64,000 nt of DNA from Rufibacter sp. XAAS-G3-1 (GTDB lineage: Bacteria; Bacteroidota; Bacteroidia; Cytophagales; Hymenobacteraceae). Position numbers and translations under genes: made by a program. The notes beneath the pieces are model-generated. The model was not told the origin of the DNA. It ran no database searches and worked only from the letters and a program-made list of their open reading frames with translations. Positions 1-64,000 of this stretch are shown here, piece after piece. Position 1 is the stretch's first letter, and each line of letters opens with the position of its first letter. The DNA lies in the NCBI RefSeq assembly GCF_013623775.1, contig NZ_JABFAM010000011.1, positions 1 through 64,000 on the forward strand, written 5' to 3'.

Positions 1-84
1 CCCCAGAAGGGTTCCTGCTCAAGATAGTCCTGTTCCTTTTTGCCTACACAATCAACAAATGTATTTAATCGCAACTTGAGTTAC
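1..84. other. Window edge, no gene seen
   Basis: This short stretch lies 3' of the small lipoprotein gene and is cut by the window edge. I see no reading frame, hairpin or repeat that I can support. Confidence 0.5.
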
Positions 85-279
85 TTAATCTATGGCAGTG
101 GTATCACCTGAGAAGCCAGCGGTGTCAATGGGAGCAGCCGTGGTTTCAGCAATATCAGTGGCGGTAGTAGCATTTTCCATGGTTTCAGAAGAGGGAGTAG
201 AAGTCTCCTGTGCTTGTTTTGATTCGCACGCAGTGAAAGTAAGCAAAACCGCCGCTGCTAATGATAGAACTATCCTCAT
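85..279 (-). CDS. Small putative lipoprotein, hypothetical
   Basis: A 64-residue product with a hydrophobic N-terminus followed by a lipobox-like TACES stretch (Cys18), then a Ser/Thr/Glu/Ala-rich tail without predicted globular structure. This is the layout of a small exported lipoprotein that is cleaved and lipidated at Cys18. Its size, the CESK motif and the acidic Ala/Thr tail closely match the protein at 37611-37838, so the two look like paralogues. It lies downstream of der on the same strand, after a hairpin that overlaps the der stop, so it is probably separately expressed. Function unknown; export and lipidation are inferred from the N-terminus only. Confidence 0.7.
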   Translation of the reverse strand: MRIVLSLAAAVLLTFTACESKQAQETSTPSSETMENATTATDIAETTAAPIDTAGFSGDTTAID

Positions 280-322
280 AAAGGGTAAAAAGCTAAATAG
301 GGTTTAGTAGGTAAGTCGCAGA

Positions 323-357
323 AGAAAGAAATAAGCGTTGGCCGCTTACTTCTTTCT
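323..357 (-). terminator. Hairpin overlapping the der stop codon
   Basis: 15-nt arms (positions 323-337 and 343-357) with one mismatch and a 5-nt loop. The stem contains the der stop codon at 346-348. Probable terminator or 3'-end stabilising stem for der. Confidence 0.5.
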
Positions 358-1659
358 GAACACTAAGTTAATGGGCACGCCCGCAAAACCAAAATGCTCG
401 CGCATACGGTTCTCCAGGAAGCGCGTGTATGATTCTTTGATGTACTGCGGCAGGTTGCAGAAAAACGCAAACGTAGGCGTGTTGGTAGGCAACTGCGTCA
501 CATACTTTATCTTCACAAACTTGCCTTTGATGGACGGCGGCGGATAGCGCTCAATCTCCTTCAGCATGGCATCGTTCAGTTTAGACGTCGGGATTTTCAT
601 ACTCCGGTTCTCGTGCACCTGAATGGCCGTTTCAATGGCCTTGTGTACCCGTTGCTTGTTCAGCACCGAGATGAAAACGATAGGCGGATAGGCGATAGGC
701 GCAATCTTCTCCAGAATGGCGTTCTCCATGTCACGCATGGTGTTGGTCTCTTTCTCCACCAAGTCCCACTTGTTCACCAAAATCACCAAACCTTTCCGGT
801 TTTTGTCGGCCAGTCCGATGATGTTCATGTCCTGGGCTTCAATGCCACGGGTGGCGTCTAGCATGACAATCACAATATCGCTTTCCTCCAGCGCGCGCAC
901 CGACCGAAGTACCGAGTAAAACTCGATGTCTTCGTGTACTTTGCTTTTCTTCCGAAGCCCGGCCGTATCTACAATGATGAATTCTTTCCCGAACGCGTTG
1001 TAGTGCGAGTGGATAGAGTCACGGGTGGTACCGGCCACGTCCGTCACGATGTTACGCTCCTCGCCCAGCAGCAAATTCACGAACGAAGACTTGCCTACGT
1101 TGGGTCTGCCCACCACGGCAATGCGCGGAATACCGGCCTCGGGGTTTTCAATTCCTTCCTCGGGGAAGTGCTTGATTACCTCATCCAGCAGTTCGCCCGT
1201 TCCAGAGCCGTTCTGGCTGGAAACCGGGTAAATCTCGCCTTCAAACCCTAAAGCGTAAAACTCACCGGCCAAGTGACCGCGCGCGTGCGTATCGGCTTTG
1301 TTGGCCACAATGTACACGGGCTTGTCTGTGCGGCGCAGTACATCGGCAAACTCTTGGTCTAATCCCGTTAAACCCGCGTCCACGTCTACCATGAACAGAA
1401 TCACATCGGCCTCTTTGATGGCCAGTTCTACCTGCTTTCTGATTTCCTCTTCAAAGATGTCATCTGACCCGCGCACGTAGCCGCCGGTGTCAATGACGGT
1501 GAAGTATTTGCCTGTCCAGTTTCCGTGGCCGTAGTGGCGGTCACGCGTCACGCCGCTCTCATTGTCCATGATGGCTTTGCGGTGCCCTACTAACCGGTTG
1601 AACAGGGTTGATTTGCCCACGTTGGGGCGTCCTACAATGGCGATTGTATTTTGTGCCAT
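346..1659 (-). CDS. der: Ribosome biogenesis GTPase Der (EngA)
   Basis: 437 residues, normal length for Der. It has the family's diagnostic tandem GTPase domains: the first P-loop GRPNVGKST at residues 10-18 with DTGG (57-60) and NKAD (120-123), and the second P-loop GRPNVGKSS at 184-192 followed by DTAG and NKWD. A basic KH-like C-terminal domain follows. Der acts in 50S subunit maturation in the cytoplasm. The start ATG at 1659 gives MAQNTIAIVGRPNVGK, as in homologues. It is downstream of era on the same strand, separated by a 207-bp gap with an inverted repeat and a family C palindrome, so two transcription units are likely. No degenerate motif was seen. Confidence 0.97.
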   Translation of the reverse strand: MAQNTIAIVGRPNVGKSTLFNRLVGHRKAIMDNESGVTRDRHYGHGNWTGKYFTVIDTGGYVRGSDDIFEEEIRKQVELAIKEADVILFMVDVDAGLTGLDQEFADVLRRTDKPVYIVANKADTHARGHLAGEFYALGFEGEIYPVSSQNGSGTGELLDEVIKHFPEEGIENPEAGIPRIAVVGRPNVGKSSFVNLLLGEERNIVTDVAGTTRDSIHSHYNAFGKEFIIVDTAGLRKKSKVHEDIEFYSVLRSVRALEESDIVIVMLDATRGIEAQDMNIIGLADKNRKGLVILVNKWDLVEKETNTMRDMENAILEKIAPIAYPPIVFISVLNKQRVHKAIETAIQVHENRSMKIPTSKLNDAMLKEIERYPPPSIKGKFVKIKYVTQLPTNTPTFAFFCNLPQYIKESYTRFLENRMREHFGFAGVPINLVFRKK

Positions 1660-1673
1660 ATCTACTTAAATGT

Positions 1674-1713
1674 GCGTTTTGAGGCTCCTTTTAAAGAATC
1701 ACTCCCAAAACGC
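1674..1713. repeat. Family C palindrome, degenerate core
   Basis: Outer arms GCGTTTTG and CAAAACGC are intact while the inner stem has decayed. It lies 15 bp upstream of the der start. Confidence 0.6.
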
Positions 1714-1763
1714 GGGTGAATCCCCGCGGTATCGCCTTCGTGGCGCCGCCTAGGGCACTATTT

Positions 1764-1869
1764 TTAGTTGTCAGTTATTAGTTATCAGTTGTTAGTGAAA
1801 AGTCAAAAGCAAAAGGGTGTACTTCTGACGGCTATTAACTTACAACTAATAACTGACAACTGACAACTA
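1764..1869. repeat. AT-rich imperfect inverted repeat
   Basis: Arms of about 31 nt (1765-1795 and 1838-1869) are built from TAGTTGTCAGTTATTAGT-like units that also repeat in tandem within each arm. The right arm ends exactly on the era stop codon (1867-1869). It could fold as a long hairpin at the era mRNA 3' end. Confidence 0.6.
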
Positions 1870-2757
1870 CAAACTATTATACCCGAACCGATCCAGCAGG
1901 CGTTTATCGGCGCGCCAGTTTTCGTTCACGCGCACGTACAGGTCCAGGAACACTTTTTTGCCGAAGAACTCTTCCATGTCCAGGCGGGCCTGGGTGCCTA
2001 CTTTCTTCAGGGCCGCGCCTTTGTCACCGATCACAATGCCTTTCTGGCTTTTGCGCTCCACACTAATTTCGGCGCGCATTCTGATGATGGTTTCGTCTTC
2101 CTTGAACTCTTCCACCACTACTTCGCAGCTGTAGGGAATCTCTTTTTTGTAGTTCAGGAAAATCTTCTCCCGTATCATCTCGGCCGCAAAGAAACGCTCA
2201 GGCTTGTCGGTTAGTTCATCTTTGGGATAATACGCCGGGTGCTCGGGGAGTAAGTCCAGAATCTTCTGGAAAACGCCGGGCGTGCCTTGGCTGTGCAACG
2301 CCGAGATGGCCAGGTATTCCTGCGCGGGTAATTGCTCTTTCCAGTACTCCACCTTGGCAACTACCTCTTCCTGCGTGGCCTGGTCAATCTTGTTGATGAG
2401 CAGCAGAATAGGGGCTTTGGCTTTGCGAAGGCGCTCCACCACTTCGCTTTCGTCGTGCTTTTCGTAGATATCGGTCACAAACAAAATGACATCGGCGTCT
2501 TCCAGCGAGGCGTGCACGAAACGCATCATGGACTCATGCAGCTCATACTGGGGCTGAATGATGCCGGGCGTGTCTGAGTACACAATCTGAAAATCCTCAG
2601 AGTTCAGGATTCCCATGATGCGGTGGCGGGTGGTTTGGGCTTTTGAGGTGATAATGGAGAGTTTCTCGCCTACCATCACGTTCATCAACGTGGACTTGCC
2701 TACGTTCGGCTTGCCGATGATGCTTACAAACCCTGCTTTGTGCGGCTTCTCTTCCAT
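1867..2757 (-). CDS. era: GTPase Era
   Basis: 296 residues from the chosen start, the usual Era length. The GTPase domain has the P-loop GKPNVGKST at about residues 15-23, switch region TTRHR, DTPG and NKID. The C-terminal KH domain carries GDKGAALKKVGTQAR (RNA binding). Era binds 16S rRNA and assists 30S assembly. An in-frame extension to 2883 exists but is unlikely: it contains a TACCTTTG promoter box at 2787-2794, adds 42 non-conserved residues, and the ATG at 2757 is preceded by a strong GGAGGTG. Divergent from hemH. Confidence 0.95.
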   Translation of the reverse strand: MEEKPHKAGFVSIIGKPNVGKSTLMNVMVGEKLSIITSKAQTTRHRIMGILNSEDFQIVYSDTPGIIQPQYELHESMMRFVHASLEDADVILFVTDIYEKHDESEVVERLRKAKAPILLLINKIDQATQEEVVAKVEYWKEQLPAQEYLAISALHSQGTPGVFQKILDLLPEHPAYYPKDELTDKPERFFAAEMIREKIFLNYKKEIPYSCEVVVEEFKEDETIIRMRAEISVERKSQKGIVIGDKGAALKKVGTQARLDMEEFFGKKVFLDLYVRVNENWRADKRLLDRFGYNSL

Positions 2758-2762
2758 TTTTA

Positions 2763-2770
2763 TCACCTCC
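2763..2770 (-). promoter_or_regulatory. Strong Shine-Dalgarno for era
   Basis: On the minus strand GGAGGTGATAAAA directly precedes the ATG at 2757. Such full anti-SD complementarity is rare in Bacteroidota and decides the start among in-frame candidates. Confidence 0.6.
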
Positions 2771-2786
2771 ATTTTGAAATAGTTTG

Positions 2787-2794
2787 CAAAGGTA
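2787..2794 (-). promoter_or_regulatory. TAnnTTTG (-7) box for era
   Basis: TACCTTTG on the minus strand, 29 nt upstream of the start at 2757. It matches the Bacteroidota sigma -7 consensus TAnnTTTG. No clear -33 TTG was found at the usual spacing. Confidence 0.55.
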
Positions 2795-2863
2795 CGGCTT
2801 TTTAATGAGTTCTGACTCAGGAGTTCAGAGGCTACCCTTGTACTTACGAGGCCCTTGCTGTTA

Positions 2864-2901
2864 CGTTTCTGGCCCATTTTCAAGAAAACAGCCTAAAACA
2901 G
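2864..2901. repeat. Family C palindrome
   Basis: CGTTTCTGGCCCATTTT paired with AAAACAGCCTAAAACAG, moderately diverged. It lies between the divergent era and hemH genes, where no 3' end exists. Confidence 0.65.
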
Positions 2902-2997
2902 GAACATGAGCCCAACGCTGGCGCGAACTGAGGGGAACGGAATATTCTCTGATCTCCATAGATATTCAAAACAATTATAGGCCAATCCTGCTTACTT

Positions 2998-3036
2998 CTG
3001 TTTCAGGCTTATTTTAAAGAAAATAACCTTAAAACC
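2998..3036. repeat. Family C palindrome
   Basis: Second copy in the era/hemH divergent region: GTTTCAGGCTTATTTT versus AAAATAACCTTAAAAC. The remainder of the 396-bp gap holds only the two promoters; no gene is seen. Confidence 0.65.
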
Positions 3037-3127
3037 GGAGTAGCCGTCTCTATAGCTCATTGAGACTATCTATTGGAAAATGATGCATATCACCCATCTG
3101 GCTCATGCCAACTGCTACTCAAATCCG

Positions 3128-3135
3128 TATCTTTG
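3128..3135 (+). promoter_or_regulatory. TAnnTTTG (-7) box for hemH
   Basis: TATCTTTG, 18 nt before the hemH ATG, predicting a leader of about 15 nt. No clear -33 box. Confidence 0.5.
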
Positions 3136-3153
3136 CCCCTCAATTGAAAGCGT

Positions 3154-4182
3154 ATGAAAAGTGGAGCCCCTGGCAAAACAGGAGTATTATTAGTGAACCT
3201 CGGCACGCCGGACTCTCCCAGCGTACCGCACGTGCGCAAATACCTGCGCGAATTTTTGTTGGATAAACGGGTGCTGGACATCGCCGCGCCTTCCAGATAC
3301 ATGTTGGTCAACGGCGTGATTGCGCCGTTCCGGGCCCCAAAATCGGCGAAGATCTATGCGCAGCTATGGACGGAACGCGGCTCGCCGTTGCTGTTCCACG
3401 GACTGGATTTGCAGCGGCTGGTGCAGGAGAAACTAGGCAAGAATTACCACGTGGCCTTTGGTATGCGGTACCAGAGCCCAAGTATTGAGAACGCCTTGAA
3501 GGAACTGCAGGAGAAAGTGGTAGACCGTATTGTGGTGCTGCCGCTGTTTCCGCAGTATGCCTCGGCCAGCACGGGTTCTGTGCAGGAGAAAGTGATGGAG
3601 ATTGTGAGCAGGTGGGAAATCATTCCAGACATCAAGTTCATCAGTACGTTCTGCAACCACCCCGGCTTTATTGGCACCTTCGCCGAGATCGCCCGTGCCC
3701 ACATGGCCCAACGCGACTACGACCACTTTGTCTTCAGTTACCACGGCTTGCCCGAGCGCCAGATCCTGAAAGGCAGCACCAAGGGCTATTGCCAGTTGGG
3801 CGTCTGTTGCAACACGTACCACAGCCGCAACCGCTACTGCTACCGTGCGCAGTGCTTCGAGACCTCGCGGCAATTGGCCAAAGCCCTGAACATTCCGGAG
3901 GATAAGTACACCGTCTCGTTTCAGTCCAGATTAGGCAAAGACCCCTGGCTGAAACCGTACTCTGATTTTGTTCTGAAAGATTTGGCCGCCGCCGGCGTGA
4001 AAAGTGTCTTGGCTTTCAGCCCCGCGTTTGTCGCCGACTGCCTGGAAACCACCATTGAAGTAGGCAAGGAATTCAAAGAAGAATTTGAAGCCGCCGGGGG
4101 CGAACACTGGCAACTGGTGGAAAGCCTGAACACACATCCAAGTTGGGTAAATGCCGTGACGCAAATGGTGCAGGAAGCTTGA
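3154..4182 (+). CDS. hemH: Ferrochelatase
   Basis: 342 residues. It begins with GKTGVLLVNLGTPDSP, the ferrochelatase N-terminal signature, carries SYHGLPERQ (His near residue 197, metal/porphyrin site) and the SPAFVADCLETTIEV motif with the second conserved acidic site near the C-terminus. It inserts Fe(II) into protoporphyrin in the last step of heme synthesis. A Cys-rich stretch with five cysteines follows the HGLPER motif; some bacterial ferrochelatases bind a [2Fe-2S] cluster, so this is a candidate ligand set, but that is inference. It stands alone, with a promoter box upstream and a strong bidirectional hairpin downstream. Start ATG 3154 is the only sensible one. Confidence 0.96.
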   Translation: MKSGAPGKTGVLLVNLGTPDSPSVPHVRKYLREFLLDKRVLDIAAPSRYMLVNGVIAPFRAPKSAKIYAQLWTERGSPLLFHGLDLQRLVQEKLGKNYHVAFGMRYQSPSIENALKELQEKVVDRIVVLPLFPQYASASTGSVQEKVMEIVSRWEIIPDIKFISTFCNHPGFIGTFAEIARAHMAQRDYDHFVFSYHGLPERQILKGSTKGYCQLGVCCNTYHSRNRYCYRAQCFETSRQLAKALNIPEDKYTVSFQSRLGKDPWLKPYSDFVLKDLAAAGVKSVLAFSPAFVADCLETTIEVGKEFKEEFEAAGGEHWQLVESLNTHPSWVNAVTQMVQEA

Positions 4183-4224
4183 GTTAGTAGTTAGTGGCAC
4201 GTATCATGTAGCAGGATTTGGATT

Positions 4225-4266
4225 CAAAAGGAGAAGCCCAGGCAAATGCCTGGGCTTCTCCTTTTG
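4225..4266. terminator. Bidirectional hairpin terminator
   Basis: Perfect 20-bp arms (4225-4244 and 4247-4266) with a 2-nt loop, A-rich on the left and T-rich on the right. It lies between the convergent hemH and LOG genes and can serve both. Confidence 0.85.
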
Positions 4267-4309
4267 TGTGGGTATCTTGTTTTCAGCCTGTTTCTTGGCA
4301 AACGTGCCC

Positions 4310-4450
4310 CAAACGCTATCCGCCCCTCTTACTGGCGCGAGTATCCAGCCTCGCCGGGAACCGAGGGCGGAGAAGCTCTTAGCATAGACGCCCGCAGGTC
4401 TAAAAACGCTACGAGGTCTTTGGAGCAAGCGGTATTGCGACGGTGACCAG
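4310..4450 (-). repeat. Family A composite repeat, degenerate, reverse orientation
   Basis: Recognisable blocks ACTGGCGCGAG, CGCCGGGAACC, GACGCCCGCAGGTCT and GCTACGAGGTCTTTGGAGCA correspond, inverted and worn, to the blocks of the copies near 16.6 and 63.6 kb. The rest of the gap to 4659 shows no gene. Confidence 0.55.
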
Positions 4451-4659
4451 CAACTCCCCTCCTAACTTAGGAAAGGTGCCCGGAGGGCGGGGCGGTAAAA
4501 AAGTACTAGCCTGAGCTATAGGAGTTATTTATCTACTATCCCGCTTTCGCTGCTAACGCTAGAGGCTGGTCAGAGACTACCCGCTATAGTTAGACACGAG
4601 TTACAAACTCGCGCCAGCGTATTCTTTGTTGTCAGGAAACCAGAGCAACTATCTCTTCC

Positions 4660-5241
4660 TTAAATCCGCTTGAAGTCTACCCATTTCTCGGTGATGACCG
4701 GTGAGTGGTTTTGAAGCAGGTTTAGCAGTTCTTCTCCTTGGTTGGCAATGATCAAATTGTGGCGTTGCTCGGCTTTCAGGAACCCTTCGGTCACGGCTTG
4801 GTCTAGCATCTGCAGAAAAGGAGTGAAGTAGCCATTTACATTGTACAGAGCAGCTGGTTTCTGAATGATCTTGAGTTGGTTCCAGGTCACAATCTCGCAG
4901 AACTCGTCAAACGTCCCGAAGCCGCCGGGCATGGCCACAAAGGCATCTGACTCGGCGGCCATGAGGGCTTTGCGCTCGTGCATGGTTTGCACCACGTGCA
5001 GTTTGGTGAGGCCCGTATGCGCAACTTCCATGTCTAGCAGGCTCTGCGGAATCACACCTACCACTTCACCGCCTCCGGCCAGCACGGCATCGGCTACCAC
5101 GCCCATCAACCCCACTTTTCCACCACCGTACACCAACCTGATCCCTTTTTGGGCGAACAGCGTTCCCAAGGCCTGGGCTGCCTCACGATAGACTGGATTG
5201 TGGCCGCTGCTGGCCCCGCAAAAAATAGCGATGCTTTTCAT
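4660..5241 (-). CDS. LOG-family (lysine decarboxylase-like) protein
   Basis: 193 residues, the normal size for the LOG family (nucleoside 5'-monophosphate phosphoribohydrolase, Rossmann fold). The catalytic and substrate-binding signature PGGFGTFDE is at residues 105-113, preceded by the conserved RKALM segment near residue 90. The N-terminal IAIFCGASSG is also typical. In plants and some bacteria LOG enzymes release free cytokinin bases; in most bacteria the physiological substrate is unknown and older annotations call them TIGR00730 or lysine decarboxylase-like. A TACCTTTG box lies 26 nt upstream of the ATG. Monocistronic, convergent with hemH. Confidence 0.9.
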   Translation of the reverse strand: MKSIAIFCGASSGHNPVYREAAQALGTLFAQKGIRLVYGGGKVGLMGVVADAVLAGGGEVVGVIPQSLLDMEVAHTGLTKLHVVQTMHERKALMAAESDAFVAMPGGFGTFDEFCEIVTWNQLKIIQKPAALYNVNGYFTPFLQMLDQAVTEGFLKAEQRHNLIIANQGEELLNLLQNHSPVITEKWVDFKRI

Positions 5242-5267
5242 CTCTGTATTGTTTTATGGATGGAAAA

Positions 5268-5275
5268 CAAAGGTA
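5268..5275 (-). promoter_or_regulatory. TAnnTTTG (-7) box for the LOG gene
   Basis: TACCTTTG on the minus strand upstream of the start at 5241. No -33 TTG at canonical spacing. Confidence 0.5.
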
Positions 5276-5293
5276 GCGATTCCCGCAGTTTCT

Positions 5294-5328
5294 GTTTTAG
5301 GCCTCTTTTCAGAAAAACAGGCTTAAAC
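5294..5328. repeat. Family C palindrome
   Basis: GTTTTAGGCCTCTTTT paired with AAAACAGGCTTAAAC. It lies just upstream of the LOG promoter. Confidence 0.7.
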
Positions 5329-5384
5329 TAAACTCCCTTACCCATTCCGCAAGTTGAAAACCTGAAGCAGAAGGTGCGAGGCTA

Positions 5385-5417
5385 CTTTAGGGCCGTTTTT
5401 CTAAAAACAGCCCTAAG
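5385..5417. repeat. Family C palindrome interrupted at its right end
   Basis: CTTTAGGGCCGTTTTT and AAAAACAGCCCTA form the stem. The right terminal AAAG is found only after the family B element that follows (position 5524 on), as if B inserted here. Confidence 0.65.
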
Positions 5418-5523
5418 AGCATGTTTAAATTTCATCTTTGCGCTACAAACGACCATAAAAAGAACCTGCGTTCACCTTTTTCTGGCCGTTTTCGCCAGCA
5501 AACCTCAAATTTAAACAAGCTCT
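5416..5523. repeat. Family B MITE-like element, about 108 bp
   Basis: Ends AGAGCATGTTTAAATTTC and AAATTTAAACAAGCTCT are near-perfect terminal inverted repeats. The interior carries TTTGCGCTACAAACGACC and AGAACCTGCGTTCACC blocks shared with copies at 32.8, 44.4 and 52.9 kb. No ORF. Confidence 0.8.
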
Positions 5524-5530
5524 AAAGCAG

Positions 5531-5560
5531 AAACGGGAGCCACTAACGCAGCTCCCGTTT
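5531..5560 (-). terminator. Hairpin terminator downstream of proS
   Basis: Perfect 10-bp arms AAACGGGAGC and GCTCCCGTTT with a 10-nt loop, about 50 nt beyond the proS stop. Confidence 0.6.
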
Positions 5561-5612
5561 TTATCTAACATCAGGAGACATTTTCAAATCTCCTCATTTC
5601 CACATCTTCAAA

Positions 5613-7091
5613 TTAATACGCTCGCGCAAAGTACACGCGTCTGTTGGACGGTTTACCAGTCACCATGTCCACGCCTTCTTCCTCAGGAGTATCCAGGGCA
5701 ATGCAGCGGATGGTGGCTTTGGTTTCTTCTTTGATGCGTTCCTCGGTTTCCGGGGTGCCGTCCCAGTGGGCCAGGATGAAGCCGGGCTTCTCGTCCAGCA
5801 GGCGCTTGAACTCTTCGTAGGAGTCCACCTTGGTAGTATTCGCTTCCCTGAAGTCTAAGGCTCTTTGGAAGATACTGGTTTGCATCTCGTCCAGCAACGC
5901 TGGAATCAGGTTCACCAGATCGTCAAACTGCTGCGAGCTTTTCTCTTTGGTGTCACGGCGGGCTACTTCGGCGGTGCCGTTCTCCAGGTCGCGGCCACCA
6001 ATGGCGATGCGTACGGGTACACCCTTCAGCTCCCACTCGGCAAACTTGAAGCCGGGGCGCTCGGTGTCACGGTCGTCAAACTTCACAGAGATGCCTTTGG
6101 CCTCCAGTTGTTTTTTTAAGCCTAAAACCTTTTCAGAGATTTGCACCAGTTGCTCCTCCCCTTTGTAAATAGGCACAATCACTACCTGGATAGGCGCCAG
6201 TTTTGGAGGTAGCACTAGTCCTTCGTCATCTGAGTGGGCCATGACCAGAGCGCCCATCAGACGGGTACTTACGCCCCAGGAAGTTCCCCATACGTGCTCC
6301 AACCCGCCTTCTTTGGTCGCGAACTTCACGTCAAACGCTTGCGCGAAGTTCTGGCCCAGAAAGTGGGAGGTGCCGGCCTGCAGGGCTTTCCCGTCTTGCA
6401 TCAAGCCTTCAATGCAGTAGGTATCCAAAGCTCCGGCGAAGCGTTCGTTGGGTGTTTTCTTACCTCGTACTACTGGCAAAGCCAGGAAGTTCTCGGCGAA
6501 ATCGGCGTAGACGTGCAGCATGCGCTCGGTTTCTTCCACGGCTTCCTGGGCGGTGGCGTGGGCGGTGTGCCCTTCCTGCCACAGGAACTCGGCGGTCCGC
6601 AGGAACAGGCGCGTGCGCATTTCCCAGCGTACTACGTTGGCCCATTGGTTGATGAGCAGCGGCAGGTCGCGGTAGCTTTGGATCCAACCTTTGTAAGTGC
6701 TCCAGATAATGGCCTCTGAGGTAGGGCGCACAATGAGTTCTTCCTCCAGTTTGGCGTTGGGGTCTACGCGCAGTTTGCCGGGCTTGTCGGGATCGGTTTG
6801 CAGGCGGTAGTGCGTGACCACGGCACATTCTTTGGCGAAGCCTTCGGCGTTCTGTTCTTCGGCCTCAAACAAACTTTTGGGCACAAATAGGGGAAAATAC
6901 GCGTTGGAATGTCCTGTTGCTTTAAACATGTCATCCAGCACGCGCTGCATCTTTTCCCAGATGGCGTACCCGTACGGTTTGATGACCATGCAGCCGCGTA
7001 CGGCCGAATTCTCGGCCAGTCCGGCCCGTTTTACTAACTCATTATACCACAGCGAATAATCTTCACTGCGTTTAGGCAACCCTTTGCTCAT
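5613..7091 (-). CDS. proS: Proline--tRNA ligase (archaeal/eukaryotic-like short type)
   Basis: 492 residues, the length of the type without the bacterial editing insertion. Class II synthetase motifs are visible: motif 2 region [20 protein letters not shown] and motif 3 region [11 protein letters not shown]. The C-terminus ends in ARAY, typical of the archaeal/eukaryotic-like ProRS whose C-terminal domain ends in Tyr. It charges tRNA-Pro in the cytoplasm. The start gives [20 protein letters not shown], as in family members. Divergent from the lipoprotein gene at 7293; the 201-bp gap contains AT-rich sequence but no clear promoter box for either gene. Confidence 0.96.
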
Positions 7092-7292
7092 TTTTTGTAT
7101 CTTTGATAAAGAAGAAATATATAGCGAATCCTGAATAACCCGGCATAGAATTTGCTTCTTTTTTGAAGAATTCTATACCTTTTCGGTTCAAAAATACGTT
7201 AATAAATCTGAATAGAAACGTTGGCGAACCGGATACTCGTGTGACTAGGCTTCGTGAATTGATCTGCATCCATTACCAACTACTATACTCCC

Positions 7293-8438
7293 ATGAAATA
7301 TACTACAAATAAACTGCTGATACTTCCGCTCCTGGGTTTTCTGGCGGCTGGGTGTACCACGTCTTCTAACTTACAAACCAGTGAGGTAGATGATGTGTAC
7401 TTTTCCTCCCAAGACAAGGTTACCTACGTGGAACCGGCCTTGGACATGACGGTAGAAGGGGCTTTCTCCTCTGAAACCAATGACGCCTCAGAGGGAGGGG
7501 ACATAACAGAGCGCGTGAGCGACCCTGGGTCTTATGCCCAAACCAACCGCAGAAACAATACCCCTTACCAGTACTCTTACTATGATGCGCCGTTCGGGAA
7601 TCCTTTTTATGCGTATGCCTCGCCTTTTTACTCGCCGGGCCGCTATTACTCCAGAGCGATCATGATGGATCCCTGGATGGATCCTTTTTATGATCCGTTC
7701 TACGGCCCAAGCATGGCCAGTATGGCTATGTATGATCCTTTCTGGCCGCGTCCGGGCTTGTCTATTGGCATAGGCCTTGGCTTTGGCCGGTATTACAATC
7801 CGTGGGGCTACGGCTACGGTTATGGCAATCCTTACAGATACGGTGGCTTGTATGGCGGTGGGTACTATGACAACTATTATGGTACTGGCGGAAGGGTAAT
7901 TGCCAACAGAGTGTCTTATGGCCGCCGCGATGACAGAAGCTCTAATGTGGCAGGCCGCAATCCTAACATCTCGCGGGACAACCGCGGAAGTGTTGCCGCC
8001 CCGGCCACGAACAGGTCTGGCAACGCCCTTATCCAACCGGGCAGCAGAACCAGCAATGCCACCATTGAACCTGGCAGCAGCAGAACCCGTTCTTCTTCCA
8101 GAGCTGGGGTCACCAATGCAGACGGCACAGTACAGCCGCGCCGCAGACAGATCTCTACTCCGGCAGGAAGCCAGACCCAGGAAATAAATGCTCCGGCCCA
8201 AAGAAGGTCACGTGTCAGCACCGGCTCAGAAGTTAGCCAGCCTACCAGACGCCAGCGGACGGAGTACACGCCAGCTCCAAGGCCAACCGAGACCCGTACC
8301 CGCTCTTATGAACCAGCCCGTTCGTATGAGCCGTCCCGCTCCTCCTCCTATGAGCCATCGCGTTCATCGTCTTCCGGCACCAGCGGTGGCGGCGGAAGCA
8401 GCTCAGGTGGTGGTGGAAGCCGCAGAGGCAGAAATTAA
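7293..8438 (+). CDS. Gly/Tyr- and Ser/Arg-rich putative lipoprotein
   Basis: 381 residues. The N-terminal hydrophobic segment ends in a lipobox LAAGC (Cys21), so a lipid-anchored envelope protein is likely. Residues about 100-200 are aromatic low-complexity with DPF and GYGYG repeats. The second half is basic and Ser-rich with repeated RSYEPSRSS-like units and a terminal run of Gly-rich repeats ending RRGRN. I recognise no enzymatic domain. Composition suggests a surface-exposed, flexible protein. A 21-bp gap to the following OmpP1-like gene suggests a two-gene operon and possibly a shared envelope role. Function unknown. Confidence 0.85.
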   Translation: MKYTTNKLLILPLLGFLAAGCTTSSNLQTSEVDDVYFSSQDKVTYVEPALDMTVEGAFSSETNDASEGGDITERVSDPGSYAQTNRRNNTPYQYSYYDAPFGNPFYAYASPFYSPGRYYSRAIMMDPWMDPFYDPFYGPSMASMAMYDPFWPRPGLSIGIGLGFGRYYNPWGYGYGYGNPYRYGGLYGGGYYDNYYGTGGRVIANRVSYGRRDDRSSNVAGRNPNISRDNRGSVAAPATNRSGNALIQPGSRTSNATIEPGSSRTRSSSRAGVTNADGTVQPRRRQISTPAGSQTQEINAPAQRRSRVSTGSEVSQPTRRQRTEYTPAPRPTETRTRSYEPARSYEPSRSSSYEPSRSSSSGTSGGGGSSSGGGGSRRGRN

Positions 8439-8459
8439 TCCTTTTCTCTCAAAAACTAC

Positions 8460-9941
8460 ATGAAACGATATAGCTTTCTTTTGGCCTGCCTGGCGTTGCT
8501 AGGCAGTGCCGGGAAGAGCTTTGCCCAGAATGAGGTAGATGCTCTCCGTTACTCCCGCACAGATATTGGCGGTACAGCCCGCACCATGGGCCTTGGCGGC
8601 GCCAACGTAGCCTTAGGTGGCGATGCCGGAAACCTTTCCAGCAACCCCGCCGGCCTAGGCCTTTTCAGACGCTCAGAGATCACGGTGTCTGCCGGTGTCA
8701 ACGTAAACGAAGTGAACAGTGCGGTCTATGGTTCTGCCAGCACCAACAGCCGCAACAACCTTAACATCCCAGGTTTCTCAGCGGTGTTCTCTACCCGCAA
8801 AGCAGATGATGAGGAAGGTGACTGGCGTTCCAGCTCTTTTGGCTTAGGCTATACCCGGCTGAATAACTTCAACCAACGCTCCTTTTACCGGGCCACCGGC
8901 GGCGAAGAGAACCTGAAGTTTGGCGAATATGCCGCCCAACGGGCCAACGCTTTCGGCTTGCCGGTAAATTCAATCCAGGAACTGGCCTATGAGACCTATT
9001 TGATTGATGAAGACAATGAAGGTTTCTTTTCTCCGTATTGGGTAGAATCCAACGTGTTTCAGGAGAATATTGAGTCTACCGGTTCTCAGAACCAATGGGA
9101 CTTTGCCTACGGAGCCAGCTTCCGCGACAAGTTTTTCATAGGCGCCTCTTTAGGCTTGACTACCGTGCGCTTTAAGCAAACCAGAATCTACTCTGAAGAA
9201 GGCCCCGCCTCTAATATCACCGACTTGACTCTTAGAGACGAGCTGACCACCGAAGGGAACGGGATAAGTTTACGGGTGGGTGCCATCTACAGACCAAGTG
9301 ATGCCTTACGCCTTGGGTTCTCAGTACAGTCGCCTACCTGGTACAGGTTGATTGACCAATTCAATACGACTCTGGCAGTTAACTACAATCAAGCTCCAGA
9401 GGAAGGAGCCTCTTTGAACCAGTTCTTTCCTTCTGAGCTGGGCGAGTATGAGTACAAACTTTCAACCCCTTTCAAAGCTAATGCCGGGGCGGCCTTCTTC
9501 CTGGGTAAAAACGGCTTCATCACCGCCGATGTGGAATATGTAGATTACAGCAGCGCTCGCTTAGATGCTGATGATTCTTTCCAAACCGAGAACCAGAATA
9601 TCCAGAACGTGTATGACAAAGCCTTGAACTTCCGCCTGGGCGCTGAAGCCCGGCTGAACATCTTTAGACTAAGAGCTGGTTATGCCCTGCACGGCGACCC
9701 TTTCAAAGACAGTGAGGTAAACCAGGCTAAGTCTTTCTACACCGCTGGTTTTGGGATCAGGCAAAACAATTTCTTCATTGACGGAGCCTTGGTGTACAGC
9801 AAGTATAACAGTGTGTACTCACCTTATGTCAACTATGAAGTGAACAACCAGAATTCTGAGTTCTACAACCTGTTGGTGCCAACTGTGACAAACAAGCATG
9901 CTAACACCAACTTTGTAGCCACCGTTGGCTGGAACTTCTGA
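8460..9941 (+). CDS. OmpP1/FadL-family outer membrane protein
   Basis: 493 residues with a signal peptide (MKRYSFLLACLALLGSAGKSFA, cleavage before QNEVDAL). The following DIGGTARTMGLGGANVALGGD region and NPAGLG motif are characteristic of the OmpP1/FadL/TodX group as found in Bacteroidota. Alternating amphipathic strands continue to a C-terminal strand ending in WNF, consistent with an outer-membrane beta barrel. FadL relatives transport hydrophobic compounds; homologues here are often called hemin receptor, without proof. Co-oriented with the lipoprotein gene 21 bp upstream; a strong terminator follows. Confidence 0.85.
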   Translation: MKRYSFLLACLALLGSAGKSFAQNEVDALRYSRTDIGGTARTMGLGGANVALGGDAGNLSSNPAGLGLFRRSEITVSAGVNVNEVNSAVYGSASTNSRNNLNIPGFSAVFSTRKADDEEGDWRSSSFGLGYTRLNNFNQRSFYRATGGEENLKFGEYAAQRANAFGLPVNSIQELAYETYLIDEDNEGFFSPYWVESNVFQENIESTGSQNQWDFAYGASFRDKFFIGASLGLTTVRFKQTRIYSEEGPASNITDLTLRDELTTEGNGISLRVGAIYRPSDALRLGFSVQSPTWYRLIDQFNTTLAVNYNQAPEEGASLNQFFPSELGEYEYKLSTPFKANAGAAFFLGKNGFITADVEYVDYSSARLDADDSFQTENQNIQNVYDKALNFRLGAEARLNIFRLRAGYALHGDPFKDSEVNQAKSFYTAGFGIRQNNFFIDGALVYSKYNSVYSPYVNYEVNNQNSEFYNLLVPTVTNKHANTNFVATVGWNF

Positions 9942-9944
9942 TCC

Positions 9945-9980
9945 GTTTCCAGGCTGATTTTCCTAGAACAGCCTGGAAAC
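9945..9980. repeat. Family C palindrome
   Basis: GTTTCCAGGCTGATTTT versus AGAACAGCCTGGAAAC, starting 3 nt after the OmpP1-like stop codon. Confidence 0.75.
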
Positions 9981-9985
9981 AAACT

Positions 9986-10031
9986 AAAAGCAGAGGGCTC
10001 TCCTGAAGTATTAGGAGAGCCCTCTGCTTTT
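9986..10031 (+). terminator. Strong intrinsic terminator
   Basis: Perfect 19-bp arms (9986-10004, 10013-10031), 8-nt loop, ending in a T run. It terminates the 7293-9941 operon. Confidence 0.85.
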
Positions 10032-10094
10032 ATGGTAACACAGAGCTTTAAACGAGATTTGCTCTGTTCTAGGTAACGACCAAATAGGTCTCCT

Positions 10095-10130
10095 TTTTGA
10101 GGCTGTTTTCCTAAAACAGACCCTAAACGC
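10095..10130. repeat. Family C palindrome
   Basis: TTTTTGAGGCTGTTTT versus AAAACAGACCCTAAAC, between two terminators in the convergent gap. Confidence 0.7.
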
Positions 10131-10135
10131 TTTAA

Positions 10136-10176
10136 AACAGAGAGGCCACTCCTTTTCCGGAAGTGGCCTCTCTGTT
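10136..10176 (-). terminator. Hairpin terminator of the suc/lpd operon
   Basis: 15-bp arms AACAGAGAGGCCACT and AGTGGCCTCTCTGTT, just beyond the lpdA stop on the minus strand. Confidence 0.75.
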
Positions 10177-10192
10177 GAAATATAAGGTATGC

Positions 10193-11596
10193 TTAAATAT
10201 GAATGGCTCTGTTCTCTGTGGCAGCTAAACAGGCTTCTTTCATGGCCTCGGTATAGGTTGGGTGCGCGTGGCTCATGCGGGCAATGTCCTCGGCAGAAGC
10301 CCGGAACTCCATGGCTACTACTGCCTCGGCAATCATGTCTGCGGCGCGGGGCCCGATCATGTGCACGCCCAGGATTTCATCCGTCTTTGCATCGGCTAAC
10401 ACCTTCACGAAACCATCTGTGTCCATAGATGCTTTGGCACGGCCCGATGCTTTGAACGGGAAAGAACCGGCTTTAAACGCCACGCCTTGTGCTTTCAACT
10501 GCTCCTCGGTAAATCCTACGCCTGCTACCTCTGGCCAGGTGTACACCACGCCTGGGATCAGGTTGTAGTTGATGTGTGGTTTTTGACCGGCCATTATTTC
10601 GGCTACCAATACCCCTTCTTCCTCGGCTTTGTGGGCCAACATGGCTCCACGAACCACATCCCCAATGGCGTAGATGCCGGGTACATTGGTTTGTAGGTGA
10701 TCGTCTACGGCAATCATGCCGCGTTCGCCCAGCTGCACGCCTGCGTTTTCCAGGCCTAAACCTTCGGTGTACGGCTTGCGGCCCACAGACACCAGGCAGT
10801 AGTCGCCGTCAAAGGTAACAGTTTCGCCTTTAGGGGTTTCTGCGGTTACTTTCACCGTCTCGCCTTCCACTTGTGCACCAGTTACTTTATGCCCGAAGAA
10901 GAATTGGAAGCCCAATGTTTTCTTCAGTACGCGCTGTAGTTCTTTTCCTAACGCCCTATCCATGGTAGGAATGATGGCATCGGTGTATTCCACCACGCTT
11001 ACTTTCGCGCCTAAGCGGGCGTACACAGAACCTAGTTCTAAACCAATCACGCCGCCGCCAATCACAATCAGGTGCTTTGGTACCTCTTTCAAGGTCAACG
11101 CCTCAGTAGACGTGATGATGCGGTTTTTATCAACCGGCAGGAACGGCAAATTCACCGGCTTAGAGCCCGTGGCAATGATCGTCTTGTCGGTCTCAATCTG
11201 CTGCGCAGTACCGTCTTGGCCCGTAATTTTGATGGTGTTCTTGCTCAGGAAAGAACCAAGGCCGTTGTACACGTCTACCTTGTTCTTCTTCATGAGGTAG
11301 GCAATGCCGTCATTGTTTGACTTGATTACCTCTCCCTTGCGTTTAATCATCTGCTCTAGGTTCACCTGCAGGTTATCCAGCTCAATGCCGTGCGTCTTGA
11401 ACGTGTGCGCCGCGTTATGGAAATGCTCAGATGAATCTAAAAGCGCTTTAGACGGAATACAGCCTACGTTCAGGCAGGTACCGCCCAAGACGGAGTATTT
11501 TTCAATAATGGCAGTTTTCAGGCCCAGCTGCGCACAACGAACCGCTGCTACGTAGCCCCCGGGGCCAGAACCGATTACCGTTACATCGTATTTCAT
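10193..11596 (-). CDS. lpdA: Dihydrolipoyl dehydrogenase (E3)
   Basis: 467 residues from the chosen ATG at 11596. FAD-binding GSGPGGYVAA at residues 9-18, redox-active Cys41 and Cys46 in GGTCLNVGCIPSK, NAD-binding GGGVIGLELGSV, and the C-terminal active-site HAHPTYTEA. It reoxidises dihydrolipoamide of SucB and, where present, of other E2 and GcvH proteins. An upstream in-frame extension to 11650 lacks homology to the family N-terminus and was rejected. Third in order sucA-sucB-lpdA; a family C palindrome lies in the 105-bp gap to sucB, so independent expression is possible. Confidence 0.97.
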   Translation of the reverse strand: MKYDVTVIGSGPGGYVAAVRCAQLGLKTAIIEKYSVLGGTCLNVGCIPSKALLDSSEHFHNAAHTFKTHGIELDNLQVNLEQMIKRKGEVIKSNNDGIAYLMKKNKVDVYNGLGSFLSKNTIKITGQDGTAQQIETDKTIIATGSKPVNLPFLPVDKNRIITSTEALTLKEVPKHLIVIGGGVIGLELGSVYARLGAKVSVVEYTDAIIPTMDRALGKELQRVLKKTLGFQFFFGHKVTGAQVEGETVKVTAETPKGETVTFDGDYCLVSVGRKPYTEGLGLENAGVQLGERGMIAVDDHLQTNVPGIYAIGDVVRGAMLAHKAEEEGVLVAEIMAGQKPHINYNLIPGVVYTWPEVAGVGFTEEQLKAQGVAFKAGSFPFKASGRAKASMDTDGFVKVLADAKTDEILGVHMIGPRAADMIAEAVVAMEFRASAEDIARMSHAHPTYTEAMKEACLAATENRAIHI

Positions 11597-11659
11597 GATC
11601 TTTCTTTTTATGTGAGAAAAGGCTCCGTACCCACTCTTACAAAGCAGCACGGAGCCTTT

Positions 11660-11698
11660 CGTTTTTAACTTATTTTCTAGAAAACACGCCTAAAACGC
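11660..11698. repeat. Family C palindrome inside the suc operon
   Basis: CGTTTTTAACTTATTTTCTA paired with AAAACACGCCTAAAACG. It sits between sucB and lpdA, where a terminator would be counter-productive. Confidence 0.65.
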
Positions 11699-11701
11699 GT
11701 G

Positions 11702-13345
11702 TTAGATTCCGAGTAATAAACGCATTGGATCTTCCAGCAACTCTTTCACGCGCACCAGGAAGCTCACAGACTCACGACCGTCAATGATGCGGTGGTCATA
11801 CGAAAGCGCCAGGTACATCATTGGGCGGATTTCCACTTGGTTGTTGATAGCCACCGGACGGTTCACAATGTTGTGCATACCCAGGATGGCCGATTGCGGC
11901 GCGTTGATGATGGGTGTTGACATCATGGAACCGAACACCCCACCGTTGGTGATGGTGAAGGTACCGCCCGTCATTTCGTCAATACCAAGTTTGTTTTCGC
12001 GGGCACGCTTGGCCAGGCGTACCACTTCTTTCTCAATACCGTCTAAGCTCAAACCTTCGGCGTTGCGGATTACCGGCACTACCAGACCTTTAGGGGCAGA
12101 CACCGCGATAGAGATGTCGCAGAAATCATTGAAGACCATTTCGGCCCCGTCAATTTGGGCGTTCACGGCTGGCCACTCTTGCAAGGCAACCGTACACGCC
12201 TTCACGAAGAACGACATAAAGCCTAAGCCTACTTCGTGCTTCTCTTTGAACTTGTCTTTGTATTTGGCTCTAATGTCCATGATCGGCTTCATGTCTACCT
12301 CGTTGAAGGTGGTCAACATAGCCGTTTCATTTTTCACCGAAACTAAACGACGCGCTACGGTTTTACGCAAGCTGCTCATCTTCTCACGACGGCTGTTACG
12401 GACACCAGGAGCGGCCGGAGCAGCGGCAGATTCTTTTGCAGCTGGGGCAGCAGAAGCGGCGGCAGGCTGCGGAGCCGGAGCAGCCGGACGAGCCTGTGCG
12501 TTTTGGGCATCTTCTTTGGTGATGCGTCCGTCACGACCGGTACCATTCACGTCAGAAGCGCTAATGCCTTTCTCAGAAAGGATTTTACCTGCGGCCGGTG
12601 ATGGCGTACCGCTCGCGTAGGTGGTAGAACCACCGTACCCAGAAGACGCCGCTTGCGCTGGTTGAGCAGCCGGAGCACTTAACTGCGGAGCAGGAGACGT
12701 AGAAACACCAGAACCAGCCCCTACCTCAATACGGCAGATAGTAGCACCAATCTCAACAGTATCACCTTCCTGGGCAACGATTCTCAGAACGCCCGCAGCT
12801 TCGGCCGGAAGTTCAAACGTAGCTTTGTCAGACTCCAGTTCGCACAACACTTCGTCCATGGCTACCTGGTCGCCATCGGCTTTCAGCCACTTAGAAATAG
12901 TCACTTCAGAGATGGACTCTCCTACCGTTGGGATTTTCACATCTAAGGTCTGACCAGTTCCGGCGCCGCCACCTTGCGGTTGGTTAGGAATACCTTGGCT
13001 TGGCGTGTTCTCAGCGGCCACTGTGCTCTGCGGATCCGTTACTGATTTAGATTCAGTAAGGCTGTGCTGAGAAGAGACAGTAGTAGGCTGCGGCGTAGAA
13101 GCACCTTGCCCGGCTCCCTCAATGCTACAGATTACTTCGCCAATGGCGATAGTGTCGCCTTCCTGGGCTTTTATTCTTAGAATACCGGCAGCCTCGGCGG
13201 GCAGCTCAAAGGTAGCTTTGTCTGATTCCAGTTCGCAGATTACCTCGTCCATGGCCACTTGGTCGCCATCTTGTTTGAGCCACTTGGCAATGGTTACCTC
13301 CGTGATGGATTCGCCAACTACCGGCACTTTTACGTCTAATGCCAT
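11702..13345 (-). CDS. sucB: 2-oxoglutarate dehydrogenase E2 (dihydrolipoyl succinyltransferase) with two lipoyl domains
   Basis: 547 residues. Two lipoyl domains (about 1-78 and 133-210) share [15 protein letters not shown], with lipoylated lysines expected at 43 and 174. Ala/Pro-rich linkers follow, then a peripheral subunit-binding domain (about 250-285, [20 protein letters not shown]) and the acyltransferase core with catalytic HxxxDG in DHRIIDG near the C-terminus. It transfers succinyl to CoA in the TCA cycle. Adjacent sucA and lpdA fix the identity as the 2-oxoglutarate complex. The two lipoyl domains are so similar that a recent internal duplication is likely. LipA in the same window supplies lipoate. 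Confidence 0.96.
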
Positions 13346-13380
13346 AATCTCTTTTTAGATTAAGTTATGTTGTGGAAAAT

Positions 13381-13420
13381 CCGCTTAGGGCCCGTTTTCA
13401 CAAAAACAGGTCCTAAGCGG
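13381..13420. repeat. Family C palindrome between sucA and sucB
   Basis: CCGCTTAGGGCCCGTTTT and AAAACAGGTCCTAAGCGG: nearly perfect, inside the operon, 13 nt after the sucA stop. Confidence 0.8.
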
Positions 13421-13433
13421 ACGTATATTTTAC

Positions 13434-16196
13434 TTAAATGCTGAATGCTTTTTCTACCACTGCACGCTGCTCTTTCTGGTGAATTTTGTTGTAACCAGTA
13501 GCAGGCGATGAGCTTGGCTTACGGGAAACCACGTCATCTATGCCTTTGCGCATCACGCTCAGAATATACGTCCAGGCACCCATGTTGTACGGTTCTTCCT
13601 GTACCCAGAAGATTTGTGCGTTCGGGTATTTGCTTAACTCACGGTCTAACTGAACCTGCGGGAACGGATGCAGCTGCTCCATACGAATGATGGCTACGTC
13701 TTTGCGGTTGGTTTTCTGTTGTTCATCCAGTAAGTCATAGTACACTTTACCGGTACACAGCAACACTTTGGTCACGGCTTTCGCCTCGGCGTACGTATCT
13801 CCAATCACTTCCTGGAAAGAACCTTGGGTAAAGTCCTCAACAGGAGACATCACGTTCTGGTGACGCAGCATGGACTTAGGTGACATATGGATGCATGGCT
13901 TGCGGTACGGCGTAGCCAACTGACGACGCAGCATGTGGAAGAAGTTGGCCGGTGTGGTACACTGGGTCACGTACATGTTGTATTCAGCCGCCAATTGCAG
14001 AAAACGCTCAGGACGGGCGTTGGAGTGCTCTGGCCCTTGGCCTTCGTAACCGTGCGGTAACAACATCACCAGACCGTTCATGCGCTGCCACTTAGACTCT
14101 GTAGAGGAAATGAACTGGTCAATCATCACCTGAGAACCGTTGGCAAAGTCACCGAACTGCGCTTCCCAGATCACCAGCGCATTAGGGTTCGCCATGGCGT
14201 AGCCGAACTCAAACCCAAGAACGCCATACTCAGACAATAGAGAGTTATATATCTGCAGTTGCTGCTGGTTTTCCTGAATGTGGTTCAGGTTAGTGTACGC
14301 GGCATTGGTATTGGCATCACGCAACACCGCATGACGGTGCGAGAAAGTACCTCTGCGCACGTCTTGGCCGCTCATGCGCACCACCTTGTTCTCTAACAGA
14401 ATGGAACCGTACGCCAACAGCTCCGCCGATGCCCAGTTCAGAGAACGGCTCTCAAAGAACATGTCTTGGCGCTCTTTGATGAGTTTCTCTATCTGCTTCA
14501 GGGGCTTGAAGTTCTCTGGCAGGCTGGCCAAGGCTTTACCAACTTTCTCAAGGGCCTCGGCAGCAATGCCGGTCTCTGGCGATTGATGGAAGTCTTCTGG
14601 TTTAGATCGGCGCAACTCTTGCCACTCTTTCTCCAGTACCTGGTAGTTGTAAGGCAATGGCTCTTGTTTTACCATGTCCAGACGCTCTTGCAGCATCTGC
14701 CGGAACTCCTTGTCCATCTCCTCGGCCACCTTTGCGTCTAACTCGCCCCGGCTTACCAATGACTTGTTGTATATCTCGCGTGGATTCGCATGCTTGGAGA
14801 TGAGGTTGTACAACTGTGGCTGGGTGAATTTAGGCTCATCTGCCTCATTGTGTCCATGGCGGCGATAGCACACCATGTCAATGAAGATATCATTGTGGAA
14901 CCGCTGGCGGTATTCGGTCGCCAGACGCACCGCAAACACTACCGCCTCTGGGTCATCGCCGTTTACGTGCAGTACCGGAGCGTCAATGATTTTGGCTAAG
15001 TCAGTGCTGTAGATAGACGAACGGGCGTCTTCAAAGTCGGTGGTGAAACCAACCTGGTTGTTGATCACGAAGTGGATGGTACCGCCGGTGCCGTAACCTT
15101 CCAGTTTCGCCATTTGGGTTACCTCGTAGCCAATGCCCTGACCAGCTACGGCAGCATCTCCGTGGATGAGAATGGGAAGGATCTTATTTGTGTCACGGCC
15201 ATACATGGAGTCCAGTTTGGCGCGTACAAAACCTTCTACCACCGGGTTCACGGCCTCTAAGTGCGAGGGATTTGGCGCCAGTTTCAGGTTAACGCAGTTT
15301 CCGCTAGAGGTAAAGACTTCGCTGGAGAAGCCCATGTGGTATTTCACGTCCCCGTCGCCCATGGTCAGGTCTGGCACGGCCGTTCCCTCAAATTCAGAGA
15401 AAATCTGCTCATAGGTTTTGCCCATGATGTTGGCCAGCACGTTCAACCTACCGCGGTGCGCCATGCCAATCACTACTTCCTGCACGCCAAGCTCAGCACC
15501 TTTTTCTATGATGGCATCCAGCGCCGGAATAGTGGTTTCGCCACCTTCCAGAGAGAAACGTTTCTGCCCCAAGAATTTGGTGTGCAGGAAGTTCTCAAAC
15601 ACTACCGCCTCGTTCAGCTTAGACAGAATGCGCTTTTTGTATTCAATGGACGGATTGAAGGTAACTGACTCTTCCTCGGCTTTTTGCTTGAACCACTCCA
15701 ATACCTCCGGATCCCGGATGTACATGTACTCAAACCCGATGGTTCTTTCGTACACTTTCTTGAGGGTGTCCAGGATATTGCGCAGGGTGGCAGTACCTAA
15801 GCCAAGCTCTGAACCGCTCTGGAATTTAGTATCCAGATCAGCCTCAGAAAGCCCGAAATCTTTCAGGTCTAACAAGGCCTTCCGGTCTTTGCGCGGACGA
15901 ACCGGGTTGGTGTTTGAGCGCAAGTGGCCGCGGGAACGGTAGGCGTAAATCAGATTACGCACCTGGATCTCTTTCTCTACCTCCCCTACAGAAGCTCCGC
16001 TGGTGGCAGCCCCGGCCGTTGGCTTAGCACTGGTGCCCGCCTCCCCGTTGCCGTTCGGATACGTCTGGGAGAAATCAAATCCTTCAAAGAATTTTTGCCA
16101 ACCGAACTCAACAGACGCAGGGTCTTGCTGATACTGCTTGTACAGTTCATCAATATAGGCTCCGTGCGCGTTGGCGATATATGAGTATTTATCCAT
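13434..16196 (-). CDS. sucA: 2-oxoglutarate dehydrogenase E1
   Basis: 920 residues, full length. The N-terminus (IANAHGAYIDELYKQYQQDP...WQKFFEGF) is the E1o motif that docks to other subunits. HRGRLNVLAN and the GDAAVAGQG region with downstream ThDP/Mg-binding residues, and the C-terminal transketolase-like part (EAQFGDFANGSQVMIDQF, LPHGYEGQGPEHSNARPERFLQL) are all visible. It decarboxylates 2-oxoglutarate with ThDP and passes the succinyl group to SucB lipoyl arms. First gene of the sucA-sucB-lpdA group. The upstream 1056-bp gap gives ample space for a promoter; TAATTTGC on the minus strand near 16222 is a weak box candidate. Confidence 0.97.
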   Translation of the reverse strand: MDKYSYIANAHGAYIDELYKQYQQDPASVEFGWQKFFEGFDFSQTYPNGNGEAGTSAKPTAGAATSGASVGEVEKEIQVRNLIYAYRSRGHLRSNTNPVRPRKDRKALLDLKDFGLSEADLDTKFQSGSELGLGTATLRNILDTLKKVYERTIGFEYMYIRDPEVLEWFKQKAEEESVTFNPSIEYKKRILSKLNEAVVFENFLHTKFLGQKRFSLEGGETTIPALDAIIEKGAELGVQEVVIGMAHRGRLNVLANIMGKTYEQIFSEFEGTAVPDLTMGDGDVKYHMGFSSEVFTSSGNCVNLKLAPNPSHLEAVNPVVEGFVRAKLDSMYGRDTNKILPILIHGDAAVAGQGIGYEVTQMAKLEGYGTGGTIHFVINNQVGFTTDFEDARSSIYSTDLAKIIDAPVLHVNGDDPEAVVFAVRLATEYRQRFHNDIFIDMVCYRRHGHNEADEPKFTQPQLYNLISKHANPREIYNKSLVSRGELDAKVAEEMDKEFRQMLQERLDMVKQEPLPYNYQVLEKEWQELRRSKPEDFHQSPETGIAAEALEKVGKALASLPENFKPLKQIEKLIKERQDMFFESRSLNWASAELLAYGSILLENKVVRMSGQDVRRGTFSHRHAVLRDANTNAAYTNLNHIQENQQQLQIYNSLLSEYGVLGFEFGYAMANPNALVIWEAQFGDFANGSQVMIDQFISSTESKWQRMNGLVMLLPHGYEGQGPEHSNARPERFLQLAAEYNMYVTQCTTPANFFHMLRRQLATPYRKPCIHMSPKSMLRHQNVMSPVEDFTQGSFQEVIGDTYAEAKAVTKVLLCTGKVYYDLLDEQQKTNRKDVAIIRMEQLHPFPQVQLDRELSKYPNAQIFWVQEEPYNMGAWTYILSVMRKGIDDVVSRKPSSSPATGYNKIHQKEQRAVVEKAFSI

Positions 16197-16590
16197 AAAA
16201 ATTACTAGTACTTACCTAATGATCTGCAAATTACAAAACCATCTCCAATACACATACCCTAAAATTCGCATAAACAAATATTCTTATTTGATTATCAAAT
16301 TATTATTGCCTCTCTGGAATAACTGCCTTGCTCATCAAAGTCATGTATGGAATACGATAAAAATTTAGCTTTTGGCGAAATTATAGATAAATAGATAAGG
16401 GACAAACCCTTAAGCAAACTAGCCCTTTTATTCCTGCATTTTCTTTGTTCCCTGCCAATATTCTATTTCCAGCGGCTATTTACCTTTGTTAGCGATAAGC
16501 CTTGGGCCATGTAATTGTAGGGAATGCCAAACTTACGCCCATTCTCCTGTAAGAATGCGGCCCTAATAATTGACCTTACGCAGCCCTGCC
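16197..16590. other. Non-coding upstream region of sucA
   Basis: AT-rich sequence for about 190 bp next to the sucA start, where its promoter must lie, then unremarkable sequence up to the family A repeat. I see no gene, RNA gene or long hairpin. Confidence 0.5.
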
Positions 16591-16820
16591 AGTGGTTTCC
16601 GGCGAGTCTGGAGACTCGCTTCATCCCAAGTCACAAGACTGGAGTCTCGCGCCAGTACTTTCTAAACCTGTGAGGTCTTGGAGACCTCACAGGTTTTTGC
16701 GTTTAGGGCCTGCTTCCACAATGCCGCCTGGTTCAAAGACCTCGCGTAGCGCGCGCAGCTCCTACGAGTGTCTGCCCCTGCCGTTTCCGGCCTGTTTCCC
16801 GTAAAACAGCCTCAAAACGC
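16590..16820 (+). repeat. Family A composite repeat, complete copy
   Basis: Successive hairpins: GCGAGTCT/AGACTCGC at 16602-16619, AGACTGGAGTCT at 16636-16647 leading into CGCGCCAGTACTTTCT, then the 33-nt palindrome at 16664-16696 (AAACCTGTGAGGTCTT mirrored), a worn C half, a CAAAGACCTCGCGTAGCG block, and an intact family C palindrome at 16781-16820. Confidence 0.8.
16781..16820. repeat. Family C palindrome at the end of the A element
   Basis: CCGTTTCCGGCCTGTTT versus AAAACAGCCTCAAAACGC. Confidence 0.75.
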
Positions 16821-16986
16821 ATCAGCGGGCCCCCTAATTCCCTTGGAGCGAACCTGGCAAGGAAAGGAATTGCAGGCCGAGTCGCTTTTCTTCCGTCCTG
16901 TAGGGGCAGGCCGAGGAAGCGGGAATGGAAAGATAGTGTGGCAAAGCAAAGAAGTTACCCTGCTTTTTCCCTTGAAGCTGTGTAGA

Positions 16987-17023
16987 GTTTTTTGGCCTGT
17001 TTTCATAAAAACAGGCCAAAAAC
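16987..17023. repeat. Family C palindrome
   Basis: GTTTTTTGGCCTGTTTT and AAAACAGGCCAAAAAC, nearly perfect stem with a 3-4 nt loop. One of the best copies for defining the core. Confidence 0.8.
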
Positions 17024-17061
17024 GACGGCACAGGCGAACGCTTGCGCCAGAGAAATGGCTT

Positions 17062-17120
17062 TAGGGCATGTTTAAATTTCATTTTTGCGCTGCAAACCTC
17101 AAATTTAAACATGCCCTTAA
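17062..17120. repeat. Family B element, internally deleted (about 59 bp)
   Basis: Inverted ends TAGGGCATGTTTAAATTT and AAATTTAAACATGCCCTTA flank only the TTTTTGCGCTGCAAACCTC core. This is the minimal form of the element; the ends are perfectly paired. Confidence 0.75.
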
Positions 17121-17210
17121 ATGCCGGTTGATGAAAAACTCTAAATGGGTTCCTTAGGAATAAACAAAGCAAGCAGTCCCAAGGAAAACTTTCTAAGCCA
17201 AGCATTCTTG

Positions 17211-17246
17211 CTTTTGACTTGTTTTCAGAAAAATGAGCCAAAAACG
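17211..17246. repeat. Family C palindrome
   Basis: CTTTTGACTTGTTTTCAGAA with AAATGAGCCAAAAACG, weak pairing, ending 7 nt before the 3' end of the following minus-strand gene. Confidence 0.5.
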
Positions 17247-17252
17247 TGAACC

Positions 17253-18869
17253 CTATTCCCGTACCCTCACGCGCACAAAGGAGGGCACGTCAGTAGCAGA
17301 GTTAGAAAGTTTTGCCTCAGTGCTGGGGCCTGCCTGCAACTGTACGCCCTGGGTTTCATCTACCACCACGGTTTTTTTACGCCAGCCTTCCACACTTGAT
17401 TTATCGGTTACCTGGTCTGTTCCCGCTCCGCCGTAAATGCAGATGTAGCTCCCTTTGTTGGTGGTGCCCTTGACATCAAAAATATCATCTCCGCTGAGGC
17501 CGTAAAGATTGATTTGCTCGGTTTCTCCGGCAAAGAACGTGCGGCTGTACACTTTGGCGGTATTTCTATGGCCTTTGCCTAAGCGGTACACTTCTACCAC
17601 AGTTCGGCCTTGCGGGAGGCGCTGCACCACAAACCGTTCCGGCTCATCGGCGCCCACCACGGCTACTTCCCTGGCTACAATTTTATAGTATTCCACGGCG
17701 GTCTGCACCAGCAGTTGCCGGCGGCTCTTCAGTTTCTGGAAGGTTTCTTCGCCTACCAACTTGTACACCGGTGGCGGCAGGCGTTTTGCGGCGGCCCGCA
17801 GGACTGAGTCTGATAAAGCAACCTGCATTTCACGGGCAATTCTTCTGAAATCAACCAAAGAGACCTCAGACAATGCCCGGGCATCCAGAAAAGCGGCGTT
17901 GATGGTTAGCCCGAAAACGTCTTTGAACCTGGGGTGGAAAGACTCAAACTTACGGGCCGCGAATTTGCGGGTAGCCAGCCACGGAATCACGCCGTCGTCA
18001 TACAGGCAGAGCGCCTGGTCGCGGTCTTTGGGAATGGGTTTGTACCAGAACTCGCCCTCTTGGGCATACACGGCCCAATCCCATTGCCCTTCGTGGCGAT
18101 CCCAGTCGCTGAGCAGGAGATCCAGGAGACGGGCGCGGGCATAAGCCCATTGATCTATGCGGTGTTGGCCAGACTGGTAGCGGCGTCTCAGCATCTCCTC
18201 CGTATCTACCAGATCAATCGCCGCCCCAAATTCTTTGGCCAGAGACGCCTTGGAAGAGAATTTTTCCTCCATCAGAAAAAGCTTGTTCCCAAACAGGTTG
18301 GAATACTGCTTGAAATTCTGATCTGAGGGAAGCACATATACCAGCCGCGGAGTAGCATGGAACACGTTGACGGCCTCGGCCAGAGGTGCCACCACCAAGG
18401 CGGCATACGGATTGGTGGCCGATACCTGGTCGCGCACGAAGGAGCCAACCAACGTTTTGCGCCAGAAAGGAGAAAGTACTTGAATAGGGTCTTTATCCAG
18501 TGACCGCAGGGCAAAGCGCCTGCCGGCGGAGTCTGTTAGGGTAAGGCTGGTGGTTTGCATGCCGCCGCCTAACTTCTCAATGGAAAGGCCCCCCTCGGCC
18601 TCATTCATGTTAAAAACCCTTGCCTTCACGGGCACGGCCCACACCGGGCGGTAGTGCTTGCCCAGGAAAAACGCACCTACTTTGCTTATCTGGTAATGGG
18701 GACTGGCGCTTACCATCACGCTGTCCTGCAGATACCCCAAAGAACCGGAATTTTTGGTAGTCCCAGGGGCCGTGTTTCTGTTTTCAGGAGTTGGGTTGGC
18801 AAAGAAAAAGCTCACCAGTGCGTACAGGAGCAGCACTCCCCCCAATACCAGTAAAATCCTTCTCTTCAT
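17253..18869 (-). CDS. Exported paralogue of the 1186-residue fusion protein (kinase-like? plus RTX-like motifs, no barrel)
   Basis: 538 residues with an N-terminal hydrophobic segment (about 5-22) that may be a signal anchor. Residues about 70-505 align by eye with residues about 370-800 of the protein at 24418-27978. Shared landmarks: Gly-rich GGLSIEKLGGGMQT (93-106), Lys126 in LRSLDK, SDWDRHEGQWDW (254-265), PIPKDRDQ (278-285), and two RTX-like stretches LYGLSGDDIFDV and IYGGAGTDQVTD. The Gly-rich loop, lysine, DRHxxQ and DRD order resembles atypical (HipA/Fam20/CotH-type) kinases; this is inference, not recognition. It lacks the phosphoesterase and barrel domains of the paralogue and ends at the domain boundary. 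Monocistronic. Function unknown. Confidence 0.8.
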   Translation of the reverse strand: MKRRILLVLGGVLLLYALVSFFFANPTPENRNTAPGTTKNSGSLGYLQDSVMVSASPHYQISKVGAFFLGKHYRPVWAVPVKARVFNMNEAEGGLSIEKLGGGMQTTSLTLTDSAGRRFALRSLDKDPIQVLSPFWRKTLVGSFVRDQVSATNPYAALVVAPLAEAVNVFHATPRLVYVLPSDQNFKQYSNLFGNKLFLMEEKFSSKASLAKEFGAAIDLVDTEEMLRRRYQSGQHRIDQWAYARARLLDLLLSDWDRHEGQWDWAVYAQEGEFWYKPIPKDRDQALCLYDDGVIPWLATRKFAARKFESFHPRFKDVFGLTINAAFLDARALSEVSLVDFRRIAREMQVALSDSVLRAAAKRLPPPVYKLVGEETFQKLKSRRQLLVQTAVEYYKIVAREVAVVGADEPERFVVQRLPQGRTVVEVYRLGKGHRNTAKVYSRTFFAGETEQINLYGLSGDDIFDVKGTTNKGSYICIYGGAGTDQVTDKSSVEGWRKKTVVVDETQGVQLQAGPSTEAKLSNSATDVPSFVRVRVRE

Positions 18870-19062
18870 GTAAGCATGTTCATTTAGAGTTCAGCTTTAC
18901 CTCAATTAGGCGCGAAAGGTTCAGGAGGCGGGCGAAAGCCAACTGCTTCTTTTTACGGAAAACTGCCAGAAAACATATATCTTTAACCTTTATTGCAGAG
19001 ATTAACCTTGCGGTTGGCTCCTGCGTTTAACTTATTCTACCTACAACTCTAACTCTACCTTT

Positions 19063-19335
19063 ATGGCAAACAGTGCTACCTACACGGGCATTACTCCAGA
19101 CACATACAACAAATTAAAAGGCCAATTAAGCGCCGCCGGTATTGACCTGGCCGGTACCAACGGGCGCGTTTCTAAACAAGGCGTTGTTGCAGACTATGCG
19201 TATGAAGAAAACTCCCAAACGCTGCAGATCAACAATGTACAGGTAAGTTTTCCGGCTAGCATGATGTTCAGCCCAGACAAAATCATTCAGAAAATAGACG
19301 AAGCTGTGCGCAGTGCGGGTGGCCGAGTAGGATAA
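19063..19335 (+). CDS. Conserved small hypothetical protein
   Basis: 90 residues, no signal peptide or membrane segment: MANSATYTGITPDTYNKLKGQL..., with a mixed alpha/beta composition. A separate ORF on the same strand follows at 19453. A terminator lies 45 nt downstream. I do not recognise a family. The ATG start follows a CTACCTTT stretch that overlaps the start and so cannot be its promoter; TATCTTTA around 18974 is a better candidate. Function unknown. Confidence 0.7.
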   Translation: MANSATYTGITPDTYNKLKGQLSAAGIDLAGTNGRVSKQGVVADYAYEENSQTLQINNVQVSFPASMMFSPDKIIQKIDEAVRSAGGRVG

Positions 19336-19378
19336 CTTATAAAAAGATTGACCTAAGCATGTTCTTTTGCGTATAAAA

Positions 19379-19411
19379 ATCCCGGTCTGCCCCGTAGCGC
19401 AGGCCGGGACT
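19379..19411 (+). terminator. Intrinsic terminator
   Basis: TCCCGGTCTGC pairs with GCAGGCCGGGA (one G-T pair) and a run of five T follows. Confidence 0.8.
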
Positions 19412-19452
19412 TTTTATTTATCAACAGAACATACCCAGAGACCCAAACTACT

Positions 19453-19725
19453 ATGGAACAAACACAGAATACTTCAACCCAGCTTGTACAGCCAAAAGAC
19501 TTCGCCAGAACGGTTGAGTCTGTTGTGAGCGTATACCAAGGAAACCATGATGTGCTGCCTGAGCTTCTTTCTGACGCTGGCAGAATGTTACTGACCGTTA
19601 GGCAGAAGATGACCCCCGTGCAAATGATCCTGTCTGTGGCCGCAGTAGCCATTGGCGCTATCGTACTGGTAACTTACGGCAACAGCCACCAGCAGTATCA
19701 GGATGCCGAGGAAGTACGCCCGTAA
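19453..19725 (+). CDS. Small single-pass membrane protein, hypothetical
   Basis: 90 residues. Soluble N-terminal half (VQPKDFARTVESVVSVYQGN...) followed by one transmembrane helix MILSVAAVAIGAIVLVTYG (about 59-77) and a short charged tail. No known domain. It sits between two intrinsic terminators, so it is its own transcription unit. Possibly a small envelope or stress protein; no functional evidence. Confidence 0.7.
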   Translation: MEQTQNTSTQLVQPKDFARTVESVVSVYQGNHDVLPELLSDAGRMLLTVRQKMTPVQMILSVAAVAIGAIVLVTYGNSHQQYQDAEEVRP

Positions 19726-19747
19726 CTCCTGTCCTTCTTCTATTTGA

Positions 19748-19781
19748 AAGAGCCCCGCTTATATAGACAAGCGGGGCTCTT
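19748..19781 (+). terminator. Intrinsic terminator
   Basis: Perfect 13-bp arms AAGAGCCCCGCTT and AAGCGGGGCTCTT, 8-nt loop, then TCGTTTT. Confidence 0.85.
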
Positions 19782-20045
19782 CGTTTTAGAATACGCCAAT
19801 AAGATGGGTTTTTACCTGAATAGTTATATACTTGTGTCTCTAGAGCCGCTTAGCTAGAAGGCACATGAAAAAGGCTAAAAAATTACCCTGTTAGGCGTTG
19901 CGGGACTGCTGGCAGTAGTGCTGCCTGCCTTGGCGTATGTAAAAATGGCTCTGCCGAACGTAGGGAATGCGCCAGACCTTAAGATTGCCGGCACTCGGGC
20001 CCAGGTGGCCCGGGGAAAATACTTAGCGCACCACGTCATGGCCTG

Positions 20046-20717
20046 GGTTTACTACATCAACTCGCAGCAGGGGAACTACTCGGCCGAGGGCAGAAGGAAC
20101 TACCACCGCAACTCCTTGCTCAAGTCGGCGGCCCTGTTCAAGGGCTGGGTGATCGACTTCTTCCAGGAGCGTTTCCGAGGGCCGTGGATCGACCAGTACG
20201 GCAAGCCGCGCGAAGGCTACGTGACGGGTATCTTCAACATGCTCTGGAATATCAGAGAGGTTGTGGCCGACTACAAGCGCACGGGCAAGCTGACGAAAAT
20301 CCAGATGGAGCACATCATCAAGCTGGCCATGGACGTGGCAATCCTCTCGGTGCTGCAGTTGCTCAAGGCACCGTGGGACGACGAGGAGCCGGGCGAGAAA
20401 TACTGGAGAGAGAAAGTCGGCAAGCTGCAGGCGGAGGTGTACTTCTGGATGGACGTGAAGGGCTGGGTAGAGATGGCCAAGAACCCGCTGGCCATCCTGG
20501 GCCGTTGGAGCAGCTGCTGGGCGCGATGATTTCGCTCGCCACGCTGGACCTGGAGAAAGCCGGCAAGCATGGCTTCGCGCTCCTTCCGGGCCACGGCATC
20601 GTGAAAGACGTGTACACGCTGAGCACGGCCATGGGCAAGGAAGCGGAAAAGGCCGCCGACTCGGTGGAGAAGGCGGCCTCCGGGGAAGCTGAGGAAGAAG
20701 AGGAGGAGGAAGATTAG
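20046..20717 (+). pseudogene. 3' fragment of a large, possibly phage structural, gene
   Basis: The reading frame enters from the left junction with no start of its own (VYYINSQQGNYSAEGRRNYH...), then amphipathic helices (MEHIIKLAMDVAILSVLQLL). Near 20501 a missing base in a GGGCC run shifts the frame; the continuation (EQLLGAMISLATLDLEKAG...) ends in a run of glutamates at 20717. The C-terminal character suggests a large virion or polyvalent phage protein, but I do not recognise a named family. Its stop codon overlaps that of the convergent gene by 3 nt, as in compact phage genomes. Truncated and frameshifted, so non-functional. Confidence 0.6.
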
Positions 20718-21091
20718 TCTTTCTCCCCGTCCCACAACAGGTCCGGTTTCTCGGGTTCCCGGGAACAGAGAAAGCTCATCGCTATGGAATTGGGCCGGAC
20801 GGTATTGGGGAACTCAAAGTAGTTCTTGCTTTCGTCCGGCCCTTTCTTGGTGAGCTGCGGGGTGAGTTCGTTCTTGATGTAATTGAAAAGGGTGGCGGCC
20901 TGCCCCTGGTTCTCGCAGAGGATGGAGACGGTGGTGGGCACATAGCCTTCCTGCCAATCCTGCATGAGCTGGAGTAGCTGGGCCAGGCCTTTCTCTTCGG
21001 TGATTTCCTTGGTGTACAAAAGCCAGGCTATTTTCTCCAGCTCTATGTGGCGGGAGATGATGGGTTGGGAGAATTCTTCGGATGCATCCAT
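20714..21091 (-). CDS. Hypothetical protein of the inserted element
   Basis: 125 residues from ATG 21091 (MDASEEFSQPIISRHIELEK...). An in-frame extension to 21154 was rejected because a TATATTTG promoter box at 21138-21145 lies inside it. Soluble, Glu/Leu-rich N-terminal half, no domain recognised. It is convergent with the truncated plus-strand gene and separated from upstream minus-strand genes by a terminator, so it has its own promoter. Likely a small accessory phage or mobile-element gene. Function unknown. Confidence 0.6.
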   Translation of the reverse strand: MDASEEFSQPIISRHIELEKIAWLLYTKEITEEKGLAQLLQLMQDWQEGYVPTTVSILCENQGQAATLFNYIKNELTPQLTKKGPDESKNYFEFPNTVRPNSIAMSFLCSREPEKPDLLWDGEKD

Positions 21092-21137
21092 TTTAGTTTT
21101 AGTTGAGGGGTTGAAAGCGGAAATTACCGATTCAGCC

Positions 21138-21145
21138 CAAATATA
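21138..21145 (-). promoter_or_regulatory. TAnnTTTG (-7) box inside the inserted element
   Basis: TATATTTG on the minus strand, 46 nt before ATG 21091. This suggests the element comes from a Bacteroidota host range. Confidence 0.5.
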
Positions 21146-21172
21146 AAAAGCCACCCGTCTGGGGTGGCTTTT
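21146..21172. terminator. Hairpin terminator inside the inserted element
   Basis: AAAAGCCACCC and GGGTGGCTTTT arms, 4-nt loop; it separates two minus-strand units. Confidence 0.7.
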
Positions 21173-21175
21173 CGC

Positions 21176-21244
21176 TTAGTGGAACCTTCCGGGCGTCAGC
21201 GCCTGGATGATTCCGTAGATTGCCTTGAGGATTCTTTGTCTCAT
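21176..21244 (-). CDS. 22-residue peptide ORF, ATGA-coupled
   Basis: MRQRILKAIYGIIQALTPGR plus two residues. Its ATG overlaps the stop of the preceding 102-residue gene as ATGA, the arrangement of translational coupling. Basic N-terminus and a hydrophobic middle recall the very small peptides next to phage lysis or structural genes in Bacteroidota, but I cannot assign it. Low confidence that it is expressed. Confidence 0.35.
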   Translation of the reverse strand: MRQRILKAIYGIIQALTPGRFH

Positions 21245-21549
21245 GGTCGCAGAAAGGGCGCTTTCTGGTTGAGGTAGTTCGTCCAGATGTCCCAGTGCAG
21301 GGGCAGCAGGTTCTCCTTCAGGTATTGGGCGAAGTACTCCTTCGAGCCGTGGGGGTAAAGCGCCTGAAAGGATTTCTGTAGCGTCATGACGTAGAAGCCG
21401 GTGGTGAAGATATGGCTCTGCTCCACGCCCCACTCGGTGCTTTGCTCCTGAACCCATTCGAGTACCTGTTTGGCGGCCGCATCCGGGCTGGTGGCACTCA
21501 CGATGAGGCTTTCCAGAAAGTCAATCTGTTGTTGCTGGTCTTTTTTCAT
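21241..21549 (-). CDS. Hypothetical protein of the inserted element
   Basis: 102 residues (MKKDQQQQIDFLESLIVSAT...), soluble and mostly helical, aromatic in the second half (LHWDIWTNYLNQ). Part of a minus-strand run of short closely spaced genes; its stop overlaps the start of the 22-residue ORF by 4 nt. No domain recognised. Confidence 0.55.
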   Translation of the reverse strand: MKKDQQQQIDFLESLIVSATSPDAAAKQVLEWVQEQSTEWGVEQSHIFTTGFYVMTLQKSFQALYPHGSKEYFAQYLKENLLPLHWDIWTNYLNQKAPFLRP

Positions 21550-21563
21550 ATATTATTTATGAA

Positions 21564-21758
21564 TTATTCTTCGTCGTCCCAGCCGCCGGCCAGGTTCCAC
21601 GCCACCAGGTGCGGCTCGCAGAGCTTTTCCCCGTCTGCGTTGTAGCTGACGGCTTTCTGGCGGCATCCCTGGCGGTCGCAGTCGCCAAGGTCGGCGTAGG
21701 TTTTGTACGTGGCAACCGCTTTGGCGGTCTCAATCCTGAGTATGCGGTGTCTGGGCAT
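21564..21758 (-). CDS. Small Cys/His protein, putative zinc ribbon
   Basis: 64 residues with GDCDRQGCRQKAV...EKLCEPHLV: the pattern C-x4-C-x15-C-x2-H could bind one zinc. The N-terminus is basic and the C-terminus ends in acidic WDDEE. It overlaps the upstream gene by 29 bp and precedes the 102-residue gene by 14 bp. Such mini zinc proteins are common in phage early regions. Role unknown. Confidence 0.55.
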   Translation of the reverse strand: MPRHRILRIETAKAVATYKTYADLGDCDRQGCRQKAVSYNADGEKLCEPHLVAWNLAGGWDDEE

Positions 21759-22043
21759 CGTTCACAAGTTTTTTAACCATGCTAATTGCTGCTTCAGGGG
21801 AGCATTCGCCGCCGGTGGAGGCAAGGCAAATCTGATTGATGCGCTCCTTCAGGAACCGGTTGTTTGGGTTCTCTCTGATTTCGCCACCTGGTTCCAGTAC
21901 TCCGCGTTCCTCCAGTTGCTTTACAAGGTGCTGCGCCCCATTGAAGGCTTTCTGCTTGTGGGCCTCGGTGGAGCCGTCTGTGGTGAAGGTGAAGCCACCT
22001 TCCTCGTCGTAGGTGATGAGAATGACTTCATCCTTGAGGTATT
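21730..22043 (-). pseudogene. 5'-truncated gene of the inserted element
   Basis: The reading frame (EYLKDEVILITYDEEGGFTF...) continues through the right junction into cytochrome c sequence, where a GTG at 22056 gives only an artificial start. About 104 codons come from the element. The product is soluble and charged; no domain recognised. Truncation by the junction shows that the element was once longer on this side. Confidence 0.5.
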
Positions 22044-22868
22044 CATGGATTGCCACTCAGAACGCGATTGGACTAGATTTTCAGCCCCTGTCAAGGAAGG
22101 TACTTGGGGCAAGGGCGGCGGAGTTTTCTCACAGAAGATGGGATTACCCGGCACCTTTTACGTAGCCAACATCACGCCAGCCGGTATTGGCGATTGGACT
22201 GATGGCGAGATTTTCAGGGCGATTACCACCGGCGTAAGCAAAGAAGGCCAGGCCCTGTTCTCCATCATGCCCCACCCGTATTACGGCCAGGTAGCCCAGG
22301 AAGACATTGAAGCCGTAATCACTTATCTGCGCACCCTTCCGGCCATTGAAAATAAGGTACCCGCTTCTGAGGTCGATTTCCCCATGAACTTTATCCTCAA
22401 CACCATTCCCCAGAAAGCCCACCTACAGCCGGTACCTTCCAAAACAGACCCAGTGTTGTATGGCAAATACCTGATCACCGCCGCCTGCGCAGATTGCCAC
22501 ACCATGAAAGAAAATGGGCAGAACATTCTGGCAATGGAGTTTGCCGGGGGCATGGAATTCCCAATACCCACCGGCGGCCGTGTGCAATCTGCCAACCTTA
22601 CCCCAGACAAAACGGGCTTAGGCAACTGAACCAAAGAAACGTTTGTAAACCAATTCAAACAGTACGCAGACTCTGCTTACCGTCCGCACCCGGTGGGCAA
22701 AGGGGAATTCAATACCATTATGCCCTGGACAATGTTTGCAGGCATGGAACGCGATGACCTGGAAGCCATTTATGTATATCTACAGAGCCTTCCGGCTATC
22801 AACCACAAAATCACCCGTTTCAGCGCAAAGTAACAAAGGCAGTTTTTAGCGTTACTTCCTTTCCTCCA

Positions 22869-22914
22869 GAGCCGTTTTAAGGCCGTTTTCCCAGAAACAG
22901 GCGTGAAACGGCTC
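22869..22914. repeat. Family C palindrome with extended arms
   Basis: GAGCCGTTTTAAGGCCGTTT pairs with AAACAGGCGTGAAACGGCTC; the stem is longer than the usual family C copy. It lies after the cytochrome pseudogene. Confidence 0.75.
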
Positions 22915-23024
22915 CTTCTTTTTGCGGCTCCTTGGGCAAGCTGGTGCCTTTTTTCAGGAAAAGAAACCTCCACAACGGCACTCTACCGGCCAGCTTTGTG
23001 TTTTATTTGCAGACACAATCCCGC

Positions 23025-23501
23025 ATGCCCAAGAAAAAGAAATATTCCCCCGCAGACGTTCCCCCGCTCACCGCCCAGGAGCGCATTAGCCGGTACATGC
23101 GCGGGAACAAAGCCAAACACACCCAACCAGAACTTTTGCTGCGCCGAATGCTTTGGCACAACGGATTGCGCGGTTACCGCCTGCATTGGAAACCCCTGCC
23201 GGGCAAGCCCGATGTTTGTTATCCCGGCCGTAAACTGGCTATTTTTATACACGGTTGTTTCTGGCACCGCTGTCCACATTGCCTTCCGGCTATGCCGAAG
23301 ACCAATCTCCCGTTCTGGACAGAGAAATTCACCCGTAATCAGGAAAGAGACAGACAGCACCGGGCAAAGCTGAAAGCCGACGGTTGGCAGGTATTGGTTA
23401 TCTGGGCCTGTCAGTTACAGGAAGACCTGGAAGGCTGCCTCTTTGCCATTAGAAGTTTGCATCAGGGAGCACCAGAAAGTTACTGGCTGGAGGCGGCGTA
23501 A
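23025..23501 (+). CDS. vsr: Very short patch repair (Vsr) endonuclease
   Basis: 158 residues from ATG 23025. Vsr landmarks: RSxYMRGNKAKHTQPELLLRR-like N-terminus, GYRLHWKPLPGKPDV (catalytic Asp in the PD-type position), AIFIHGCFWHRCPHC (zinc-site His/Cys), and W-x-EKF-x-RN. Vsr nicks DNA at T:G mismatches that arise from deamination of 5-methylcytosine and usually accompanies a cytosine methyltransferase. No methyltransferase is present in this window. An in-frame extension to 22932 is not Vsr-like and overlaps repeat-rich DNA. It follows the decayed cytochrome region, consistent with a horizontally acquired stretch. Confidence 0.9.
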   Translation: MPKKKKYSPADVPPLTAQERISRYMRGNKAKHTQPELLLRRMLWHNGLRGYRLHWKPLPGKPDVCYPGRKLAIFIHGCFWHRCPHCLPAMPKTNLPFWTEKFTRNQERDRQHRAKLKADGWQVLVIWACQLQEDLEGCLFAIRSLHQGAPESYWLEAA

Positions 23502-23527
23502 AGCACTTTCCTAAAAATCACCCACCT

Positions 23528-23565
23528 GCGTTTTAGGCCTGAATTTCAGAAAACAGCCTTTAAAC
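23528..23565. repeat. Family C palindrome
   Basis: GCGTTTTAGGCCTGAATTTC versus AAAACAGCCTTTAAAC, in the convergent gap between vsr and the next minus-strand gene. Confidence 0.7.
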
Positions 23566-23612
23566 CAGCCGCTCATCTAACCTGCGGGCAGAACCGCCTC
23601 CTTTCCTCTTGC

Positions 23613-24164
23613 TTATTTCCACCGCACCGGCACCCCCAATTTCCTGGCCGAGTACCCTGCTGCGGAGGCGTGCAGTTTGGGAAGCACTTCATTCACCGCA
23701 TGGGCAAACTCTACGTGCAGGTCTTCATGGAGCTTGTCTAGTTTCTGCAGCATCTCTTCGGTGCGTTTTGCCAAAAACAGGCCCAAAGCCTCCGTTCCGC
23801 CGGTAAGTACCTGCAACAGTTCCTGTTGATGAAACAACACCTCCTGCAAGAGCAATAAAAGCAGGTTTATCTCACCATACACATCACCGGTTACTTTTAC
23901 ATGGTGGCTAAAGGGGGAGCACAATTGCCGAAGACAAGACAGCAACTCAGAGGCATTGTAGTAGAAGCCTTTGGTCACGGTCTGCACCTGGGCGGCTAGA
24001 GCTTCTCTTCTCAGTTCCAGCCCCTGGGGGCCTTCCAGCAACTCAAACTTAAGCTGCTCCTGCAATACGGGTTGGGAAGCCAGCATTTGAACCAGTAATT
24101 TATCTTTTCTAGCGGCGGGCAGAGCCAGAATGGCTTTCCGAAGGTTTTTTTCTAAAGTGGGCAT
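23613..24164 (-). CDS. Helical hypothetical protein
   Basis: 183 residues from ATG 24164 (MPTLEKNLRKAILALPAARK...); a start at 24191 would add nine unconvincing residues. Leu/Glu/Gln-rich throughout, with heptad-like Leu spacing (NLLLLLLQEVLFHQQELLQVL and the following segment), so a helical bundle or coiled coil is likely. No signal peptide. No known domain recognised. Convergent with vsr and divergent from the large fusion gene at 24418. Function unknown. Confidence 0.65.
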   Translation of the reverse strand: MPTLEKNLRKAILALPAARKDKLLVQMLASQPVLQEQLKFELLEGPQGLELRREALAAQVQTVTKGFYYNASELLSCLRQLCSPFSHHVKVTGDVYGEINLLLLLLQEVLFHQQELLQVLTGGTEALGLFLAKRTEEMLQKLDKLHEDLHVEFAHAVNEVLPKLHASAAGYSARKLGVPVRWK

Positions 24165-24356
24165 AAAACGATTCTCTGTCTGGTAGAACAAGCGAAAGGC
24201 CTTCGGTATTCAATTTCGGCTTAAAATCTTTCCGGTTTCTCCGGTTCAACCACTTTCTATATAGGAAAAGAACGATTGATTTAATCTAAAGTAAGCCAAA
24301 CTGCGTAAACAGCGGCAAACGTGCCTAAACACCCACAACATTCACAAGAGCTCCCT

Positions 24357-24392
24357 GTTTTAGCCTTATTTCCAGAAAAAGAAGCTTAAAAC
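24357..24392. repeat. Family C palindrome in a divergent gap
   Basis: GTTTTAGCCTTATTTCCAGA versus AAAAGAAGCTTAAAAC, 26 bp before the fusion gene and upstream of both flanking starts. Confidence 0.65.
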
Positions 24393-24417
24393 GTAAGAGC
24401 TGCCAGCATCTAACAAA

Positions 24418-27400
24418 ATGAACATGAGAGAATATTTACCCAGCAGGGTAATCCTAATTTGCGCTTGGCTATTCTGCCCACTTATGGCCTGGGCCCAATT
24501 GCCTGCCCTTCCGTCTGCGTCTCCTTCTTACACTGTGCTGCTGGCGGGCAGATGGTCGCCGGGGCAAACGACCGCCGCTCCGTTGCCGCTGCTGCAAGAA
24601 CAACTTAAAAGTGCCGGGAAGAACAGCGCCATGGTGTTCATCGGCAATCCCTTTCAGCCGGCGGCCCTACCCGGCGTCTCAGCGGCTAACCGCAAAGAGC
24701 TGGAAGCCCAACTGCAGAAACAGCTCTCCTATTTACAAGGTTACCCCGGAAAACTTATCCTGATGCCGGGGGAGCACGATGCCAAAGGCAAACTGGTGCC
24801 CGAAGTGAGAAACCAGGAACGGTTTATTTCTGAGTACCTTCAGAACAAAGACCTCATTCAGCCGGAAAACTATTGTCCCGGCCCTACCGAGGTGGCTTTG
24901 ACCGATGATGTGCACCTGCTCCTCCTGGACACCCAGTGGCTCATACCCAACCGCCGCATGGACGAGGAAGACGAGCAGCGCGGTTGTCCCACTACCGGCG
25001 GTACCGCCACGCTAGCCGCCTTTGATGACGTATTGCGGGCCAACGAAGACAAAAACCTGCTGGTGGCCATGAGCGTCTCCCCAGAGATGTCAAAGCTGGA
25101 GTACCGCATCATGCAGCGCCAACTAACCCAAATGTACGCGCCGCACAAAGGGTTGGTACACGTAGCGGGAAACTCAGAAGCTTTGTCACACAGCACCCTG
25201 GACAGCATCCATTTTGTGGGCACGGGCTTGGGCCTGGAGAAAGTAAAGGCTCCAAAAGAAGCCGCTCCGCTTTTCAGCCAAGCCACGGCGGGGTTCGCCA
25301 AGCTGCTGTACTTCCCCAACGGGGAAACCTGGCTGGAGATCTGGACGGCCGCAGACGCGCAAAGCTCACAAGGCCAGGTGGCCCACCGGGTACTTCTCTC
25401 CCGCAAACCCACCCAAAAACAGCTAGAAGAACAGACCAGCAAACTGAACCTGAACTTTGCGGGCCAAAAAAGCACGTTACCCGCCAGCCAGGTCTATAGA
25501 GCCAGTGGTTTCAGAGAATGGCTCTTAGGCGAAAACTACCGACCAGAATGGCAAACGCCCGTTTCTTTGCCGGTTTTTGACATTGGTACCCAAAAGGGCG
25601 GCCTGAAAGTGGTGCAACGCGGCGGCGGTTTCCAGACGGTTTCATTACGACTGGAAGACAGCACCGGCCGCCAATACGTGCTGCGCTCCGTAGAAAAGTA
25701 CCCAGATGCGGCCCTACCCCGCATTCTGCGGGAGACCCTGGCCGCTGATGTGGTAAAAGACCAGATATCGGCCTCGCACCCGTACGGCGCGTTGGTGGTT
25801 CCCAAATTAGCCAATGCCGTGGGTGTGTACCATACCAACCCCCAATACTTCATCATTCCAGATGACCCGCGCTTTGGCCGGTATCTAAAAGGTTTCGCCA
25901 ACACCATTGGCATGTTTGAAGAGCGCCCCGACGAGGATATGTCTGACATGGCCAGCTTCGGGAACTCTGAAAACGTGGTAGGCACCGACAAAGTACTGGA
26001 GAATACCTTAGAAGACCAGAACGACCAGGTAGACCAACTAAGCCTCCTGCGCTCCCGCCTGCTGGACTTCTTCATTGCCGACTGGGACCGCCACGACGAC
26101 CAATGGCGCTGGGCCGAGTTCAAGAAAGAAGGCAAAGGCAAACTCTACAAAGCCGTCCCGCGTGACCGCGACCAGGCTTTCTTCGTGAACCAGGGGTTGA
26201 TTCCTAACATCGCCAGTAGGCGCTGGCTTATGCCTAAAGTGCAGGGGTTTGACGAGAGCCTGCGCGACATCAAGGGCTTCAACTTCAACAACCGCTACTT
26301 TGACCGCGACTTCCTCACCGGCCTGGAACGCTCCCACTGGATTGCCATGGCAGATTCTGTGCGGGCAGGCCTCACCGATGAAGCCATTGAGGAAGCCGTT
26401 CGCGCTTTACCGCCCGAGATCCAGAAAATCTCTGGTGAACGCCTGGCCAACACCTTGAAAGCCCGCCGCGCCTACATCAGACGTGACGCCGAGGATTATT
26501 ATGAGTTCCTGGCCCAGAAAGTAGATATCAAGGGCACTGATCTGGATGAACGGTTTGAAGTGCAGCGCGAAGCCGGTGGCGCTACTTTGGTGACCATTTA
26601 CAAAAAAGAGGCTACAAACCCTGAAGGCCAACTCTACAGACGTCGCTTCCTGCCAGATGAAACCCGTGAAATCAGGTTGTACGGCTTAGGCGGCGCCGAT
26701 GAATTCAACGTGCAGGGCGAAGCCGAAGACGGCATTAGAGTGCGTATTATTGGCGGTGACGGCCAAGACAAAATCACGGACAGTTCCAGCGTGGCGGGGC
26801 TTCGTCGCCTTACGTACGTGTATGACCAACCCAACGGCGCCCAGCTTCAGCTAGGCCCAGAGGCCCGCAACCTCACCCGCCTGCGCAACACGCCGGTATA
26901 TGACCGCAGAAGCTTCGTCTACAACTACCTGGGCCCACTGGCTTCTGTGGAGTACAACCGCGATGACGGTTTGCTGCTGGGGGGTGGCGTATTGCTCAAA
27001 ACACAGGGCTTCAATAAACAGCCGTATGGCATGATGCAGCGCCTGGTAGGCAGCTACGCTTTTAACACCCAGTCGTTTCTGGTAGATTATGCGGCGCATT
27101 TCCCACGCCTGAGAATGGGTCTGGACTTGAAACTGAACGTAAACTGGAAAAGCCCCGGCTACGCCGAGAACTTCTTTGGGTTAGGCAATGAAACGCTTTA
27201 TGACCCAGACATTGACACTGACATAGACAGCTTCCGGTTTCAGTCCTCGCAGTTTTACGCCAATATGTTGGTGGGCCGCAAGATTGGCACCTATGAGACC
27301 ATTTTTGTGGGGCCTGCCTACCAAAGCGTAAACGTAGACCATAACCCGGCCCGTTTGCTGCCGCAGCAACTGGAAGGTAGAGAGCAAGCAGTGGGGTATT

Positions 27401-27978
27401 ACGTTCCCAAATCTTACGCCGGGGCCAGGCTGGAGTACATCTTAGATTCGCGGGACTCTCCCGCCCTGCCCGCCAAAGGTGTGTACTGGCAGGTAGCCGC
27501 AGATTTATTGAAAGGCGTAAACCGGCAATCGGCAGACGTGGCGATGGTGCATTCCCAGTTCGCCCTTTATAAAACGCTGCGCATTCCGTTGAAACTCACC
27601 TTAGCTACCCGCTTCGGGGGCGGGCACACCTTTGGTGATGACTTTGAGTTTTTCCAGGCACAGTTCCTGGATGGCCCCAGCATGTTGCGCGGCTACCGCC
27701 GAAACCGGTTTGCCGGGCAGAGCAGCCTATACAACAACACTGAGGCTCGCCTGCGCCTGTTCAGTTTCACCACGTACCTGTTCCCCGCCTCATTGGGCGT
27801 GTTCGGGTTCCATGACGTTGGCCGGGTATGGATGGAGAACGAAGGCTCAGACAAGTGGCACAGAGGCTACGGCGGCGGCGTGTGGCTTGCTCCGCTAAAC
27901 CAGGTGGTCATCTCAGTAGGGTACGCCACTTCACCGGAGCAAAATCAGTTTCTGATTAAGGCCGGGTTCCTGTTCTAA
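24418..27978 (+). CDS. Pseudo-metallophosphoesterase / putative kinase-like / Omp85-type barrel fusion protein
   Basis: 1186 residues with a signal peptide (to about 26). Residues 35-340 keep the calcineurin-like phosphoesterase outline of Bacteroidota homologues (PGEHD at 118, CPGP at 153, LLDTQWL at 170) but the metal ligands are lost: AGRW for GDxG, GNP for GDN, GEHD for GNHD, SVS for HHP, GNSEA for GHEH. Residues 370-650 carry a Gly-rich loop (394-406), Lys427, DWDRHDDQ (555-562) and RDRD (582-585), resembling an atypical kinase order (inference). RTX-like LYGLGGADEF and IIGGDGQDKITD follow (about 753 and 776). Residues about 834-1186 form a BamA/TamA-like surface-antigen barrel ending in AGFLF. 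Likely outer-membrane anchored with soluble domains in the periplasm. The paralogue at 17253-18869 has only the middle part. Confidence 0.85.
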   Translation: MNMREYLPSRVILICAWLFCPLMAWAQLPALPSASPSYTVLLAGRWSPGQTTAAPLPLLQEQLKSAGKNSAMVFIGNPFQPAALPGVSAANRKELEAQLQKQLSYLQGYPGKLILMPGEHDAKGKLVPEVRNQERFISEYLQNKDLIQPENYCPGPTEVALTDDVHLLLLDTQWLIPNRRMDEEDEQRGCPTTGGTATLAAFDDVLRANEDKNLLVAMSVSPEMSKLEYRIMQRQLTQMYAPHKGLVHVAGNSEALSHSTLDSIHFVGTGLGLEKVKAPKEAAPLFSQATAGFAKLLYFPNGETWLEIWTAADAQSSQGQVAHRVLLSRKPTQKQLEEQTSKLNLNFAGQKSTLPASQVYRASGFREWLLGENYRPEWQTPVSLPVFDIGTQKGGLKVVQRGGGFQTVSLRLEDSTGRQYVLRSVEKYPDAALPRILRETLAADVVKDQISASHPYGALVVPKLANAVGVYHTNPQYFIIPDDPRFGRYLKGFANTIGMFEERPDEDMSDMASFGNSENVVGTDKVLENTLEDQNDQVDQLSLLRSRLLDFFIADWDRHDDQWRWAEFKKEGKGKLYKAVPRDRDQAFFVNQGLIPNIASRRWLMPKVQGFDESLRDIKGFNFNNRYFDRDFLTGLERSHWIAMADSVRAGLTDEAIEEAVRALPPEIQKISGERLANTLKARRAYIRRDAEDYYEFLAQKVDIKGTDLDERFEVQREAGGATLVTIYKKEATNPEGQLYRRRFLPDETREIRLYGLGGADEFNVQGEAEDGIRVRIIGGDGQDKITDSSSVAGLRRLTYVYDQPNGAQLQLGPEARNLTRLRNTPVYDRRSFVYNYLGPLASVEYNRDDGLLLGGGVLLKTQGFNKQPYGMMQRLVGSYAFNTQSFLVDYAAHFPRLRMGLDLKLNVNWKSPGYAENFFGLGNETLYDPDIDTDIDSFRFQSSQFYANMLVGRKIGTYETIFVGPAYQSVNVDHNPARLLPQQLEGREQAVGYYVPKSYAGARLEYILDSRDSPALPAKGVYWQVAADLLKGVNRQSADVAMVHSQFALYKTLRIPLKLTLATRFGGGHTFGDDFEFFQAQFLDGPSMLRGYRRNRFAGQSSLYNNTEARLRLFSFTTYLFPASLGVFGFHDVGRVWMENEGSDKWHRGYGGGVWLAPLNQVVISVGYATSPEQNQFLIKAGFLF

Positions 27979-27995
27979 GACTCAAGCTCCCGTTA

Positions 27996-28038
27996 AAAAC
28001 AGAAAGGGCTGGCCCAATGGGCCAGCCCTTTCTGTTTT
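27996..28038. terminator. Strong bidirectional terminator
   Basis: Perfect 20-bp arms (27996-28015, 28019-28038) with a 3-nt loop, A-rich and T-rich flanks, between convergent genes. Confidence 0.9.
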
Positions 28039-28069
28039 AGGGCTCTTTTCTGCAAAAGAGCCTTGAAAC
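28034..28069. repeat. Family C palindrome
   Basis: GTTTTAGGGCTCTTTTC and AAAAGAGCCTTGAAAC; it overlaps the last bases of the preceding terminator and ends next to the following stop codon. Confidence 0.7.
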
Positions 28070-28071
28070 GG

Positions 28072-28332
28072 TTAGTTCAAGAAGATGGAGAACAGCTCAA
28101 ATCTGTTGGAAGAGAAGCTCCAGTGGGACGGCGACGGATGAATCTCTTCCCCTTCTTCGTCAATAATGGTCACCGCCATGCCTTCCTCTTGGTTTAGCGG
28201 CTCTGTGAAATGTTTTACGGTGTATACGTGCCCTTCCTGCACCCAATCTTCGGGCTCAAAACTAGGAAGGGTGGCGTCAATGCATTTCGCGTATACCGCC
28301 ATATAGCTAGGTGGATAGATCAAGTTTACCAT
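28072..28332 (-). CDS. Small acidic hypothetical protein
   Basis: 86 residues, soluble: MVNLIYPPSYMAVYAKCIDATLP... with a beta-rich acidic core (VTIIDEEGEEIHPSPSHWSF) and an aromatic C-terminus. No domain recognised; similar small proteins occur as singletons in this family, by general impression only. It has its own upstream gap of 259 bp, with no clear promoter box. Function unknown. Confidence 0.65.
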   Translation of the reverse strand: MVNLIYPPSYMAVYAKCIDATLPSFEPEDWVQEGHVYTVKHFTEPLNQEEGMAVTIIDEEGEEIHPSPSHWSFSSNRFELFSIFLN

Positions 28333-28591
28333 GTCTTAGTAACTATAAACAGGTGAGAAAAATTCCGGCGGCTGATGCGTCTCTGCATAAGAGTTTCGCC
28401 ACCTTAACCGCCCAGATAACACATACCTACGGTGTTTTGTTATGACTAGTTTACGCATCAATTCTCACTTTTCCAACTCTACCCATCAGAATTTACATTC
28501 AGAAAGACACCCTCTTTGGCATCTGCTCGTACAAACACATGCCGGTTTATCCGGCAGTAAACTGATTTTACATCCTAAACCATATTGCGTC

Positions 28592-28846
28592 ATGGAAAAC
28601 GACAATAAAGACAACAAATACAACGAGAAAGAAAAGTTACCGTCTGGAAAAGAAACTGCCGGAGACCTAAACCAAACTTCTGAGGAGCCAGGTGCCGGGG
28701 CCAACGACAAAGCCAGCTTTCAGCAAGGCGGCCAGCAACCGGGCAATAGCCAGGGCGGCCAGGGCGGCAGTACCGCCGACGGAGAAAAGAACTCGCGGCA
28801 CGATGCGGGAGATGAAATGAGTGTGTTCGGACGGATGGATAGCTAG
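28592..28846 (+). CDS. Small hydrophilic Gly/Gln/Asn-rich protein
   Basis: 84 residues from ATG 28592: strongly hydrophilic, no hydrophobic segment, with repeats of GGQ and NSQ and many charged residues. It looks intrinsically disordered, like small stress-protective hydrophilins. An in-frame upstream extension to 28442 lacks that composition and is rejected. It lies 22 bp upstream of the MBL hydrolase gene, so the two are probably co-transcribed. Function unknown. Confidence 0.65.
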   Translation: MENDNKDNKYNEKEKLPSGKETAGDLNQTSEEPGAGANDKASFQQGGQQPGNSQGGQGGSTADGEKNSRHDAGDEMSVFGRMDS

Positions 28847-28868
28847 TCGCACTCGCCCGGATAGACCT

Positions 28869-29966
28869 ATGCAAGCTCAGTTCAATAACTTTCTTCAGCA
28901 GAAGCAGCATTCCTGCTTTACGGTGGCACCAGGGATCATGGGCATGGAAATTGTCTTCGTGAACCTGTACTACGTAGAGAACCCAGACAAATCTTGGGTA
29001 CTGATAGACGCCGGTTTGTACGGCTCCGCCGATAGGATCAGAAAAGCCGCCGAGGACAAGTTTGGCAAAGGCAATCCGCCCAAAGCCATCCTGCTCACGC
29101 ACGGCCACTTTGACCACGTAGGCGCCCTGCAAACCCTAGCCGATATCTGGCAGGTGCCGGTGTACGCGCACCCTTTGGAGTTGCCGTACCTTACGGGGCT
29201 GTCCAGCTACCCGCCCCCAGACTCTAGCGTGGGCGGCGGCGGCATGGCGTACCTGTCGTTCATGTACCCTAAGAAACCCATTACCTTCAAAGGTAGGCTG
29301 GAACTGCTTCCCTCAGACGGATCTGTTCCGTTCCTGCCGGAGTGGAAGTGGCTGGAAACACCGGGCCATTCGCCGGGGCACGTTTCTTTCTTCAGGGAGC
29401 ATGACCGGGTACTGCTGGTAGGCGATGCCTTTGTGACCCGCAAACCAGAATCTGCCTTGGCGGTGCTTACCCAGAAGCAGGAAGTTTGTGGCCCACCCGC
29501 GTATTTCACGCCAGACTGGGAAGCCGCCCGCTCATCGGTAAAGAAACTGAATGACCTGCACCCAGCCATTGCGGCCAGCGGCCATGGGTTGCCCATGCGG
29601 GGCCCGGAACTGAAACAAGGCCTGGACGAACTGGCGCGGTTATTTGACCAACTGGCAATTCCGGCCAAAGGCCGCTACGTGCCCGAAGCGGCCATTACAG
29701 ACCGCCACGGCGTGGTACAGCTTCCGCCCACGGTGAATAACACCGTCCCAAAAGTGTTAGCCACGGCCGGCTTAGTGGCTCTGGCCGGTTTGGCCACCTA
29801 TGCGCTTACTAGGCAGCGGAAAAGCAATAGAACCAACGCGCGCATTAAAAGAACCTGGCCTGGTTACGCCAACCCGCATAGCCAGTATGCGCCTGAGGAA
29901 GACATGAGCTATCCTACCCACAGTGACCAGAACCCTGACCTTGCGCCTACCAATAATTATCCGTGA
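28869..29966 (+). CDS. MBL-fold metallohydrolase with C-terminal membrane anchor
   Basis: 365 residues from ATG 28869. Metallo-beta-lactamase motifs: THGHFDH (HxHxDH, two-metal site), TPGHSPGH, GDAFV and SGHG. After the catalytic domain (about 1-280) comes one hydrophobic helix (VLATAGLVALAGLATYALT), then a basic and polar tail, so it may be tethered to the cytoplasmic membrane; that combination is uncommon for this family. The substrate cannot be deduced; glyoxalase II-like thioester or lactone hydrolysis is possible. Follows the 84-residue gene by 22 bp; a terminator follows. Confidence 0.85.
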   Translation: MQAQFNNFLQQKQHSCFTVAPGIMGMEIVFVNLYYVENPDKSWVLIDAGLYGSADRIRKAAEDKFGKGNPPKAILLTHGHFDHVGALQTLADIWQVPVYAHPLELPYLTGLSSYPPPDSSVGGGGMAYLSFMYPKKPITFKGRLELLPSDGSVPFLPEWKWLETPGHSPGHVSFFREHDRVLLVGDAFVTRKPESALAVLTQKQEVCGPPAYFTPDWEAARSSVKKLNDLHPAIAASGHGLPMRGPELKQGLDELARLFDQLAIPAKGRYVPEAAITDRHGVVQLPPTVNNTVPKVLATAGLVALAGLATYALTRQRKSNRTNARIKRTWPGYANPHSQYAPEEDMSYPTHSDQNPDLAPTNNYP

Positions 29967-29978
29967 TACTTGGGTTAT

Positions 29979-30020
29979 AAAAAGAGAGGGCCTGTTGTCA
30001 ACAGCAGGCCCTCTCTTTTT
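29979..30020 (+). terminator. Strong intrinsic terminator
   Basis: Perfect 16-bp arms AAAAAGAGAGGGCCTG and CAGGCCCTCTCTTTTT. Confidence 0.9.
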
Positions 30021-30042
30021 ATATGATACTTATCTTTTACTT

Positions 30043-30094
30043 AAAAGCTTGTTTTGAGGCTGTTTTTAGAAAAACAGCCTCAAAACAAGCTTTT
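30043..30094. repeat. Family C palindrome with perfect 25-bp arms
   Basis: Arms 30043-30067 and 30070-30094, loop of 2 nt, including the C core (GAGGCTGTTTTT/AAAAACAGCCTC) plus the outer AAAAGCTTGTTTT. It reaches 2 nt into the 3' end of the following minus-strand gene. Confidence 0.85.
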
Positions 30095-30791
30095 ACAGTC
30101 CAATCGCTTTGCGTTTTAACGCGGTGAATTCTTCCTGGGTAATGGTGCCCTGCTCTAACATGGTGCGCAGCCGTTCAATGGTGGCAATGTCATCCTGCAC
30201 CGGGCTGCCATCCATACCAGAATTTGAACCAAAGTTTTGGCTGGAGGTGGAGGTATGGAAATGGCTTTGGTCTTGAGGGATGGATTGAGACCGCTGGTGC
30301 CGGTTTCCATAGAAACGGTCTTCGTTGAACTGCTCGCGGCCGTAGAATTCTGAGGTAGGAGAAGCCTGGGAGGTGGTTGGCTGCTGAGAGTATGTTTCAT
30401 TGGGGCTGGTCACGGCGTGCATTACCCGGTACTCATACTCTGAGTCAACCGCGCCGCCTCTGTAGAACGGAAAACGGGACAAAGACCGCAGATCCATGTT
30501 CACAAATACCTGGTCTCTGTCATCGTCCAGTTGGGCTGCGCCAATGGGCACCAGTATGTGCCGGGGGTCTGTGTCGGTGAGCACGTGATCCCGGTCAACG
30601 TCTACGTCCAGGTAGCGCACTTTCATCAGTTCGCGATCCACAATGAGGTCATCTACTTTGCCTATGCGTTTTCCGTCTGAGCCTATCACTTCCCAGCCGC
30701 GTACGTCCAGGTTGTGGTTGGCTACTTTAAAATCTTTCAGATCATGTAAAGGGGCCAGTCTTGCCAGCCCGTCGTTTGCGTTGTATGCCAT
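30093..30791 (-). CDS. PRC-barrel and SHOCT domain protein
   Basis: 232 residues. The N-terminal part (about 15-110; VRGWEVIGSDGKRIGKVDDLIVD...MKVRYLDVDVD) is a PRC-barrel domain like that of the photosynthetic reaction-centre H subunit family, widespread in stress proteins. A Ser/Gln-rich disordered linker follows (about 130-195). The C-terminal ATIERLRTMLEQGTITQEEF (about 200-230) is a SHOCT domain (short helical C-terminal, protein contacts). Soluble. The 63-residue membrane protein gene upstream on the same strand is 25 bp away, so they likely form an operon. Probable stress role, inferred. Confidence 0.85.
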   Translation of the reverse strand: MAYNANDGLARLAPLHDLKDFKVANHNLDVRGWEVIGSDGKRIGKVDDLIVDRELMKVRYLDVDVDRDHVLTDTDPRHILVPIGAAQLDDDRDQVFVNMDLRSLSRFPFYRGGAVDSEYEYRVMHAVTSPNETYSQQPTTSQASPTSEFYGREQFNEDRFYGNRHQRSQSIPQDQSHFHTSTSSQNFGSNSGMDGSPVQDDIATIERLRTMLEQGTITQEEFTALKRKAIGL

Positions 30792-30816
30792 TGTTTCTTG
30801 CTTTTAGGGTACCTAA

Positions 30817-31008
30817 TCAATATGACAGAAAAACGGGGGCCATGGGCATGATCATGCCAGAAGTAGGAGCCCCGCTGGTTTCTGGGCTCCCGCCCTGGGC
30901 CTCAAAGAAATATTTGTACAAAAGATAGCCTACCACCAGCAAGATCAGCAGTACTATGATCCAGGCCCAGCTAGAGCGCTTTTTAGGTTCAATGTTTATT
31001 TCAGCCAT
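30817..31008 (-). CDS. Small membrane protein
   Basis: 63 residues: charged N-terminus with KKRSSW, one transmembrane helix AWIIVLLILLVVGYLLYKYF (about 15-34), then a short Gly/Pro/Met-rich tail. Likely co-transcribed with the PRC-barrel/SHOCT gene 25 bp downstream. No family recognised. Confidence 0.65.
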   Translation of the reverse strand: MAEINIEPKKRSSWAWIIVLLILLVVGYLLYKYFFEAQGGSPETSGAPTSGMIMPMAPVFLSY

Positions 31009-31247
31009 AGTTTTAGTTTGTTAAGATCAGTACGGCAATACCGTATAATGGCGTACGAAGCTTTTCAAGAGATGTTTATTATCAACGGATTACAAGCCCG
31101 CGGCTATAAGCTAGAGCCACGGCACGAAAGGGAGAAGCAAAAAAACGCAGTAAATTAGATTATCTGCCAATGGATTGGTTGGCAAAGAAATAATGTAGAG
31201 AAAGCACCATTAACAATTCCTGTTTTTGTAAAAACCGTACCAGAAGA
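31009..31247. other. Non-coding region between short genes
   Basis: AT-rich stretch of 239 bp holding the start side of the membrane-protein gene and the upstream region of the short peptide pair. No repeat or hairpin stands out. Confidence 0.4.
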
Positions 31248-31454
31248 ATGAAATTTGACAGATACCCTGACTCCTGGATTTATGCTACTGGCAGCAACAT
31301 CATTCGCACGCGTCTTTACCGGATGGGAATCACAAACAACTTTTTAGAGATTCAAAGAGACTTTGACGTATACGGACTGAAGGAAAACTAATGGAAAGAG
31401 TTTCAAAAAGGAATTACTTACGATGCTTTTCTCGTTAAACGTAAAAAGAGATAG
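31248..31454 (+). pseudogene. Short ORF interrupted by one stop
   Basis: ATG 31248 gives 47 residues (MKFDRYPDSWIYATGSNIIR...) to TAA at 31389-31391; the frame continues immediately as WKEFQKGITYDAFLVKRKKR to TAG at 31452-31454. The continuity of composition suggests one protein of about 68 residues broken by a nonsense change (for example Tyr codon to TAA), or two independent short peptides. No family recognised. The neighbourhood is AT-richer than the flanking genes. Confidence 0.4.
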
Positions 31455-31464
31455 ATTTACTGCC

Positions 31465-31611
31465 ATGGATATACATGAACTAAATAGAACCAAGCTTCCA
31501 ATAGTAACCATTGACAAAGCACTTGAAAAATACAAACCCAAAGTGCTGTTCAAGGAAAAGCTGGATAAGGCAAATGAGGTTCTGAAAACGGTTGGACTGC
31601 CTAAGAAATAA
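31465..31611 (+). CDS. 48-residue basic peptide, hypothetical
   Basis: From ATG 31465, ten bases after the TAG of the preceding short ORF: MDIHELNRTKLPIVTIDKAL... and a Lys-rich end, predicted mostly helical. An extension to ATG 31423 would overlap the preceding frame. The two short ORFs are arranged like a bicistronic small-gene pair (toxin-antitoxin-like spacing), but nothing else supports that reading. Confidence 0.4.
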   Translation: MDIHELNRTKLPIVTIDKALEKYKPKVLFKEKLDKANEVLKTVGLPKK

Positions 31612-31664
31612 TTAAACGCTAAACAGAATTGCAGGTCAATCCTCTTCCAATAGCATAGAAACCT

Positions 31665-31730
31665 AAAAGCCGTTCTGCCGTTTTTCACCTGTTTAGCTAA
31701 AAACAGGTGAAAAACGGCAGAACGGCTTTT
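31665..31730. terminator. Perfect 30-bp hairpin with family C core
   Basis: Arms 31665-31694 and 31701-31730 are perfectly complementary with a 6-nt loop; the inner part CACCTGTTT/AAACAGGTG is C-like. It sits between the peptide pair and the convergent HNH-like gene and could stop transcription from both sides. Confidence 0.9.
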
Positions 31731-31763
31731 ATAAGTACGAGAGTACAGAAGACTGATGTGCGG

Positions 31764-32768
31764 TTATACCTGCCCCGGAATCTGCGGAAAGGCAATAAAT
31801 TCGCCTTCGGGGCTGAAGAGCATGCTCATGGGCTCCTCCTGCGGATCACGTAAGATATCTTCCTGGGAGATTCCCCATTTGGCCCACATGGTGGCCAGTA
31901 GTTTGGCGTAGGAACTGTGCTGCCAGGGGTTAAAAATGACGTTGGTGACATCATCAATGAGCGTGTCCATGACCAGATGATCGTCTTGCGGTTTTGTGGC
32001 GCGCACCAGGTAGTCTGGAATCACGTTTAGCAGATACCCGGCGTAGAAAATGCGGGCACTCAGTTCGGCGGCCTGAATGGGCTGCAACTGCTTGAACTCA
32101 ATTTCCTGCCAAACCCGCTTCATGGCATCTTTGATCATGCCGTTGTCTAGCAGACAGGAGACAATGAGCACATTGTCCAGCCGTAGGCTGAACATCATGG
32201 TAGACAATTCATCTCTGAACTCAAACCTGGTGGGCTCTGCCGAGGCATCTACGTCTATCACAAACAAAGAACCCGGAAGGAAATCGGCAAAGGCCATGGG
32301 CACCCGCAGGGATTGGAGCACCCTGAAAAACGCCTGGAACTTCATCAGCATTTTGGGCTGCTCGCTCACGGCGTACTCGGGTTGTACCAGCGGGTTTTGC
32401 TCTTTGATGAGTTCGGTGATCAAGGTGCCGTAGAACATTTTGCCCATCCACTGGAAAAGCAGTTTCGGGTCTAGCGCCCTGATTCCGGTCACGCCTTGGG
32501 CCAGCGCTTTCTGTACCTTTTCCTCTAAGGGTTGCAGGTGCTGGGTCTGGCACTGGTGGCAGCAAGGGATTTTCAGGTCTTGATACGTCACTACGCTTTG
32601 ATCCAGCAGGCGGAGCGGCTCATGGGCAAAACCGTACTCTTCCATCAGCCAGGCGGGGAAAACCGGCGTCTGTTGGTCTGCGCTGATGGTGGTGCCACAC
32701 AGAAAGCAGATATGGTTCCCGAAACGCATTCCCTCAAACGGATCAAAAATGGACAGGTGCTGCGGCAT
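31764..32768 (-). CDS. HNH-like zinc protein, hypothetical
   Basis: 334 residues from ATG 32768 (MPQHLSIFDPFEGMRFGN...). Near the N-terminus CFLCGTTISADQQTPVFPAW, then about 30 residues on IPCCHQCQTQHLQPLEEKVQ: this matches the zinc frame and the P-x-W of HNH nuclease-type proteins, but the catalytic His positions appear to be replaced (Gln, Pro), so activity is doubtful. The remaining 250 residues are helical and unrecognised. The open frame extends to 32906, but that region is family B repeat DNA, so the longer start is an artefact. Confidence 0.65.
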   Translation of the reverse strand: MPQHLSIFDPFEGMRFGNHICFLCGTTISADQQTPVFPAWLMEEYGFAHEPLRLLDQSVVTYQDLKIPCCHQCQTQHLQPLEEKVQKALAQGVTGIRALDPKLLFQWMGKMFYGTLITELIKEQNPLVQPEYAVSEQPKMLMKFQAFFRVLQSLRVPMAFADFLPGSLFVIDVDASAEPTRFEFRDELSTMMFSLRLDNVLIVSCLLDNGMIKDAMKRVWQEIEFKQLQPIQAAELSARIFYAGYLLNVIPDYLVRATKPQDDHLVMDTLIDDVTNVIFNPWQHSSYAKLLATMWAKWGISQEDILRDPQEEPMSMLFSPEGEFIAFPQIPGQV

Positions 32769-32819
32769 AGTGGTAAGGGAAAGTAAAAGGCGTGTTATCA
32801 ACTTTGTGTTTGCTGTTTT

Positions 32820-32932
32820 TAGAGCATGTGTACATTTCATCTTTGCGCTACAAACGGCCATAAAAAGAACCTGCGTTCGCCTTTCTCTGGCCGTTTTCGC
32901 CTGCAAACCTCAAATGTAAACAAGCCCTTAGC
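32820..32932. repeat. Family B MITE-like element, about 113 bp
   Basis: Left end TAGAGCATGTGTACATTTCA, right end CAAATGTAAACAAGCCCTTA; both ends have the same G substitutions relative to other copies, so the pairing has been kept. The interior has the GCTACAAACGGCCATAAAAA block. Confidence 0.8.
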
Positions 32933-33055
32933 TCAATTTGCCAAGATCATAGCAAGAACAGACGGCAAAGATACACACCAGATCGGCTTTAAAACACCCT
33001 CTTGCCTTGGTGGCGCACGTTAAACCAGTATCTCCGTAGAAACCCGGCACGGAAC

Positions 33056-33084
33056 TTGCAAATCCATTCCTATCTATACCTTTA
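33056..33084 (+). promoter_or_regulatory. Two-box promoter of the SIMPL gene, possibly leaderless
   Basis: TTG at 33056-33058, an 18-nt spacer, then TACCTTTA at 33077-33084. The ATG follows after 5 nt, which predicts an almost leaderless transcript. Confidence 0.55.
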
Positions 33085-33089
33085 AAACT

Positions 33090-33803
33090 ATGAAAACTGC
33101 CTTACCCTTCGTTCTTGCCTTTGCGCTCTCTTTTCTTTTCAGTTCTGCCCATGCCCGGCAAAGTCCGTTGCCGCCTTTGGTGAGCACCTCTGGCCTGGGC
33201 GAGGTGAAAGTACAGCCCGACCAACTCACTTTTAGGGTGGGCGTGGAAATACGGGAGAAGACGCTGGAAGAAACCCGCAAAGCCGCTGACCAACGCACGG
33301 CCGCCCTGCTCAGCTTTCTAAAGAAAGCCGGAATAGATGCGAAAGATGTGCAGACCGAGAACCTGTCTGTTTACCCCATTTATTCTGGGCAGGAATACGG
33401 CCAAACCGCTCCGCAATCTTTCCAGGCCAGCAGAACCATCTCGGTTACCCTTAAAAAGCTGGATCGGTTTGATGAGTTGATGGGCGGTCTATACAAAGCG
33501 GGCGCTAACCGCGTGGATGGCATCACCTATGAAACCACCCAACTGAAAAAACACCAGGAGGAAGCCCGCCGGAAAGCCGTGCAAGACGCCCGGCAGAAAG
33601 CGGTGTTATTGGCCTCTGAGCTGGGGTCTAAAGTAGGACGCCCTTACCAGATCAATGAAGGTGGCAACAGCGGCCCCCGGCCCGTTATGTACGGGAAAGC
33701 TGTTCTGCGGGAACAATCTGTCATGGATGCTGGCGGGCCTACCTTAGCCTTGGGTGAAATCACGGTAACCGCCGCTGTAGAGGTGAGTTTCCTGCTGGAA
33801 TAG
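33090..33803 (+). CDS. SIMPL (DUF541) domain periplasmic protein
   Basis: 237 residues with a signal peptide (to about residue 22, SSAHA). SIMPL features: VSTSGLGEVKVQPDQLTFRV near the mature N-terminus, AADQRTAALLSFLKKAGIDAKDVQTENLSVYP, and a C-terminal VTAAVEVSFLLE strand. SIMPL proteins form oligomeric rings in the periplasm, with a proposed stress or signalling-related role. Single gene with its own promoter and a long hairpin after the stop. Confidence 0.92.
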   Translation: MKTALPFVLAFALSFLFSSAHARQSPLPPLVSTSGLGEVKVQPDQLTFRVGVEIREKTLEETRKAADQRTAALLSFLKKAGIDAKDVQTENLSVYPIYSGQEYGQTAPQSFQASRTISVTLKKLDRFDELMGGLYKAGANRVDGITYETTQLKKHQEEARRKAVQDARQKAVLLASELGSKVGRPYQINEGGNSGPRPVMYGKAVLREQSVMDAGGPTLALGEITVTAAVEVSFLLE

Positions 33804-33829
33804 CCCATCGGTTTTTCTCCTCCTTTTCC

Positions 33830-33894
33830 AAAAGTGTGGCGTACACAGAAAGAATGGCCAAAGCGGCGGTTTTCTCTGTGTACGCCACACTTTT
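33830..33894 (+). terminator. Long hairpin terminator
   Basis: Perfect 20-bp arms (33830-33849, 33875-33894) with a 25-nt loop, ending in a run of five T. Confidence 0.8.
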
Positions 33895-34014
33895 TCTATT
33901 CTTTCGCGGTTACCTTATCAACAGAAGCGTTTTTGTTCGGTTTTTGCGAAAACAAGTTAAAATCGGCAACGCCAAACAACCGTTCTCCGTCAAGCAACTA
34001 TCCTGTTTTTTGGG

Positions 34015-34022
34015 TACATTTG
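34015..34022 (+). promoter_or_regulatory. TAnnTTTG (-7) box for rnd
   Basis: TACATTTG ending 7 nt before the rnd ATG; a start site at about 34026 would leave a leader of only about 4 nt. No -33 TTG seen. Confidence 0.45.
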
Positions 34023-34029
34023 GAAGATT

Positions 34030-35178
34030 ATGAAGGAACCTGCATTTACTCTGGAGGGGAAGCCTGTTCATGTGGTGCAAACCGATGAGGCCTTGCAAGA
34101 GGCTGTGTCCCATTTACGCCAGAGGCCAGAGCTTGCCTTAGACCTGGAATTTGACCAACACCATTATACCTATGGTTTCACGCTATGCCTGATCCAGATC
34201 TCTGACGGGCATACCTGCTTTGTCATTGATCCTATTCCGTTAAGTGACCTGCAGCCGCTGTGGGATGTGCTGGAGAACCCGTCTATTGTGAAGATTTTCC
34301 ACCACGCCAACAATGACCTCATGCTCCTGAGCATGCTGGGCTGCCAGGTACGCACGCTGGTAGACACCGCCGTAGCCGCCAAAATCCTGAATTACGCCAA
34401 AGCGGCCCTGGGCACACTACTGGAAGAGGAATTAGGGCTGCAGCTGGATAAATCACAGCAGATGAGCAATTGGAACCAGCGCCCCCTGTCTAAGCGGCAA
34501 TTGGAGTACGCGGCCCAGGACGTTCTGTACCTGCACGCCCTTAAAGACGCAATGGTGGCCAAAATACAGGAACTGGGCCGTATGGCCTGGCTGGAGGAAG
34601 AAGACAAGCTGCTGGAGTCTATCACCTACACCGAGCAGGAAGACCCGCACCTCAAGATCAAGTTCCCGCAGCGGCTTACCCTGCTGCAACAGTTCATCCT
34701 GAAACCCATCTATGACTTCCGGGATCAGTTGGCGCAGAAATGGAACCTCCCGGCCGGGCAAATCATCAACACCAACGCGCTCATGCAACTACTCAGCAAC
34801 CCTGAGCAAAGCATCAATGACTGGCTGTACCATACCAAGGGCATTCACGGGCGGGTGCAGCAAGACCGGTATGAGGAGCAGCTGCAACGCATTCTGAATG
34901 GAGCCCTGCAAGAGGCGAGTAAACGGAAAATCCCCAACCGCATGCCGCCTAACGCTTTTCCGCCCCGGCTCAAGACCCCTGAGACCGAGGCCCGAAGAGA
35001 GTTGCTGTGCACGGTGCAGCGCGCCTTGATTGAACGCTACGGAGCCTATGCTACGCCCATGCTCCTGGATCAAAGCATTATCACCCATTACAGCCAGACG
35101 GGTGAACTGGTTATTTCAAAAAATTATGCGAGAGAGATAGTACAGGCCATGGCCCAGGAACTGCAGATTTCCTTATAA
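34030..35178 (+). CDS. rnd: Ribonuclease D
   Basis: 382 residues. DEDD-type 3'-5' exonuclease: Asp38 and Glu40 in LALDLEFDQ, HHANNDLMLL (third acidic), and YAAQDVLYL (DEDDy Tyr/Asp). The C-terminal part contains an HRDC-like domain (about 205-290; LQQFILKPIYDFRDQLAQKW). RNase D trims tRNA and other small RNA 3' ends. ATG 34030 is the only plausible start. The next gene begins 33 bp downstream on the same strand and may be co-transcribed. Confidence 0.95.
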   Translation: MKEPAFTLEGKPVHVVQTDEALQEAVSHLRQRPELALDLEFDQHHYTYGFTLCLIQISDGHTCFVIDPIPLSDLQPLWDVLENPSIVKIFHHANNDLMLLSMLGCQVRTLVDTAVAAKILNYAKAALGTLLEEELGLQLDKSQQMSNWNQRPLSKRQLEYAAQDVLYLHALKDAMVAKIQELGRMAWLEEEDKLLESITYTEQEDPHLKIKFPQRLTLLQQFILKPIYDFRDQLAQKWNLPAGQIINTNALMQLLSNPEQSINDWLYHTKGIHGRVQQDRYEEQLQRILNGALQEASKRKIPNRMPPNAFPPRLKTPETEARRELLCTVQRALIERYGAYATPMLLDQSIITHYSQTGELVISKNYAREIVQAMAQELQISL

Positions 35179-35211
35179 AGAGCAGCAGTTGGTACAGAAA
35201 CAGCAGGAATT

Positions 35212-35598
35212 ATGCCTAAGAAAAGTCTTGAGTTCGGCTTATACAACTGGTTCCCGGGGTATGGTTACGCCCCTATCCATCCGGCAAACCGCCGGGAGTT
35301 TGAGTCGCTAGAACCCCACAACAAAGTGTTTGAAAAGATTGGCGAGGTAAACGGGTGGCTGCTTTTGCGCTACTCAGACGAGGAGTTCAAGGTGCGCCCA
35401 GACCTTTTCACTTCCATTCAGTGGCTGCCGTTCACCTTCGGGGAATGGGTAAGGCCCGCCAACCAGCCCACCGGCCCCGTTGCCGAGATCACCGATATTT
35501 ACTGGAGCGTCTCTGACGATGCTCCGTTCTTTGCCCTCAAGCAGGGCAAGAGGAGTTTAGAGGGTTTGTACCGCCAAGAGCAGCTTCGCCCGGCATAA
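35212..35598 (+). CDS. Conserved hypothetical protein downstream of rnd
   Basis: 128 residues, soluble, aromatic-rich (EFGLYNWFPGYGYAPIHP...; IQWLPFTFGEWVRP), ending RPA. No domain recognised. Separated from rnd by 33 bp and followed by a terminator, so the two probably form an operon. Function unknown. Confidence 0.7.
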   Translation: MPKKSLEFGLYNWFPGYGYAPIHPANRREFESLEPHNKVFEKIGEVNGWLLLRYSDEEFKVRPDLFTSIQWLPFTFGEWVRPANQPTGPVAEITDIYWSVSDDAPFFALKQGKRSLEGLYRQEQLRPA

Positions 35599-35635
35599 AA
35601 AAAGCCTTCCTTCAATTTTGAAGGAAGGCTTTTTT
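35598..35635 (+). terminator. Strong intrinsic terminator
   Basis: AAAAAAGCCTTCCTTCAA and TTGAAGGAAGGCTTTTT arms with a 2-nt loop and T run, directly after the stop codon. Confidence 0.9.
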
Positions 35636-35707
35636 ACTTGGTTTCTTTCACTTACCTGCTGTGACGCAGCAAGAGACCTCACCTACGGAGAGGGGAACCC
35701 CGCTCAT

Positions 35708-35747
35708 GCGTTTTGGGCCTGTTTTTCGCAAAACAGCCTCAAAACGC
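35708..35747. repeat. Family C palindrome
   Basis: GCGTTTTGGGCCTGTTTTTC and AAAACAGCCTCAAAACGC; it directly precedes the reversed family A part. Confidence 0.8.
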
Positions 35748-35855
35748 GGAATCCTGTGAGATCTTGAAAGTCTCACAGATTCAGAATGAACTGGCGCGAG
35801 ACTCCTCTCTCGAGACTTGGAATGAAGCAAGTCTCCAGACCCGCCGGGAACCACG
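35745..35855 (-). repeat. Family A composite repeat, reverse orientation (partial)
   Basis: In reverse: the TGTGAGATCTTGAAAGTCTC palindrome (35753-35778), ACTGGCGCGAGACTCC, GGAATGAAGCAAGTCTCC and GCCGGGAACC blocks. It faces the forward copy 70 bp away, so this gap holds two opposed A elements. Confidence 0.7.
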
Positions 35856-35924
35856 AACTTCTTTTTAGCTGTGCGTAGAGCGCTTACGCTAACTTTACGC
35901 ACCCTTGGACAGCCAATCTCCTGA

Positions 35925-36127
35925 TTGGTGAGCTATGGGCACAGACGCTCGCAGGTCTAAAGACGCTACAAGGTCTTTTGAAGCAGGCGGTATGGCACGG
36001 TGAACCTATAAAAAAACTGGCGCGAGACTGCAGTCTCGCGCCAGTTTACTTTAAACCTGTGAGGTCTTGGAGACCTCACAGGTTTAAGCGTTTTGGGCCT
36101 GTTTTCCGTAAAACAGCTCTTAAACGC
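35925..36127 (+). repeat. Family A composite repeat, forward, with perfect 34-bp palindrome
   Basis: CAGACGCTCGCAGGTCTAAA and GAAGCAGGCGGTA blocks, then a perfect 34-bp palindrome at 36014-36047 (half-site CAGTCTCGCGCCAGTTT), the 33-nt AAACCTGTGAGG palindrome at 36053-36085 and a family C palindrome at 36088-36127. Confidence 0.8.
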
Positions 36128-36194
36128 CTCAGCTCCTGACCCCTACTATCCAGTGGAGAGGGGCCAGGGGCCGAGGCGTTCTGCGGAAGGTCAG

Positions 36195-37070
36195 TTAAAG
36201 GGCGCCTTTGATTTTATCCATCAATCCTCCGCCCGCAGCGCCGGTCATTTGCTCTACCTGCGCGTGGCCTTCAGGTGCTGGCGGCGGCAAGATTGGAATA
36301 TCGCCCATGGGTTCACCCGGCACCATTTGGAAGGTTCCCTTGCCGTCAATTGACGGGCCTTCAGACCAGCGACCAAACGCTTCCTGGTCTTTGAAGATAT
36401 TGGTCGTCACGAAAGCGTAGTCGAAGCCTTGCACCTCCTCGCTTTGCGGGAAGCTGTTCGGGATTGGGAACTGCTGCCTGAACCCGCCCAGCTCTTCAAT
36501 CACGGCCAGCCATTGGTTTTGGTGCATGGCGTCACGGGCAATCAAAAAGGCCAGCATGTCTTTCATGCCCGGGTCATCTGTGGCTTCCCATAAACGGGTG
36601 GCCAAAACTCGTCCGCTTGCCTCAGCGTGTACGTTGGCCATCATGTCTGAAGCAATGTTCCCCGTAGCGGTTACCCAAGAACCGTTGAACGGCACTCCGT
36701 TCGCATCGGCGGCCATAGCGCCCAAACCAGCGGAAAGAAAGTGCCTAGGATCCATTCCGCCCATGACCGCCCCTACCAGGGGGTTTGAGCCCACAATCTC
36801 ATCTTTCAAGGAGCTGGTGGCACCTTCCAGGTTAAGGGCAACCGCGGTGGCGAGCATTTCAATGTGACTTATTTCCTCGGTGCCCGTTTCCAGGAGCATG
36901 TTCTTGTATTTCACAGGGCCTCTGTTACTCCAGGCCTGGAAAAGATACTGTAAACATACCCTGATTTCTCCTTCAATTCCGCCAATGGCCTGCTGCAACA
37001 TTTTAGCGAATGCCGGATTGGGTTTATCTACCCTTACTTTGTACTGCAATCTTCGATCATGATAGAACAT
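36195..37070 (-). CDS. Manganese catalase
   Basis: 291 residues. The four-helix-bundle dimanganese site is visible: Glu in GGIEGEIRVCLQYL, ETGTEEISHIEML (Glu and His), then HAEASGR and RDAMHQNQW (Glu/His of the second half). A Gly/Pro-rich C-terminal tail follows (ILPPPAPEGHAQVEQ). It dismutates hydrogen peroxide in the cytoplasm. The start MFYHDRRLQYKVRVDKPNP is typical; a GGAAAG stretch precedes the ATG. Single gene with a long AT-rich upstream region, which suggests stress-controlled expression though no operator is recognised. Confidence 0.95.
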   Translation of the reverse strand: MFYHDRRLQYKVRVDKPNPAFAKMLQQAIGGIEGEIRVCLQYLFQAWSNRGPVKYKNMLLETGTEEISHIEMLATAVALNLEGATSSLKDEIVGSNPLVGAVMGGMDPRHFLSAGLGAMAADANGVPFNGSWVTATGNIASDMMANVHAEASGRVLATRLWEATDDPGMKDMLAFLIARDAMHQNQWLAVIEELGGFRQQFPIPNSFPQSEEVQGFDYAFVTTNIFKDQEAFGRWSEGPSIDGKGTFQMVPGEPMGDIPILPPPAPEGHAQVEQMTGAAGGGLMDKIKGAL

Positions 37071-37610
37071 GGGCTTTCCTTATTTAAATGAATTAAAAAA
37101 TTATTCTTACCACATTCTAAACGATCATTATTGTTTTATGGACAAGTATTTTTTCAACTATTACTGAATTAAATGCAACAAAATTGCAATATATATCTTA
37201 AAATATATAACTTTAAATCAGGCAATTGTATAAAAATAAGCACCATATCACCTAGCTGATATAATGCAATTCCTCCTAAAAAACAGTATTTATACGCATA
37301 TATTTCCTGTCCATTTGCAAACAGGGAGATGGAGCAGCAAGTCACCTATTGGGGCCTCATCCTTCTCTTTTGTTTTCACTCTATTTACCCTGAAACAAGA
37401 TCAAATCAGCTGGTCAGAACGGGGGTTGAATCTAGATCCTGCCAGGCACCTGGAGGCTTAAAAATTAAAATAGTGCTACGCATCACAGTTAAATGATAGA
37501 ACAGCCTCCCATTTACCTAAATAGCGTCTTATGTTATTTACTCCTAGTGTTTTAATCTTAAGTCTGTATTTACCGTATACAGGCTTCAACGAAACCAACG
37601 TACCAACACT
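37071..37610. other. AT-rich divergent upstream region
   Basis: 540 bp without a gene between manganese catalase and the small lipoprotein, both reading outward. Very AT-rich (37080-37300) with several TATATA runs. It contains the upstream regions of both genes, but no single promoter box is convincing. No family A, B or C repeat is present, which is unusual for a gap this long here. Confidence 0.5.
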
Positions 37611-37838
37611 ATGAAAAAAACACCAAAAATATTGGCAGCGGCCTTGATGGCAACGGCCTTCGGATTTGCCTCTTGTGAATCAAAAACGGCTCAAAATGTA
37701 GAAAACACCGCTGAATCGGCCGCAGAAGATATAGCCGCCGAAACAGATTCTCTTCTTTCCCCGGCAGATACAGATACTATTAAGGTACAAGATGAGCCTG
37801 TAGATGACGGCGTAGCCGATAAAATGGAGAACCAGTAG
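37611..37838 (+). CDS. Small putative lipoprotein, paralogue of 85-279
   Basis: 75 residues: MKKTPKILAAALMATAFGFA then SCES with the lipobox Cys at about 22, followed by an acidic Ala/Glu/Asp-rich tail with no hydrophobic segment. The CESKTAQ start of the mature part and the tail composition match the product at 85-279. Exported and lipidated by inference. Own terminator downstream. Function unknown. Confidence 0.75.
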   Translation: MKKTPKILAAALMATAFGFASCESKTAQNVENTAESAAEDIAAETDSLLSPADTDTIKVQDEPVDDGVADKMENQ

Positions 37839-37870
37839 AAGGCCATTCGGTCATTCAATCAAAGACTTTG

Positions 37871-37912
37871 CCTCCGTTGGCGGGAACGAATGTTCTTACC
37901 AACGGAGGTATT
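37871..37912 (+). terminator. Intrinsic terminator
   Basis: Perfect 10-bp arms CCTCCGTTGG and CCAACGGAGG with an 18-nt loop, followed by TATTTTT. Confidence 0.8.
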
Positions 37913-37981
37913 TTTGTGTAGGACTGTCTGAAATTATTCAATTTTTTTGTGGCATAATGATATAAACCAGAAAGAAGGTAC

Positions 37982-37989
37982 TATATTTG
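37982..37989 (+). promoter_or_regulatory. TAnnTTTG (-7) box upstream of the STAS-like gene
   Basis: TATATTTG, whose last three bases are the TTG that would otherwise look like a start codon at 37987. Confidence 0.5.
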
Positions 37990-38028
37990 CCTTCCCTCCA
38001 AGAATCAAGAAGAATAAAGCCGTTTGTT

Positions 38029-38487
38029 GTGAATTTTACCAGTCAGAGATCACCGTATACGAACGTGTATGTAGACGCCAGTCTCAATGCCGCCCATGTG
38101 GAGTGTGAGCGGTTTATACCTAGTGCCACTTTCAGGCAAAACCTGCTGTCCATCATAGAACTCATCAAAGCCAAGAAGTTGTTCGCCTGTATCTATGACA
38201 TACGTAAACTGAAGAGCCTGCCGCCCCAAGACCAGGATTGGTTTATTGACGTGGCCTTCCCGCTGCTCATAAAAACGTCTCTGCGTAAGATAGCGGTACT
38301 GGAATCTGCCACCAGTGCCGGCTTACTGGACTTAAACCAACTGGTGTACACCCACTATCCTTCCATTCCCTTTGAGTTGCAGTATTTTGAAGACGTGGCC
38401 TCTTCTTTGGAATGGATCTCCAACCCACTGCCCACCGTAAACGAATCTTCCTTTGCTACCCGTAAAGAAATGGCGCCGGCTTTTTAA
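38029..38487 (+). CDS. STAS/SpoIIAA-like protein, hypothetical
   Basis: 152 residues from GTG 38029 (MNFTSQRSPYTNVYVDASLN...). The frame is open back to a TTG at 37987, but that TTG is part of a promoter box, so it cannot be translated from that transcript. Mixed alpha/beta; LFACIYDIRKLKSLPPQDQDW and the following VAFPLLIKTSLRKIAVLES resemble the STAS/SpoIIAA-like fold seen in Bacteroidota single-domain proteins of this length. Function unknown. Convergent with the dehydrogenase gene that ends 16 bp away. Confidence 0.6.
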   Translation: MNFTSQRSPYTNVYVDASLNAAHVECERFIPSATFRQNLLSIIELIKAKKLFACIYDIRKLKSLPPQDQDWFIDVAFPLLIKTSLRKIAVLESATSAGLLDLNQLVYTHYPSIPFELQYFEDVASSLEWISNPLPTVNESSFATRKEMAPAF

Positions 38488-38502
38488 GGAACAGAACACG
38501 TA

Positions 38503-39732
38503 CTAACGCCTGCTTTGCGTAGAATAGGCGTACTCTTCCAGATACCCGTATTTCCCGCACAGCTTACCGTTCTTGGCGATAGTCGCATTCTTTAAAACGC
38601 CCTCTTTGTCGCCGTTAAACAAATGCGGCAGAATCTTGTCAATTATCTGCCGGCCAAAATCGCGCGACGCGTTTCTGGGCAACTCACAGGGCAGATTGTC
38701 TACCGCCATCACCGTAATGTTCTTCTCAGAGCTGTAGGCCTCCTCCAAATCATTTGTCCAGGGATTGTAGTCAAATGCCGGATCTGCGATGGTGGCCGCC
38801 CGCTTGGTGCACGGGATGGAACCGTCTACGTCACAGGTGATGTCGGCAATGGTGTTGATCCTGAAATCTGGGCGCTGCATGTCTTCCTGGGTGAACAGCA
38901 CGGGGGCCGCCGGGTTCCAGTACGCACACGCCATGAGCAGGTCGGTTACCTTAGCGAACTTCTGGAACGAAGATGTATACAGGTGTGGGCTCTGGTAGAA
39001 ATCCTGAGAGTCCCATACCTCTACATCGGGCCGCACGTGGTAGTCTGAGGAGCGCAGCTGCACAAACACCGGCTCAGAGAACTCTTTGTAGAGGTAATCA
39101 AAGACGCTTACTTTTTTGATGCCCATGCGCTCCAGCACCTCAATGGCCCCCTTCGCCACCCTGCCGCCGCCGGTCACCGCAATCTTGATGCTGGGCAGCG
39201 TTTTCACCTTGAAGAACTCCTCCAGCATGTCTTCCATGTCTTGGCACTGGTGCGCGGGCTTCAGGTGGTAGAGGTTCCATTTACGGCCGTAGGTGAGCAG
39301 GCCGTTGTACGCGCCCACAATCCCGGCCCATCGGCCGAAGGCCACTTCCCGCTCGCCTTGCGCGTTGGTGATGGTCTCGTAATCAATGAGGGTGATCTTC
39401 TTCTCCAGAATGGCTTGCAGCAGCTTCTGATTATGGGCTTGTTTCTTGATGGTGTGCGAAAAGAAGAAATAGGTTTTATTTGGAAGCAACTGGTCTACGG
39501 GCACTTCTTTCACCCCGAACAGGACATCGCAGGAACTCAGGTCTTCTTTCAGCGGAATGCCCAGGTTGGCGTACTCTTCGTCTGAGAAACACCGGATGGG
39601 GCTGGGCTGCACCACCAGTTGCACCTGCGGGAAAGTTTGCAGCACCTCCAGGCATTTTTTGGGCGTGAGGGGCACGCGCTTGTCCGTGGGCACCTTTCCT
39701 TCGCGTAGTACACCAATCTTTATTTTTTCCAT
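38503..39732 (-). CDS. Saccharopine/alanine dehydrogenase-like NAD(P) oxidoreductase
   Basis: 409 residues from ATG 39732. The N-terminal MEKIKIGVLREGKVPTDKRV is the alanine dehydrogenase/transhydrogenase N-terminal signature (Lys and Arg for substrate), AGIVGAYNGLLTYGRKWNLY follows, and a Rossmann motif IAVTGGGRVAKGAIEVLERMG near residue 205 binds the dinucleotide. The layout matches LYS1-type saccharopine dehydrogenases (lysine-forming) and relatives; the exact substrate cannot be told. An extension of the open frame to 39954 is family A repeat and was rejected. Divergent from gcvP. Confidence 0.85.
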   Translation of the reverse strand: MEKIKIGVLREGKVPTDKRVPLTPKKCLEVLQTFPQVQLVVQPSPIRCFSDEEYANLGIPLKEDLSSCDVLFGVKEVPVDQLLPNKTYFFFSHTIKKQAHNQKLLQAILEKKITLIDYETITNAQGEREVAFGRWAGIVGAYNGLLTYGRKWNLYHLKPAHQCQDMEDMLEEFFKVKTLPSIKIAVTGGGRVAKGAIEVLERMGIKKVSVFDYLYKEFSEPVFVQLRSSDYHVRPDVEVWDSQDFYQSPHLYTSSFQKFAKVTDLLMACAYWNPAAPVLFTQEDMQRPDFRINTIADITCDVDGSIPCTKRAATIADPAFDYNPWTNDLEEAYSSEKNITVMAVDNLPCELPRNASRDFGRQIIDKILPHLFNGDKEGVLKNATIAKNGKLCGKYGYLEEYAYSTQSRR

Positions 39733-39774
39733 AGGGCAATGATCCAAGGGCAGGCTGAACCTGACGTTATGCAA

Positions 39775-39922
39775 TTCTGCTGGTGGCTCCTCCCGGCGAG
39801 GCCGGAGACTCGTTTCATCCCGTAGCACGCGGCTTGAGCCCCGCGCCAGTACTTTCTTAACCTGTGAGGTCTTGGAGACCTCACAGGTTTTGGGGCTGTT
39901 TTCCGCAAAACAGCCCCAAAAC
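39775..39922 (+). repeat. Family A composite repeat in a divergent gap
   Basis: CCGGCGAGGCCGGAGACTCG, CGCGCCAGTACTTTCTTAAC, the AACCTGTGAGGTC palindrome at 39857-39887 and, overlapping it, a family C palindrome. It lies between two divergent genes. Confidence 0.8.
39884..39920. repeat. Family C palindrome
   Basis: GGTTTTGGGGCTGTTTTCCG and AAAACAGCCCCAAAAC, nearly perfect. Confidence 0.85.
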
Positions 39923-39985
39923 GCATCAGCGGGATGCCTCCTCTTTACGGGCAAGGAGGCTCTCTCTTGCCAACGGGCAGAGGGA

Positions 39986-40023
39986 GCGTTTTAAGGCTGT
40001 TTCTTTGAAAATAGGGCAAAAAC
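39986..40023. repeat. Family C palindrome
   Basis: GCGTTTTAAGGCTGTTT versus AAAATAGGGCAAAAAC; second copy in the divergent gap upstream of gcvP. Confidence 0.65.
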
Positions 40024-40090
40024 CCTTTTTCCCCTCCTAGCCGGTGCCGCAATTTAAGGGCTCTCTCTGTAAATAGTGAATTTTAACCCG

Positions 40091-40098
40091 TACTTTTG
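40091..40098 (+). promoter_or_regulatory. TAnnTTTG (-7) box for gcvP
   Basis: TACTTTTG, 67 nt before the gcvP ATG; a leader of about 64 nt follows. No riboswitch fold was recognised in it. Confidence 0.5.
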
Positions 40099-40165
40099 TA
40101 AAATCATTTGCACCAAACATTTGTTACAGAGCAAAAGAACTTATCTACCTAAATTCCAGCGATAA

Positions 40166-43081
40166 ATGATCTTTAAAACCAAGCCTGCCGATATCTTTAA
40201 AGAACGCCACAATGGCCCTGTAAAAGAGCAGATGCAGGAAATGCTGCAAACCATTGGGGCCGCGTCTTTAGACCAACTGATAGATGAAACGGTGCCGCCG
40301 GCTATTCGCCTGAAGAAACCGTTGAACCTGCCTGCTCCGTTGACCGAGCGCGATTTCCTGCGGAAGTTCGCCAAGATCGCGAAGCAGAACAAACTGTACA
40401 AATCCTACATCGGGTTGGGGTACCATGACACCATCCTGCCGCCGGTGATCCAGCGGAACATCTTTGAGAACCCGGGTTGGTACACTGCTTATACGCCTTA
40501 CCAGGCCGAGATTGCCCAAGGCCGCTTAGAGGCCCTGATCAACTACCAGACCCTGATCATTGACCTGACCGGCATGGCCATCGCCAACGCGTCTTTGCTG
40601 GATGAGGCTACCGCCGCCGCTGAGGCCATGAACCTGCAATACTCCCTGCGCAAAGGCAACCGCAAAAACGCGAACCGCTACTTTGTGTCTGACCAGGTAT
40701 TGCCGCAAACCCTGGACGTATTGGTTTCCCGCGCCACGCCGCTGGGCATTGAACTGGTGATGGGTGATCACCGCAAGCTGAACGTACAGGACGACACCTT
40801 GTTTGGTGCTTTGGTGCAATACCCGGCCGCCGACGGGGAGGTGTTCGATTACACCAGCTTCATTTCCCAGGCCCACGAGGCGGGCGTACCGGTAGCCGTG
40901 GCCGCTGATCTGTTGAGCTTGACCTTGCTGAAATCACCGGGTGAGATGGGGGCTGATGTAGTCATCGGTTCTTCGCAGCGCTTCGGAATTCCCATGGGCT
41001 ATGGCGGGCCGCACGCCGGTTTCTTCGCGACCAAAGACGAGTACAAGCGGTCTATCCCGGGCCGTATCATTGGTTTGTCTCAGGATGCGTTCGGGCAGAA
41101 AGCCTACCGCATGGCCTTGCAGACCCGTGAGCAGCACATCCGGAGAGAGAAAGCGACTTCTAACATCTGTACCGCCCAGGTTTTATTGGCGGTAATGGCC
41201 GGCATGTACGCGGTGTACCACGGCCCGCGCCGCCTGAAATACATCGGTCTGAACATCCACAGCCTGACTCAAATCTTGGCGAAAGGTCTGGAGCGTTTAG
41301 GCTTTGAGCAACTGAACGAAAACTACTTTGACACCCTGAACCTCCGCATAGAGAGCGCGGAGTTGCAACAAGCCATCCGCCGGGAAGCCGAAGCGGCGCA
41401 GATCAACTTCCGCTATTTCGGGGACAACAACATCGGGATTTCCATCAACCAGAACACAGATCTGGACGAGGTGAAGGAGATTCTGGCCGTTTTCGCGAAA
41501 GTAGCCGGTAAACCGGATGCCACGCTGGAATTGGACGCCATTCCGGAGGAAACCGAGATTACCTGGCCAGAAGCCTTGATCCGGACTTCTCCTTACCTGC
41601 AGCACGAGGTTTTCAACAAGTACCACTCTGAGAGCGAAATCCTGCGTTACATGAAGTACCTGGAGAACAAAGACTTTTCTTTGACGCACGGTATGATTCC
41701 GCTGGGTTCCTGCACCATGAAACTGAACGCCACCGCCGAGATGATTCCAGTGACCTGGCCAGAGATCGGGCAGATGCACCCCTTCGCCCCGGCCGACCAA
41801 GCCCAAGGCTACGCGCAAATCTTCCAAGACCTGGAAGCGTGGTTATGCGAGATAACCGGCTTTGCGGCCATGAGCTTACAACCCAACTCCGGTGCCCAGG
41901 GCGAATACGCCGGTCTGATGGTGATCAGAGCCTACCACGAAGCCCGCGGCGACCATCACCGCAACATCTCCTTGATTCCATCCTCGGCGCACGGCACCAA
42001 CCCTGCCTCCGCAGTGATGGCCGGCATGAAAGTGGTGATTGTGAAGTGCGATGAGAAAGGCAACATTGACGTAGCAGACCTGAGAGCGAAAGCCGAGGAG
42101 CATAAAGATGACCTGTCTTGCTTGATGGTAACCTACCCGTCTACCCACGGCGTGTACGAGGAAAGCATTATTGAGATCTGCGAACTCATTCACCAGAACG
42201 GGGGCCGCGTGTACATGGACGGGGCCAACATGAACGCCCAGGTAGGCTTGACCTCTCCGGCGAACATCGGTGCTGACGTGTGTCACCTGAACCTGCACAA
42301 AACCTTCTGTATTCCGCACGGCGGGGGCGGCCCAGGCGTAGGCCCAATTGGTGTAGTAGCAGATCTGGCTCCTTTCCTGCCCGGCCACGCGGTTGTAGAC
42401 CTGGAACGCCCGGAAGCGATCAACGCAGTATCGGCGGCCCCTTGGGGTAGCGCCAGCATTCTGCCCATCTCTTACGCCTACATCAACATGATGGGCGGCG
42501 AAGGGTTGACCGAGGCCACCAAAATGGCGATCCTGAACGCGAACTACATCAAGGCGCGCTTAGAGGAGCACTACCCGGTATTGTACGTTGGCTCCAACGG
42601 CCGTTGCGCCCACGAGATGATCTTAGACTGCCGCTCTTTCAAGAAGGCCGGGGTTGAAGTGGAAGACATTGCGAAGCGTCTGATGGACTACGGTTTCCAT
42701 GCGCCCACTGTATCGTTCCCAGTGGCCGGTACCTTGATGGTGGAGCCTACGGAGAGCGAGAGCAAAGAAGAGCTGGACCGTTTCTGCGCCGCCATGATCT
42801 CCATCCGGGAGGAAATCCGGGAGATTGAGGAAGGTGCCGCTGATCAGAAAAACAACCTGCTCAAAAACGCGCCGCACCCGGCCCACGTGGCCCTGGCCGA
42901 GCACTGGTCTTTCCCGTACACCCGCGAGCGCGCCGTTTACCCAGTGCCTTACACCCGTACCGCTAAGTTCTGGCCAACCGTGAGCCGCATTGACAGCGCG
43001 TATGGCGACCGTAACCTGGTGTGTAGCTGCGCTCCTATTGAGGCCTACAACGAGCAAGGCGAAGAGATGAAAGCCATTTAA
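40166..43081 (+). CDS. gcvP: Glycine dehydrogenase (aminomethyl-transferring), P protein
   Basis: 971 residues, the full-length homodimeric (fused alpha/beta) form. N-terminal half has [15 protein letters not shown] and the C-terminal half [20 protein letters not shown], where the Lys near residue 713 binds [15 protein letters not shown] and [11 protein letters not shown] are also typical. It decarboxylates glycine and passes the aminomethyl group to the lipoylated H protein (not in this window). Single gene with a strong terminator. ATG 40166 gives [18 protein letters not shown], consistent with family N-termini. Confidence 0.97.
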
Positions 43082-43104
43082 GTTCAATAGGAATATCAGT
43101 TCAG

Positions 43105-43135
43105 AAAACGCCTGCGGAGCTTCCGCAGGCGTTTT
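43105..43135 (+). terminator. Intrinsic terminator of gcvP
   Basis: Perfect 14-bp arms AAAACGCCTGCGGA and TCCGCAGGCGTTTT, 3-nt loop. Confidence 0.9.
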
Positions 43136-43136
43136 T

Positions 43137-43172
43137 GTTTTAAGCCTATTTTACAGAAAACAGCCTGGAAAC
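43137..43172. repeat. Family C palindrome
   Basis: GTTTTAAGCCTATTTTAC and AAAACAGCCTGGAAAC, immediately after the gcvP terminator. Confidence 0.7.
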
Positions 43173-43372
43173 GGCCCTTCAGACAAGTTAAAAATGCCCG
43201 CAAAAAAATAAACCGTTCGGTATAATATGGGCATAGTTTTTGTGTATAATCACAACGGACAGACATTTCCCGAAACACTTTCCTCAGTTCAGATATTATC
43301 CTTCAAAGCAGGGGAAGCGGTTCTCAAGTGATGTTCTTTCTATTCTTTAAACACTAAAACGGTATACATCCT

Positions 43373-43996
43373 ATGAAACCATTCAGTAAGATAGCAAAGT
43401 GGGTAATGGGGGTAATGATGGGACTACTGGTGGTAGGTTTCACCGGCTGTGCCACCACGTACAACGTTGCCACTGACTTTGACAAAGGCACTAATTTTCA
43501 GGCGTACAAAACCTGGCGTTGGTACCAGGATCAACCCGTTGCGAAGGATTCTACCAATCGCAGCTACACCACGTTTTTAGACAAACGGGTGAAAAACGCG
43601 GTAGAAACTGAGATGCAGCGTAGAGGCTTCCAGAAAGCTTCTGCTTCTGACAAACCAGACATGTTGCTGGCCTATGACTTCACCATTGAGAACCAGCAAC
43701 GTTTGCGTCCTGACTTTATGAGCATCCCGTCTATTGGCTACGGCTATTGGTACGGCTACCGTTATGCCTACACCTACAACCGTCTGTATAACACCACCAC
43801 GGTACAGGACTATCAGGAAGGCACCTTGATTCTGGACGTGGTAGATGCCAAAAGCAATGAACTGATCTGGCGCGGAAGCAGCGCTACTGCCGCTACTGAG
43901 CGTTCCTTAACCGATGAGAAGGTGCAGGCGATTGTTTCCAGCATCTTGGCAAAATTCCCGCCTCAGGCTGAGGAAAGGGCCACTGCCCGCCGGTAA
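43373..43996 (+). CDS. DUF4136 domain lipoprotein
   Basis: 207 residues. N-terminal hydrophobic segment and lipobox GFTGC (Cys near 26), then YNVATDFDKGTNFQAYKTWR, RGFQKASASDKPDMLLAYDF, a Tyr/Gly stretch (IGYGYWYGYRYAYTYNR) and the typical GTLILDVVDAKSNELIWRGS with conserved VQAIVSSILAKFPP at the end. DUF4136 proteins are common outer-membrane-associated lipoproteins of Bacteroidota and Proteobacteria without known function. Single gene; a terminator follows. Confidence 0.9.
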   Translation: MKPFSKIAKWVMGVMMGLLVVGFTGCATTYNVATDFDKGTNFQAYKTWRWYQDQPVAKDSTNRSYTTFLDKRVKNAVETEMQRRGFQKASASDKPDMLLAYDFTIENQQRLRPDFMSIPSIGYGYWYGYRYAYTYNRLYNTTTVQDYQEGTLILDVVDAKSNELIWRGSSATAATERSLTDEKVQAIVSSILAKFPPQAEERATARR

Positions 43997-44000
43997 TTAA

Positions 44001-44030
44001 CTGCCGTTTTCTTGAAAATAGCCTAGAAAC
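44001..44030. repeat. Family C palindrome, half copy
   Basis: Only the inner GCCGTTTTCTT and AAAATAGCCTAGAAAC remain; the left outer arm is missing. Confidence 0.45.
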
Positions 44031-44059
44031 CCCTCCCTGTGGCGAGGGGTTTCTTTTTT
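44027..44059 (+). terminator. Intrinsic terminator of the DUF4136 gene
   Basis: AAACCCCTC and GAGGGGTTT arms, 8-nt loop, followed by C and a run of seven T. Confidence 0.85.
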
Positions 44060-44087
44060 TGTAGAGGCTTTATTTACGCTCATCCCC

Positions 44088-44250
44088 TTCTCCCCTTTGT
44101 CATCTGGAAGGATCTTGTAGGCGAACGGTAATCATGCCTGTTCCCTACTGATGATACTTTCTCCTTGTTTTACAAAAGAAAACGCCTTCCATAGAATAGA
44201 GGCCTTTCTAGTTCGCCCACAAGATCCTTTCAGGATGACAGAGAAGGGAG
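44088..44250. repeat. Family D large imperfect inverted repeat
   Basis: Arms of about 38 nt (near 44088-44126 and 44211-44250) contain GTCATC(C)TG.AAGGATCTTGT and GGCGAAC; the 85-nt centre is unpaired. The sequence motif resembles intergenic GTCATCCTGA...AAGGATCT repeats common in Bacteroidota and related groups. Only copy here. Confidence 0.65.
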
Positions 44251-44368
44251 AGTGAGAGAGGGAAAAAAGGTAGAAGCGAGAGAGAAGAAGGGTAGAAGCA
44301 GAATGAGATTAAGCCAGAAAGCAGAACAGCGGTGACACAAAGTGTCAAAAAAGTAGTCAGCCAGAATA

Positions 44369-44399
44369 TTTTTGAGGTGTTTTCTGAAAAATAGGCTTA
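44369..44399. repeat. Family C palindrome interrupted by the B element
   Basis: TTTTTGAGGTGTTTTCTGAA and AAATAGGCTTA; the missing end TTAAAAC is found after the family B element (44561-44567). Confidence 0.6.
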
Positions 44400-44565
44400 G
44401 AGCTTGTTTAAATTTCATCTTTGCGCTACAAACGACCATAAAAAGAACCTGCGTTCACCTTTTTCTCGCACCGTAGCGCTGCTACGCTGCTCAAAAAACG
44501 CTTCCGCAGAACCTTTCTCTGGCCGTTTTCGCCAGCAAACCTCAAATTTAAACAAGCTCTTAAAA
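44398..44565. repeat. Family B MITE-like element, long form (about 167 bp)
   Basis: Ends TAGAGCTTGTTTAAATTTC and AAATTTAAACAAGCTCTTA are an excellent inverted pair. Compared with the copy at 5416 it has an extra segment of about 58 bp containing GTAGCGCTGCTACGCTGCTC (itself palindromic). Confidence 0.8.
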
Positions 44566-44639
44566 CAGAACTAGGTCTACTCCCATTCTCCTGTATGCAT
44601 ACGATCCCTAAACATTAACCTGACCTCCCGCAAAACTGC

Positions 44640-44870
44640 TCATGGTTCCCGGCAATTCTGGAGACTCGCTTCATCCGGTGGCACGAGACTAGAGTCGCGC
44701 GCCAGTACTTTCTACCTGTTTGCTTCCGTAATGCCGCCTGCTCCAAAGACCTCGTAGCGGGCGCAGCTCCTTCAAGTGTCTGCGCCAATACCGTTTATAG
44801 CCCGTTTTCCGCAAAACAGGCCTATAACGTGGAAGCCTTTAAGGTCTCCAAGGCCTCACAGATTTAAGTC
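44640..44870 (+). repeat. Family A composite repeat, worn
   Basis: GGTTCCCGGCAATTCTGGAG, GCACGAGACTAGAGTCGCGC, CGCCAGTACTTTCTACCTG, CTCCAAAGACCTCGTAGCGG, a family C palindrome at 44791-44829 and a worn AGGTCTCCAAGGCCTCACAG block, which has moved to the end. No gene was seen in the whole 44.0-45.0 kb gap. Confidence 0.75.
44791..44829. repeat. Family C palindrome
   Basis: CCGTTTATAGCCCGTTTTCC and AAAACAGGCCTATAACG. Confidence 0.8.
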
Positions 44871-44916
44871 AACTCAGTAGGGTGAGGCCCAAAACGTACT
44901 TCCCAGAAATGCTGCC

Positions 44917-44954
44917 AAACAAAAGAGCCACCTTTCTAGGTGGCTCTTTTGTTT
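44917..44954 (-). terminator. Strong hairpin terminator of the T9SS-type operon
   Basis: Perfect 17-bp arms AAACAAAAGAGCCACCT and AGGTGGCTCTTTTGTTT, loop TTCT, just beyond the OmpA-protein stop. Confidence 0.9.
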
Positions 44955-44980
44955 CACTTCTTGAGAAGGTTTATCTAGTC

Positions 44981-46966
44981 TTACTTGATCTTGAATTCGG
45001 TTCTTCTGTTCATCTGGTGCTCGTCTTCGGTACATTCTACCCCGTCTGCACAGCGGTTTTTCAGCTTGGTTTCTCCGTAGCCTTTCCAGGTGAGCCGGTT
45101 GCGGGCTATGCCTTGGCTTACTAGATATTCCACTGCTGACTGGGCCCGGCGCTCAGAGAGAATCTGGTTGTAGCCGTGGCCTTCGCGGCTATCAGTGTGT
45201 GAACCTAGTTCAATCTTTATGCTGGGGTTATCCTTCAGCATGCGTACCAGTTTGTCCAGTTCCAAAGCGGCATCTGGGCGGATATTCCATTTATCCAGAT
45301 CATAGTAGATGTTCTCCACGGCAATGGTCTGCTCCCGCTGGCTTTTGTCAAAGATGAGCGTGACGCGGGTGGTATCTGCCAGGTTTACCGTATCAATGGC
45401 TACTAGGGCAGATTGAGTCAAGAAGCCGAATTTCTCGCCTTTCAGATCATACGTAGAGCCTTTCATCACGCCAAACTTGTATTCGCCGTTGCGGTCTGAG
45501 AAGGCCACGGTAGAGTCTGCAGTGTTCTGCGGAGTCAATTTCAGGCGGACATCGGCCAGCGGCTGATTGATGCTGTTCTTGCCTTTCACCTGCACCCGTT
45601 CTAAGGTAGTTACCAGCAGAACAGCGTTGCTCAACAGCTTAAAGGAGTAGATGTCATCTGTGCCGTTGTTGCTGTCGCGGTTAGAAGACAGGTAACCCGC
45701 CAGGCTATTTCCGGCTCCCCGCATGAACACCATCCCGAAATCATCTTTAGGAGAGTTAATAGGTGTGCGCAGATTTTCCGGCGTAGTCCAGGTGGTACGG
45801 CTGCCCTTCGCTTTGAACACATCCAAGCCTCCCAGCCCGGGGTGCATGTCTGAGGAGAAATACAGGTTACCGGCTTGGTCAAAGCCCGGGAACATTTCTT
45901 TGCCGCTGGTATTGATGGTGTTACCGGCATTTACCGGCTGACTCCAGCTTCCGTCAGACTGAAATTCTGAGAAGTAAATGTCCGTTTCGCCGTAGCCACC
46001 GGGCTGGTCAGACACAAAGTACAGCACTTGCCCGTTGGGCGAAATGGCCGGATGGCCTACGCTATATTCGTCTACCTTGTTGTATTTGAAGGGTTTTACT
46101 CCTGCCCAGGCAGAACCGTTCCGCCGCGCCGAATAAATCTCCAGCCGGTTCACGTACTCGTTCTCAATCGGTTCCACTACCCAACTGGTAGGATCCATGT
46201 TGGCATTCTCCGGCACTTTCTTCACCATTTTGGTGCGGGTAAAGTACAGCGTAGTATTACCGGAGTCTAGCACCGCGGGGCCGTCATGGTACACCGAGTT
46301 TAAGGTGGCACTGGCTAGGGTTGGCGGTTGCCAGGTACTGTCTTGGTTGCGTTGGGCATAGAACATTTGCAGATACGGACGACCCGTCCAGCCATAAGCG
46401 CCGGCATCTATGGCTTTGGCGTTGCCCATGCTACCACCCCGGTCTGAGGTGAACAAGATGCCGTCTTCATAAACCGTTGGGCTGAAGTCTGAATTTCCGG
46501 AGTTGATCTGGGTTTCATTGACGACAATGGCGGTGGGTGGCTCCTCCAGCAATTTCAAGGCTGCATCAGTTGCCTGGGCCTTCGCGTGGGCTTTGGCGGC
46601 TTCGGCGGGTACTTTAATGGCGTACTCCTGGTATTGGGTTTTGGCCTCAAAGTACTTCCCGTTGCTTCTCAGCGCCTCAGCGTAGTAATAGGTATTGATA
46701 GGATCAGCTTCGGGCATGGCCACCACTTTAGCGTACCACTGCTCTGCCTGCACGGTACGGCCGGTGAGGCGGTAAGAATCTGCCAGCCGCTGGGCACCTT
46801 GCAAATCTGGGGTCTTTTTGGCAAAAACCTCCTGAAACTCCTCTATGGCGAGGGCATAATCATAGTTCTCATACAGCCTGTCGGCTTTACGAGTGGTTTG
46901 GCAACCGCTCAAGGCTACACTACCGGCAATGAAGGAAAGTAAAAGAGATTTGTATAATTTATACAT
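44981..46966 (-). CDS. OmpA/PD40/TPR lipoprotein (PorE-like)
   Basis: 661 residues. Signal peptide with lipobox ALSGC (Cys22); TPR-like helices (about 28-115); PD40/WD40-type beta-propeller blades (about 155-440: FSPTVYEDGILFTSDRGG, HPAISPNGQVLYFVSDQPGG, MFPGFDQAGNLYFSSDMHPG); a carboxypeptidase-regulatory-like fold (about 470-540); and a C-terminal OmpA peptidoglycan-binding domain (about 550-661: IELGSHTDSREGHGYNQILS). This architecture is that of Bacteroidota PorE-like proteins that associate with PorP/SprF. Third gene of the operon; the PorP/SprF stop is 18 bp upstream. Likely anchors the complex to peptidoglycan (inferred). Confidence 0.9.
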   Translation of the reverse strand: MYKLYKSLLLSFIAGSVALSGCQTTRKADRLYENYDYALAIEEFQEVFAKKTPDLQGAQRLADSYRLTGRTVQAEQWYAKVVAMPEADPINTYYYAEALRSNGKYFEAKTQYQEYAIKVPAEAAKAHAKAQATDAALKLLEEPPTAIVVNETQINSGNSDFSPTVYEDGILFTSDRGGSMGNAKAIDAGAYGWTGRPYLQMFYAQRNQDSTWQPPTLASATLNSVYHDGPAVLDSGNTTLYFTRTKMVKKVPENANMDPTSWVVEPIENEYVNRLEIYSARRNGSAWAGVKPFKYNKVDEYSVGHPAISPNGQVLYFVSDQPGGYGETDIYFSEFQSDGSWSQPVNAGNTINTSGKEMFPGFDQAGNLYFSSDMHPGLGGLDVFKAKGSRTTWTTPENLRTPINSPKDDFGMVFMRGAGNSLAGYLSSNRDSNNGTDDIYSFKLLSNAVLLVTTLERVQVKGKNSINQPLADVRLKLTPQNTADSTVAFSDRNGEYKFGVMKGSTYDLKGEKFGFLTQSALVAIDTVNLADTTRVTLIFDKSQREQTIAVENIYYDLDKWNIRPDAALELDKLVRMLKDNPSIKIELGSHTDSREGHGYNQILSERRAQSAVEYLVSQGIARNRLTWKGYGETKLKNRCADGVECTEDEHQMNRRTEFKIK

Positions 46967-46984
46967 AGATGCGTCTGGTTAGAA

Positions 46985-47938
46985 TTAGAAATACCGGGGG
47001 GTCACCATTTTGGTCTCTTCCTTTTTCAGGAAACTGTATCCAACAGATATTTCATGGGTGCTCAAATCATTGAGGTTGCTGTGCAGCGTAAAGTCATAGG
47101 CGTAGCCTAAGCGTAGCCGTTTGGTCACATACAATTCTGCTATGGCTACCAGGGCATCTTTGGAGCTTAGGCCTTTGCCTTCAAAATCATTCTTGAAGAT
47201 GTTCATGGCCGTACGGTAACTGCCTCCCAGCCAAATGCGCTCCCCAAACAGGAAAAAAGCGTTAAAATCTACGTTGGTAGGGCCATCAAAATTCTCTTTG
47301 AGCATGATGCTGGGTTTCACCTTGATATTCCGGCTGATGTTTGCCACATACCCCACGTTCAGGAAGTAATGGCGCTCCGGGTCATAGTTGATGTCCTTGT
47401 CAATGCCCAATAGATCAGTCACCGACACACCGGCGTAGAACCGCTCTGTATGGAAGAAGATACCGGCTTTCAGGCTAGGGCTCCAAGTAGTTTCTTTCTG
47501 GGCATTTACCACGGCAGGGTCGTCCTGGTCGTTCCCGGTAACCAGCTTGGTGCCGTCCACCGCAAAGTGCGACACCCCGGCGGCCAACCCGAAGGAAAGC
47601 ACACCGGTTTCACTTACCGGCACTTTCACGGCGGCGTCCACCTCTATGTTCTTGCGGTTTTGAGCGAAGATTTCATCTCTGGTGGCATGAAAACCCAGCC
47701 CTATCCGGCTGTTGTTGGTGAGCCCGTCTATGCTGAAGGACTGGGTATTGGGCGACCCTTGCAGGCCCACCCACTGGGTACGGTGGAAGGCATTGATCGT
47801 GAGTGTTTCCTTACTCCCGGCGTACGCCGGATTGATCACCAGTTGGTTAAAAATGTACTGCGAAAATTGAGCCCTGTGCTGCGCCCAACTGCTCACCGCG
47901 CCTAGCATGGCTATACTTATGATTAAAAGTCTTTTCAT
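46985..47938 (-). CDS. PorP/SprF family type IX secretion membrane protein
   Basis: 317 residues with a signal peptide (MKRLLIISIAMLGAVSSWA). QHRAQFSQYIFNQLVINPAYAGSKETL is the PorP/SprF signature; a barrel pattern follows, ending in the conserved STHEISVGYSFLKKE region. Family members form outer-membrane barrels that present type B T9SS substrates to the cell surface, each usually encoded next to its own substrate. Here it sits between the CTD-bearing protein (34 bp upstream) and the OmpA lipoprotein, which fits that rule. Confidence 0.95.
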   Translation of the reverse strand: MKRLLIISIAMLGAVSSWAQHRAQFSQYIFNQLVINPAYAGSKETLTINAFHRTQWVGLQGSPNTQSFSIDGLTNNSRIGLGFHATRDEIFAQNRKNIEVDAAVKVPVSETGVLSFGLAAGVSHFAVDGTKLVTGNDQDDPAVVNAQKETTWSPSLKAGIFFHTERFYAGVSVTDLLGIDKDINYDPERHYFLNVGYVANISRNIKVKPSIMLKENFDGPTNVDFNAFFLFGERIWLGGSYRTAMNIFKNDFEGKGLSSKDALVAIAELYVTKRLRLGYAYDFTLHSNLNDLSTHEISVGYSFLKKEETKMVTPRYF

Positions 47939-47972
47939 TTCTGCTTGAAATTTATTTTTGGAATGTCTCTGC

Positions 47973-50222
47973 TTAGCGAACTACCTGTACCGGGCCTCTG
48001 AACACCTGGTCTTTGCCATCACAGCCTCTCACGCGCAGCACATAGAAATAAGTGGCTTCTTCCAGGCCGCTGGCCATCCAGTTATTCTTATAGCCTTTGG
48101 TTTTGTAGATCTCATTGCCCCAACGGTTGTAAATGGTCAGGTCATTGTCTGGGAAGTTCAGCAGGTTCCGGATTACCAGCGCATCGTTGATGCCGTCGCT
48201 GTTAGGGCTGAATACCGTGGGAACCACAATCTCAGTACCCGCATCAGAAGCTCTTACTTCGGCCGAGGCCAAGCCACTAGAGCAGGTGCTGGCATTGCTG
48301 GCGCTCACGGCAAGGGTGCCCACCGCATTCAAGTCAGAGGATTTAAGCGTCACAGAGGTGCCCGTAGCGGTGGTGCTGTTGTCTGCAAACGTGAAGCCAG
48401 CAGGCGCTGTCCAGGTATACACCAACCCGGCAACAGGGTTAGAGATAGAGTAAGCCAGACCTGTACACGGGCCACTGTTATTGATAATGACCGGGGTAAT
48501 AGGGGCCGGATTTGGGACAACATCTTGCGTAGAAGCCGTAGCGGTACCGCAGGCGTTCGTTGCCACTACCGTTACTCTACCAGGGCCTGTTCCGGCTTTT
48601 ACCTGTACCTGCGTACCAGTAGCGGCACTTGTTCTTTCCCAGCCGGTTCCGGTCACGCTCCAAGTGTACACCACGCCTTCTTCCGGTTGCGCTATGCTGT
48701 ACTGGTACGTAAGCGCAGAACATAGTCCGGTTACCTGTGGAGTGGTAATGACCGGAGTAGCAGGTGCCGCTCTCACAATCAATTCTACCGGGAAAGCCAC
48801 ACTGTTCTGGCAATTACCCAAAGCCACCGCCACTACCGTAATAGAATACGTTCCAGGCAAAGTGGTAGCGCCTGCTTTGATTGTAAAGGCAGAAAGTGAT
48901 TGAGATTCTATGACCAGGCCGCTGGTAGGCGGCACTACTATGGCCAGGCTGGTGACCCCAAAAGAGACGTTGCTCACCGCGTAGGTTACAGAACCGTTGG
49001 TACATACTTCGCGGGCTCCTACCACATTGGGCAGTTCTGGCCGCACACAGATGGTAGCGTCATCAGACTCATCGCCGCCGCCAATAACGGCGGTGTTCGT
49101 GATCAGACCCAGCACCGTGGTTTTGGCGGTAATGCGTAAGGTGGCCGTTTGGTTAGCGTTTAGCGAGCCGATGGCCCAAACTCCCGTGGTGGCGTTGTAG
49201 GTTCCCTGGCTTGCTTCTGTGGGAGGCAATAATGATAGCCCAGCCGGCAATTTATCTTCTACGGTTACATTGGTGGCGTCTCCCGGCCCGGTGTTGGTGA
49301 CCTGTATGGTATACATCACGTTCTCCCCAATAATGAAGTTGGTGCCATTGGCTGACTTCGAGATTCTTAAAGTAGCATTGACCGGAGGATTATTTCCGGG
49401 AGTACCATCATCTCCATCACCACCGTCGTCATTGCCGTCTCCGTCATCATCCCCCTCATCGCCGCCATTGTTGTCACCGGTACCTGTCGTAACTGGCTCT
49501 GGCAGAGAGATGTTGTTATTGTTAAGTGCTATGTCTCCCGCAGCCGAAAGAACCCGGCCTACCAGACTGGTACCCAGGCTAAGCAGCGCATTGTTCTGCA
49601 CCACGAAGTTCCCGCTTAGATTGGAAGGTGCTCCCACCACTCCGCCTGTGCCAACGGTTATGTTTCCGGTTACCCGAAAGAAGATGTTGTTGACGCTGGC
49701 ATTGAAAACATTGATGGCAGAGCCTGGATCAATGACCAGATCGCCATTTACCTGAATGATGAAAATGGAGTTGGGGTTGTTCTGCCCATCAAACTTAAGG
49801 CGGCCGCTAATGCGGGCATTGCCATTGTAGTTGTAGACACCCCGGTTAAGCGTGGTGCCCCTCACCGCCGCATCAGAGGCAGTGAATCCGCCGCCCAGCG
49901 TTTGGCCGGTTAAATCCTGGGTAGAAGTGAATTGGCCCAGTTCATTGTACACCCGTACCACGTCTGTTTTGGCTTTCGCCGCCGCCGTAGTACCGCGCTC
50001 AATATCACCTACTACAATACCCGTGGTAAAACCGGTAACCAGATTACCGGGCGAAGTACCTAGATCACCATACACCACACTACTACCGGTACTATTCACA
50101 GCAGTAGTGCCTAACACCGCGAAACCACGCGCCTCTCCAAGGGAAGGAGGGTTTAGGGTTTGGGCACTTATGGAAAGAGAGACAGCAAACAATGCTGCAA
50201 TGAGATGTAAAATTTTCTTCAT
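47973..50222 (-). CDS. Ice-binding-like (DUF3494) T9SS type B cargo protein
   Basis: 749 residues. Signal peptide (to about 20); DUF3494-type beta-solenoid (about 25-240: FAVLGTTAVNSTGSSVVYGD, NPNSIFIIQVNGDLVIDPGS, VNNIFFRVTGNITVGTGG, GRVLSAAGDIALNN); an Asp/Gly-rich acidic linker (about 247-278); a DUF11 repeat (ISKSANGTNFIIGENVMYTI...); Ig/PKD-like domains (about 395-655); and a type B gliding-motility C-terminal domain (FSPNSDGINDALVIRNLLNF, IYNRWGNEIYKTKGYKNNW) that is the T9SS export signal. Likely a secreted surface adhesin or ice-binding protein; activity is inferred from the domain only. First gene of the three-gene operon, followed by PorP/SprF. Confidence 0.9.
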   Translation of the reverse strand: MKKILHLIAALFAVSLSISAQTLNPPSLGEARGFAVLGTTAVNSTGSSVVYGDLGTSPGNLVTGFTTGIVVGDIERGTTAAAKAKTDVVRVYNELGQFTSTQDLTGQTLGGGFTASDAAVRGTTLNRGVYNYNGNARISGRLKFDGQNNPNSIFIIQVNGDLVIDPGSAINVFNASVNNIFFRVTGNITVGTGGVVGAPSNLSGNFVVQNNALLSLGTSLVGRVLSAAGDIALNNNNISLPEPVTTGTGDNNGGDEGDDDGDGNDDGGDGDDGTPGNNPPVNATLRISKSANGTNFIIGENVMYTIQVTNTGPGDATNVTVEDKLPAGLSLLPPTEASQGTYNATTGVWAIGSLNANQTATLRITAKTTVLGLITNTAVIGGGDESDDATICVRPELPNVVGAREVCTNGSVTYAVSNVSFGVTSLAIVVPPTSGLVIESQSLSAFTIKAGATTLPGTYSITVVAVALGNCQNSVAFPVELIVRAAPATPVITTPQVTGLCSALTYQYSIAQPEEGVVYTWSVTGTGWERTSAATGTQVQVKAGTGPGRVTVVATNACGTATASTQDVVPNPAPITPVIINNSGPCTGLAYSISNPVAGLVYTWTAPAGFTFADNSTTATGTSVTLKSSDLNAVGTLAVSASNASTCSSGLASAEVRASDAGTEIVVPTVFSPNSDGINDALVIRNLLNFPDNDLTIYNRWGNEIYKTKGYKNNWMASGLEEATYFYVLRVRGCDGKDQVFRGPVQVVR

Positions 50223-50613
50223 GTAAACTTTAAAAGAATTGACAGAAACAGGAAAGACAAATAAATTATATTTAAAATACCATATATTTTATAGTTTTAA
50301 TTAAAATGAATAATTCAAGAAATCCAGCAAAAGACAAAAGTTACTTGTAATCAGCAACTTGAAGCCATTGTCTCAAATGAGAAAAACTGGGTTATTTGAA
50401 TAAAACAAGTGTTAAACAAACATTACTTAAAGCAGAATATTTATTTTTCTGGCAAGTTAAGTATAAATACGCAGGTTGTTAGTTTTATTTAAAGGCAAAT
50501 ATGATCTATTTCTTAAAAAAAACACAAACATACATAACTATTCAAACATCTTTCTACCTAATATTTCATAACCTCTATTTTTAATCTCTGTATCAACCTA
50601 CTCTGATTAATGC
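50223..50613. other. AT-rich upstream region of the T9SS cargo operon
   Basis: 390 bp with no gene. Strongly AT-rich over 50225-50580, containing the operon promoter region; several TATTT runs but no convincing two-box promoter. No family A, B or C copy in this part. Confidence 0.5.
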
Positions 50614-50675
50614 AAACAGCCCTTAAAACAAGAAGCTCCGCCAATTGGCGGAGCTTCTTGTTTTAAGGGCTGTTT
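50614..50675 (-). terminator. Perfect 31-bp palindrome, terminator of lipA
   Basis: Arms 50614-50644 and 50645-50675 with no loop; the outer part AAACAGCCCTTAAAAC is the family C half, the inner part GAAGCTCCGCCAA is unique. It would stop lipA transcription and insulate the cargo operon. Confidence 0.9.
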
Positions 50676-50695
50676 TGTAAAAAGAGCATCTAAAC
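50660..50695. repeat. Family C palindrome overlapping the lipA terminator
   Basis: GTTTTAAGGGCTGTTTTG and AAAAAGAGCATCTAAAC; its left half is shared with the terminator arm. Confidence 0.65.
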
Positions 50696-50696
50696 G

Positions 50697-51590
50697 CTAC
50701 ACGTGCACATGGCGCTCAGCGTGGTAGGAAGATCTCACCAGAGGGCCAGATTCTACGTACTTCAAACCCCGGCGCAAGCCTTCTTCTTTGTAATGCGCAA
50801 ACAAATCTGGGTGAATGAATTCGGCTACTTCCAGGTGCATTTTGGTAGGCTGCAGGTATTGGCCTAAGGTAAGAATGTCTAACCCGTTGGCGGCTAAATC
50901 ATCCATGGCTTCATAGACTTGCTCCTGTGTTTCGCCCAGGCCTAGCATAATGCCGGTTTTGGTGCGCTTGCCGTATTCCTTGATGCGCCTGATCTGCTCC
51001 AGGCTACGGTCATATTTGGCCTGCGGACGCACCTGACGATAAAGGGCTTTCACGGTTTCCACGTTGTGGGAAACTACTTCCTGCCCGGCAGAGATCATTA
51101 CTTCCAGGGCTTCCCAGTTCGCTTTCACGTCTGGGATAAGCGTCTCTATGGTGGTTTCGGGAGAAAGCTTCTTGATCTGCACAATGGTTTCATGCCAGAC
51201 GCTGGCGCCACGGTCTTTCAGTTCATCGCGGTTCACCGAGGTGATCACGGCATGCTTCACGCCCATGAGTTGGATGGCTTCGGCCACGCGGCGGGGCTCA
51301 TCTAAATCATATTCGTTCGGTCGGCCCGTGGCCACGGCGCAGAAAGAGCAGGAGCGGGTACATACGTTGCCCAGAATCATGAAAGTGGCCGTGCCGGCCC
51401 CCCAGCACTCTCCCATGTTCGGGCAGTTTCCGCTTTCGCAGATGGTATGTAGCTTATAGGTGTCTACCAGTTGTCTGACTTTGGCGTATTCTTTGCCCAC
51501 GGGCAGTTTCACGCGCAGCCAGTCTGGCTTACGGGTTTTAGTTTGAGCTTCTGCTGGTTGGATAACCGGCAACGCAATCAATTGATCCAT
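50697..51590 (-). CDS. lipA: Lipoyl synthase
   Basis: 297 residues. Auxiliary [4Fe-4S] motif [20 protein letters not shown] and the radical SAM motif [10 protein letters not shown] (CxxxCxxC). It inserts two sulfurs into protein-bound octanoyl chains to make lipoate, the cofactor of SucB and GcvH-type proteins, linking to the sucAB-lpd and gcvP genes here. ATG 51590. A two-box promoter (TTG-20-TACCTTTG) ends only 4 nt before the ATG, so the message may be leaderless. Single gene ending in a long palindrome. Confidence 0.97.
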
Positions 51591-51594
51591 GGCA

Positions 51595-51625
51595 CAAAGG
51601 TACTAAGTAAGGAGCGGATAGGCAA
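51595..51625 (-). promoter_or_regulatory. Two-box promoter of lipA (leaderless candidate)
   Basis: On the minus strand TTG (51623-51625), a 20-nt spacer, then TACCTTTG (51595-51602), then TGCC and the ATG. It matches the Bacteroidota -33/-7 pattern well; the predicted start site is one base from the ATG. Confidence 0.65.
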
Positions 51626-51650
51626 AAAACAGCCAGGGGGAAAGGATCGT

Positions 51651-52424
51651 TCAACGGCGACGCCCGTAATACAAGGTAAGGTAAACAGACATGAATACGT
51701 TGCGGGTAGGGGCATCCGGAATAATGGTGATATCTCCGGCCAGGGCTTCCAGCAGCATACCCACTTCAATACCGGTCACGCTCTCCATGTAACGGCCGTA
51801 CTCAAAGGATACACCCGCCTTCACGTTGGCGCCTACTCTGAAACTTGGCTCACTTAAGCCTTTGAAAACACCCGGAGCCCCCACAATCAACCCTTCATTG
51901 GTATGGATATTGGGGTCATACTGCTCTGTACTGATGAGTACGGGGCCCGACAGATAATATTGCTGCGTTCTGGGATCTAACACATAGTTGCTGCGGTCAT
52001 ACTCAATAAAGTAGGGGGCCATGATGCCCAAAGACGGGCCAGCCGCCACTATCCCGTTCACCTGTACGCCAGATTCAGCCGCTTTCCTGAAAAAAGTGTA
52101 TTCCCGGCCGTACTGCGGTCTCAGGACAAACAGATAATTGTTTTTGCCATTGATGAAGGAGGCTCCGTTCTGCAGGTTTTGCAGGCGGGTTTCTTTGGGG
52201 TGTTTGACCTCTACGCCTTCCAGGGCCCAGAACTGGTACCATTTTCCACCCATATGGTACACCTGTTTGATCATGGCTCCGCCCAGAAGCCCACCGTTGG
52301 AGTTAAAGTTGAGCCCGTAGGTGAACTCCCTGGAATAGCCTTCCTCTTCTTCAGCGGTTTGGGCAAACGCCAACCCAACAGGAAGAAAGCATATGGTCAC
52401 AAGCACCAATAGAAATCTGCGCAC
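51651..52424 (-). CDS. Putative outer-membrane beta-barrel protein
   Basis: 257 residues from GTG 52424, which starts a clean signal peptide (MRRFLLVLVTICFLPVGLAFA). The frame is open to a TTG at 52478, but that would put 18 polar residues in front of the signal peptide and leave only 18 bp to the divergent osmC-like gene, so the GTG is preferred. The mature part (YGLNFNSNGGLLGGAMIKQV...; VFMSVYLTLYYGRRR at the end) has the alternating pattern and final aromatic strand of a small barrel. No family recognised. Function unknown. Confidence 0.7.
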   Translation of the reverse strand: MRRFLLVLVTICFLPVGLAFAQTAEEEEGYSREFTYGLNFNSNGGLLGGAMIKQVYHMGGKWYQFWALEGVEVKHPKETRLQNLQNGASFINGKNNYLFVLRPQYGREYTFFRKAAESGVQVNGIVAAGPSLGIMAPYFIEYDRSNYVLDPRTQQYYLSGPVLISTEQYDPNIHTNEGLIVGAPGVFKGLSEPSFRVGANVKAGVSFEYGRYMESVTGIEVGMLLEALAGDITIIPDAPTRNVFMSVYLTLYYGRRR

Positions 52425-52496
52425 AGAGCAAAAGGCTAAGTTTTGTTTAAAAGTAAGTAACTTTACAAGCACCTGCAAATCTTAAATAGTAAGAAA

Positions 52497-52904
52497 ATGA
52501 GTTCAATGACACTAACCTATTCTGGTCAACTCCGCACCCAGGGAACCCATCTTGCCTCTGGCAACACCCTGGTCACAGATGCCCCCGTTGACAACAACGG
52601 CCGTGGTGAAGCGTACTCGCCCACTGATCTGGCTTGTAGTGCACTAGGCAGCTGCATGATGACCATCATGGGCATAGTGGCCGAACGCAACGCCATTGAT
52701 TTAACCGGCATGACCATGGCCATCACTAAAAAGATGGCGGCCGACCCACGCCGTATCTCTGAGGTTGTGCTGGAAGTACAAATGCCCGCCAGAACGTTTA
52801 CAGACAAAGAGAAGGCGATGCTTGAAAACGCGGCCCGCACCTGTCCGGTCGCCCTTAGCCTGCACCCAGACATCACCCAGTCGGTTTCGTTCCACTATGC
52901 TTAG
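52497..52904 (+). CDS. OsmC family protein
   Basis: 135 residues. OsmC-fold peroxiredoxin-like protein: YSPTDLACSALGSCMMTIMG carries the first reactive Cys and AARTCPVALSLHP the second. OsmC/Ohr proteins reduce organic hydroperoxides with lipoylated or thiol partners; this shorter type is of the general OsmC group. Divergent from the barrel gene; the intergenic space is only 72 bp (from 52425) and must hold both promoters. Confidence 0.92.
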   Translation: MSSMTLTYSGQLRTQGTHLASGNTLVTDAPVDNNGRGEAYSPTDLACSALGSCMMTIMGIVAERNAIDLTGMTMAITKKMAADPRRISEVVLEVQMPARTFTDKEKAMLENAARTCPVALSLHPDITQSVSFHYA

Positions 52905-52941
52905 CGCTGATATAGAACGAAATACCTTACGTATTTAATAT

Positions 52942-53106
52942 AGGAGCTTGTTTAAACTTTGTCTTTTATGCTGCACCGGCCATAGAGAGAACCTGCGTTC
53001 GCGCTTTCATCGCCTTCGTAGCGCGGCTACGAGGCTTTGAAACCAATCTGCAGAACCTTTCTCTTGTCAGTTGAGCTTACGAAGCCAAAATCCAAACAAG
53101 CCCTAA
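52942..53106. repeat. Family B element, long and diverged
   Basis: Ends GGAGCTTGTTTAAACTTTG and CAAACAAGCCCTA still pair. The inner CGTAGCGCGGCTACGAGGCT corresponds to the extra palindromic segment of the copy at 44398, though the two are clearly diverged. Confidence 0.7.
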
Positions 53107-53111
53107 AAAGA

Positions 53112-53154
53112 ATCCCGCAGGAAGTAGTTTATCAATAACTACTTCCTGCGGGAT
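53112..53154 (-). terminator. Strong terminator between osmC-like gene and ytxJ
   Basis: Perfect 18-bp arms ATCCCGCAGGAAGTAGTT and AACTACTTCCTGCGGGAT, 7-nt loop; convergent genes on both sides. Confidence 0.85.
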
Positions 53155-53166
53155 CTGTTCTTCTGC

Positions 53167-53505
53167 TTAGGAGGCAAATCTCTTTACTTCCTGCAAACTG
53201 ATGCCTAAATGGGAACCGTGGTAGTGGCACTGCCCGTCTTTGATAAGCAAGAGCTGCGGTGACTCATGCTTTACCGCAAAAGACTGCGCAATCTCCGCCG
53301 ACACCGGCCGGTGGCTCAACAAGTCCAGATAATAGGGTTTCACATTCTCCAGGCCTGCATCTGCCCACTGCCGCTCCAATCTGCTTTTGGCGGTAGCACT
53401 GATGGAGCACGTGGTACTGTGCTTGAAGATGACCACGGGTTGTTCTCTTGACTCCTCTTTGATCTGCTCTATCTGCTCAATACTGTTAATAGGATTCCAC
53501 TGCAT
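53167..53505 (-). CDS. ytxJ: Bacillithiol system protein YtxJ
   Basis: 112 residues. Thioredoxin-like monothiol protein with VVIFKHSTTCSISATAKSRL (single active Cys in TCSIS), YLDLLSHRPVSAEIA and SPQLLLIKDG, matching the YtxJ family associated with bacillithiol redox. It suggests that the organism uses bacillithiol as low-molecular-weight thiol (known in this phylum). Single gene; the next minus-strand gene upstream ends 36 bp before it. Confidence 0.9.
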   Translation of the reverse strand: MQWNPINSIEQIEQIKEESREQPVVIFKHSTTCSISATAKSRLERQWADAGLENVKPYYLDLLSHRPVSAEIAQSFAVKHESPQLLLIKDGQCHYHGSHLGISLQEVKRFAS

Positions 53506-53540
53506 GGTTTTGATCTGTAAAAGACTTAAAACAGAACGCC

Positions 53541-53861
53541 TTACTTTCTTTTGGCTTTTGCTAGGGCGCTCTTTTTAGAAAATAATTTAGGTTTCATGAC
53601 CGCTGTGCCGTCTTCCTTGATAGGCATCAGGTCTTTCCTCTTCTTTAGTTTCCGGCCATTCTCCCCTCTTCGGTGGTTGTACGCATCCACGTTCAGATGT
53701 GATGCATTATAATCTGTTTCTATGCGCTTTGCTTCCTTGAGGCTGCTGCGGAGTTCCCGCTTTTGCTTACCGGCCGTGGTATACGCGGTCTGGGCAGCCA
53801 CGGGCGGCAAAGTTGCCAGCACCAGACTCAAGACAAGAACTGCGAGGAACGTGTGTTTCAT
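53541..53861 (-). CDS. Small basic exported protein
   Basis: 106 residues: signal peptide (MKHTFLAVLVLSLVLATLPPVAA, cut before QTAY), then a strongly basic Lys-rich chain ending KSALAKAKRK. No domain recognised. Its start overlaps the stop of the upstream lipoprotein gene by 4 bp (ATGA), so the two are translationally coupled. Compare the basic exported protein at 61982-62197. Function unknown. Confidence 0.7.
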   Translation of the reverse strand: MKHTFLAVLVLSLVLATLPPVAAQTAYTTAGKQKRELRSSLKEAKRIETDYNASHLNVDAYNHRRGENGRKLKKRKDLMPIKEDGTAVMKPKLFSKKSALAKAKRK

Positions 53862-54142
53862 TTCAACCCTACTTTCTGGAAAAGGCTTTGCTTCCGTTTG
53901 GGAACCGGTATTCTGGTTTTCTTCTTTTTGAGCAAGCCCGCTTTGTCATAGTCCATGTCTCGCCCGCCGTAATCACGGCCTTCATCGGCTTGGTCTGCCT
54001 GGGTGATTTCCTTCTTCTTGAACAAGGAGAATTTCTTCTTTCCCGAGACATCGGGGCAAGCAATCCTGTTGGAGTTACAACCTCCCAAAATCAATCCCAT
54101 GGACAGCAGCACCACTCCTGCCGCAAAGCGCGTCTTTTTCAT
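53858..54142 (-). CDS. Small basic lipoprotein
   Basis: 94 residues: signal peptide with lipobox ILGGC (Cys22), then CNSNRIACPDVSGKKKFSLF, with a Lys-rich tail (GLLKKKKTRIPVPKRKQSLF). The ATGA overlap with the next gene indicates an operon of two exported basic proteins. A family C palindrome lies upstream. No family recognised. Confidence 0.7.
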   Translation of the reverse strand: MKKTRFAAGVVLLSMGLILGGCNSNRIACPDVSGKKKFSLFKKKEITQADQADEGRDYGGRDMDYDKAGLLKKKKTRIPVPKRKQSLFQKVGLK

Positions 54143-54199
54143 ACCTTGTTCAACCTAATTATATACGTATGGCTACTTGCGTTGGCTGTCCTGCTTTTT

Positions 54200-54235
54200 G
54201 TTTTAAGCCTGATTTCACAAAAACAGCCTTAAAAC
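54200..54235. repeat. Family C palindrome
   Basis: GTTTTAAGCCTGATTTCAC and AAAACAGCCTTAAAAC, with extra outer pairing CTGCTTTTT / AAAACAGAAAGC. Confidence 0.8.
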
Positions 54236-54250
54236 AGAAAGCTTTGTCTT

Positions 54251-56230
54251 TTAGAAACTTAGCAGCGCCTCTACTTTCTCTCTTAATCGTTTCACGGGCA
54301 AGAACTCCTGCTCCAGCGGCGGGGCAAACGGAATAGCGGTATCCAGACCACCCACGCGTATCACCGGCCCGTCTAACTGCGTGAAGCAGTTCTCAGAAAT
54401 CCAGGCGGCAATCTCGGCCCCTATGCCACCCGTCAAGGTGTCTTCGTGCAGCACAATCACGCGGCCGGTTTTGGTGACGGTCTGCTGAACGGCTTCTTTG
54501 TCCCAGGGCAGCAGCGAACGCAAGTCCAGGATATCGGCAGACACGTCTGGCATGGTGCCCAGCAGTTGCTTGGCCCAGTGCACGCCCATGCCGTAGGTGA
54601 TGATGGAAAAGTCGCTTCCTTCCTGCGCCAGGCGGGCCCGCCCTATTTCCACGGTGTAGTAATCGTCTGGAATGGCTTCTGACAGCGCGCGGTACAGCAG
54701 TTTGTGCTCAAAGAACATAACCGGGTTAGGATCTTCAATGGCCGCGTTCAACAGACCTTTGGCGTCATAGGGGGTAGACGGATACACAATCTTGAGGCCC
54801 GGCGTGTGGAAAAACCAGGACTCATTGCTCTGCGAGTGGAACGGCCCGGCGGCCGCGCCCGCGCCCGTGGGCATGCGCACCACCACATCGGCGTTCTGGC
54901 CCCAGCGGTAGTGGCTTTTGGCCAGATTATTCACAATCTGGTTAAAACCAGCGGTCACAAAGTCAGCGAACTGCATCTCCACCACGGCTTTTTTCTTCCG
55001 GATGGACATACCCAGCCCGATTCCCAGAATAGCCGACTCGCACAAAGGCGTGTTGCGGATGCGCTCTTTCCCGAATTTCTCTACAAAACCTTCGGTCACC
55101 TTGAACACGCCGCCGTACTCGGCTATGTCCTGGCCCATGATCACCAACTCCGGATATTTCTCCAGACTTTGCCGAAGCCCGTCAGACACGGCATCCACAA
55201 AGCGGCGCTCTGACCGGGTGCTGTCTTTGGGCTTCATCACCGTCTGGATGAAGGGCGCGTACATATCGGCTAATTCTTCCTTCACGTCTGGGACAGGCAT
55301 GGGCGTGTTGTGCGCCACTTCCAAGCCGCGTTCAATCTCTTCCTTGAACTCCTCTCTGATGGCCGCCAGCAGTTTAGGCGTGAGCACTTTTTCATCCAGC
55401 AGGTACTTCTCAAAGTTCTCTACCGGGTCTTTCTTGCTCCAGCGCTCAAACAGTTCCTGCGGCACGTATTTGGTGCCCGATGCTTCCTCGTGCCCGCGCA
55501 TTCTAAAGGTCATGGCCTCAATGAGCATAGGGCGCGGGTTCTTCCTGATGCTGTAGGCGGCCTGCCTTACCGTGTCATACACTTCCAGCACATTGTTTCC
55601 GTCAATCTGCAACGCATCCATGCCGTAGGCCGGGCCTTTGTCAATGAAGTACTGGCACTTGAACTGCTCATTGCTGGGCGTAGACAAGCCGTAGCCGTTG
55701 TTCTCAATGATAAAAATAACCGGCAGGCTCCACACGGCGGCCACATTCAGCGCCTCGTGGAAATCGCCTTCGCTGGCACCGCCGTCACCGCTGTACACCA
55801 GGGTCACTTTCTCGCGTTTGTCCAGCATCTCGGCCAGGGCAATGCCATCGGCCACGGCCAACTGGGGGCCCAGGTGCGAGATCATGCCCACAATGTGGTG
55901 CTCATTGCTCCCGAAATGGAAAGAGCGGTCGCGGCCTTTGGTAAAGCCGGTTTTCTTGCCCTGGAACTGCGCAAACAGGCGGTCTAACGGAATGTCGCGG
56001 CAGGTGAAAACGCCCAGGTTACGGTGCAGGGGCAGAATATACTCGTCCGGATCCAGCGCCAGGGTAGAACCCACCGAGATGGCCTCTTGCCCGATACCCG
56101 AGAACCATTTGCTCACTTTGCCCTGGCGCAGCAGAATCAGCATTTTCTCCTCAATCATGCGGGGTTTGAGAATACCCCGGTATAAGTGCAGCAGATCGTC
56201 GTCTGTGTAGTCTTTTCTGTTGAATTTCAT
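54251..56230 (-). CDS. 2-oxoacid dehydrogenase E1, fused alpha and beta subunits
   Basis: 659 residues from ATG 56230. Residues about 1-335 are the alpha part (ThDP-binding SGDGGASEGDFHEALN...NNGYGLSTPSNEQF), and about 345-659 the beta part (MGQDIAEYGGVFKVTEGFVE, CESAILGIGLGMSI, PGLKIVYPSTPYDAKGLL, VLHEDTLTGGIGAEIAAWIS). This fused form is typical of Bacteroidota and acts with an E2 (not here) and E3; branched-chain 2-oxoacids or pyruvate are the candidate substrates. An extension to 56272 is rejected for lack of homology. Divergent from the M16 peptidase. Confidence 0.92.
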   Translation of the reverse strand: MKFNRKDYTDDDLLHLYRGILKPRMIEEKMLILLRQGKVSKWFSGIGQEAISVGSTLALDPDEYILPLHRNLGVFTCRDIPLDRLFAQFQGKKTGFTKGRDRSFHFGSNEHHIVGMISHLGPQLAVADGIALAEMLDKREKVTLVYSGDGGASEGDFHEALNVAAVWSLPVIFIIENNGYGLSTPSNEQFKCQYFIDKGPAYGMDALQIDGNNVLEVYDTVRQAAYSIRKNPRPMLIEAMTFRMRGHEEASGTKYVPQELFERWSKKDPVENFEKYLLDEKVLTPKLLAAIREEFKEEIERGLEVAHNTPMPVPDVKEELADMYAPFIQTVMKPKDSTRSERRFVDAVSDGLRQSLEKYPELVIMGQDIAEYGGVFKVTEGFVEKFGKERIRNTPLCESAILGIGLGMSIRKKKAVVEMQFADFVTAGFNQIVNNLAKSHYRWGQNADVVVRMPTGAGAAAGPFHSQSNESWFFHTPGLKIVYPSTPYDAKGLLNAAIEDPNPVMFFEHKLLYRALSEAIPDDYYTVEIGRARLAQEGSDFSIITYGMGVHWAKQLLGTMPDVSADILDLRSLLPWDKEAVQQTVTKTGRVIVLHEDTLTGGIGAEIAAWISENCFTQLDGPVIRVGGLDTAIPFAPPLEQEFLPVKRLREKVEALLSF

Positions 56231-56313
56231 GGTTTTCGCGGTTTCTGCGAGACGTAAATTTACGGAGTTCAATGAAGGGGCGAAATTCTAGCCCAGTTAT
56301 TTTTACTTTTGTG

Positions 56314-56349
56314 GTTTAGGGCCTGTTTTTCAGAAATCAGGCCCTAAAC
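56314..56349. repeat. Family C palindrome in a divergent gap
   Basis: GTTTAGGGCCTGTTTTTC and AAATCAGGCCCTAAAC: nearly perfect, with neither flanking gene ending here. Confidence 0.85.
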
Positions 56350-56436
56350 GGAAACCCCGGCAGGGCATTGCAACACCGCAAGGCTCTCCGCGTTACTAGA
56401 ATATCCTTTTGAAGGAGCATCTTTAGCCCTTTGTAT

Positions 56437-57720
56437 ATGATTCAATTCAAAGAATTCACCTTAGATAACGGCTTGCGCTGCCTTGTACACGAAGACACCA
56501 CCACGCCCCTGGCGCTGCTGAACGTGCTCTACAACGTAGGCTCCCGCGATGAAGACGAACAACACACCGGCTTCGCCCACCTGTTTGAACACCTGATGTT
56601 CAGCGGATCGGTGAACGTGCCTAGTTATGACGAGCCCTTGCAGCAGGCGGGCGGTGAGAATAACGCCTTCACCTCAGCGGATATTACCAATTATTACCTC
56701 ACCGTACCGGCCCAGAACATTGAAACGGGTTTCTGGCTGGAATCTGACCGCATGCTGGATCTGGCTTTCAACGAGAACGGCCTGGAAGTGCAGCGCAAAG
56801 TGGTGGTAGAGGAATTCAAGCAGAACTACCTGAACAAACCCTACGGCGATGTCTGGCTCAAACTTCGGCCGCTGGCGTACCAGCAGCACCCGTACCAGTG
56901 GGCCACCATTGGCAAGGAAGTAAGCCACATTGAAAACGCCGTGATGGATGATGTGCGGGCCTTTTTCAAGAAACACTACTCGCCTGCCAACGCCATTCTG
57001 GTCATCGCCGGCAACATCACCTTTGAGCGCGCAAAGGAACTCACCCAGAAATGGTTTGGGCCTATCCCGGGCGGCGAAAGGTACGAGCGCAATTTACCCG
57101 TGGAGCCCCGCCAGACCGAAGCCCGCTACCTGGAAGTTGAGGCCGAGGTGCCGCTGACCGCCCTCTACAAAGCCTACCACATGCCCGCCCGCACCAGCCC
57201 AGACTATTACGCCGCCGATTTGCTGGGCGATGTCTTGGGCCGCGGCGACTCATCCCGGCTGTACAATGAATTGGTGAAAGAGCAAAAGCTGTTCAATTCC
57301 ATCTCGGCGTCGCCTACCGGTTCCATGGACCCCGGCCTGCTCATTATTCAGGGCAAACTGAACGTGGGCGTAGACCCACAGGAAGCCAATGCCGCCGTGG
57401 AAGCCATTCTGGAGAAAATCAAGGCCGAGCACATCAGTGAGGAAGAACTGCAGAAGGTAAAAAACCAGGCCGAGACTTCCATTGTCTTCTCAGAGATTGA
57501 ACTGCTGAACCGCGCCCTGAACCTGGCCGTGGGCAAACTGATGGACAATCCCAACCTGGTCAATGAAGAAGGCGCTTTAATCCAGGCGGTCACCTCCGAA
57601 GACATTTTCCGGCAAGCCCAGGAAATTCTGCGTCCCGAGAACTGCTCCACGCTGCTCTACAAAGCCGCTCCCGGCAGCGAGGCAAGAGAAGACCTAGTAG
57701 AAATGTTGGAGGAGGAATAA
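56437..57720 (+). CDS. M16 family zinc peptidase
   Basis: 427 residues from ATG 56437 (MIQFKEFTLDNGLRCLVHED); a TTG two codons earlier was rejected. Zinc site HLFEH (HxxEH) in TGFAHLFEHLMFSG, with the downstream Glu in VVVEEFKQNY. Family members cleave peptides in the periplasm or cytoplasm; the absence of a signal peptide suggests a cytoplasmic protein. The second half (VEAEVPLTALYKAYHMPART...) is the inactive M16C-type domain. Many Bacteroidota have M16 pairs; only one copy here. A perfect hairpin follows. Confidence 0.92.
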   Translation: MIQFKEFTLDNGLRCLVHEDTTTPLALLNVLYNVGSRDEDEQHTGFAHLFEHLMFSGSVNVPSYDEPLQQAGGENNAFTSADITNYYLTVPAQNIETGFWLESDRMLDLAFNENGLEVQRKVVVEEFKQNYLNKPYGDVWLKLRPLAYQQHPYQWATIGKEVSHIENAVMDDVRAFFKKHYSPANAILVIAGNITFERAKELTQKWFGPIPGGERYERNLPVEPRQTEARYLEVEAEVPLTALYKAYHMPARTSPDYYAADLLGDVLGRGDSSRLYNELVKEQKLFNSISASPTGSMDPGLLIIQGKLNVGVDPQEANAAVEAILEKIKAEHISEEELQKVKNQAETSIVFSEIELLNRALNLAVGKLMDNPNLVNEEGALIQAVTSEDIFRQAQEILRPENCSTLLYKAAPGSEAREDLVEMLEEE

Positions 57721-57762
57721 GCCGTTTGGGGGCTGTTTTGCAAAAAACAGCCCCCAAACGGC
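57721..57762. terminator. Family C palindrome with perfect 19-bp arms
   Basis: GCCGTTTGGGGGCTGTTTT and AAAACAGCCCCCAAACGGC, 4-nt loop, starting directly after the M16 stop codon. Confidence 0.85.
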
Positions 57763-57865
57763 TTTGTCAACTCAGGTGAATTCTCTGGAAAAGACTTCTT
57801 CTTCTTGTCAGAATCTGCTTCCGTTCACCCGAAAAAACCAAATCTACAGACCAAAGAGGAAAATG

Positions 57866-57900
57866 CGCTTTTAGCCTATTTTCCTAAAATAAGCCCTAAA
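57866..57900. repeat. Family C palindrome
   Basis: CGCTTTTAGCCTATTTTCCT and AAAATAAGCCCTAAA, just before ispF. Confidence 0.6.
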
Positions 57901-57911
57901 TCAACATACAG

Positions 57912-58403
57912 ATGAGCTTTAATATTAGAACCGGCTTCGGCTATGACGTGCACCAGTTGCAGGAAGGCCTGGACTTTTGGCTGGGCGGCATTCAGATTCC
58001 GCATACCCACGGTGCCTTGGGCCACTCAGACGCCGATGTGTTAGTCCACGTGATCTGCGACGCCCTGCTGGGAGCCGCCAACCTGCGGGACATCGGGTTT
58101 CATTTCTCAGACCGAGACCCGCAGTACAAAGGCATTGACAGCAAGATCCTGCTGCGCGAGGTCATGAAACTGATCAGGGCCAAAGGCTATGAGGTGGGCA
58201 ACATTGATTCTACCGTTTGTCTGCAGGAGCCCAAGGTGAACCCACATATTCCAGCTATGAAAACCTGCCTGGCCCAGGTAATGGAGGTAGCGGAGGAAGA
58301 CATTTCCATCAAGGCCACCACTACTGAGCAGTTAGGGTTCGTGGGCAAGAAGGAAGGCGTGGCCGCGTACGCCACCGTGCTGATTCATCAGACTCCGGCC
58401 TAA
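57912..58403 (+). CDS. ispF: 2-C-methyl-D-erythritol 2,4-cyclodiphosphate synthase
   Basis: 163 residues. RTGFGYDVHQL carries the Asp and His metal ligands, GHSDADVLVHVICDALLGAA and GFHFSDRDPQYKG the substrate region, and KATTTEQLGFVGKKEGVAA the C-terminal signature. It makes MEcPP in the non-mevalonate isoprenoid pathway. No other isoprenoid gene is nearby. Start ATG 57912 gives MSFNIRTGFGYDVHQ. The following gene (M28 peptidase) is 121 bp downstream and probably separate. Confidence 0.97.
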   Translation: MSFNIRTGFGYDVHQLQEGLDFWLGGIQIPHTHGALGHSDADVLVHVICDALLGAANLRDIGFHFSDRDPQYKGIDSKILLREVMKLIRAKGYEVGNIDSTVCLQEPKVNPHIPAMKTCLAQVMEVAEEDISIKATTTEQLGFVGKKEGVAAYATVLIHQTPA

Positions 58404-58416
58404 ACTACCACCTGCC

Positions 58417-58454
58417 CGTTTTTGCCTCAGTTTCGCGAAAACAGCCATAATACG
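58417..58454. repeat. Family C palindrome, weak
   Basis: CGTTTTTGCCTCAGTTTCGC versus AAAACAGCCATAATACG, several mismatches, 14 nt after the ispF stop. Confidence 0.5.
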
Positions 58455-58524
58455 ACTATCGCTTGTTCGTTAGGCAGAAATTGAGTAGAATTAAGGTTAT
58501 ATACCAGAACAACAAACAATTTTC

Positions 58525-60177
58525 ATGAAAAAGCATTTGTACACGCTGGGCATGGCCGCCGCTTTTCTGTCGGCTTGCTCCTCGTCCCAAACTCCTTCCG
58601 CTTCCAATGCGGGGGGTACGGCCACTGGCACCAACGCGACGGCAGCCACGGGTTCTGCTGCTGATCCCACGCAATACGCCAACACCATTACCGCCGCCGA
58701 CATGGAGAAATACCTGCGCGTGCTGGCTTCTGATTCATTGGAAGGCCGCGAAACCGGCGAACGCGGGCAGAAAATGGCCGCCGAATACATTGCCAATCAC
58801 TTCAAGTCCATTGGCGTGCCGGGCCCGGTGAAAACAGGTTCTAACCCGTATTACCAGACGTTTGACCTGGAGAAAAGCAGCTGGGGCGAAGGCTACGTAA
58901 CCGTGGGTTCCAAAAGATTCACCATGGGCAAAGACTTTTTCGTGCTGGGTGCTTCGCCGTACCAGAACGAGGAAACTGCGCAGGTGGTATTTGCCGGATA
59001 CGGCATTGATGACCCTGCCTACTCAGACTACACCAACCTGGACGTAACCGGCAAAGCCGTGGTGGTGCTGGCGGGTGAGCCTAAGAAAGCCGATGGCACT
59101 TATTTAATGAGCGGCACTGATAAAATGAGCACCTGGTCACAGGATGCCCGCACCAAAGCCGCCGCTGCCACCAAAAAAGGTGCGAAAAGTGTGTTGGTCG
59201 TAATGGGCACCACTGATGCGGAGTTCCAGCAGATGACCGGTCGTTACGCCGGCATGTTAACCCGCCCGTCCATTGGGTTTGGGGCGTCTACCGCGCAGCC
59301 GCGCGCCGCCAACATCTACATCTCGCCTTCTATGGCCGCCACCCTCTTGAACACCAAGCCTGAGCAGCTCCTGAACTACGGCGCATCGGTAGCCAAGGCT
59401 GGTAAAGCCGTGGCCTCTCCGTACAAAGCCGCCACCAACGTAAAAATCAAGACGGCCCGTAACAAGCAGCCGTTGCCTACTGAAAACGTGTTGGGCTACG
59501 TGGAAGGCACCGACCTGAAAGACCAACTGATTGTGATCAGCTCGCACTATGACCACGAGGGCATCAAGAACGGCGTGGTGTACAACGGCGCCAACGACGA
59601 TGGTTCCGGCACCGTGGCGGTGATGGAATTGGCCCAGGCGTTCGCGCAGGCGAAGAAAAACGGCCACGGCCCGCGCCGCAGCATTTTGTTCCTGGCCGTA
59701 ACCGCCGAGGAGAAAGGTCTGCTGGGTTCTGAGTACTACACAGACCATCCCATATTCCCGCTGGAGAACACCGTGGCAGATTTGAACATCGACATGATTG
59801 GCCGCCATGACAAAGAGCACGAAGGCAAGCCAGACTACATCTACGTGATCGGGTCAGACAAGCTTTCCTCTGAGCTGCACGCCATCTCTGAGAACGCGAA
59901 CAAAACCTATACCAAGCTGGATCTGGACTACACCTTCAACGACCCCAACGACCCCAACCGGTTCTACTACCGTTCAGACCACTACAACTTCGCCAAGCAC
60001 AACATTCCCATTGCGTTCTACTTCAACGGCGTGCATGAAGACTACCACCAGCCTACCGATGACGTGGAGAAAATCAACTTCCCGTCTGCCGAGAAAGTAG
60101 CCCGCCTGGTGTTCTACACCGCCTGGGACCTGGCCAACCGCACCGAGCGCATCAAAGTAGACAGCAATAAGAAATAA
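58525..60177 (+). CDS. M28 family zinc metallopeptidase, lipoprotein
   Basis: 550 residues. N-terminal lipobox (AAAFLSAC, Cys18), Ala/Thr/Ser-rich linker, a PA-type domain (about 130-310; GYGIDDPAYSDYTNLDVTGK), then M28 zinc ligands: His/Asp in SSHYDHEG, NGANDDGSGTVAVMELAQAF (Asp), TAEEKGLLGSEYY (Glu) and NIDMIGRHD. Aminopeptidase-like activity at the outer or inner membrane surface is expected. A near-perfect 27-bp palindrome with a T tract ends the gene. Confidence 0.95.
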   Translation: MKKHLYTLGMAAAFLSACSSSQTPSASNAGGTATGTNATAATGSAADPTQYANTITAADMEKYLRVLASDSLEGRETGERGQKMAAEYIANHFKSIGVPGPVKTGSNPYYQTFDLEKSSWGEGYVTVGSKRFTMGKDFFVLGASPYQNEETAQVVFAGYGIDDPAYSDYTNLDVTGKAVVVLAGEPKKADGTYLMSGTDKMSTWSQDARTKAAAATKKGAKSVLVVMGTTDAEFQQMTGRYAGMLTRPSIGFGASTAQPRAANIYISPSMAATLLNTKPEQLLNYGASVAKAGKAVASPYKAATNVKIKTARNKQPLPTENVLGYVEGTDLKDQLIVISSHYDHEGIKNGVVYNGANDDGSGTVAVMELAQAFAQAKKNGHGPRRSILFLAVTAEEKGLLGSEYYTDHPIFPLENTVADLNIDMIGRHDKEHEGKPDYIYVIGSDKLSSELHAISENANKTYTKLDLDYTFNDPNDPNRFYYRSDHYNFAKHNIPIAFYFNGVHEDYHQPTDDVEKINFPSAEKVARLVFYTAWDLANRTERIKVDSNKK

Positions 60178-60261
60178 GCGCGACGCTGCGCGTTAGTCCA
60201 GAGTTCTGAGTCTGGAGTGCTGAGTTAAAACATTCTGGATTTAGATCTCTGGATTCAGGAC
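60178..60261. other. Non-coding stretch after the M28 gene
   Basis: Holds imperfect TCTGGA/TCCAGA-type short inverted units (GAGTCTGGAGTGCTGAG, CTGGATTTAGATCTCTGGAT). No gene seen; the remainder of the gap to 60490 contains the long palindrome and a family C copy. Confidence 0.4.
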
Positions 60262-60315
60262 TACTCCAAAAGAAAAAGGAGAGGGCACGTGCCCTCTCCT
60301 TTTTCTTTTGGAGTA
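60262..60315 (+). terminator. Perfect 27-bp palindrome, terminator
   Basis: Arms 60262-60288 and 60289-60315 with no loop at the centre GGGCACGTGCCC; the arms include AGAAAAAGG and CCTTTTTCT. Confidence 0.85.
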
Positions 60316-60390
60316 TATCTTATTGGCTGGTTCAACGTTATTTTTGTAGTTTGACAGCTTCTTCCAAAAGACAGGGCAGAAACCAATAGG

Positions 60391-60429
60391 TGCTTTTAGC
60401 CTATTTTCTTAAAAACTGCCTAAAAAGCA
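60391..60429. repeat. Family C palindrome
   Basis: TGCTTTTAGCCTATTTTC and AAAAACTGCCTAAAAAGCA, upstream of the lutB-like gene. Confidence 0.65.
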
Positions 60430-60490
60430 AGAGAGAAGCACCATTGTATCGGCTGAAGCCGATGCCTGAAAGACTAATTCAAATAAGAAC

Positions 60491-61873
60491 TTGAGCATAA
60501 AATTAAAGCAATTTCTGCTAGATGCAGAAGATAAGGCCTTTGACCTGGAACACCGCCAGAAGATCCGCTTCAACATTGGCAAGTACAACGCCGCCGTGCA
60601 GAACGGCATGGCCGCCTATGAGCACCATGAACTGGCGCGGGAGCGGGCCTCTTTCCTCAAAACCCAAACTATTAACAACCTGGACAAGTACCTGGTGGAG
60701 TTTGAGAACAATTTCACCAAACGGGGCGGAAAAGTCATCTGGGCGCAGAACGCTGAGGAAGCCCTGCGGGAGATTGGCACCATCATGAAGCGCAAGCGTG
60801 CCAAATCGGTGGTGAAGTCCAAGTCCATGAGTACGGAGGAAATCCACCTCAACGAATTCCTGGAAAAGAACGGTGTGGAAACCCTAGAAACCGATTTGGG
60901 CGAATACATTGTGCAGTTGGCCGGTCAGCGCCCCTACCACATTGTCACCCCGGCCATGCACATGTCAAAAAAAGACATTTCAGAGCTGTTTACCAAAAAA
61001 CTGGGCATTCCGCGCACCGATGACGCCCAGCAACTGGTGCTCACCGCCCGCAAACTTCTCCGCGAAAAATATACTCAGGCCGAGGTAGGCATCAGCGGAG
61101 CGAACTTCCTCATTGCGGATATTGGCGGGATTGCCGTTACAGAGAACGAGGGGAATGCCCGTCTTTCCACCACTTTCCCTAAAACGCACATTGCTATAGT
61201 GGGCATAGAGAAGCTGATTCCGTCCATGCTGGATCTGGATCTGTTCTGGCCTTTGCTCAGCACCAGCGGTACCGGCCAGAACGTGACCATCTACAACACC
61301 ATTCTCACCGGCCCCCGCCAACCTACCGAGAAAGACGGCCCAGAGGAAATGTACGTGGTGTTACTGGACAACGGCCGCACCAACTTGCTGGCCCAACCCG
61401 AGCAGCGCGAAGCCTTGAACTGCATCAGGTGTGGGGCTTGCCTCAACGTGTGCCCCGTGTATAAGAACATTGGCGGCCATACCTATGAAACCACCTATAG
61501 CGGACCAATTGGCTCGGTGATTACGCCGCACCTGGCGGGCATGGAAGAGCACAAGCATTTAAGTTACGCCAGTTCTCTGTGCGGAGCCTGCACCAGCGTG
61601 TGCCCGGTCAAGATCAACCTGCACAACCTGCTCCTGTTAAATCGCAAGCAAAGCGTGGAGGAAGGGCTGGTAGACAAGAATGAGAAACTAGCCTTTAAGT
61701 TCTGGGCGAAGGGCATGCAGCACCGCCGACTCCTGAACTTTGCGCCTGCCTCGGTTAAAAATTTCGTGCTGGGACACGTGCAGAAAGAAACCTGGAGCAA
61801 ACGTCGCGAACCACTCAAAGCCGCCCCGCTGTCTTTCAATGAAATGTGGCGAAAACAACGCAAAAACGATTAG
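60491..61873 (+). CDS. lutB: LutB-like iron-sulfur protein (lactate utilization)
   Basis: 460 residues from a TTG start at 60491 (MSIKLKQFLLDAEDKAFDLEHRQ, matching family N-termini). Two ferredoxin-type clusters: CIRCGACLNVCPVYK and CGACTSVCPVKIN. The middle part (VGISGANFLIADIGGIAVTENEGN) is the LUD domain. LutB acts with LutA and LutC in L-lactate oxidation to pyruvate. LutA and LutC are not adjacent in this window. A hairpin follows the stop. A shared promoter is not evident. Confidence 0.9.
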   Translation: MSIKLKQFLLDAEDKAFDLEHRQKIRFNIGKYNAAVQNGMAAYEHHELARERASFLKTQTINNLDKYLVEFENNFTKRGGKVIWAQNAEEALREIGTIMKRKRAKSVVKSKSMSTEEIHLNEFLEKNGVETLETDLGEYIVQLAGQRPYHIVTPAMHMSKKDISELFTKKLGIPRTDDAQQLVLTARKLLREKYTQAEVGISGANFLIADIGGIAVTENEGNARLSTTFPKTHIAIVGIEKLIPSMLDLDLFWPLLSTSGTGQNVTIYNTILTGPRQPTEKDGPEEMYVVLLDNGRTNLLAQPEQREALNCIRCGACLNVCPVYKNIGGHTYETTYSGPIGSVITPHLAGMEEHKHLSYASSLCGACTSVCPVKINLHNLLLLNRKQSVEEGLVDKNEKLAFKFWAKGMQHRRLLNFAPASVKNFVLGHVQKETWSKRREPLKAAPLSFNEMWRKQRKND

Positions 61874-61917
61874 CGCACAAAAAAGCCTTCTGTATGCAGA
61901 AAGCTCTTTTGTGCGCT
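61872..61917 (+). terminator. Hairpin terminator after lutB
   Basis: AGCGCACAAAA and TTTTGTGCGCT arms with a second inner stem (TTCTG/CAGAA). Confidence 0.8.
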
Positions 61918-61981
61918 TTAAGAACAGCTACTCTAGTTATTATTGTTTACAGGCAGCGCAGTTGCCTTTGCCTAAAGGGCC

Positions 61982-62197
61982 TTAGTAAACAGACTTCCTT
62001 TTTTTGCGGCTAACGCTCTTCTTCACATGGGTTTCGTTCCGCTTACTATGCTTGTACTTCGCTTTAGAACCTTTTTTCTTCTTAGTCAGGAACGGCAAAT
62101 TTTCCATGGCCAATTCACTACCTGAAGAAGCCATGGCCACCGGAGAGAAGGATACCGCGAAAGCGCAGAACAATACAGAGAGTAAAAATCTTTTCAT
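61982..62197 (-). CDS. Small, very basic exported protein
   Basis: 71 residues from ATG 62197: signal peptide (MKRFLLSVLFCAFAVSFSPVAMA), then SSGSELAMENLPFLTKKKKG and a Lys/Arg-rich end SVSRKKRKSVY. It shares the signal-peptide-plus-polycationic-tail design with the protein at 53541-53861. An M two residues upstream is possible but the later start has the better signal peptide. No family recognised. Could bind nucleic acids, polysaccharide or teichoic-type polymers, all untested. Confidence 0.7.
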   Translation of the reverse strand: MKRFLLSVLFCAFAVSFSPVAMASSGSELAMENLPFLTKKKKGSKAKYKHSKRNETHVKKSVSRKKRKSVY

Positions 62198-62310
62198 AAG
62201 AAGCATATTAGTTTGTTTATAGTTAACAACTACATACTCCTAAGGTATAGGCTTTATTTAAATTAAACAAATTATTTTTTGCACTTAGCTGCTATTATAG
62301 TTTGAGACTT

Positions 62311-63387
62311 CTAGAATCTACGCAAGGCTTTCAGTAGAATTTCCATCTCCTGTTCAGAAATGGCCGGGAAATTGGCTATTCTAATCTGCTTTTCTTTGCA
62401 CGCTCCGTATCCGCTTCCTACCACCAAACCCTGGCTTTTCAGGTGGGAAATAACGTCTGCGGCTGGTTTATCCAGCACATCGGCGACTATCACCGTGGGC
62501 GAACGGTGGGCTTTCTCCTGCACAAACGGTGCAAACAGCGCACTTTCCTCCAGAAAAGCATATACCCGCTGCGCCTTCGCATCTGTTTCCTGCCTGATTA
62601 CCCCTACGCCTTTGGCGAGCATGTCTTCCACCACGTGGGTGAGCAGATAAATAGCCAACACGTTGGGCGTACTAGGCGTCTGGAACTGCTGGAACTGCTC
62701 CTGCAAAGAGGCAATACTGTGGTGCCCGCCGGTGTACTGCCGGCCTTCCAGGCTGGCCGCTTTCTCGCGGCAGCGTTCGTTCACCAGCCACACGCCCAAC
62801 CCGGCCGGCAAGCCGAACCCTTTCTGCACCGATAGAAAAGCGGTGTCTATTTTAGAGAAATCCAACGCGGCATACGGTGCGCCAGACACCATATCCACGG
62901 AAAGAAGGGGTTCTGAAAACTTTTGGCGCAGTCCATGGATATCTGCCACTGGCACACAAACCCCAGAACTGGTCTCGTTTTGGGTGATGGTCAGCAATTC
63001 CGTTCCGCTGGGCACCTGCACGTCCGCTAAGTTGAAACCCTGGCCAAACGGCATCTGCAGCATTTGCGCATCACGCCCCAGACCTTTGGCATGGTCATAA
63101 TACTTCTTGGAGAAAGAGCCGTTCACCAGATGGAAACTGTTCTGGGCCGTCAAGCTTTGCAGGCTCCGTTCCCAGATCTCGGTGGCCGAACCGGTAAAGT
63201 AGATGGCGTAGTCTGCGGGCAACTGAAACAAGGCCCGTAGCCCCGCATCTGCCCGCCGGTACAGATCTTTGAACGCCTGGCTCCGGTGCGACTGCGAAAA
63301 CACCTGTTTGTCTAAGCCAGTTTGCAAATGCCCCGCCACCGTAGGATACAGTTGCGCCGGGCCGGGAGTGAAATATACAGAAGCCAT
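62311..63387 (-). CDS. Class V aminotransferase, SerC-like
   Basis: 358 residues from ATG 63387 (MASVYFTPGPAQLYPTVAGH). PLP-dependent class V aminotransferase: TITQNETSSGV, SVDMVSGAPYAALDFSKIDT and the Schiff-base Lys in LSVQKGFGLPAGLGV. The N-terminal FTPGPAQL and length are close to phosphoserine aminotransferase and related enzymes; adjacency to serA on the same strand supports a serine biosynthesis role, but SerC assignment remains an inference. An extension to 63468 lies in repeat DNA and was rejected. Confidence 0.85.
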   Translation of the reverse strand: MASVYFTPGPAQLYPTVAGHLQTGLDKQVFSQSHRSQAFKDLYRRADAGLRALFQLPADYAIYFTGSATEIWERSLQSLTAQNSFHLVNGSFSKKYYDHAKGLGRDAQMLQMPFGQGFNLADVQVPSGTELLTITQNETSSGVCVPVADIHGLRQKFSEPLLSVDMVSGAPYAALDFSKIDTAFLSVQKGFGLPAGLGVWLVNERCREKAASLEGRQYTGGHHSIASLQEQFQQFQTPSTPNVLAIYLLTHVVEDMLAKGVGVIRQETDAKAQRVYAFLEESALFAPFVQEKAHRSPTVIVADVLDKPAADVISHLKSQGLVVGSGYGACKEKQIRIANFPAISEQEMEILLKALRRF

Positions 63388-63430
63388 TTTCCTTTGTTGA
63401 TTGAATGGTTGAATGATTGCGAGAATGAAA

Positions 63431-63478
63431 GAAGCTGTTTTTAACCTATTCTGGTAGAAACAGGCCAAAAACAGCTCT
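63431..63478. repeat. Family C palindrome
   Basis: GAAGCTGTTTTTAACCTATT and AAACAGGCCAAAAACAGCTC; located 44 nt upstream of the aminotransferase start. Confidence 0.7.
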
Positions 63479-63529
63479 TAAACTATCTTACTAACTAATA
63501 GGCGCCACATCTGGGAGCAATGATTAACC

Positions 63530-63760
63530 TGACCGTTCCCGGTGAGTCTGGAGACTCGCTTTATCCTTTGCCACGAGACTGGAGTCTCGCGCCAGTTGGT
63601 TTTAAACCTGTGAGGTCTTTAAGACCTCACAGGTTTTTACGTTTCCGGCCTATTTTCCGTGATACCGCTTGCTCCAAAGACCTCGTAGTGCGCGCAGCTC
63701 CTACGAGTGTCTACGCCAGTGCCGTTTCAAGCCTGTTTTCCGCAAAACAGCCCCAAAACG
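63530..63760 (+). repeat. Family A composite repeat, complete copy
   Basis: GTGAGTCTGGAGACTCGC (63542-63559), CGAGACTGGAGTCTCG (63574-63589) with GCGCCAGT, the 33-nt AAACCTGTGAGG palindrome (63604-63636), a worn C half (63642-63668), CTCCAAAGACCTCGTAGTGC and an intact C palindrome (63721-63760). The gap 63388-63823 contains no gene. Confidence 0.85.
63721..63760. repeat. Family C palindrome ending the A element
   Basis: GCCGTTTCAAGCCTGTTTTC and AAAACAGCCCCAAAACG. Confidence 0.8.
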
Positions 63761-63823
63761 CATCAGCCCCCCTCTTCGCGGGAGAGGAGCCGGGGTGAGA
63801 TCTCCCCCCACGGAAGGCCATGG

Positions 63824-64000
63824 TTAATAAAGCGTCCGGGATTTGATGGTGTCTGGGATCTGCTTCAGGTGCTTAATCACCGAACGGTCATACTTGGTAT
63901 CTACGTCCGTGATCACGTAGCCAATGGTTTCGTTCGTTTTCAGGTACTGGCCCAGAATGTTAATTTGGTTATCGGCGAGCGTGTTGTTGATTTTGGCCAG
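63824..64000 (-). CDS. serA: D-3-phosphoglycerate dehydrogenase, C-terminal ACT part (cut by window edge)
   Basis: Only the last 58 codons are in the window: LAKINNTLADNQINILGQYL, then KTNETIGYVITDVD, and DTIKSRTLY at the end. This is the C-terminal ACT (serine-binding) domain of SerA, including the NILGQYLKTNE and GYVITDVD signatures. SerA oxidises 3-phosphoglycerate in the first step of serine synthesis. Downstream on the same strand is the SerC-like gene, 436 bp away and separated by a family A repeat. Partial: the 5' end lies beyond the window. Confidence 0.9.
   Translation of the reverse strand: MAKINNTLADNQINILGQYLKTNETIGYVITDVDTKYDRSVIKHLKQIPDTIKSRTLY

Follow-up and report, generated by a model that had tools for sequence, protein, structure and literature searches.

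In one of the closest described systems, that of P. gingivalis, the type B protein PG1035 is part of a complex with PorE and PorP. The type B protein sits on the PorP barrel and the barrel on PorE, a peptidoglycan-binding lipoprotein with TPR, propeller, carboxypeptidase-regulatory and OmpA domains (PMC9143113). It has been proposed that type B proteins whose PorP is partnered by PorE are fixed to the wall and non-mobile, and that SprB-like ones are mobile (PMC9143113). In F. johnsoniae, cognate cargo-shuttle pairs, several with a porE-like neighbor, are represented by SprB-SprF and by six porP-like genes located beside porE-like genes (PMC9143113, PMC12618676). Type B shuttles of this organism are cargo-specific and some type B C-terminal domains (CTDs) give static foci only (PMC12618676), while movement of SprF requires Cys residues in its C-tail that bond GldK (PMC12635249).

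DUF3494 (PF11999) is the fold family of type 1 ice-binding proteins (IBPs), such as AnpIBP (7bwx), EfcIBP (6eio), FfIBP (4nu2) and IBPv (5uyt). The ice-binding surface of this fold, the B-face, was mapped in AnpIBP, where six strand segments each contribute the outward residues at positions 1, 2, 4 and 6 (PMC7277481). SfIBP_1 (6bg8), a proposed ice adhesin of Shewanella frigidimarina, combines DUF3494 with Ig-like domains and is proposed to be cell-tethered. To our knowledge, SfIBP_1 stands outside any T9SS, PorP or PorE module, and Shewanella has no type IX secretion system (T9SS).

In this study, we analyzed a three-gene unit in a 64,000-nucleotide stretch of DNA (the window) from Rufibacter sp. 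XAAS-G3-1. It resembles the P. gingivalis complex, here known from genes, and the F. johnsoniae pairs. However, a single PorP serves P. gingivalis (PMC9143113), whereas Rufibacter has a dedicated paralogue set that shares an operon with a DUF3494-headed cargo, and we saw no DUF3494 head in the descriptions of F. johnsoniae type B pairs (PMC9143113, PMC12618676). Unlike SprF, with its CxC tail and lack of a PorE neighbor, the window PorP is Cys-free and lies next to a PorE-like gene. The type 1 IBPs listed above share the fold of the cargo head but have an ice face rich in Thr, Ser, Ala and Gly (T/S/A/G), belong to another clade and lack a PorP/PorE module. The parts (type B cargo, PorP, PorE-like protein, DUF3494) are known, but we found no open description of their combination, and a search of the open literature (subscription papers were outside its scope) found no paper with both "DUF3494" and "type IX secretion". 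We consider it probable, at roughly 0.6, that the operon encodes a T9SS type B adhesin, static and tethered to peptidoglycan, whose head is a re-used DUF3494 solenoid.

Organization and products of the three-gene unit

The original prediction, made from the sequence of the window, described three genes with gaps of 34 and 18 bp that encode a cargo with DUF3494, an acidic linker, DUF11, Ig-like domains and a type B signal, followed by the cargo's own PorP/SprF and a PorE-like anchor. The positions of the open reading frames and both gaps were reproduced exactly, with all three genes on one strand (Table 1).

Table 1. Features of the unit in window coordinates
Feature	Position	Strand	Evidence
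Cargo, T9SS type B surface protein, 749 aa	47973..50222	-	ORF; Pfam/NCBIfam profiles
Sec signal peptide of cargo (MKKILHLIAALFAVSLSISA)	50163..50222	-	Read by eye from sequence (putative)
DUF3494 (PF11999) beta-solenoid head, residues ~26-241	49500..50147	-	Pfam; AF2 model; structure superposition
Acidic D/G/N-rich linker, residues ~246-283, length differs between species	49374..49487	-	Sequence
DUF11 domain (stalk)	49062..49370	-	Pfam
PKD-like/Ig-like repeats (stalk)	48243..49040	-	PF19408, 3 stretches; beta-rich in full-length model
Type B C-terminal secretion/targeting domain (CHU_C, TIGR04131)	47976..48227	-	Pfam; NCBIfam
PorP/SprF-family outer-membrane barrel, 317 aa, shuttle/anchor of cargo	46985..47938	-	TIGR03519; PF11751
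PorP C-tail TPRYF	46988..47002	-	Sequence
PorE-like lipoprotein, 661 aa (TPR, propeller, CarboxypepD_reg-like, OmpA), lipobox Cys22	44981..46966	-	ORF; profiles
OmpA-type peptidoglycan-binding domain, residues 554-642	45041..45307	-	PF00691, 60.4 bits
20-bp perfect hairpin between lipA and cargo, probable lipA terminator and 5' border of the unit	50621..50668	.	Sequence

No terminator-like sites were found in the 34-bp and 18-bp gaps, and a GC-rich hairpin is also present after lipA in orthologues. The hairpin and the terminator-free gaps fit, but do not prove, a single transcript that would start in the 474-bp lipA-cargo interval. In most orthologues the hairpin has a T-run; in the window it has none on the lipA strand. 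A search of the window against Rfam gave no matches. Nearly 1 kb between the PorE-like gene and a convergent DUF4136 gene (43997-44980) is free of long ORFs. Upstream of lipA, positions 51651-52478 (- strand) encode a protein of unknown family, with no Pfam family over cut-off, that is kept at this position in 16/16 Rufibacter genomes.

All predicted parts of the cargo were recovered by profiles or from sequence. Pfam places PF11999 at residues 36-238 (98.4 bits against a cut-off of 28.7), DUF11 at residues 285-387 (92.7 bits) and CHU_C (PF13585) at residues 666-737 (81 bits). The predicted Ig-like domains correspond to PKD_6 repeats (70.2 bits in three stretches). The NCBIfam model TIGR04131 scores the CTD at 36.3 bits, just over its cut-off of 35. 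With a type B CTD recognized by profile and an N-terminal signal peptide by eye, the protein has the make-up of a T9SS type B cargo.

For the DUF3494 part, AlphaFold2 modeling from 19 sequences gave pLDDT 92.9 and pTM 0.91. The model superposes by VIA-align on 7bwx, 6eio, 5uyt and 4nu2 over ~200 residues with Z 30-33, rmsd 1.1-1.4 A and 26-34% identity, and on SfIBP_1 with Z 28, whereas the best unrelated chain has a Z of only 13.6. For 7bwx, 6eio and 5uyt, Z is about 33 and rmsd 1.1-1.3 A. Foldseek concurs (6eio, E 1e-17). Since the model superposes on solved IBPs and both methods agree, the possibility that this region folds as something else can be set aside, and profile and model together place it in the DUF3494/PF11999 family of discontinuous beta-solenoids with a bracing helix. 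The full-length cargo model is of low confidence (pLDDT 65) and was used just for the beta content of the stalk.

The second gene, 34 bp from the cargo, encodes a PorP/SprF shuttle-family protein with 250 bits to TIGR03519 (cut-off 90.6) and 234.6 bits to PF11751, which supports the predicted PorP/SprF of the cargo. A sequence search found no PorP relatives of solved structure. The protein ends in KMVTPRYF and contains no cysteine at all, which sets it apart from the gliding (SprF) subgroup with Cys-X-Cys in the periplasmic C-tail.

The third gene carries a lipobox (LSGC22, read by eye), and its domains follow the order expected of PorE: TPR, PD40 propeller, carboxypeptidase-regulatory-like and OmpA. 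The propeller and OmpA are over cut-off and TPR and CarboxypepD_reg are below their own. The top PDB match of the OmpA domain is 6top, an OmpA family protein (E 9e-27). The best NCBIfam models are CHU_0125_OmpA (491.6 bits, cut-off 620) and T9SS_PorE (386.4 bits, curated cut-off 600). Because it is under both cut-offs, we name it only PorE-like: the predicted anchor stands as to architecture and lipobox and falls short of the curated family.

The unit had also been called a complete surface-display module. It is a conserved cargo, PorP and PorE-like set, but it needs the core T9SS, which is encoded elsewhere in the genome; SprA (2444 bits) is present, as is GldK, with GldL- and GldM-like ORFs beside it that were assigned by position and eye.

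Distribution of the unit and the PorP tail

The unit adjoins lipA in all 16 Rufibacter species; since gene content and order are identical throughout, the three-gene set is not due to chance. On its other side lies gcvP in 15 species, and in the remaining one the contig ends before. Named Rufibacter relatives show 72-76% head identity to the window cargo. At this locus the cargo has ~730-750 aa, but 1620-2013 aa in 5/16 species. The long forms retain head and CTD and expand the middle, by DUF11 repeats in the one scanned.

Each of the 16 genomes has at least two DUF3494 genes. A second module of cargo, PorP and PorE-like genes was found on the window contig (C72:129-138 kb), ~85 kb from the window unit. 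Of the 208 profile positions, its DUF3494 head (L033:7422-12587, - strand; ~132-138 kb of the window contig) covers only 77-208. The N-terminal third of this head is lost or unrecognizable; even so, the module has been kept. In one Rufibacter, the second-module cargo is a giant DUF3494-headed type B protein of 4781 aa, with PorP and PorE-like genes after it (L081:3771-18116).

Within Hymenobacteraceae, the triad occurs in 17/17 sampled loci of groups g2-g4. Group g3, regarded as Pontibacter-like from its resemblance to the P. burrus locus L155, has the lipA-linked module in 6/6 and the second module in 6/6 sampled genomes. In group g6 of this family, DUF3494 occurs outside any triad, and the one protein scanned carries a type A CTD. 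Across the phylum, DUF3494 was detected in 47/395 genomes, and none of 20 sampled DUF3494 loci outside the family had a recognized type B CTD or a neighboring PorP. This distribution points to an old trait of one Hymenobacteraceae branch rather than a recent gain by a cold strain. A different pairing was observed at many of the loci outside the family (L178-L184, L189, L191-L194), where a C-terminal DUF3494, part of Big_5 Ig-repeat proteins in both cases scanned, is followed by an OMP-barrel/OmpA gene.

The C-terminus of PorP was also compared. All Rufibacter module-A PorPs end in (T/S)PRYF, and tails within the family are looser (TPQYF, TPRNL and TVRYF were also seen). Among 60 PorPs of other Bacteroidota genomes, a PR(F/Y)F tail was present in 24 of the 26 whose immediate downstream neighbor is a PorE-like gene and in 2 of the 34 without, whereas a tail Cys was present in 2/26 and 18/34, respectively. 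The core PorP of the window genome, encoded with gldK-gldL-gldM and without an adjacent porE, ends in TPRYFF, as expected if the tail reads PorE and not the neighborhood. The pattern, read over loci L227-L286 and L003-L011, is phylogenetically clustered. The PorP trees hold too few supported independent contrasts, 2 in the quick and 4 in the careful analysis, for a sign test to reach significance. Because the labels are clustered and the supported independent switches too few, we treat the association as a lead and not as co-evolution.

The B-face and phylogeny of the DUF3494 head

B-face positions were assigned through sequence alignment to AnpIBP, not from coordinates, and module heads were compared with six solved-structure IBPs and six canonical Bacteroidota IBPs. 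T/S/A/G residues make up 72% of the face in both IBP sets and 41-53% in the modules. Charged residues rise from 9% (solved) and 8% (canonical) to 17-27%, and Asn/Asp from 10% and 11% to 26-34%. For module-A heads alone, the values are 52% T/S/A/G, 34% Asn/Asp and 17% charged; single solved IBPs also have up to 17% charged residues. Column 2 changes from A/G/S in IBPs to N/D in the modules. In the window head, 12 of 24 outward positions are T/S/A/G, four are charged and nine are Asn/Asp. Face conservation was also considered as evidence. The Rufibacter face is less conserved than the rest of the domain, but 18 canonical Bacteroidota IBPs used as a control behave alike, and conservation therefore carries no weight.

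In a tree of 70 DUF3494 domains, all 41 triad-borne domains fall on one side of a single branch, whose SH-aLRT of 92, from a short search, is under the program's star threshold. The six solved IBPs, the canonical IBPs and type A DUF3494s of the same family fall on the other. A third DUF3494 protein, of 424 aa (L079:3839-5113), is present in R. glacialis, a glacier species; it has a type A CTD and an IBP-like face and groups with the solved IBPs; in the two type A proteins read, the face is 69% T/S/A/G and 6% charged.

These data bear on the main alternative, in which the head binds ice and tethers the cell in the manner of SfIBP_1 or MpIBP, through T9SS type B anchoring. The predicted fold is practically identical to that of active IBPs, proposed ice adhesins likewise combine DUF3494 with Ig-like domains (PMC9957290), Thr still makes up 47% of face column 4 in short module-A cargos (44% in solved IBPs), and Rufibacter includes cold-derived names (R. 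glacialis, R. psychrotolerans). On the other hand, the module face departs in composition from the solved IBPs, its clade is separate from all those compared, and the module is present in every Rufibacter species and in genera whose cultured members include isolates from the Taklimakan, a hot desert (PMC11505249). Moreover, R. glacialis has its additional type A protein with an IBP-like face. Face composition, the separate clade, the R. glacialis protein and the hot-desert members together make ice binding by the module head unlikely. Of the two roles originally suggested for the solenoid, cold or desiccation adaptation is not supported, given this genus-wide and wider occurrence, the departing face and the separate clade, and re-use as an adhesin, with a putative ligand, is favored.

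A proposed static adhesin tethered to the wall

The module is directly observed in its genes, domains, model fold, synteny, clade, face composition and missing tail Cys. If its products behave like their homologues, export of the cargo would begin with Sec and continue through the T9SS translocon by way of the type B CTD. The PorP/SprF barrel encoded alongside would collect the cargo and stay bound as its outer-membrane anchor, and the PorE-like lipoprotein would tie the barrel to peptidoglycan. The N-terminal DUF3494 beta-solenoid would then be an exposed head on a DUF11/PKD stalk of species-variable length. Static behavior is suggested by the absent tail Cys and the PorE-like neighbor. Since the clade has drifted from the T/S/A/G-rich ice face, the head most likely binds something other than ice, and a surface or polymer such as matrix polysaccharide, a mineral or another cell would be the likeliest ligand; that half of the window head face is still T/S/A/G is a point against this, as is the charge of up to 17% on the face of single solved IBPs.

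Alternatively, the head may have no external ligand and serve as a cap or spacer that protects or stabilizes the PorP/PorE assembly or a surface layer. PG1035 has been speculated to cap PorP (PMC9143113), and the second module persists although its head matches only part of the profile (positions 77-208 of 208); however, long and variable cargos (~730 to 4781 aa) suit reach and not capping, and we regard this role as improbable. Even less probable is a gliding adhesin in which PorP rides the Gld track with the head as a SprB-like moving foot: SprA and GldK/L/M are in the genome and SprB, another type B cargo, likewise has its own PorP/SprF, but the window PorP has no cysteine, whereas SprF requires its CxC tail (PMC12635249), and the PorE-like wall anchor is co-encoded here, whereas none adjoins sprB/sprF (PMC9143113).

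Beyond the tethered adhesin itself, a broader and tentative proposal is that the Hymenobacteraceae DUF3494 clade, vertically inherited, gave up ice for the role of a static type B adhesin head, and that the last PorP residues may set static versus gliding behavior, (S/T)PR(F/Y)F docking a PorE-type anchor and a Cys tail bonding GldK. PorE-partnered shuttles have been proposed to be static, and the tail pattern opens this proposal to a point-mutation test; the module is also a clean natural example of the cargo-PorP-PorE triad. The "ice-binding" annotation routinely given to DUF3494 is probably misleading in this case, because a branch of Hymenobacteraceae, a family with members in soil, desert and fresh water, carries DUF3494 as a predicted wall-anchored surface head with an altered face.
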